Notes under the pieces: generated by a model
Databases searched by the model: none
What the model saw: only the letters and a program-made list of their open reading frames with translations
What the model was told of the DNA's origin: nothing
In this document: piece after piece, positions 1 to 23,533 of the stretch
Layout of the letters: every line of letters starts with the position of its first letter
Position numbering within the stretch: position 1 is the first letter of the stretch
Position numbers and translations under genes: made by a program
Virus record (IMG/VR): IMGVR_UViG_3300027704_000164
Location: 1 to 23,533 of that record
DNA length: 23,533 nt
Source of the DNA: a virus
Direction: 5' to 3' (one strand)

Positions 1-1
1 A

Positions 2-964
2 AGTGCTGCTAGAGCGCCTTATATGGCTGCTAACAATTTAAATGCTAATCCAGCTGCTCAACCTTCAAACATGAGCAATGAGATATGGAGTGGCTTATCT
101 GAAGGGCAACGTAATTTCTTTGGAAATGTTGCTACAGGTAGTGGTGGTAATGATGGAAGTAATCTATCTTACAGTAACAATGGTAATAATATTATGGCTC
201 AAGATAATGCTAATACAACTGGAGCTACTGTCTCTGGTGATAACGGTCAATACTTTAATGGAGGTTATACAGGAACTGCAGTAGAGCAGTTGTCTCAAGC
301 TCGTGCTCCTCGTGGTATGGCTATTGATAGTATCTATGGAAGTACACGTTTTAATCCTTTAACAGGTCAAATGGACACAACCACAGCGCCTGAGTACGAA
401 CAGTTCCAACAGGGGTTGTTAGGACAGCTTCAGGGCTCTCAGGAGGCCTATCAGAGCTTTGATCCTCAAGATGCTGCCTCAGAGTACCTGCGTGGTGTAA
501 ACGCCATTAGAGAGCCTCTGAGACAGGGACAGGAGCAGTCGGCATTGAGTCGTTTAGTTCAGTCTGGTAAACTAGGTTCTACTGCTGGTACACAAGCTTT
601 AGCTCAGTTAGCTTCAGAGCAAGAGAACCAGCGTTTCCAAGAAGGTGTACAGGCTACTCAGTATGGTGCAGACATGCAAGATCGTATGTTACGTAATCAA
701 GCTGGTATGTTTGGTCTTACTTCTCAAGTAGCTAATCAACAGTTCTTACCACAACAGCAAGCAATGGCTGCTGTGCCTGTGATGCAAGAGATCTATGGCT
801 TTGCTCAAGAGCCTCAGTTCCAAGAATCTCAAGCTAAACAAGGTATTGCTGCTCAAAGGAGTGCAAATAATACTCAAAACTGGTGGGATCTAGGCACTGC
901 TGCTTTAGGGACTCAAGGTGGTCAGGACATAGTAGCAGGTGCTTGGGACTGGTTAACTAGCTAG
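2..964 (+). CDS. Putative internal virion / DNA-ejection protein, 5' partial
   Basis: The reading frame is open to the left edge. Codons before the first visible ATG (position 23) read in frame as SAARAPY and match the Ala/Pro/Asn-rich composition that follows, so the true start is probably outside the window; if the ATG is used the protein is 313 aa. Counted from that ATG, residues 1-90 are Asn/Gly/Ser-rich and low-complexity. Residues about 125-275 are Gln/Ala-rich and helical, with a Gln-heavy stretch near FLPQQQAMA. The C-terminus is Trp-rich (NWWDLG, WDWLTS). No signal peptide, membrane helix or catalytic motif is visible. It sits first in a run of three large proteins followed by a lysozyme-domain protein, which resembles the internal-core gene block of T7-like podoviruses (gp14-gp15-gp16). 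The role is inferred from context and composition only; a tail or adaptor component is an alternative. Confidence 0.6.
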   Translation, partial: SAARAPYMAANNLNANPAAQPSNMSNEIWSGLSEGQRNFFGNVATGSGGNDGSNLSYSNNGNNIMAQDNANTTGATVSGDNGQYFNGGYTGTAVEQLSQARAPRGMAIDSIYGSTRFNPLTGQMDTTTAPEYEQFQQGLLGQLQGSQEAYQSFDPQDAASEYLRGVNAIREPLRQGQEQSALSRLVQSGKLGSTAGTQALAQLASEQENQRFQEGVQATQYGADMQDRMLRNQAGMFGLTSQVANQQFLPQQQAMAAVPVMQEIYGFAQEPQFQESQAKQGIAAQRSANNTQNWWDLGTAALGTQGGQDIVAGAWDWLTS

Positions 965-997
965 ACTTAACAATATACACATACGGAGTATTACCAC

Positions 998-2371
998 ATG
1001 GCAGGATTATTCGGCTCAGGCCCACAATCAAACATATTGAATACAGTAGCAGGCTCATATACTGCTATGCTCAATGCTGAGAAGCAGAAAGGACAAGCAG
1101 CACATAAGGCTTTAGGTGCTTTTGGTGAGGCTATAAGCCCTAAAGCTATTGGCATGACTAACTTTAAGAATGACTTTAAGAATGCTGACTGGTCTAAACC
1201 AGAGACTTATGCGCAGGCAGGGCAGCAGATCATGGCCTTTGATCCTCAAGCTGGATTGTCTATGATAGATAAAGGTAGGTCTTTGGCTGCTTCTATGGCT
1301 CCTAAAGACCCTGTATGGGAAAAAATAGAAGTAGTTAATGCTGATGGTTCTACATCTATAAGCTTTCAGAACATGAATACTTATGTGGAAGGGACTACTT
1401 CCATTTCTAAATCAAATGCTCCTATTGTAAACGCATCAGCGACTATAGACGGTAAAGTCTATCAAGGGACAAGACAGGGAGAGGCCTTTACTCCTTTTGA
1501 ACAGGATACTGGCAAGTCTGTAACTCCTTCTACTCAAGCTACACAAGATACGTTTACAGGCGCACAATTAAGGGGTAATCCTAAATATGAAGGCATGGAG
1601 TTTAAAGATGACGTTGTATATCAAGTTAACTCTATTACAAACGCAATTAGTCCTGTAGGGAAGACAGGATTAGAGGATCCTTCTCAAGGAACTACCTTAT
1701 ATCAAAACGCTAAAACTATCGCAGGCCCTGCGGCTAAACCAGAAGACGTAATAAAGTCTATGGAAAAGTTATCAGGAATTGCTGTGGATACTTCTCTATC
1801 TATTAACGACATTACCTCAGTAATGGGTACTTTTAGTAAGGCAGTTTCAACTAATGTTAAAAAGATTGAAGAAGCTGATACTGTTTTAGATCTTACATCT
1901 GGAATAACTTCAGGTACTCCTATAGGTAAGATCTCTAATATAGCAACTCAGATGACTAAGAACTTGTTTGGAGGCAGTGCAGTAAAAGCACAGGCTGAAT
2001 TGGATAATTTCCGTAATTCTGATAAGTTTACTACAAGAGTAGGTAATGCAGTCAGTAACTTTCTTAATGGTGTACATACAGCAGAGACAGTTAAAGGCTA
2101 TCAAGTGCTTGCTGCATATGTAAAACAAAAAGAAACAAATAAGTATAATGACATTAGGGCTAATCAAGCTAATGCATTAAGTTATGCTGAGAATCTAACT
2201 GAGAAGCAATTAGATCAACTACTAGGCCCTGTAAAAGGTGTGATGGCAGCAGAAGGTACAGAAGATGATACTTATCTGATTAATGGTGAGTATTGGGAAG
2301 TAAGAAACGGAATAGCTAATAAGCTGTTTGTTAATGACTTGTCTAAACCATTTGAAACTACAGGCCAATAA
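998..2371 (+). CDS. Putative internal virion protein, 457 aa
   Basis: A 457-residue soluble protein, not recognised at family level. The start is the ATG after a GGAG ribosome site (cggagtattaccac). The N-terminal 60 residues are Ala/Gly-rich and helical (SYTAMLNAEKQKGQAAHKAL). The middle, about 100-240, is Ser/Thr/Gly-rich and probably beta-structured, and the C-terminal half is mixed helical with many Asn and Lys. No membrane segment, cysteine cluster or enzyme motif is visible. The stop is two bases from the next start, so it is cotranscribed and probably translationally coupled with the 945-aa gene. Its place between the left-edge structural gene and the giant gene corresponds to T7 gene 15, whose product forms part of the ejected core. 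That equivalence is positional inference; sequence similarity to gp15 is not apparent by eye. Confidence 0.6.
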   Translation: MAGLFGSGPQSNILNTVAGSYTAMLNAEKQKGQAAHKALGAFGEAISPKAIGMTNFKNDFKNADWSKPETYAQAGQQIMAFDPQAGLSMIDKGRSLAASMAPKDPVWEKIEVVNADGSTSISFQNMNTYVEGTTSISKSNAPIVNASATIDGKVYQGTRQGEAFTPFEQDTGKSVTPSTQATQDTFTGAQLRGNPKYEGMEFKDDVVYQVNSITNAISPVGKTGLEDPSQGTTLYQNAKTIAGPAAKPEDVIKSMEKLSGIAVDTSLSINDITSVMGTFSKAVSTNVKKIEEADTVLDLTSGITSGTPIGKISNIATQMTKNLFGGSAVKAQAELDNFRNSDKFTTRVGNAVSNFLNGVHTAETVKGYQVLAAYVKQKETNKYNDIRANQANALSYAENLTEKQLDQLLGPVKGVMAAEGTEDDTYLINGEYWEVRNGIANKLFVNDLSKPFETTGQ

Positions 2372-2373
2372 CT

Positions 2374-5211
2374 ATGGATTTCAGTAATGCAGTTAGAGTA
2401 GGCAGTGTCACAGGAGAATCTCAAGTCCCTGTAGATATAGATACTAATACACAGAAGCCGATGGACTTTTCTAATGCTACAAAAGTTGTTAAGTCTACTC
2501 GTGAAATGTTTGAAGATATGGCATTGAATGATATAGATCAAGAGCGAGTAGGTAAGTCTAGGCAAGGAGAAGATGAATCAACATTAGGATATTGGAGAAG
2601 AATTACTGCTGAAGGTTTTGAGAGGGCTGTTGTTACTGGTTTAGATACTGTAATTCCTGATGATGTTATTGATCGCCTTAGTGGTCAGACATCTCGTGGT
2701 ATTGATCCTGATGCTCCTTGGATAAACCAAAAGCAAACTCGTTTCATGTCACCTAAAGAGCTACATAAGCATCGTGCATTCATACGAGAGAACCTAACGC
2801 CCTTTAGTGGCCAAGAGCCTATGCCTCCTACAGCTACACAAGGTAATCCACTGTCTGGTACTGAAACAGCCGTTAGGTTCTTAGCAGCAGGTACAGAAGG
2901 TGGTGGAGACATAACGAACTTAGCTACGACAGCTCCTCGTATTATAGCTAACGTAGCTCAATCTATTCTACCTAGTGCTGTAGCTGACTTAGCTGTTAAT
3001 GAAGCTGCATCAGCTCTTGAGGGAGCAGACCTAAGCACTAGTACAAAACAAAACATATTATTAGGCATGGGTATAGCAGGTGGTGTGACTACATCCCTTG
3101 CTCAGTCTACTCTACCAATATTAGCAATCTCCTATAAAAACGTAAAACAGTTAAATCCTTCAAAAGAAGTAACTAATACTTTAAATAAATATCAAACACG
3201 CTTTGCTGAAAGAGTAGCGGAGCATGGTGGTGACTTCTCTTTAATAATGGAAGAAGCCTATGCAATACAGGAAGCATTAGGAGGGACTCCTCTAAAGATA
3301 ATTCCAATAGCAGCCGCTATGCAGAACGATATCATGAAAGGACAGTTCAATAAATTCTATGGAGACGGAGGAGATGCTAAGTTTAGAGCTAATATAAATG
3401 AGGCAATTAAAGAATTTGAAGAAGCTCAAGGAACGATGTTAAAGAGATTAACTGAAGGGCCTACACCTGCAACTGAAGGATTGACGTTACCTGACGTAAT
3501 TAAAAGAGAGACGGATAAAAGGACTTTATTTGAAACAAAACGACAAGAGCATTTGCAATCAAGGATTGAGCAGGCAGATGCTAAAATATATGAAGTGACT
3601 AATAAGCTAACAAAAGTTGACGCTAAAACTGACATAGGCGCAGCGGCACAAGGACTCCTAAATAATAAAAAGAAGTTAGTTAAGCAGCGGCTAACTCCTA
3701 TGTACAATGAATGGAAGGAAAACGCTAAAGCTAATTTTATTGAATTAGATACTGAAGGTGTTGATAACATGCTAGGTTGGATAAATAACCTGCCTACTGA
3801 CGAAGGTAAGTTTTTAGCTAAATTTAGTCCTCTTTTAGATGTAGTTAAAAGGACTGAAATAGATCCAGAATCAGGAGTTTCATTAGAGACTTATAAAGCT
3901 GTTGATCTATTAGGTTTAAAGAACCAAATCAATGGAAGACTTCGTGATCTATCGAGCACTACTGATTCTGCTGGTAGAGTACAACAACGTATACTGAATG
4001 ATTTTAAAGAAGGGCCTTTAGCCTCTGCATTAGATGACTTGCCGGATGGCTATGGACAAACTTTAAATGCTTTAGATGCACTCTATTATAAAGAAGTAGG
4101 CATTCCTTTTGATTCTGCTGGTGTAGCTAAGATGTCTGTAACTAAGTTCACTACTACAGTTGCTAATGACCTAACTAAACTACAGAACGCTAGGGACTTC
4201 ATTAGTGCAATGGGAGAGCAAGGAATTCCTGTATTAAAGGATGCTATCTATGCAAAGATAAATGGTAAAGCTATAAAAGGCACAGATCCTGCTAATGAAA
4301 AGATTATAACTGCTTGGCTTACTGATAAAGATAATGCTCAATTAATATCTTTAGTTCCTAACTTACGAGATGAGCTTTCAGATGCCGCAAGTTCTATATC
4401 AAATGCTAAAGCAACGATGAGCCGTCTTAAAGCAGATTCGGCAATTAACTCTTATCAAGCTACTGATGATTTCTTAAAACTAGTGCGTGGTAATGGCTTA
4501 GATGGCACAGTTAATAAACTAATAAAAAGCGGTGGTGCTAGTATGGACGACATACTCCCTCTGTTAAAGGACATGGACATAGAAAGTGAGATTATGTTCC
4601 GTACAGGCATTCGCCTACAGTTAGTTGAAAAGGCAATGAATAATAAGTCGAGTACGACAGCAGGGGCAACTAAACCAAAATCCTCTGAATTCATAAGGAA
4701 GAATAGAGAAGTATTTACTGAGTTCTTTGGTAAAGGATATATTGAAGAAGTTGATCTAGCAATGAAAGCTTTTGATGTAGTATCTGAAGGAGCTAAAGTA
4801 GCTGACATACCAGTGAGGTCTGCTGCTAAAGCAAATGAACTCCTTGCTTCTACTGTAGGTATGCCTGCATCTGAAATATTAGCTCTACAACGAAGGACTA
4901 ATAATAACCAAATGAGCCCAGTGGGAGCAGCATCAGTAGCTGTTTCTAAAGTGGGTAATTTCCTACTCCAAGGTAAAAAAGAAGCTCGTTTGAAAGAGCT
5001 AGTCTATGATCCTATAATAGTTACTAAATTAGCTAAACTATATAAAGAGTATGCCAAGGTAACTTTAACAGATAGGGGAATTGCTGTTAAAGATGCAATG
5101 CAAGAAGTAATACTTAATAACACTAGACGTGGCATATTCATAGGTGCGCGTGAAGAAAGACTTAATGACTTAACGCAGGGTGAGCAGCAACAACAGGAGG
5201 GACAACAATAA
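2374..5211 (+). CDS. Large putative internal virion / ejection protein, 945 aa
   Basis: The longest gene in the window. It lies where T7 carries gene 16 (1318 aa), but no lytic transglycosylase motif is visible; a muramidase-like domain is in the next gene instead. The N-terminus has a short internal repeat: MDFSNA at residues 1-6 and again at 30-35. Residues about 227-252 (NILLGMGIAGG and following) form the only long hydrophobic glycine-containing segment and could contact membrane during ejection. From about 265 to 900 the protein is strongly helical and charged, with many Lys/Glu repeats, as expected of an elongated virion core protein. The C-terminus is a Gln tract (GEQQQQEGQQ). The stop TAATG overlaps the next start by one base. 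Function is inferred from size, order and helical character; the exact family is not recognised. Confidence 0.6.
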   Translation: MDFSNAVRVGSVTGESQVPVDIDTNTQKPMDFSNATKVVKSTREMFEDMALNDIDQERVGKSRQGEDESTLGYWRRITAEGFERAVVTGLDTVIPDDVIDRLSGQTSRGIDPDAPWINQKQTRFMSPKELHKHRAFIRENLTPFSGQEPMPPTATQGNPLSGTETAVRFLAAGTEGGGDITNLATTAPRIIANVAQSILPSAVADLAVNEAASALEGADLSTSTKQNILLGMGIAGGVTTSLAQSTLPILAISYKNVKQLNPSKEVTNTLNKYQTRFAERVAEHGGDFSLIMEEAYAIQEALGGTPLKIIPIAAAMQNDIMKGQFNKFYGDGGDAKFRANINEAIKEFEEAQGTMLKRLTEGPTPATEGLTLPDVIKRETDKRTLFETKRQEHLQSRIEQADAKIYEVTNKLTKVDAKTDIGAAAQGLLNNKKKLVKQRLTPMYNEWKENAKANFIELDTEGVDNMLGWINNLPTDEGKFLAKFSPLLDVVKRTEIDPESGVSLETYKAVDLLGLKNQINGRLRDLSSTTDSAGRVQQRILNDFKEGPLASALDDLPDGYGQTLNALDALYYKEVGIPFDSAGVAKMSVTKFTTTVANDLTKLQNARDFISAMGEQGIPVLKDAIYAKINGKAIKGTDPANEKIITAWLTDKDNAQLISLVPNLRDELSDAASSISNAKATMSRLKADSAINSYQATDDFLKLVRGNGLDGTVNKLIKSGGASMDDILPLLKDMDIESEIMFRTGIRLQLVEKAMNNKSSTTAGATKPKSSEFIRKNREVFTEFFGKGYIEEVDLAMKAFDVVSEGAKVADIPVRSAAKANELLASTVGMPASEILALQRRTNNNQMSPVGAASVAVSKVGNFLLQGKKEARLKELVYDPIIVTKLAKLYKEYAKVTLTDRGIAVKDAMQEVILNNTRRGIFIGAREERLNDLTQGEQQQQEGQQ

Positions 5212-6308
5212 TGTTTGAAGACATGATGGCGATGTACGAAAAAGGTAAACAAGAACTATCTAATATATGGGAAGCTATAGACTCAGTTAAAGTAGCTGCT
5301 CAAGCATCAGACGCAATTAAGACTGCTTCTGGTACTCCTGAGAATGCTAATATGGTAAAAGCTATAGAAGAGTCTAGGGCCCTTAATACTCCTGTGCAAC
5401 TAGAATCTGGTATCTTTAACGATACTACTGCTAATTTAGGCACTCAAGGGTTAACTGATAATACTATAGAGGTTTCTCCTTTAGAAGCTCAAGGGTTTAC
5501 TCCTGAACGTAGGCCAGACTCTTTGACCTCAGAGAATGTTTCCCCTTTAGAGGCTCAAGGGTTTACTCCTGAACGTAGGCCAGACTCTTTGACCTCAGAG
5601 GATGTTTCCCCTCGTTATATAGAGAATGCCCTAAAAGCATTTGGAGGATTAGAAGGATTAGATCATGGAGCTGATGGCAAGTTAGTTAATGGTAGACGGA
5701 CATACAACTATGGAGTTGAAGAAGACACTTTATCAGATCTAGGCATTGAAAGGACTGATTACGCTAATGAAGAAGGTGTAGTAGATGATCTAGCCGTTGC
5801 TAAAGAAGTAGGAAAATCTTTTCATAAAGCAGTGTCATCAAAGATACCATCATTTAGAAAGATGCCTGAAGAAGTCTATGATGTGGCATTTAGTCTCGTA
5901 TGGAACGCAGGGAAAACCGCGTTTAAAGGTTATAATTTAGGCAAGAACCTAAACAATATAGCAAAATCTGATGACACTGAGGAAGTAAAGAAAGGTAAGT
6001 ATGCTACTGAGTTACGTAATAATTTACTAGACGTTGTAAGGGCTAAAATAAAGAAAGCTGACGGTACAATAGGTAGTTATGTACAAGCAGGTTTAGCTAA
6101 TAGACGAGGTAGGGATTATAATTTAGCTGCTGAGGCATTAGGAGCTGATAAAATAACTGAATACAGGGTATCTAAAAAAGGTACTGGTACTAAAATAGAT
6201 TACTTTACTGAAGAAGGGGGAGACACTCCTATAAAAACAGTAACATCTACTAAAGCAATAGTGCCTGCTGAAACAAGTAAGCTAGGAATTAAGTATAATG
6301 TAGGTTAA
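5211..6308 (+). CDS. Virion-associated protein with C-terminal GH24 lysozyme-like domain
   Basis: A 365-aa protein. Residues 1-85 are a helical acidic leader. Residues 88-131 are two tandem 22-residue copies of a unit starting VSPLEAQGFTPERR. Residues about 135-310 look like a phage GH24 muramidase. LEGL holds a candidate catalytic Glu at 148, TYNYG at 164-168 matches the Thr-containing TxGYG segment, SLVWNAGKTAF (228-238) matches the conserved Asn/Gly segment, and GLANRRGRDYNLA (294-306) matches the GLxxRRxxExxL motif of phage endolysins. The Asp of the usual E-8-D-5-T triad is not clear; D151 or D155 could serve. GH24 enzymes cleave the N-acetylmuramic acid to N-acetylglucosamine bond of peptidoglycan. 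As the last gene of the ejection-protein block and with a non-secretory leader, it is more likely a virion enzyme that opens the wall at entry than the only lysis endolysin, though an endolysin role cannot be excluded. Confidence 0.7.
   Translation: MFEDMMAMYEKGKQELSNIWEAIDSVKVAAQASDAIKTASGTPENANMVKAIEESRALNTPVQLESGIFNDTTANLGTQGLTDNTIEVSPLEAQGFTPERRPDSLTSENVSPLEAQGFTPERRPDSLTSEDVSPRYIENALKAFGGLEGLDHGADGKLVNGRRTYNYGVEEDTLSDLGIERTDYANEEGVVDDLAVAKEVGKSFHKAVSSKIPSFRKMPEEVYDVAFSLVWNAGKTAFKGYNLGKNLNNIAKSDDTEEVKKGKYATELRNNLLDVVRAKIKKADGTIGSYVQAGLANRRGRDYNLAAEALGADKITEYRVSKKGTGTKIDYFTEEGGDTPIKTVTSTKAIVPAETSKLGIKYNVG
5472..5603 (+). repeat. Two tandem 66-bp in-frame repeats in the lysozyme-like gene
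   Basis: Copy 1 is 5472-5537 and copy 2 is 5538-5603. By direct comparison they differ at only three bases: two are silent and one changes Asn to Asp at the last residue. A third partial unit (GTTTCCCCT, encoding VSP) begins immediately after. The unit encodes 22 residues beginning VSPLEAQGF, and it lies between the leader and the muramidase domain, so it acts as a linker or a short binding motif. The near-identity at third positions indicates recent duplication. Confidence 0.95.
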
Positions 6309-6320
6309 ACCCTAAGAACT

Positions 6321-6354
6321 AAAAGGCCCCTTAGATCACTCTTTGGGGCCTTTT
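6321..6354. terminator. Hairpin terminator between convergent operons
   Basis: AAAAGGCCCC (6321-6330) pairs perfectly with GGGGCCTTTT (6345-6354), a 10-bp stem around a 14-base loop. On the + strand it continues TTTTGTTT, a good intrinsic terminator for the late operon that ends at 6308. On the - strand the U-run is only the four bases inside the stem, so termination of the leftward operon, whose last stop is at 6361, is probably weaker. Confidence 0.88.
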
Positions 6355-6360
6355 GTTTAC

Positions 6361-6582
6361 CTATTGATTACCACGTTTATCTTCTAGTTCTATGAGTAGA
6401 TCAACATATTGCTTAATCTTCTCTAAGTCCTCAATGCCGTTCTTATCTCGCCATCTAGATATATACTTTACTATACATCCTTCGATAAATCCAAGACCAT
6501 TAGCGTGTATGTACTCAATAGGCTGGATAGTTGAGTTAATATAGTGATCACCTCCTACTTGCCTTTCTAACGCACTACCCAT
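6361..6582 (-). CDS. DUF3310 protein (related to T7 gp1.7 nucleotide kinase domain)
   Basis: A 73-aa protein with the DUF3310 signature QVGGDHY, followed by QPIEYI, a Gly-Phe-Glu-Gly-containing segment and VKYISRWRDKNGIEDLEKI. The family occurs in many phages and in T7 gene 1.7, which has been reported as a nucleotide kinase lacking a classical P-loop. A role in nucleotide metabolism is therefore plausible but not shown by this sequence alone. The ATG at 6582 was chosen over an in-frame TTG two codons upstream because the GGAG ribosome site is three bases from the TTG and nine from the ATG. It is the last gene of the leftward operon, and its start overlaps the end of the upstream 52-aa gene. 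Confidence 0.82.
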   Translation of the reverse strand: MGSALERQVGGDHYINSTIQPIEYIHANGLGFIEGCIVKYISRWRDKNGIEDLEKIKQYVDLLIELEDKRGNQ

Positions 6583-6733
6583 CTTCAAAGTCTCCTCTCT
6601 CTATAGCAATCATTAATTTATCATCAAAACGCTCAAGCAGCTCGTCAGCAGAGATACATAATATTTCAACTAACAGGTCTATGTCATAGTCTCTGATGAT
6701 GTCTTCTATTAGCTCTTCTACTGTCTTAGCCAT
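6575..6733 (-). CDS. Small acidic hypothetical protein, 52 aa
   Basis: Found by translating the space between endonuclease I and the DUF3310 gene on the minus strand. The ATG at 6733 lies inside the 3' end of endonuclease I, and the stop TAG overlaps the DUF3310 start by 8 bases. The product begins MAKTVEELIEDIIRDY and ends ERGDFEDG. It is rich in Asp and Glu, looks entirely helical, and has one Cys. A GGAG lies 11 bases before the ATG. Double overlap with both neighbours and lack of any intergenic gap support a real gene. No family recognised. Confidence 0.6.
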   Translation of the reverse strand: MAKTVEELIEDIIRDYDIDLLVEILCISADELLERFDDKLMIAIERGDFEDG

Positions 6734-7106
6734 TGATCGTTTCACTCCAGTCATTCAAGCTACTCATATCGTCTTTAGCGAACCATTTGATACCTTGCTT
6801 CTCACACCATCCTGCATTGGTGAGCTTAGCTCCTCTACGTATCTTCTGATGTGGGCTAGACCATACAAAGGCAAACACTTTACCTTCTTTGAGCATCTGC
6901 TCGTGTATAGCTTTATATTTCTGAGTGTCTCCTGATCTAAAGAACCCCTTAACTTCAACGAAGACTTTACCTTTGATGAAGTCAGGATTGTATGTTCTAT
7001 GTATGGTGTACTTCATCTTTTCAGACTCATACCCCCAATCTTTCAGACCCTCAGCTATCTTAGCTTCTAGTTTACTTCGATACTTTGGCAGTTGCTTGCT
7101 TGGCAT
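6726..7106 (-). CDS. Endonuclease I, Holliday junction resolvase (T7 gp3-like)
   Basis: 126 aa against 149 in T7. The PD-(D/E)XK active site is intact: E14 in RSKLEAKIAEGL, D42 in YNPDF, and E51 with K53 in VFVEVKG. These correspond to T7 E20, D55, E65 and K67. The downstream segments FAFVWSSPHQKIRRGAKLT and WCEKQGIKW also parallel T7 gp3 (VFSSSRTKLYKGS, FCEKHGIKF). The T7 enzyme is a dimer that cuts four-way and other branched DNA, resolving replicative concatemers before packaging and helping break down host DNA. A GGAAGAG site precedes the ATG. The start overlaps the upstream DUF1737 gene and the stop overlaps the next small gene, so it is embedded in the replication operon. Assignment is secure from the motifs. 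Confidence 0.93.
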   Translation of the reverse strand: MPSKQLPKYRSKLEAKIAEGLKDWGYESEKMKYTIHRTYNPDFIKGKVFVEVKGFFRSGDTQKYKAIHEQMLKEGKVFAFVWSSPHQKIRRGAKLTNAGWCEKQGIKWFAKDDMSSLNDWSETING

Positions 7107-7260
7107 CTTTCTCTTCCTTCAATAGAGCTTGAACCATTTGGCCTGTTCCATCAATAAAAGGATTGCCGTGTAGGTTCCATCCGTCATTTAGAAGTTCATT
7201 GATCTGTTGCTCAAATCGTTCTGAACGAGGAGTCTTTACTACTTTGTACGTTACTTTCAT
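7072..7260 (-). CDS. DUF1737-like small protein, 62 aa
   Basis: The sequence fits the DUF1737 pattern: a YKVVKTP beta strand, a helix (FEQQINELLNDGW), a Gly/Pro turn (HGNPFIDGTGQM) and a closing VQALLK strand. Members are short proteins of unknown function found in bacteria and phages. Here a Lys/Ala-rich C-terminal tail follows (residues 49-62). It lies between exonuclease and endonuclease I, starts two bases before the exonuclease stop codon in the direction of transcription, and overlaps the endonuclease I start by 35 bases. Cotranscription with two nucleases makes a role in DNA metabolism possible, but nothing in the sequence proves it. Confidence 0.75.
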   Translation of the reverse strand: MKVTYKVVKTPRSERFEQQINELLNDGWNLHGNPFIDGTGQMVQALLKEEKDAKQATAKVSK

Positions 7261-7261
7261 T

Positions 7262-8104
7262 TTACTTATTCTCTGTTATTTCAGTTACGCGAGGGACGCT
7301 CCATACTTCCGTAAGGAACTTAGGGCCTGTACTATATAAGAAAGTTCTTAACTCAGGATAGCATGTATGCTTGTAAGGGCAATAAGAGCATTGTGTAGAT
7401 AACTTCATGTTCCCGCTTTTACCATCTGCTACGGGATAGCTACATTGCTCAGGCATTTCATCTTTAGAAGTAATATCCTTCAAGTGAGTGATCCTGTCTT
7501 CAATACTCTCGCCTTGTGTTAAGTCTATCATTGCTAAAGCTAAATGTCCATTGCCTTTGTCCATAGCTAGCCAACCTCCCTCCTTAACACCTAGTCCAGC
7601 GCCATAGCCTTTCAACTGTGCTACATAACCAAAGGGATCATCAAACTCTACTGTATTATCTTTAAACTTCTTAAAGGCAAAACTAGAAGCTGACTTAACA
7701 TCTATGAGCTTACCATCAATCGTACAATCCATAGAGCCTTTAACTCCATTGATCTCTACCTTGCCTTGCTCATTAGCTACCTCATGGCCTCCTAAGCGTA
7801 CTAACAGTAGCACTAGTTCTTCTATTACATGTCCATATAGAAACTTAATCAACGTAGAGGGCTCTAGCTCCTCTTTAGGGTAGTTCTTAGAGTTAAGCCA
7901 TACCTGTCTATCAGGTTTACCTACGGACGACATACGCAAGCGTGTGGTGTCTCCTCTCTCTTCAAACAATGACTTAAATACAGCCTCCTTTACGTTATTT
8001 CCGAATAGATCAAAGATCTTATCTACGTCTACATCTGGATCTGCTTTACTTGTCTTTAATACTGCATATACATCTTCTATTAAAGTATCTAATGTCTTAG
8101 TCAT
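7262..8104 (-). CDS. PD-(D/E)XK exonuclease, RecB/Cas4-type
   Basis: 280 aa from the chosen ATG at 8104. Motifs in order: GHVIEE with the helix Glu at about 95; GSMDCTIDG with Asp 126; LIDVKSAS with Asp 135 and Lys 137; and QLKGY with Gln 163 and Tyr 167. This is the RecB-family nuclease signature. Cys 221, 239, 242 and 248 (the last three in QCSYCPYKHTC) form a C-terminal cluster like the iron-sulphur cysteines of Cas4/AddB. The single N-terminal Cys usual in Cas4 is missing: RMSSVGKPDRQVW has Lys-Pro there. It probably fills the role of T7 gp6 in host DNA breakdown and recombination. The in-frame ATG at 8113 is less likely, because AAGGAAG directly abuts it but is well spaced from the second ATG. 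Confidence 0.85.
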   Translation of the reverse strand: MTKTLDTLIEDVYAVLKTSKADPDVDVDKIFDLFGNNVKEAVFKSLFEERGDTTRLRMSSVGKPDRQVWLNSKNYPKEELEPSTLIKFLYGHVIEELVLLLVRLGGHEVANEQGKVEINGVKGSMDCTIDGKLIDVKSASSFAFKKFKDNTVEFDDPFGYVAQLKGYGAGLGVKEGGWLAMDKGNGHLALAMIDLTQGESIEDRITHLKDITSKDEMPEQCSYPVADGKSGNMKLSTQCSYCPYKHTCYPELRTFLYSTGPKFLTEVWSVPRVTEITENK

Positions 8105-8480
8105 TTTGTTCATCTTCCTTATCTTTAATTCGTTTATGTTCTATGTTGTGACAATTAGCACAAACTAAAATACATTTATCTACTTCAGCATAGAGTGTCT
8201 CATCACTAGCACTATTAAGCATACTTCCCACAGTACGTACCTTAAATGAGGGGTCTATATGGTGAAACTCATAGATCTCAGGGTGGTGAAGATTGCTAAT
8301 ACCACAATGACAACATTTAGATCCTTTATATTTGAAGATCTCAAACCACCTATGTTTCCTAGCAACAGTCTTACATGGAATACAGGTAGTAAATCTTCCG
8401 TCAAGATTAATGGGGCTCTTATAGAACTCATCTATCTCTTTAATCACATAACATTTATTACATTTCTTAGTGACACTCAT
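8097..8480 (-). CDS. HNH endonuclease (possible free-standing homing endonuclease)
   Basis: 127 aa. An N-terminal zinc module has C7, C10, C33 and C36. A second module starts at CCHCG (C56/C59) and closes with CANC (C107, C110). The HNH core is EFHHIDP (H73, H74) and CHNIEH (N112, H115). Such nucleases nick or cut DNA; free-standing phage versions often sit beside replication genes and cut homologous loci of related phages. Here it lies between polymerase and exonuclease. Its ATG is inside the last codons of the polymerase gene in another frame (14-base overlap), and its end overlaps the exonuclease start. No strong ribosome site is seen before the ATG, suggesting low or coupled expression. 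A role in packaging is less likely at this distance from the terminase genes. Confidence 0.88.
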   Translation of the reverse strand: MSVTKKCNKCYVIKEIDEFYKSPINLDGRFTTCIPCKTVARKHRWFEIFKYKGSKCCHCGISNLHHPEIYEFHHIDPSFKVRTVGSMLNSASDETLYAEVDKCILVCANCHNIEHKRIKDKEDEQND

Positions 8481-10200
8481 ACCAGTTGTTCCCTATTTTA
8501 GATTCACCATCCAAAGGACAGTTCATATTTAAAGCTAAGCCAGCATTAACTATAGCTTCAACAGCCAAGACACCAAACCGTTCTGAGTGCTTCTCTAGAA
8601 CTTGAGTCTGATATTCATCATGTATGTTCCCTACAAATGTAAAGTCAAGGTTTTCTTTTCTAGCACTTGCATATAATAACACAAGGGCCTTCTTCATAAC
8701 AATTGCACCAGCAGACTGTAAAAGATAATTAGGAGCTGAGTGTTCAGATTTAACTTTAACCTTACGTCCATCTAACCCTTTAAGATAACCACGGCTTGAA
8801 GCATGTTTGATCTGTGTGATCAGCTTCTCTAGCTTAGGTATGCTCTTAAAGAAGGTAGCCTTAATCTTTTTACCGTGCTTTGCTGTACCGCCTACAATAT
8901 CTCCTATCTTAGCGTCACCAGCTCCATACAAAAACCCGTATATGAAAGTCTTCGCTTGATCTCTGTTAGATAAGCCAGCCATGTTCATATTATATGTATG
9001 TATATCACCGTCTAAGATCTGATGAGTGTAGTCCTCATCTTTAAGGTAATGAGCTAACATTCTCAATTCTAAGCCAGAAGCGTCGCAACCAACTAGCTTA
9101 TATCCTTTAGGCACTATCCAGCATTCACGACACTCTTTGCCATAAGGGCTATATGATGCAGGTACTTGTGCTACGTTAGGGCTACTATGGCTCATACGTC
9201 CTGTCTGAGCGCCTATGGAGTTAACGTAGCCATGTACTCTACCGTCATCTGCTACTGACTCAATCCAGCTTAGTACCATACCTACACGCTTCTGTAGTAA
9301 TAGGAACTCTTTGATCATTACAGCTTCTGGTACGTCCACACCTTCTAATACCTTCTCATCTATCTTAGGTAAGCCTGTCTCTGTAAACTCAGTAGGAGTC
9401 CAACCAAAGTGTATTAGATACCTACCAATCTGCTGACGACTACCTAAGTTAAAGATAGGGTATTCAAAGACACCGTAGCTACCTTCTGAGTTATAGTGAA
9501 AGCCCTGTTCCCTGTGTCTAACCATTATAGCAGCTTCAGTGCCATCCTTCTTAATAGGGTTCTTAGGGTAGTTCTTCTCTACCCATACTGGCAATGGTAC
9601 AAACCGTTCATGTACTTTAGCTTCTGCATTTAACATGCTCTCTTTGAGTTCAGCTAATAACATAAAGGCTTTCTGTTCATCGAGTAACCAACCACTACGA
9701 GTCTGCTGACAGATGATCTTATGTACATCCATCTCTAGATCAATAGACTGTTGTGAGAACCCATCAATTTCAAGCATAAGCTGACGATATGTAAACAAGT
9801 TTACTTCAGTATCCTGTATACAGTAATCAAGCATCTCATTGGTATAGTAGCTAAAGTCAGTGTATTCCCCTTTAGGGTATCCTAGTCTCTCGCCCCAAGA
9901 TCCTAAAGAATGACCTCCTTGTCGTGCTGGATCAGCCAACCTAGATAGAACTAGCGTATCAGTAAGTTTAATACCACTGAAGTCAATTCCTAATAGACGC
10001 TCTAATACAGGGATGTCGTATCCTAGTATGTTATGACCTATGATCTCAGACACAGAAGTTAAGTCTTTCTTTAGTTGGTCTAGGTTATTGACGTAGCTAA
10101 TAGATTCTTTAGTGTCTATGTCTAATGACACAATACACCATATCTTATCAGGTTCAAAACCATTAGCTTCAATGTCTAACACTATCCTTTTAGAAGTCAT
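8467..10200 (-). CDS. DNA polymerase, family A (T7 gp5-like)
   Basis: 577 aa against 704 in T7. The 3'-5' exonuclease domain has DIEANG (D9, E11), GHNILGYDIP (N57, D62) and YCIQD (Y126, D130). The polymerase domain has motif A DASGLELR (D373), motif B RDQAKTFIYGFLYGAG, and motif C IHDEY (D528). The C-terminus NWYECH parallels T7 NWAICH. Tyr 421 occupies the position of T7 Tyr526 and E. coli Phe762, which governs ddNTP discrimination. The stretch between thumb segments (about 195-250) is shorter than the T7 thioredoxin-binding insertion but present, so the processivity partner is uncertain. It replicates the phage genome with the adjacent primase-helicase. The start ATG overlaps the primase-helicase stop by 11 bases. 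Confidence 0.97.
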   Translation of the reverse strand: MTSKRIVLDIEANGFEPDKIWCIVSLDIDTKESISYVNNLDQLKKDLTSVSEIIGHNILGYDIPVLERLLGIDFSGIKLTDTLVLSRLADPARQGGHSLGSWGERLGYPKGEYTDFSYYTNEMLDYCIQDTEVNLFTYRQLMLEIDGFSQQSIDLEMDVHKIICQQTRSGWLLDEQKAFMLLAELKESMLNAEAKVHERFVPLPVWVEKNYPKNPIKKDGTEAAIMVRHREQGFHYNSEGSYGVFEYPIFNLGSRQQIGRYLIHFGWTPTEFTETGLPKIDEKVLEGVDVPEAVMIKEFLLLQKRVGMVLSWIESVADDGRVHGYVNSIGAQTGRMSHSSPNVAQVPASYSPYGKECRECWIVPKGYKLVGCDASGLELRMLAHYLKDEDYTHQILDGDIHTYNMNMAGLSNRDQAKTFIYGFLYGAGDAKIGDIVGGTAKHGKKIKATFFKSIPKLEKLITQIKHASSRGYLKGLDGRKVKVKSEHSAPNYLLQSAGAIVMKKALVLLYASARKENLDFTFVGNIHDEYQTQVLEKHSERFGVLAVEAIVNAGLALNMNCPLDGESKIGNNWYECH

Positions 10201-11851
10201 AATTAGCAGTCTCCTGTATCTTTGGAGCTTGCCCAGCCTCCATCTTACTTGTAGCTGGATTATAGTATAACCAACCGCCTGTGCCTGTATTGCCTGTACG
10301 TCTACACTTAACTAGCTGTATCTTAGTACAGTTCCTTGCATACTCATCTTCTGCTAACTTGTCACGGCTAAGTAGAATAGTATTGAATGCAATCTGATTG
10401 ATAGAGCCTGAGCCTTTCATGTCGTATTCATTCACATCATGTACGTCCTTAGCTGCAGGTTTACGCATGTGACTTACAATGATAATACTAACACCTGTTT
10501 CTGCACCTAGCTTCAAACACTTATCCATAAACTCATCGATGATACCATTCTCATTAGATATTACAGCGGCCTGTAGAGGGTCTATAATAAGCACATCACA
10601 GTCCATCCCTTTAACTAAGTATCTCATCATAGAGAACAAAGCATCAGCACTTAATGAGCCATGATGGTCTAGAATATGTAGTCTATCTGATTCAATGATT
10701 TCAAGATAACCCTTACGAATCTTAGCATAGTCACGGTCTTCTGCTGGTACATTAGAGATGTTAACACCCTCATGTAGAGAGACTAGCTTCTCTAATATCT
10801 CTTCTGGTTGGGCCTCTAGAAACACACAGCCTATCGTCCTATCAGACTCCATCAACATATCATAGGTAAGGTTATATACTGCCGTACTCTTACCGATAGA
10901 CGTTAAGGCCCCTAGTACAGTTATCTCTCCTGCAGCAATACCACCATTCATCATCTTATTTAAACCACCAAATGACTTAGGTAGAGGTATTACATCTTCT
11001 GTACCACGCTTTAAGAACTTATCCCAAAGAGAGTTATCAGACAATGACACTATGCCTGCTGGGCGATGTGCTTTAGCGGCCCACCAACATTCAGTGAACT
11101 CTTTGACCTTACCTTTCATAAGCATTTCAGAAGCGTCTTTAAGAGGCATCCTCATTACTTTGACTTTGTTAGGTGAGAATAGATCTACTATATTCTTTAC
11201 TGCTTCTTGCCCTGCATTATCTTGATCCAGGCATAGTATGATACTGTCGAAGGTCTCTAGGAACTCCAGTGCTTCTTTAACACCCTTGACTGCACTACCT
11301 GAGCCGTTCTTTAAGCTCACTACAGGCCATTTACCATGGAACATAGAGCTTACTGCTAAGGCATCTATTTCACCTTCTGTGATAGTTATATAACGCCCAC
11401 CACGACCATCGAATACATTCTGTCCGAATAGACCTGCTTGACCTAAGTCACCACTACAAAAGAACTTCTTACCTTCTACTACCCGTGTCTTTAAAGCGAC
11501 TAACTTACCGTCTGAATCATAGTATGGGTAATGGTGCTTAGATATCTTACCATTAGCATCATACTCAACCGTAACACCGAACTTATCTAAGATGTCCTGT
11601 GATAGCCTACGTTCTGGCATAGCGCCTCTAGTGCCCTTAGTTAGATCAGCAGGGTTTATTGACTTACTTGGTACAGACTGTGCTGGTGTATTGCTCACTG
11701 AGCCATCCCCTTTAATAAAGTGACCACACCCTATGGAATAACAAGTGGAGTGCCCATCTTTATACTTAACTAAATTATCTTTAGAACCACATTGTGAACA
11801 TGGGCCTCTGCTCTCTACTTCTGAGTTACCTGCTTTATAGTTTGTAGCCAT
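10190..11851 (-). CDS. Bifunctional DNA primase-helicase (T7 gp4-like)
   Basis: 553 aa against 566 in T7. An N-terminal zinc finger (C18, C21, C37, C42 in CSQCGS...CYSIGC) recognises the priming site. The TOPRIM domain has ITITEGEIDA (E159) and LDQDNAG (D209, D211). The RecA-like helicase has a P-loop SIGKST (K321), a catalytic Glu in FLEAQ (E346), Walker B VLIIDP (D424), VSHMRKP (H461) and a KCRRTGNTG arginine-finger segment (about 517). It unwinds DNA 5'-3' as a ring and makes short RNA primers at the fork. The frame extends 33 codons upstream, but the ATG at 11851 has a strong AGAGGAG site 8-9 bases away and starts just before the zinc finger, so it is preferred. Confidence 0.96.
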   Translation of the reverse strand: MATNYKAGNSEVESRGPCSQCGSKDNLVKYKDGHSTCYSIGCGHFIKGDGSVSNTPAQSVPSKSINPADLTKGTRGAMPERRLSQDILDKFGVTVEYDANGKISKHHYPYYDSDGKLVALKTRVVEGKKFFCSGDLGQAGLFGQNVFDGRGGRYITITEGEIDALAVSSMFHGKWPVVSLKNGSGSAVKGVKEALEFLETFDSIILCLDQDNAGQEAVKNIVDLFSPNKVKVMRMPLKDASEMLMKGKVKEFTECWWAAKAHRPAGIVSLSDNSLWDKFLKRGTEDVIPLPKSFGGLNKMMNGGIAAGEITVLGALTSIGKSTAVYNLTYDMLMESDRTIGCVFLEAQPEEILEKLVSLHEGVNISNVPAEDRDYAKIRKGYLEIIESDRLHILDHHGSLSADALFSMMRYLVKGMDCDVLIIDPLQAAVISNENGIIDEFMDKCLKLGAETGVSIIIVSHMRKPAAKDVHDVNEYDMKGSGSINQIAFNTILLSRDKLAEDEYARNCTKIQLVKCRRTGNTGTGGWLYYNPATSKMEAGQAPKIQETANYDF

Positions 11852-12048
11852 TGGTCGTGCTCCTCTGTTGTTATGTAATGCTTTAGAATGTTGATTATAG
11901 CTACTAATGTTACCCTGTCCTGATCTCTCTCTTTTATAGACCCATACCACCCTTCGTCTGCAACGGCATCATCAAGGATTGTATAGTAGTTCTTTAATTC
12001 ATGGATTACAATATTATCTACAGCTTCATCTGGTAGTTCTATTAGCAT
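11815..12048 (-). CDS. Small hypothetical protein upstream of primase-helicase, 77 aa
   Basis: A 77-aa acidic helical protein beginning MLIELPDEAVDNIVIHELKNYY. It has a central Asp/Glu-rich helix pair and ends in a Lys/Gln tail. The start TAATG shares a base with the stop of the preceding gene, GAGGG lies just upstream, and the 3' end overlaps the primase-helicase start by 37 bases. Tight coupling on both sides supports a real gene that is expressed with the replisome. No motif identifies a function; small proteins of this general form are common beside phage primase genes. Confidence 0.7.
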   Translation of the reverse strand: MLIELPDEAVDNIVIHELKNYYTILDDAVADEGWYGSIKERDQDRVTLVAIINILKHYITTEEHDQWLQTIKQVTQK

Positions 12049-12233
12049 TATAAGGCCCTCAGCTCTTCAGTTAACTCATTTATTTTAGATTGATTATAGG
12101 AAACAAAACTACCTCTACTGATACCTTCTTGGTAGTTAGCTATCTCAGTCTCTAATTTAAGACGCTTTTTAGATTCAGCTATTTTTTCTTTTAAAGACTT
12201 CTTTGCAAATACTTTTTTCTGTAGCTCAGTCAT
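12048..12233 (-). CDS. Small coiled-coil hypothetical protein, 61 aa
   Basis: 61 aa. The first 37 residues are Lys/Glu-rich with heptad-like spacing (LKEKIAESKKRLKLETEIANY). A short Gly/Ser break (GISRGSFVSYNQ) and a second helix (INELTEELRAL) follow. It is likely a helical hairpin or dimerising coiled coil. It overlaps the upstream Myb-like gene by 8 bases and shares a base with the downstream gene. Ribosome site GGGAAAG is weak, so translation may depend on the upstream gene. No family recognised. Confidence 0.65.
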   Translation of the reverse strand: MTELQKKVFAKKSLKEKIAESKKRLKLETEIANYQEGISRGSFVSYNQSKINELTEELRAL

Positions 12234-12507
12234 TATCTTTCCCTACTATGTCATTAATTAGTTTCTTTCTGATAGCTTCTATTTCAGCAAGAGCGCCTGT
12301 AAAATGTAACTTAACAGCACAAGATCCCTCAGTCCTATTAAGAAGCTTCTCGCACTCTTTGTAAGGTACGTGCATAGCCCTTAATGCTACTAGCTTTTCT
12401 ATATCAGCTTTATTCCAAGGTATTCTTTTTTTCCTGCTTCTTGTTAACTTTTCTAAAGGATCTGCTTTGTACTTATCAGATATTTTTGGTTTGAATATAA
12501 GACTCAT
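12226..12507 (-). CDS. Putative Myb/SANT-like or homeodomain-like DNA-binding protein, 93 aa
   Basis: 93 aa. A basic linker (TRSRKKRIPWNKADIEKL) leads into a three-helix pattern: the W-x-x-x-D-I-E-K-L helix, then HVPYKECEKLLNRT, then EGSCAVKLHF. The spacing resembles Myb/SANT or helix-turn-helix domains in which a final helix reads DNA. The tail is helical and charged. Position between the ssDNA-binding protein and the replication genes fits a regulator or replication accessory protein. The start has AAGGAG seven bases upstream. The fold is recognised from pattern only, so the function stays tentative. Confidence 0.7.
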   Translation of the reverse strand: MSLIFKPKISDKYKADPLEKLTRSRKKRIPWNKADIEKLVALRAMHVPYKECEKLLNRTEGSCAVKLHFTGALAEIEAIRKKLINDIVGKDND

Positions 12508-12518
12508 TACTTTAACTC

Positions 12519-12535
12519 CTTAGTATCTAACTAAG
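12519..12535 (-). promoter_or_regulatory. Hairpin touching the ribosome site of the Myb-like gene
   Basis: On the minus strand CTTAGT, five bases, ACTAAG forms a perfect 6-bp stem. Its 3' arm includes the first three bases (AAG) of the AAGGAG ribosome site for the gene starting at 12507. It could modulate access of ribosomes. The stem is AT-rich and short, so the effect may be slight. Confidence 0.35.
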
Positions 12536-12607
12536 ATTTGGACTGTTATTTTCTTTAGAGGATAAAAATAGCAGTTTTACATCATGCTAAGGATGTTCTA
12601 AAGGGAA

Positions 12608-13006
12608 TTAGAAGTCTTTGTTTTCTTCGGACTCTTCAAAGGCTAACGGAATATCTCCATTGCCCATGTCCAATACTTTGATCTTGTTAACGTATGTAGA
12701 CACACCATGTTGAGGATGCTTAGGCCCATGCTTCCACTGTACTCGTACTTTAGCACCTCGTGGTAGCTCTTCGCTTAACTGCATCTCTTGGCCGTCTTCT
12801 GTTAAGACACCAATATTATATCCAGACTTAAACTTACGTTGAGCTACACCTTTATAGCTCTTTACGACTACTTCAGAGTCTGCTAATTTAGTAGCTTCAT
12901 CTTGATCCATACATAGAGTGACGTTATAACCAACGTCCTGACCTTGGTACTGATCTTCTGTTAGTATGTTACTAAATGCTACATAACCTTCTGTTGCTGA
13001 AAACAT
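12608..13006 (-). CDS. Single-stranded DNA-binding protein, T7 gp2.5-like in role
   Basis: 132 aa against 232 in T7. The body is beta-rich (EGYVAFSNIL, GYNVTLCMD, KVRVQWKHG, STYVNKIKVLD), consistent with one OB fold that binds ssDNA. The tail is acidic and ends with Phe (FEESEENKDF). In T7 gp2.5 and other phage SSBs an acidic tail, with a terminal Phe in gp2.5, contacts polymerase and helicase, so this tail is the best evidence for the assignment. It is the first gene after a 198-bp gap that carries regulatory modules shared with the terminase leader, and it is likely the first gene of a replication transcription unit. Overall sequence similarity to gp2.5 is weak by eye. Confidence 0.8.
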   Translation of the reverse strand: MFSATEGYVAFSNILTEDQYQGQDVGYNVTLCMDQDEATKLADSEVVVKSYKGVAQRKFKSGYNIGVLTEDGQEMQLSEELPRGAKVRVQWKHGPKHPQHGVSTYVNKIKVLDMGNGDIPLAFEESEENKDF

Positions 13007-13039
13007 AATTCTTTACTCTCTTTTCTGATTAAGTTTATA

Positions 13040-13062
13040 GACATACCTTATGTATAGTCTAT
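13040..13062 (-). repeat. Shared block GACATACC-TTATGTA-N2-GTCTAT, copy 1
   Basis: On the + strand GACATACC, TTATGTA, two bases, GTCTAT. The same three words in the same order occur at 15632-15658, where CTAA is inserted after the first word. Both copies lie upstream of leftward genes (the ssDNA-binding protein gene and the 100-aa early gene), with the same orientation to transcription. Confidence 0.75.
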
Positions 13063-13140
13063 TGTTTTGATAGACATCACTCTATCTATAGTTCTATGGG
13101 CTCTTAAGTGAAACTCTTTTGTTTTAAACTTTAAAATATA

Positions 13141-13178
13141 TTTAAGTATTAATTCTTTAGAGTGCTTAAGTGCTTAAG
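13141..13178 (-). repeat. Shared CTTAAG/TAATAC module, copy upstream of the SSB gene
   Basis: On the minus strand this reads CTTAAG, CACTTAAG, CACTCTAAAG, AATTAATAC, TTAAA. It matches + strand 16365-16403 at 32 of 39 aligned columns with one gap, including an exact 16-mer AGAATTAATACTTAAA. Downstream of TAATAC come seven bases and then TATT, reminiscent of the T7 promoter layout (TAATAC, seven bases, TATA). Confidence 0.75.
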
Positions 13179-13204
13179 AACTGTTTTTAGTTTAGCATGG
13201 ATCA

Positions 13205-13414
13205 CTATGATAGTAAATGGTCTGATTCATTTATGTCTGTATAAAGACTTATTTCTAGACAATCATCTAATGAGGTGTCTGTATCAGACTCATAATACAC
13301 GTCTTCATCCTCTGCGTTTGCTCCTGATAGTTTGTCTCCTTGTTTAATACATTTACGACATAATTCTATATCATCATCATCTAGTAGTAGTACATCACAT
13401 GATTTACACTTCAT
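13205..13414 (-). CDS. Small acidic zinc-ribbon-like protein, 69 aa
   Basis: 69 aa from the ATG at 13414, chosen because GAGGTG lies six bases before it; an in-frame GTG three codons upstream is itself part of that ribosome site. The N-terminus carries CKSC and, after an acidic loop (LLDDDDIE), CRKC: two CxxC knuckles that could bind one zinc ion. The remainder is very acidic (AEDEDVYYESDTDTSLDD). It is the last gene of the early small-gene cluster before the SSB control region. A zinc knuckle with an acidic tail suggests a protein-interaction or transcription-modifying role, but nothing proves this. Confidence 0.65.
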   Translation of the reverse strand: MKCKSCDVLLLDDDDIELCRKCIKQGDKLSGANAEDEDVYYESDTDTSLDDCLEISLYTDINESDHLLS

Positions 13415-13432
13415 TATACCCACCTCATTACT

Positions 13433-13783
13433 TTAAAATAATAGTAAATCATCTAATTCTAAGCCAGCCCTGATTGCTGCATTTCTAGCTTTATCTGCCG
13501 TATGATAATTTATGTATTCATTCATATGTTTGGAGTTAGTAGCTACCCACTTCTTTCGCCAATACTCCTGATCCTGCATAAGCTCATGTAAGGCTAATTT
13601 AGATTGTAGTGCCGCCCTAGTCTGGTAAGTCTCTGAATTAGTCTCTACAGACCTTTCTTGATCCCTTGAGTACCTTAACCTATCTAATAGCTCATCTCTA
13701 TCTGACTCATCTATAATGATCATTCCATTACGTGTTTTAATAGCAATATCACCATTTTCATTATTTAAGTTAAATTCAATCAT
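13433..13783 (-). CDS. Hypothetical early protein, 116 aa
   Basis: The longest gene of the early cluster. Residues 1-38 look like beta strands (IEFNLNNENGDIAIKT, GMIIIDES) followed by a charged helix. Residues 40-116 are helical and rich in Arg, Glu and Gln (RDQERSVETN, LALHELMQDQEYWRKKW), ending ELDDLLLF. No Cys, no membrane segment and no enzymatic motif. The start ATG at 13783 lies two bases from the stop of the preceding gene. Function unknown. Confidence 0.65.
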   Translation of the reverse strand: MIEFNLNNENGDIAIKTRNGMIIIDESDRDELLDRLRYSRDQERSVETNSETYQTRAALQSKLALHELMQDQEYWRKKWVATNSKHMNEYINYHTADKARNAAIRAGLELDDLLLF

Positions 13784-13785
13784 AA

Positions 13786-13977
13786 TTAATACGCCTTTTG
13801 TTGTTCTATTTTAGCTCTGATCTTATACCCTAGCCTTTGATACTTGTTTAAAGCTTCTATATCGCTCTGTGAGTGCTGTTTACCATCTAGTATACCACTT
13901 ATATACCAGTGGAACGAATCAGCCCCACGCGGCTTTATTAGAGCTCTGAATGGTTTAGACTTTAATATGCTAATCAT
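13786..13977 (-). CDS. Small basic hypothetical protein, 63 aa
   Basis: 63 aa, basic, beginning MISILKSKPFRALIKPRG. It contains SFHWYISGILDGKQHSQSDIEALNKY and ends with a Lys/Gln-rich helix. The ATG overlaps the stop of the upstream membrane-protein gene in the arrangement ATGA, typical of coupled translation. No clear family; the positive charge would permit nucleic-acid binding, which is conjecture. Confidence 0.6.
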   Translation of the reverse strand: MISILKSKPFRALIKPRGADSFHWYISGILDGKQHSQSDIEALNKYQRLGYKIRAKIEQQKAY

Positions 13978-14084
13978 ATCTCATACCCCAATAAAACACC
14001 GCCAATTAAAGCGAACCATAATATAGCACCTGTGATAATTAATAGTATCCATTCCCAATCTGTTTTATTAAACCATTTGCGCAT
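13974..14084 (-). CDS. 36-aa single-span membrane protein
   Basis: Recovered by translating a gap too short for a usual gene caller. The ATG at 14084 has GAGGTG upstream at normal spacing. The product has a short charged start (MRKWFNKTDWEW), then one hydrophobic helix (ILLIITGAILWFALIGGVLL), and ends GYEI. The positive N-terminus predicts N-inside topology. Its stop overlaps the next ATG as ATGA, and its start overlaps the end of the upstream gene by 17 bases. Candidate roles include membrane targeting of host factors or superinfection exclusion; none is shown. Confidence 0.6.
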   Translation of the reverse strand: MRKWFNKTDWEWILLIITGAILWFALIGGVLLGYEI

Positions 14085-14223
14085 AGTCCCACCTCTCTCT
14101 GATATCTTCTAGCTTTCGCCTTAAGTTTAGTTGTTTACGTGCCTTTAGCGTCTCGCTAGTGTTCTTAATTACATTATAGCGACTTGCCTCTTTTTTCGTT
14201 AGGGCCTTATTAGATTTAGTCAT
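14068..14223 (-). CDS. Small basic helical protein, 51 aa
   Basis: Found in a gap. The product begins MTKSNKALTKKEASRYNVIK and continues with Lys/Arg-rich helices (ARKQLNLRRKLEDIRERW). It is strongly basic and probably a single long helix or helical hairpin. The start ATG overlaps the previous gene (ATGACTAA) and the end overlaps the membrane-protein gene by 17 bases. Chained overlaps and codon use similar to neighbours support coding. Function unknown. Confidence 0.55.
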   Translation of the reverse strand: MTKSNKALTKKEASRYNVIKNTSETLKARKQLNLRRKLEDIRERWDYAQMV

Positions 14224-14383
14224 TATTCTCTACCTCACTTTCAAACATTTGCAGTGCCTCATCCCAAACATCTGTGTATGGGGCACCACAGGCGTCTAAA
14301 CACTGCAGGAAAAAACTATCTCTTTCAATAGTTGCTAGATAAACAGCATCCACTTCTACCATCTTACTTTTATTGATCATCAT
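14216..14383 (-). CDS. Small acidic hypothetical protein, 55 aa
   Basis: Found in a gap. Two adjacent ATGs at 14383 and 14380 could both start the protein; AAAGGT lies four to seven bases upstream. The product MMINKSKMVEVDAVYLATIE continues with two Cys (QCLDACGAPY) and ends with an acidic helix (EALQMFESEVENND). The first ATG overlaps the stop of the upstream gene. No family recognised. Confidence 0.55.
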   Translation of the reverse strand: MMINKSKMVEVDAVYLATIERDSFFLQCLDACGAPYTDVWDEALQMFESEVENND

Positions 14384-14547
14384 ACAATTACCTTTAAGCT
14401 TGTAAATTTATAGACTCTTGGGCCCTTTGCTGTTTTGATTAAGCATTGCCCATTGTCTTGGTTAACACTAGCAATAATGCCATATGGTTGCAAGCCGTAT
14501 TGAAGTTGTACCACTCTACCTATGGTGTACTCTATTAAGTTATGCAC
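14380..14547 (-). CDS. Small hypothetical protein with GTG start, 55 aa
   Basis: Found in a gap. No ATG opens this frame, but a GTG at 14547 follows an AAGGGGGTG ribosome site at good spacing and lies one base after the stop of the upstream gene. The product (MHNLIEYTIGRVVQLQYGLQ at its start) is beta-rich, with segments GIIASVNQDNGQCLIKTA and YKFTSLKVIV; it looks like a small barrel resembling Tudor or SH3 folds. Its stop TGA sits inside the two ATGs of the next gene. The fold idea is inference. Confidence 0.55.
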   Translation of the reverse strand: MHNLIEYTIGRVVQLQYGLQPYGIIASVNQDNGQCLIKTAKGPRVYKFTSLKVIV

Positions 14548-14548
14548 T

Positions 14549-14752
14549 TTATACACCCCCTTTAAATTCTACCAGTGCCACGTCTAAAGCTGCTTTGTCT
14601 ATATCATCTGATAACCAAATCAAGTTGCTAGACACGGGCTCTAACTCGTACCATTGCCCTGCCCCATCACTAGATTGTATTTTTATAGACACAGTCCCAT
14701 AGATATCAACTACTATAGCACCGCTTAATTGTTCGTATGCTTCAATTTTCAT
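14549..14752 (-). CDS. Small acidic beta-rich protein, 67 aa
   Basis: 67 aa, beginning MKIEAYEQLSGAIVVDIYG. Alternating strands (TVSIKIQSSD, WYELEPVS, LIWLSDDI) end in a short helix (DKAALDVALVEFKGGV). It is acidic and has no cysteine. AGGAGG in the end of the upstream gene is its ribosome site, and one base separates that gene's stop from this ATG. It could be an all-beta binding protein. Function unknown. Confidence 0.65.
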   Translation of the reverse strand: MKIEAYEQLSGAIVVDIYGTVSIKIQSSDGAGQWYELEPVSSNLIWLSDDIDKAALDVALVEFKGGV

Positions 14753-14753
14753 A

Positions 14754-14984
14754 CTATGCCCCTCCTAGTTTCTGTGATCTTTTACCGAACTCTATAACAG
14801 CTTCGGCAGAATTATTAGATAACCCGTGATCACGCATAAACAAGTCTTTCATTTGCCTACAGTCTAGTCTATAGGCCATGTACAAGGCCCCAAGGCATTC
14901 AGCTGCAAATGATCTCTTGTATTGTGGTGTGCTTCGGTCGTTTAGTGCAGCTAAATGGCGCACTGTTCTTTTTTCGTAACTCAT
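14754..14984 (-). CDS. Small basic hypothetical protein, 76 aa
   Basis: 76 aa, beginning MSYEKRTVRHLAALNDRS. It is helical with two Cys (ECLGAL, DCRQMK) and an Arg/Lys-rich surface, ending FGKRSQKLGGA. A GAGAGGAATTACAA stretch before the ATG gives an AGAGGA ribosome site. It is separated from the upstream gene by 46 bp, the largest gap inside the early cluster apart from the SSB control region. No family recognised; a helix-turn-helix is not evident. Confidence 0.62.
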   Translation of the reverse strand: MSYEKRTVRHLAALNDRSTPQYKRSFAAECLGALYMAYRLDCRQMKDLFMRDHGLSNNSAEAVIEFGKRSQKLGGA

Positions 14985-15030
14985 TTGTAATTCCTCTCAT
15001 TATGTAAATACTTCTACTTTATTAATTTAA

Positions 15031-15207
15031 TTATGCCACCATGGTGCTAGGTATAACCTTGTACTTTGTTGGTATTTTGTGCCCATAGCCTGTTGCGGTA
15101 TAGCTCAAGCCTCTAAGCTGCCACCACAGAGAATCTATAGTCGTTTCTAAAGTGGTTCTAAGTGTCGTGTATGCGTCTACACGCTCTACTGTTTGTAAGT
15201 TATCCAT
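15031..15207 (-). CDS. Small hypothetical protein, 58 aa
   Basis: Recovered by translating the gap between the first two early genes. The ATG at 15207 is preceded by AAGGAG eight bases away, a strong site. The product starts MDNLQTVERVDAYTTLRTTL, has a Trp pair (DSLWWQLRGL), and ends in a Gly/Lys/Tyr-rich tail (TGYGHKIPTKYKVIPS). The tail is basic and the start acidic. Twelve bases separate it from the stop of the 100-aa gene. No family recognised. Confidence 0.62.
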   Translation of the reverse strand: MDNLQTVERVDAYTTLRTTLETTIDSLWWQLRGLSYTATGYGHKIPTKYKVIPSTMVA

Positions 15208-15219
15208 GAGTTATACTCC

Positions 15220-15522
15220 TTATACCTGCGCTATTACTAGGCCACCACTAGGCAGCTCTAGAACTAATGTATTATCGTTTAAAGCCTCTAGGGTATCTAT
15301 GTGGCCATAGTCCGCCAGTGCTTCCTCTATTGATTCATATTCCATATACTCACAACATATGGCAATTACGTCTAGCTCATATGGCAAGCCATCGGCATCA
15401 CTCAATTCATCAAACATATAGAACAAAGCATCTAAAGCCTCATAACTAAATTGAGTACCTCTGTTAGCCTTGTGGAATTGGTCTACAAATTGACTTACAT
15501 TATCGACTGTTTGAACTATCAT
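15220..15522 (-). CDS. Highly acidic early protein, 100 aa; candidate DNA mimic or inhibitor
   Basis: The first gene of the leftward early operon. By count it has 20 Asp/Glu against 2 Lys/Arg. The core TQFSYEALDALFYMFDEL followed by LPYELDVIAICCEYMEY and an acidic helix (SIEEALADYG) resembles a protein group of unknown function common in phages; I recognise the ELDVIAICC-type core but cannot name a proven role. An extreme negative charge and first-gene position parallel early phage DNA mimics such as T7 Ocr, without sequence similarity to Ocr. A role against restriction or another host DNA-binding enzyme is therefore a hypothesis. The ATG is preceded by AGGGAAATAATT, a moderate ribosome site. 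Confidence 0.8.
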   Translation of the reverse strand: MIVQTVDNVSQFVDQFHKANRGTQFSYEALDALFYMFDELSDADGLPYELDVIAICCEYMEYESIEEALADYGHIDTLEALNDNTLVLELPSGGLVIAQV

Positions 15523-15570
15523 AATTATTTCCCTGTCTCATCTGTTTATTTATTTACTTAACTTGCAACT

Positions 15571-15584
15571 ATTGTATAAACAAT
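15571..15584 (-). promoter_or_regulatory. Inverted repeat with possible -10 element before the early operon
   Basis: ATTGT, ATAA, ACAAT is a perfect 5-bp inverted repeat about 50 bp upstream of the first early gene. On the minus strand it contains TACAAT, a fair sigma-70 -10 hexamer, but no good -35 lies 16-18 bp upstream. It may be an operator overlapping an early promoter. Confidence 0.3.
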
Positions 15585-15631
15585 AATAAATCAATGCCAG
15601 ACCTATACACGACCCAAACATACTCAAACAC

Positions 15632-15658
15632 GACATACCCTAATTATGTACTGTCTAT
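15632..15658 (-). repeat. Shared block GACATACC-CTAA-TTATGTA-N2-GTCTAT, copy 2
   Basis: Same words in the same order as at 13040-13062, with CTAA inserted after the first word. It lies 110-136 bp upstream of the first early leftward gene, in the same orientation relative to transcription as copy 1. Confidence 0.75.
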
Positions 15659-15968
15659 AAAGAAACGCGCCTGTGCGAATAACATAGACAATACAACTAG
15701 ACATATCTAGATACGACATTAAGTTATCTATGAGAGACACTTTACGTCTAAGCTACATTTAGTGTCTACCCTATGCAATGTATAAGACATAGCCACAAAG
15801 CCCACACGGGAGCTTACACGGGCTCTCAAGGGTATTTATGTATACACAATAGGCTACTGTTCTAAATACGCCATCGTTGCCTGAATACGACATGGCTAGA
15901 ATACCTAAGAATACCACGCTCATGGCCTCTCTTATGTCAATTCTTTGGAGGACTTAATACTCACAAGT

Positions 15969-16075
15969 CACACTTGACACACCCAACACACCTATGCCAC
16001 ACAATACACACGGCCTGCTAGGCACACTTAGCACACCCGTGTCAACCCGTGACTATTGGGTGTGATCTAGTCACA
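15969..16075. repeat. CA-rich repeat cluster
   Basis: CACACTTGACACACCC (15969-15984) recurs as CACACTTAGCACACCC (16023-16038), two mismatches in 16. CACACCCAA (15978-15986) has an exact inverted partner TTGGGTGTG (16056-16064). CCCGTG is repeated ten bases apart at 16036 and 16046. TGTGA-TCTAG-TCACA at 16061-16075 is an inverted repeat with a 5-bp centre. The cluster could be a protein-binding array. Confidence 0.7.
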
Positions 16076-16125
16076 TTATGACGGATTAGTCGCTTATGTT
16101 GACAAATGAATGCTCATGTGCCTAT

Positions 16126-16137
16126 GGGGGGGCCCCC
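16126..16137. repeat. G7C5 tract with a 10-bp perfect palindrome
   Basis: Seven G (16126-16132) followed by five C (16133-16137); GGGGGCCCCC at 16128-16137 is self-complementary. It stands out in AT-rich DNA. Confidence 0.9.
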
Positions 16138-16192
16138 TGTGAGATGTGGAGTAATATGTATATAGGCTCATAGACACATGAGAAGGAAAATA

Positions 16193-16232
16193 GGGGAGGA
16201 GGGTATAATTAGGGTAACGGGGAGTAACGGGG
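16193..16232 (+). repeat. G-run block with tandem TAACGGGG
   Basis: G runs lie at 16193-16196, 16201-16203, 16212-16214, 16219-16222 and 16229-16232, all on the + strand. TAACGGGG is exactly repeated at 16215-16222 and 16225-16232, ten bases apart. The last four runs are separated by 8, 4 and 6 bases, close to a G-quadruplex pattern. Confidence 0.75.
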
Positions 16233-16278
16233 CAGACCTAATATTCAGACAAGCAATGTATATTTAATAGGACAGAAG

Positions 16279-16305
16279 TAGACTTTGTAGACTAAATAGA
16301 CTGTA
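16279..16305 (+). repeat. Three 9-bp iterons, TAGACT plus 3 bases
   Basis: TAGACT starts at 16279, 16288 and 16297, with spacers TTG, AAA and GTA, giving an exact 9-bp period in AT-rich surroundings. Regularly spaced short direct repeats of this type are typical binding sites of replication initiators or repressors. Confidence 0.7.
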
Positions 16306-16329
16306 TTACACTATAAGACATAATATAGG

Positions 16330-16358
16330 TTGACTTTTGACTCTAAATATGTTAGTAT
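16330..16358 (+). promoter_or_regulatory. Sigma-70-like promoter for the terminase/head operon
   Basis: TTGACT (16330-16335), 17-bp spacer, TAGTAT (16353-16358); five of six and four of six matches to the consensus hexamers. A start near 16365 would give a leader of about 280 nt before the small terminase gene, including the CTTAAG module and ATGTCTAT repeats. A host-type promoter would let late genes be read without a phage RNA polymerase. Unproven. Confidence 0.45.
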
Positions 16359-16364
16359 AAGTGA

Positions 16365-16403
16365 CTTAAGACGCTTAGGTACTCTTTAGAATTAATACTT
16401 AAA
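16365..16403 (+). repeat. Shared CTTAAG/TAATAC module, copy upstream of terminase
   Basis: Reads CTTAAG, ACGCTTAGGT, ACTCTTTAG, AATTAATAC, TTAAA and continues GA, TATA; TAATAC is followed by seven bases and TATA, the spacing of T7-type promoters. It pairs with the copy upstream of the SSB gene (13178-13141 on the minus strand). A partial third unit, ACTCTAAAGA followed by CTACTTAAG, lies at about 16431-16448. CTCTTTA also resembles an antitermination boxA. Confidence 0.7.
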
Positions 16404-16511
16404 GATATATAAAAATAATAATAAGCATTACTCTAAAGACTACTTAAGTAAATCATACGGGTAGAGCTGAATCACTAAAGTGATGAGTACTAAATCGGAA
16501 CTACCTCATTG

Positions 16512-16549
16512 GATGTCTATATCTCTTTATAGATGTCTATATGTCTATA
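16512..16549 (+). repeat. ATGTCTAT box cluster in the terminase leader
   Basis: GATGTCTATAT occurs exactly at 16512-16522 and 16532-16542, and ATGTCTATA again at 16541-16549. Two ATGTCTAT boxes are also in the SSB leader in the same transcriptional sense (13077-13070 and 13044-13037). Likely operator or regulatory RNA element. Confidence 0.65.
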
Positions 16550-16647
16550 CAGTTCACAATCCTATTATTATCACCATTACCAGTACCTAATTGGTTATGT
16601 ATCTAGAATCCCCACATTCTTAACTGTGGCCAAGAGTCTATATCTTA

Positions 16648-17118
16648 ATGAGCAACAAAGAAGAACTAAGTCCACGTACTGGTAAGCCTAAGATTAAACA
16701 TAAGGGTAGCCCATTATTATACAAAGGGATGCCTCCTTTAAATCCATCAGGTAGGCCTAAAGGAAGTGTAGGTAAATATACACAACTCTCTAGAGAACTG
16801 ATGTCTGAGAGAGGCCCTGAGATAGTCAACAAAGTATTAGAGATGGCTATGGAGGGAGATACTACATGTCTTAAGATGTGTCTAGATCGTATCTTACCAC
16901 CTAAGAGAGATGTTGAAGTTAAACATGAGGGTGGTCAGTCTATCAACATCACTGTAGCCCAATTAGGTAACAAAGCTCAAGAGGCTATAGAGCACGTAGG
17001 TGGTCAGGTCATTGAGCATAGTCTACAAGAAGCTACTAAGAAATCTAAGAAAGAAAGTAGTAAAGCATTCGATGTAATAGCATTGTCTGTATTAGAAGAA
17101 GAAGAAGAAGATGAGTGA
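16648..17118 (+). CDS. Terminase small subunit (DUF5681-like)
   Basis: 156 aa. The basic, Pro/Gly-rich N-terminus with PPLNPSGRPKGSVGKYTQL fits the DUF5681-type module (NPxGRPKGS) seen in phage terminase small subunits. Residues about 45-90 form helices (LMSERGPEIVNKVLEMAMEGDTTCLKMC in part) followed by DRILPPKRDVEV. The C-terminus is acidic (SVLEEEEEDE). Small subunits recognise the packaging site on concatemeric DNA and hand it to the large subunit. It is the first gene after the 1.1-kb intergenic region and overlaps the large subunit start by 8 bases. The ribosome site is weak (AAGAG at a long distance), so translation may be low, which fits a protein needed in small amounts. Confidence 0.82.
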   Translation: MSNKEELSPRTGKPKIKHKGSPLLYKGMPPLNPSGRPKGSVGKYTQLSRELMSERGPEIVNKVLEMAMEGDTTCLKMCLDRILPPKRDVEVKHEGGQSINITVAQLGNKAQEAIEHVGGQVIEHSLQEATKKSKKESSKAFDVIALSVLEEEEEDE

Positions 17119-18358
17119 TATACAGGTTAGTCTAACACCTGCACAGATGGAGATCTTCAAATCTAAAGCTCGTTTTAAAGTAGCAGCGTGTGGTAGACGT
17201 TTCGGAAAGAGTTACCTTGCAGCATGGACTTTACTCATCAAAGGTCTAGAATCAGAAAGCAAGGATATATTCTATATAGCCCCAACCTTTCAGCAAGCGA
17301 AAGACATTCTATGGGGATTGCTGAAGGACTTGGGCAGAGATGTGATAAAGTCTACCCACGAGAACACAGCTACGATTACCTTGATTAATGATAGGAAGAT
17401 CTATCTTAAAGGGAGTGATAGACCAGATACACTACGAGGTGTAGGTCTGGCCTATGTAGTGATGGATGAGTATGCGTTTATGAAGCCTTCGGTCTTCGAG
17501 CAGATCATTCGACCTACCTTAGCTGACGTCAAAGGTGAAGCTCTGTTTATCGGAACACCTGAAGGACGTAACCATTTCTACGATATATTTAAAGCAGCAC
17601 AAGAAGACCCTGAGTGGGAAGCCTTTAGTTTTAACTCTACTGACAATCCACTCATAGATCCTAAAGAGATAGAAGTAGCTAGACGTAGTATGTCTTCACA
17701 AGCATTCCGTCAGGAGTTCGAGGCTTCATTTGAATCCTTCTCTGGTGGTATCTTCAAGGATGAATGGTTCCAAACATCTAAGGAGCCTGACTACGGTCAC
17801 TACGTCATCGCAGTTGACCCTGCTGGCTTCGAGCAATCCTCTAAGGATCGTGGCTCTAAAGGCTCTAAGCTAGACGAGACAGCCATTGCAATCGTTAAGA
17901 TATGTGGTGATGAATGGTGGGTAAAGGACATCCTACACGGTAGGTGGAACATCAAGAAGACATCGGAGAACATCCTTAACTCTTCTATGGATAACGAAGC
18001 ATCTACAGTAGGTGTTGAAGCAGGGGCACTAAAGAATGCTATCATGCCTTATTTAGAAGACCTGATGCGTATCAATGGAAGATGGGTAGTTATCACTGAT
18101 GTGACCCACGGTGGTAAGAAGAAGACTGATCGTATTACATGGTCTCTTCAGGGTCGTATGGAACACGGTAAGATTAAGTTTAATGAGGATAGGGACTGGA
18201 AGCACTTTGAAGATCAAATGATGTCTTTCCCTAGCCCACAAGTACACGATGACCTACTAGATGCTTTAGCATACATAGACCAAGTATCAGTAGCTGACTT
18301 TACCAACTCTATCGAAGTAGAAGAGTGGGAACCAATGGACATTGAGGCAGGATATTAA
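17111..18358 (+). CDS. Terminase large subunit
   Basis: 415 aa with both enzymatic domains. The ATPase has Walker A CGRRFGKS (residues 27-34, K33), Walker B YVVMDE (D119, E120) and coupling motif FIGTPEG (148-150). The RNase H-like nuclease has D236 in AVDPAG, E303 in GVEAG, and D380/D381/D384 in VHDDLLDALAY. It powers DNA translocation into the procapsid through the portal and cuts concatemers. Length is near the lower end for the family, but all motifs are present. It begins inside the last codons of the small subunit gene and ends two bases before the portal gene. The packaging strategy (cos, pac or direct terminal repeats) cannot be decided from this sequence alone. Confidence 0.96.
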   Translation: MSDIQVSLTPAQMEIFKSKARFKVAACGRRFGKSYLAAWTLLIKGLESESKDIFYIAPTFQQAKDILWGLLKDLGRDVIKSTHENTATITLINDRKIYLKGSDRPDTLRGVGLAYVVMDEYAFMKPSVFEQIIRPTLADVKGEALFIGTPEGRNHFYDIFKAAQEDPEWEAFSFNSTDNPLIDPKEIEVARRSMSSQAFRQEFEASFESFSGGIFKDEWFQTSKEPDYGHYVIAVDPAGFEQSSKDRGSKGSKLDETAIAIVKICGDEWWVKDILHGRWNIKKTSENILNSSMDNEASTVGVEAGALKNAIMPYLEDLMRINGRWVVITDVTHGGKKKTDRITWSLQGRMEHGKIKFNEDRDWKHFEDQMMSFPSPQVHDDLLDALAYIDQVSVADFTNSIEVEEWEPMDIEAGY

Positions 18359-18360
18359 AT

Positions 18361-20325
18361 ATGATGAACGAAGAAGACCAGTTTAAAGGACTAGCCTCTT
18401 GGTTGTCTGAACGATTAGAAACTTGGAAGAACCATCGTGACCAGAACTACCAGAAGAAGTGGGATGAGTATTATCGTCTATGGCGTGGTATTTGGGCAGA
18501 GTCTGATAAACTACGTGATTCTGAGTCTTCACGTCTAATCAACCCAGCACTACAGCAGGCTGTTGAGTCTACTGTCGCTGAATTAGAAGAAGCCACCTTT
18601 GGTCGTGATAAGTGGTTCGATATCCGTGATGACATCTTAGATGAGAATCCTGAAGATGTTGCTTATCTACGAAAGGTACTACAAGAAGATCTTGAGCGTG
18701 ATGGGGCTAAATCTGCCATCTGTGAGGTTTTCTTGAATGGCGCTATCTACGGTACTGGTATCGCTAAAGTATGCTTAGAAGAGAAAACTGAGCGTGTCAT
18801 AGTAGAAACACAAGTAGAAGGTACCTTAGATGGTACAACTGAACGTAGAGTAGTTGAAGTATTAAGAATGGCAGTTCCTTTGGAAGCAGTATCCCCGAAG
18901 GAATTCATAATTGATCCTGCTGCCTTGTCTATTGATTCAGCGTTAGGAGTAGCGCAGGAGGTTACTAAACCCCGTTACCACGTTGTCAAGGGCATTGAAG
19001 CAGGGACTTATCGAGACGTTCCATTAGGAGCGAGTAGTAATGGTATACATGACTTTGGATTTGATCCAGAAGATCACGTTGCCTCTGAGGATGACAGTGT
19101 TAAGATCACTGAATACTGGGGTTTAGTCCCTAAACGTTACTTATCTAAGGGCGCTGACTTAGGTGTAGAGTTTGACTACGACAAAGACGAGCTAGTAGAG
19201 GCAGTAGTTACGCTAGCGAATGACAGTGTAGTATTACGAGCAGAAGAGAATCCTTATTTAATGAAGGATCGTCCTTTTATCGCTTATCAGCATGATCTAG
19301 TACCTAATAAGTTCTGGGGACGTGGTGTATGTGAGAAAGGATATAACCCACAGAAAGCATTAGATGCTGAATTACGTGGTCGTATTGATGCTTTAGCACT
19401 TACTACACATCCAATGATGGCTATGGACGCTACACGTATCCCTCGTGGTACTAAACTAGACATTAGAGCTGGTAAAACCATCTTAACTAATGGTGATCCA
19501 CGTTCTATCATCCAGCCATTTAACTTTGGTCAGTTACAACAGCATACTTTCCAAGAATCTGCTGAATTAGAGCGTATGATTCAGATGGCTACTGGCGCTA
19601 TGGACTCAGCGACCAGTATGGCAGGAAATGCCCGTAATGGCACTGCTTCTGGTATGTCTATGATGCAAGCAGCATCTATTAAGCGTCAGAAGCGTACTCT
19701 AGGGAACTTCCAAACAACATTTATGATTCCTTTCATCCAGAAAGCAGCTTATCGTAAGATGCAGTTTGATACAGAGCGTTATCCTGTGTTGGATTATCAG
19801 TTTGTTCCTTACTCTACTATGGGTATCATGGCTAAAGAGCTAGAGAGCACACAAACTACACAGCTAATGTCTATGATTCCTCCTGAGTCACAGGCGTTTA
19901 ACCTATTATTATTGTCTATCTTCGAGAACTCTAGCTTAAATAACCGTGAAGAGATGATGGCTGCTGTTAAGCAGATGATGCAGCCTGATCCTAACGCTCA
20001 ACAAGAGCAAGAGATGCAGCAAAAACATATGCAGATGGAGATGGAAGCTAAACAAGCAGACACTAAGCTAGTCAGTGCTAAGACACAAGATGCGCTAGCC
20101 TCTGCATACAGTAAGCAAGCCGATGCTGCACTTAAGATGCCTAACGACACGGATGCACAAGAACGTATACTAGAACTACAAAGTAAAGCGATGGATCTGC
20201 AGAAGAAGCAGATGGAAGTCACTACTTTAGAGTCTAAGATTGTACGTACCATCCCTGAGATGAAGCATCTTGAGTCAGAGACTATGCTTAATATAGCTAA
20301 CGCAAGAAAGGCACTTAGCGAGTAA
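18361..20325 (+). CDS. Portal protein (head-to-tail connector)
   Basis: 654 aa, directly after the large terminase. The N-terminus is charged and helical (WLSERLETWKNHRDQNYQKK), then SRLINPALQQAVESTVAELE, a pattern seen in podovirus portals. The central region is mixed. Toward residues 400-430 a Thr/Ala/Gly/Met-rich segment (MATGAMDSATSMAGNARNGT) precedes a long helix (SIKRQKRTLGNFQTTF), consistent with portal wing and crown. The C-terminal 110 residues are Gln/Met/Lys-rich coiled coil, as in portal barrels. Dodecameric portals provide the DNA entry channel and bind terminase, then connector and tail proteins. Two ATGs (18361, 18364) are possible starts. The stop TAATG overlaps the next gene by one base. 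Confidence 0.92.
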   Translation: MMNEEDQFKGLASWLSERLETWKNHRDQNYQKKWDEYYRLWRGIWAESDKLRDSESSRLINPALQQAVESTVAELEEATFGRDKWFDIRDDILDENPEDVAYLRKVLQEDLERDGAKSAICEVFLNGAIYGTGIAKVCLEEKTERVIVETQVEGTLDGTTERRVVEVLRMAVPLEAVSPKEFIIDPAALSIDSALGVAQEVTKPRYHVVKGIEAGTYRDVPLGASSNGIHDFGFDPEDHVASEDDSVKITEYWGLVPKRYLSKGADLGVEFDYDKDELVEAVVTLANDSVVLRAEENPYLMKDRPFIAYQHDLVPNKFWGRGVCEKGYNPQKALDAELRGRIDALALTTHPMMAMDATRIPRGTKLDIRAGKTILTNGDPRSIIQPFNFGQLQQHTFQESAELERMIQMATGAMDSATSMAGNARNGTASGMSMMQAASIKRQKRTLGNFQTTFMIPFIQKAAYRKMQFDTERYPVLDYQFVPYSTMGIMAKELESTQTTQLMSMIPPESQAFNLLLLSIFENSSLNNREEMMAAVKQMMQPDPNAQQEQEMQQKHMQMEMEAKQADTKLVSAKTQDALASAYSKQADAALKMPNDTDAQERILELQSKAMDLQKKQMEVTTLESKIVRTIPEMKHLESETMLNIANARKALSE

Positions 20326-20558
20326 TGAAAGAAGATAAAGAATTTTTTGATGGTAGGTATCGTTTGTTTGAAGTAGACGGTTGGAGGGACTTAATTCAAG
20401 AATTAACCCTTATGGCTGAATCTTTAAATAACGTATCTACTATTAAAGATGAAAAGTCCCTTTATGAAGTACAAGGGCAACTGTCTATCCTTAATATGCT
20501 GATCACATTAGAGGAACAGACAAAACTCATCGATACGGACAACTCTATTACAACATAG
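20325..20558 (+). CDS. Small acidic protein between portal and scaffold, 77 aa
   Basis: 77 aa, acidic and helical: MKEDKEFFDGRYRLFEVDGW, then a helix pair (DLIQELTLMAESLNNVS, YEVQGQLSILNMLITLEEQ). The ATG shares a base with the portal stop. Small genes of unknown function often sit here in podovirus head modules and may be head-assembly accessories. No motif beyond helical heptads. Confidence 0.72.
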   Translation: MKEDKEFFDGRYRLFEVDGWRDLIQELTLMAESLNNVSTIKDEKSLYEVQGQLSILNMLITLEEQTKLIDTDNSITT

Positions 20559-20614
20559 GGCCTGTGTCATAAAATTAACTCCACAATCTATTATATAGAC
20601 GGAGAAGTAACACT

Positions 20615-21403
20615 ATGGTAAATAACATTGTAGTTGATCCTATTGAGGATTTAGAAGTAGCTGGCGACATCACCTCCTTTGAAGAAGAGGGCACAGGTGA
20701 GGTTGAACAGGAACAGTCATATGAAATGCCTAGTAAGTTTCAAGGCAAGAGCATCGAAGAAGTTGCTAACTCCTATGCAGAACTCGAAAAAGAGTTAGGT
20801 CGCAAGGGGCAAGAGATCGGTGAACTACGTAAACTTTCAGATGACTTTCTAAGATCTCAAACACAGGCCAATCAACAGACCAATCCTGCCCCTGCGGAAG
20901 AGGCTCCTGATTTCTATGAAGACCCACAAGCGGCAATCCGAAGAGAAATTGACAATCATCCAAAGATAAAGGAAGCTGAAGCAAATAACACAAAGAGCCG
21001 TCAAGACGAGGCTATAAAAGCTATTGCTTCAAAACATCCAGATGCTCAGACTACAGTACAGTCACCTGAGTTTCAGGAATGGATTTCTCAGAGTAAGATC
21101 CGACAGCGTTTGTTTCAAGATGCTAATGCTTATGACTTTGAAGCTGCAGACGAACTACTTAGTAACTGGAAAGATCGTTCTATGATCTCCAAGACCCAAG
21201 AAGTTAAGAACGCACAGAATGAGTCTAAGACAAATGCATTTAAAGCAGGCAAGACGGAGAGTAGGTCTTCTGGGGATTCTATTGGAGGTAAGCAGATTTA
21301 CCGTAGGTCTGACCTCGTTCGTTTGAAAATAAGTGACCCTGTACGATATGAATCCCTTGGTAACGAGATTTACCAAGCATATGCAGATGGTCGCGTTAAA
21401 TAA
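20615..21403 (+). CDS. Capsid assembly scaffolding protein
   Basis: 262 aa, immediately before the capsid gene. The N-terminal 35 residues are very acidic. Residues 39-80 read PSKFQGKSIEEVANSYAELE and continue ELGRKGQEIGELRKL, a coiled-coil segment characteristic of podovirus scaffolds. The middle is Gln/Glu-rich, and the C-terminus (QIYRRSDLVRLKISDPVRYE, then YQAYADGRVK) is basic and helical, as expected for the coat-binding end. Scaffolds direct procapsid assembly and leave before or during packaging. It has a GGAG ribosome site (gacggagaagtaacact) after a 56-bp AT-rich gap. The gene order portal, scaffold, capsid supports it. Confidence 0.93.
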   Translation: MVNNIVVDPIEDLEVAGDITSFEEEGTGEVEQEQSYEMPSKFQGKSIEEVANSYAELEKELGRKGQEIGELRKLSDDFLRSQTQANQQTNPAPAEEAPDFYEDPQAAIRREIDNHPKIKEAEANNTKSRQDEAIKAIASKHPDAQTTVQSPEFQEWISQSKIRQRLFQDANAYDFEAADELLSNWKDRSMISKTQEVKNAQNESKTNAFKAGKTESRSSGDSIGGKQIYRRSDLVRLKISDPVRYESLGNEIYQAYADGRVK

Positions 21404-21434
21404 TATAATTTATAATTAACTGGAGTTAATTCAC

Positions 21435-22295
21435 ATGGCATTAGGTACTAATCACGTAACAAAAGCAACATCAGCTACTTTCATCCCAGAATTGTGGTCT
21501 GACGAAGTAATTGCTGGCTATAAGAGTAATCTTGTACTAGCTAACCTAGTAACTCGTATGAACCACGCTGGTAAGAAAGGTGATTCAATTCACATTCCTT
21601 CACCTTCTCGTGGCGCTGCGAACGCTAAGGCTGCTTCAACTCAAGTAACTCTTAACTCACCTGCTAACAGTGAAGTAATCGTTACTATCGACAAGCATTA
21701 TGAATATTCAACTATGATCGAAGACATTGTAGAGAAGCAAGCACTTTCTTCTTTACGTCGTTTCTACACTGATGACGCTGGCTATGCCTTAGCTGCACAG
21801 GTAGATGCTGATCTTTTCGCTCTAGTTTCTGCCCTAAACGGTGGCGTTCAACTAGGTGGTGACGGTGGTGCTACTACTGCTGACATTACTGATGCTGGTA
21901 TTCGTAAGTTTATGCTTGAGCTAGACAATGCTGACGTTCCTATGACAGGTCGTTCATTGGTGCTTCCTCCTGTTGCTAAGAGCGACATGTTGGGCATTGC
22001 ACGTTTCACTGAGCAAGCTTATGTTGGTAGTGGTGACGCTATCAAGACTGGCATGATGGGTAACGTATACGGTGTAGAGGTGTTTGTATCTAACGCTTGT
22101 CCTACCGTTGGTTCTGATCGTGTAGGTGTTATGTTGCATAAGGATGCTTTGGTTCTTGCAGAGCAACAGGGCGTTCGTTCACAGACTCAATACCAGCAGC
22201 AGTATTTAGGTGACTTGTTCACTGCGGATACTATCTACGGTGTTAAAGAGTTGCGTGACAATGCTGGCATCAGCTTCCTTGTTCCAACAGCTTAA
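21435..22295 (+). CDS. Major capsid protein
   Basis: 286 aa, short for a T7-like coat (gp10A has 345) but typical for small HK97-fold coats. Begins with ATSATFIPELWSDEVIAGYK and has the segments VTIDKHYEYSTMIEDIVE, DADLFALV, GRSLVLPPVAKSDML and GNVYGVEVFVSNACP. The last matches the conserved core strand of many phage coats (GxxxGxxVxxS). Codons are better optimised than in neighbours, with many GGT, GCT and CGT, as expected for the most abundant virion protein. It has a TGGAG ribosome site at good distance. It is followed by three hairpins, the last an intrinsic terminator, just as T7 gene 10 precedes its terminator. Confidence 0.93.
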   Translation: MALGTNHVTKATSATFIPELWSDEVIAGYKSNLVLANLVTRMNHAGKKGDSIHIPSPSRGAANAKAASTQVTLNSPANSEVIVTIDKHYEYSTMIEDIVEKQALSSLRRFYTDDAGYALAAQVDADLFALVSALNGGVQLGGDGGATTADITDAGIRKFMLELDNADVPMTGRSLVLPPVAKSDMLGIARFTEQAYVGSGDAIKTGMMGNVYGVEVFVSNACPTVGSDRVGVMLHKDALVLAEQQGVRSQTQYQQQYLGDLFTADTIYGVKELRDNAGISFLVPTA

Positions 22296-22299
22296 TCTA

Positions 22300-22341
22300 G
22301 TGCGAGGCGCACTGATCTTTCATAAGCTTAACTTAGTTAAG
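22300..22341 (+). other. Two hairpins in the 3' region of the capsid mRNA
   Basis: GTGCG-AGG-CGCAC at 22300-22312 and CTTAAC-TTA-GTTAAG at 22327-22341, both perfect stems. Neither has a following U-run, so they are not terminators themselves. They may stabilise the capsid message or serve as processing sites. Confidence 0.6.
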
Positions 22342-22354
22342 TAGTTGATACCTA

Positions 22355-22386
22355 GAGGCTCCTACTACGGTAGGGGCTTCTTTTTT
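22355..22386 (+). terminator. Intrinsic terminator after the capsid gene
   Basis: An 11-bp stem (22355-22365 with 22370-22380, two or three G-U pairs) is closed by C-UACG-G, a UNCG-type stable tetraloop, and followed by six T (22381-22386). Partial termination here would raise capsid mRNA relative to downstream tail genes. Confidence 0.9.
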
Positions 22387-22409
22387 ATTTAAATTAGTTA
22401 GGAAATTAT

Positions 22410-22658
22410 ATGCCCATCTACTCTTATACTTGCAATGACGGTCATACTACTGATCACCTATGTCCTATGAGCGATCGTAAAAAAGCTAAATCGTGTAAGG
22501 TCTGTAGAGAAGATGCGCATATGATTATCGTCCCTGTTAAAGTCTCCTTAGATCCAAGTGACCCAGCATTCGCTGGTACATACATGACTTGGGAAAGAAA
22601 CAGAGCAAAACAAATGAAACAAGAGTTAAAGAAGGAAAAGAGCCATACAGGAGGCTAG
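22410..22658 (+). CDS. FmdB-type zinc ribbon protein, 82 aa
   Basis: 82 aa. Begins MPIYSYTC, as in FmdB-like zinc ribbons, with C8, H12 (in CNDGH), C18, C29 and C32 (in CKVC). The second half is a basic helix (WERNRAKQMKQELKKEKS). FmdB-type small zinc proteins occur in many bacteria and phages and have no settled biochemical role; in phages they are often near packaging or head genes. It is the first gene after the capsid terminator and lies four bases before the holin-like gene. The ribosome site is AGGAAATT. Regulatory or structural functions are both possible. Confidence 0.75.
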   Translation: MPIYSYTCNDGHTTDHLCPMSDRKKAKSCKVCREDAHMIIVPVKVSLDPSDPAFAGTYMTWERNRAKQMKQELKKEKSHTGG

Positions 22659-22662
22659 GTCT

Positions 22663-23097
22663 ATGTTTGGATTACCTATCGAAGCCATCACTATGCTTCT
22701 AAGCGTCGTAGGAGGCGCTGTAATGAAGATGTGGTCACAGGCACAGTCTGATAAGGCTGAACAACAAAAGACTCTCATGAGTCAATTCTCGGCCTCTCAG
22801 GACAGTTTAGGAGCTGCTAGGGCCTATGATACACCTAACGCTCAATGGATTAGACGTTTTCTAGTTATCTCTTTTATGGGTATGGCTATGTTCATACTCA
22901 TAGCTCCCATTTTGGGACATGATACTGTAGTTCCTGTGGAGGTCACTACAGGGTTTAAATTATTATTTTTAGACTTTACAGACGTAGCAACTAAATGGGT
23001 CACTTTAGAAGGTGTTGTTACACCAGAGTGGCTACCACACGCAATTATGGCTGTCGTAGGTATGTACTTCGGTCAGTCAATCGTCTCTAGGAGATAA
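22663..23097 (+). CDS. Three-helix membrane protein, holin-like
   Basis: 144 aa with three hydrophobic segments at about 5-22 (PIEAITMLLSVVGGAVMK), 66-84 (FLVISFMGMAMFILIAPIL) and 124-141 (LPHAIMAVVGMYFGQSIV). A charged, Gln-rich helix (25-60) lies after the first and a basic end (SRR) after the last. The pattern WIRRFLVISF followed by a C-terminal MAVVGMYFGQS helix resembles the 3TM holin family known from gene transfer agents and many phages. Holins form the inner-membrane lesions that trigger lysis. It sits between a zinc ribbon gene and a tail fibre gene, without an endolysin next to it; an ejection or virion membrane role is an alternative. AGGAGG precedes the ATG. Confidence 0.72.
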   Translation: MFGLPIEAITMLLSVVGGAVMKMWSQAQSDKAEQQKTLMSQFSASQDSLGAARAYDTPNAQWIRRFLVISFMGMAMFILIAPILGHDTVVPVEVTTGFKLLFLDFTDVATKWVTLEGVVTPEWLPHAIMAVVGMYFGQSIVSRR

Positions 23098-23099
23098 AA

Positions 23100-23533
23100 G
23101 TGGCAATAGATAGAGGTTTAAACACAACAGTATCGAGCAATCCTTTAGGGATTGATAATGATGATTACGTAGCGACAGTGGTAGGCCCCCAAGGAATAGC
23201 AGGGGCAGAAACTGCAGAGTACATAGCTAAATATAATGCTGTATTAGCTAGTGAGATTTCAACAACAGCAAGTTCACTTGCAGCAGCATCCAGTGCAACG
23301 GAGGCAGCAGCTTCTTTAGCTAGTCTGGATACTCAAGAAGCTAACGCATTGGCATCAGCTACAGCAGCAGCCTTATCAGAAACTAACGCAGGAACAAGTG
23401 AGACCAATGCAGCAACATCAGCAACAGCATCAGCATCATCAGCAGCTAACGCCCTTTCAAGTCAGAATGCTTCTTCAGGAAGCGAAACTAATGCAAGCAG
23501 CTCAGCCACGGCAGCCGCTACATCAGCGTCTAC
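23100..23533 (+). CDS. Tail fibre or appendage protein, 3' partial
   Basis: The GTG at 23100 follows AGGAG within the end of the previous gene at a spacing of six to seven bases, and the frame stays open for 144 codons to the window edge. It begins MAIDRGLNTTVSSNPLGIDN, then GPQGIAGAETAEYIAKYN, followed by a Ser/Ala/Thr/Asn-rich helical repeat in which SETNA occurs three times (as SETNAG, SETNAA, SETNAS). Such SETNA-type repeats are typical of the shaft of phage tail fibres, forming trimeric coiled coils before a receptor-binding end, which would lie outside the window. The absence of any ATG in frame supports the GTG start. Confidence 0.85.
   Translation, partial: MAIDRGLNTTVSSNPLGIDNDDYVATVVGPQGIAGAETAEYIAKYNAVLASEISTTASSLAAASSATEAAASLASLDTQEANALASATAAALSETNAGTSETNAATSATASASSAANALSSQNASSGSETNASSSATAAATSAS

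Follow-up and report, generated by a model that had tools for sequence, protein, structure and literature searches.

The DNA analysed here belongs to an uncultured marine podophage and is a linear fragment of 23.5 kb (IMG/VR record IMGVR_UViG_3300027704_000164); "the window" denotes this whole stretch at its full length of 23,533 nucleotides. Terminase, portal, and capsid genes run rightward, and an SSB-like gene, a primase-helicase, and a family-A DNA polymerase run leftward. A megablast search with the window matched no named phage, and its close relatives are uncultured contigs only. The phage's capsid protein shares 28-34% identity with those of A-4L, LPP-2, and Pf-WMP3, distant cyanopodophages that as a group are not known to have a T7-type polymerase. 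The features relevant to the two operons are as follows.

12564-12596, minus strand: H-type pseudoknot followed by T5, just 3' of the SSB gene (ACAUC-CU-UAGCA-U-GAUGU-AAAAC-UGCUA-UUUUU)
12608-13006, minus strand: SSB-like gene (Gp2.5-like; PHROG 112, E 2.6e-5)
13037-13088, minus strand: small SSB-leader hairpins, with the ATGTCTAT boxes as their 3' arms (TAGATA/TGTCTA at 13088-13071; ATAGAC/GTCTAT at 13062-13037)
13090-13182, minus strand: module copy 1, the inverted repeat H1 starting at about +1 of the SSB transcript, recognised by the 16-mer, the predicted fold, the arms, and the arm-swap comparison; contains CTTAAG at 13178-13173, 13170-13165, and 13108-13103 and the 16-mer at 13156-13141
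13189-13217, minus strand: sigma-70-type promoter of the SSB/replication operon, TTTACT-N14-TGC-TAAACT (-35 at 13217-13212, -10 at 13194-13189)
16330-16358, plus strand: sigma-70-type promoter of the terminase/virion operon, TTGACT-N14-TGT-TAGTAT
16365-16449, plus strand: module copy 2, with CTTAAG at 16365 and 16443, CTTAGG at 16374, and the 16-mer at 16388-16403
16457-16505, plus strand: H2, the second terminase-leader element (ACGGGTNGAGCT..CACTAAAGTG..CGCAACTACC)
16513-16548, plus strand: three ATGTCTAT boxes of the terminase leader, partly arranged as dyads (TATAGATGTCTATA)
16604-16640, plus strand: H3, the third leader element, a stem-loop (TAGAATCCCC..GTGGCCAAGAGTCTA) 7 nt before the small-terminase start codon
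16648-17118, plus strand: small-terminase-like gene (Pfam DUF5681, E 6.9e-7), first gene of the late operon, with TerL following at 17111
22354-22381, plus strand: hairpin and T-run resembling an intrinsic terminator, within the late operon and 3' of the capsid gene

A preliminary description, made from the letters of the window, had reported that the SSB and terminase leaders share a set of elements and had read them as one control cassette reused in two opposite operons. All of the named elements (16-mer, CTTAAG, TAATAC, and ATGTCTAT boxes) are present in both leaders where it placed them, and the two leaders do point in opposite directions, 3.2 kb apart. The exact 16-mer AGAATTAATACTTAAA occurs twice (13141-13156, minus strand; 16388-16403, plus strand); CTTAAG starts at 13103, 13165, 13173, 16365, and 16443; and ATGTCTAT lies at 13037, 13070, 16513, 16533, and 16541. 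Measured start to start, TAATAC precedes the next CTTAAG by 43 and 50 nt in the two leaders, and TAATAC-N7-TATT/TATA is found in both copies. Over the whole window, CTTAAG is not enriched (8 observed vs 12 expected) and ATGTCTAT is (7 observed vs 1.5 expected). When the 100 nt that follow each -10 box are aligned locally, the likeness extends well past the 16-mer, with about 46 of 50 aligned positions matching and a score of 53, whereas none of 500 shuffles scored above 33, so the resemblance of the copies is not chance. The corresponding copies of the L044 phage match at about 56 of 62 positions (score 75 vs a shuffle maximum of 28). The cassette reading is supported by these homologous modules, which occupy an equal promoter offset and are retained in several relatives. 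As to its recurrence in the intergenic regions of relatives, the architecture is present but the exact letters are not kept. The bare 16-mer was rejected as a collection-wide probe; among the matches listed, most were unrelated AT-rich DNA.

Directly upstream of both copies are sigma-70-like promoters that the preliminary description did not include and that change the interpretation of the module. The SSB promoter is found in all relatives with the region as TTKAYT, a 17-nt spacer, and TGCTAAACT (or TGCTACACT/TGCTACCCT); TT(T/G)A(C/T)T-N14-TGC-TAAACT or a near variant stands upstream of the SSB leader. The terminase promoter reads TTGACT-N14-TGTTATAAT in most relatives. In region-holding relatives with TerL identity of at least 83%, TTGACT-N14-TG(T/G)TATAAT with a 17-nt spacer stands before the small-terminase leader; the -10 box of the window is TAGTAT. 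The TG-extended -10 promoter adjoins the module in more than 15 TerS-leader contigs and in every SSB leader found. From the -10 box to the first CTTAAG there are 6 nt in the TerS leader and 10 nt in the SSB leader; both copies begin just past the -10 box, and the module is therefore the beginning of each transcript. In a sister clade (L032-L040), a late promoter of the form TTGCAA-N14-TGGTATAAT lies about 400 nt before TerL and is followed immediately by GGGGTATAGAACCTCCCTTTTT, possibly a start-site attenuator that replaces the long hairpin.

These promoters bear on the suggestion that TAATAC-N7-TATA/TATT marks promoters for a T7-like single-subunit RNA polymerase. The letters do match in both copies of the window, as in T7-type promoters, but the TAATAC box lies within the transcript, at about +25 to +35, with host-type promoters just upstream, and only the closest relatives keep TAATAC and the TATA after it. 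The search for a phage polymerase gene that the preliminary description had called for found none: the PF00940 profile (T7-type RNA polymerase), which recovered its T7 control, gave no match in 11 related contigs, the longest of 42 kb and some possibly incomplete. Since the sigma-70 promoters are kept, TAATAC is not, and no polymerase was found, we reject the T7-promoter reading; it is largely refuted, and its residual likelihood, which would call for a gene hidden beyond the 23.5-kb fragment, is close to nil.

The CTTAAG sequences on either side of TAATAC occupy opposite arms of a long inverted repeat. In the SSB copy, AGTTCT, CTTAAG, and ACTCT face AGAGT, CTTAAG, and AGAACT; in the terminase copy, the arms CTTAGGTACTCTTTAGA and TCTAAAGACTACTTAAG (16374-16390 and 16432-16448) are 88% complementary. 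The predicted fold places a long, imperfectly paired hairpin (20-30 pairs) at the very 5' end of the transcript and is more stable than dinucleotide shuffles in both copies (z -3.2 for copy 1 and -3.7 for copy 2), although these folds are predictions on AT-rich sequence. Nearly all SSB leaders likewise exceed their shuffles (z -2.9 to -4.7, with one at -1.75). Among TerS leaders, this holds for L022, L023, and the window clade (z -3.2 to -4.0); those of L017 and L018 fold only weakly better than shuffles, and those of the roughly ten contigs of clade L006-L016 show no significant hairpin (z about 0.1-0.9 for most). A second hairpin is predicted within a few bases of H1 in SSB leaders and in some TerS leaders. 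Column covariation in a MAFFT alignment of H1 was unusable because the sequences are too divergent to hold a structural register, and pairing was therefore assessed by swapping arms between phages. Own arms average -21.9 kcal/mol, compared with -15.6 kcal/mol for swapped arms, and after removal of near-duplicates the difference is significant for SSB leaders (p 0.009), TerS leaders (p 0.0009), and both together (p about 2e-5). The letters of the arms change while the complementarity of the long arms persists (e.g., CUCUUCAGU/ACUGAAGAG).

The arm-swap result is the same on the antisense strand, which gives the same p value and is on average 1.7 kcal/mol more stable, so what the data show is a maintained dyad, which may act as an RNA hairpin or as a DNA repeat; this equality is the main uncertainty for action at the RNA level. 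Inverted repeats are also easier to obtain here because CTTAAG is itself palindromic. As the main rival reading, the module may be a DNA operator over the start site, in which a cluster of CTTAAG/CTTAGG and TTAA-repeat binding sites would let a phage regulator control both promoters together. Equal structure on the antisense strand would suit such an operator, as would the overlap of the module with +1 of two promoters and the conservation of 5' CTTAGG-nAC, which surpasses that of any other piece in the two leader classes. A candidate regulator also exists: in six of six phages, the gene directly upstream of the SSB promoter (13205-13423, minus strand, in the window) encodes a small four-cysteine protein (72 aa; CxxC-x12-CxxC) with an acidic tail. 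Against the operator, the early genes tested yielded no recognisable DNA-binding regulator, and the complementarity of the long arms is kept through letter changes beyond what operator spacing needs. We regard the operator as possible, if on balance doubtful. A 93-aa protein considered as a D5-like regulator was discarded, its weak match not being reproduced in homologues.

The SSB and TerS copies of one phage outscore pairs drawn from different phages (exact p 0.006 with six phages that have both leaders and 0.017 with five), and the signal comes mainly from two lineages, the L044 phage and the window clade, each with its own shared letters. In these comparisons, the copies show concerted evolution in at least two phages. 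The pattern is compatible with co-evolution with a trans-acting partner, which a protein bound to an operator would also produce, or with repeated conversion between the copies. In L025, both leaders fold, but their sequences are no more alike than background. Recent duplication or gene conversion between leaders, with no function of their own, would account for very high likeness confined to the window clade and the L044 phage, but that likeness arose with different letters in the two lineages and at equal promoter offset, which makes this account very unlikely.

The terminase leader continues with H2, whose sequence is nearly invariant in more than 20 contigs and has no Rfam match; a hammerhead-like reading of it (GTGATGAG..) was abandoned for lack of Rfam support, and neither the window nor the terminase leader gave any Rfam match above the gathering score. 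H3 (also given as TAGAATCCCC..GGYCAAGARTCTA) is conserved, with no clear Shine-Dalgarno sequence, and may serve translation or packaging control. In relatives, the counterpart of the ATAGAC/GTCTAT arms of the SSB leader is ATAGG/CCTAT. A long imperfect hairpin at the extreme 5' end could also be an mRNA processing or stability element, either an RNase III site or a 5' protector of both long operons that leaves the polymerase unaffected; the RNase III sites of T7 early mRNA are comparable in kind. Such a hairpin explains neither the within-phage likeness in the loop part nor the nearly invariant additional H2 element, and we consider it improbable.

By AT content, the modules rank in the top 1.1% and 0.3% of 90-bp windows, and one lies within the replication operon, as might be expected of transcription-primed replication origins; in T7, the primary origin is AT-rich and follows a pair of promoters. 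The GC-skew turns at 15.5-16.3 kb merely track gene direction, however, and the 0.8-kb non-coding stretch there is at least as good a candidate, leaving little likelihood that the modules are origins. This stretch (15523-16330) contains GGGGGGGCCCCC and CTCATGTGCCTATG/CATAGACACATGAG arms; its G-run/C-run and ATAGGCTCATAGRCACATG are kept in relatives, and it is a candidate packaging site or origin.

Terminator-like structures follow two genes of these operons. The hairpin after the capsid gene is present in the window and most relatives, and the SSB gene is followed by a terminator or a T-run pseudoknot. The co-occurrence of capsid terminator and leader was dropped as evidence for antitermination, as relatives in which no such leader was recognised have capsid terminators too; antitermination is thus compatible with these terminators and neither required nor proven by them, and dosage control would suffice.

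The pseudoknot after the SSB gene has the consensus NNNC-CU-GAGCA-N-GNNN-(N)AAAAC-UGCUC, with copies in the window, L018, L044, L047, L233, L248, L255, L264, L265, and others. Among 12 sequences taken from different phages, standard pairs fill 98.3% of the pair cells and 6 of 10 pairs vary on both sides; 0 of 500 shuffles equal this, and sliding the partner abolishes the signal. The aligned sequences were picked by motif, which in itself accounts for some of the conservation at unpaired positions. With a less strict pattern, 250 paired copies (206 distinct) turn up in the examined loci, part of which were retrieved with the motif itself, against 3 in reversed sequence; the matches listed from a viral scan are a lower bound. 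Of the 206 distinct copies, 168 lie no more than 120 nt downstream of an open reading frame, commonly at 5-9 nt, and several stand just upstream of tRNA genes (in L282, L287, L288, L290, and L293, some 10-20 nt before tRNA-like gene starts). One locus (L356) holds up to five copies. Named phages of mycobacteria, lactobacilli, Paracoccus, Arthrobacter, and Synechococcus carry the pseudoknot, as does a microvirus, mostly in gaps after genes, and the T-run version is absent from 84,980 cellular genomes. Because most copies have no T-run, the pseudoknot is not simply a terminator. In Rfam, the window has no match to GP20-b (RF03003), and the pseudoknot fits no family above the cut-off. The 5' half of the GP20-b model does align to the pseudoknot in Lactobacillus phages, at 26.2 and 24 bits, under the gathering score of 36.2. 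GP20-b models one pseudoknot stem and a second hairpin, whereas the present copies are without that hairpin and stand, unlike GP20-b, beside many other genes in unrelated phages. In phage NatCom_3357 (L275, 601-783), the pseudoknot ends directly before a strong match to the Rfam DUF2800 RNA (RF02960, 136.6 bits). The pseudoknot may be an RNA element that is widespread in phages and mostly undescribed.

For the shared module, we propose that the two copies, as the first ~60-90 transcribed bases of the leftward SSB/replication unit and the rightward terminase/virion unit, act in cis as RNA leaders that in some way affect transcription, a reading to which we assign a probability of about 0.45. 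Its comparative basis comprises the conserved promoters, position, copy homology, retained complementarity, and concerted evolution in at least two phages; the step of action is its weak part. Host RNA polymerase would start both units from the sigma-70-type promoters, and the inverted repeat, which starts approximately at the start site, would form a long hairpin in the RNA, with a second one after it in most leaders. The nascent leader would then modify the polymerase as it leaves the promoter, by antipausing or antitermination, so that both gene blocks, with the terminator-like structures after the abundant products SSB and capsid, would be read through.

The closest parallel in layout is phage HK022, in which two similar put RNAs of two stem-loops each (~70 nt) lie in two operons, with putL just downstream of PL (PMC9378689). 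The module resembles put in having two related promoter-proximal leaders in two phage operons served by host polymerase from sigma-70 promoters, and two stem-loops are predicted in SSB leaders and some TerS leaders, though not in clade L006-L016. It differs from put in that it is AT-rich, begins with a very long imperfect hairpin, and would also control late virion genes. The HK022 put RNA suppresses pausing and termination via the zinc-binding domain of beta', and we liken the module to it by layout rather than by sequence; we do not claim membership in the put family, and a search of an HK022 stretch for the put pair as an inverted repeat found only IS ends. Put-like antitermination as such is a tentative and somewhat doubtful reading. 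The other familiar parallel is lambda nut: the module shares the early leader position, and the terminase leader of the window does contain CTCTTTA, which the preliminary description had likened to boxA. That likeness fails in relatives, where the boxA letters are unconserved; unlike nut, the module has no short hairpin of the boxB type, and no N-like antiterminator gene was recognised among the early proteins scanned in this incomplete fragment.

We found no described equivalent in the open-access literature searched. The furthest-reaching version of the proposal, that the leaders form a protein-free RNA family with no sequence relation to HK022 put and convert host polymerase at the replication and virion operons of a podophage lacking its own RNA polymerase, with copies kept alike within each phage, we judge unlikely. 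If true, it would be valuable, as very few protein-independent antitermination RNAs are known; if the element is instead an operator, it points to a novel phage regulator. Two co-evolving elements at the starts of the two transcripts offer a concrete, testable handle on how T7-like phages without an RNA polymerase time the expression of their replication and virion genes.
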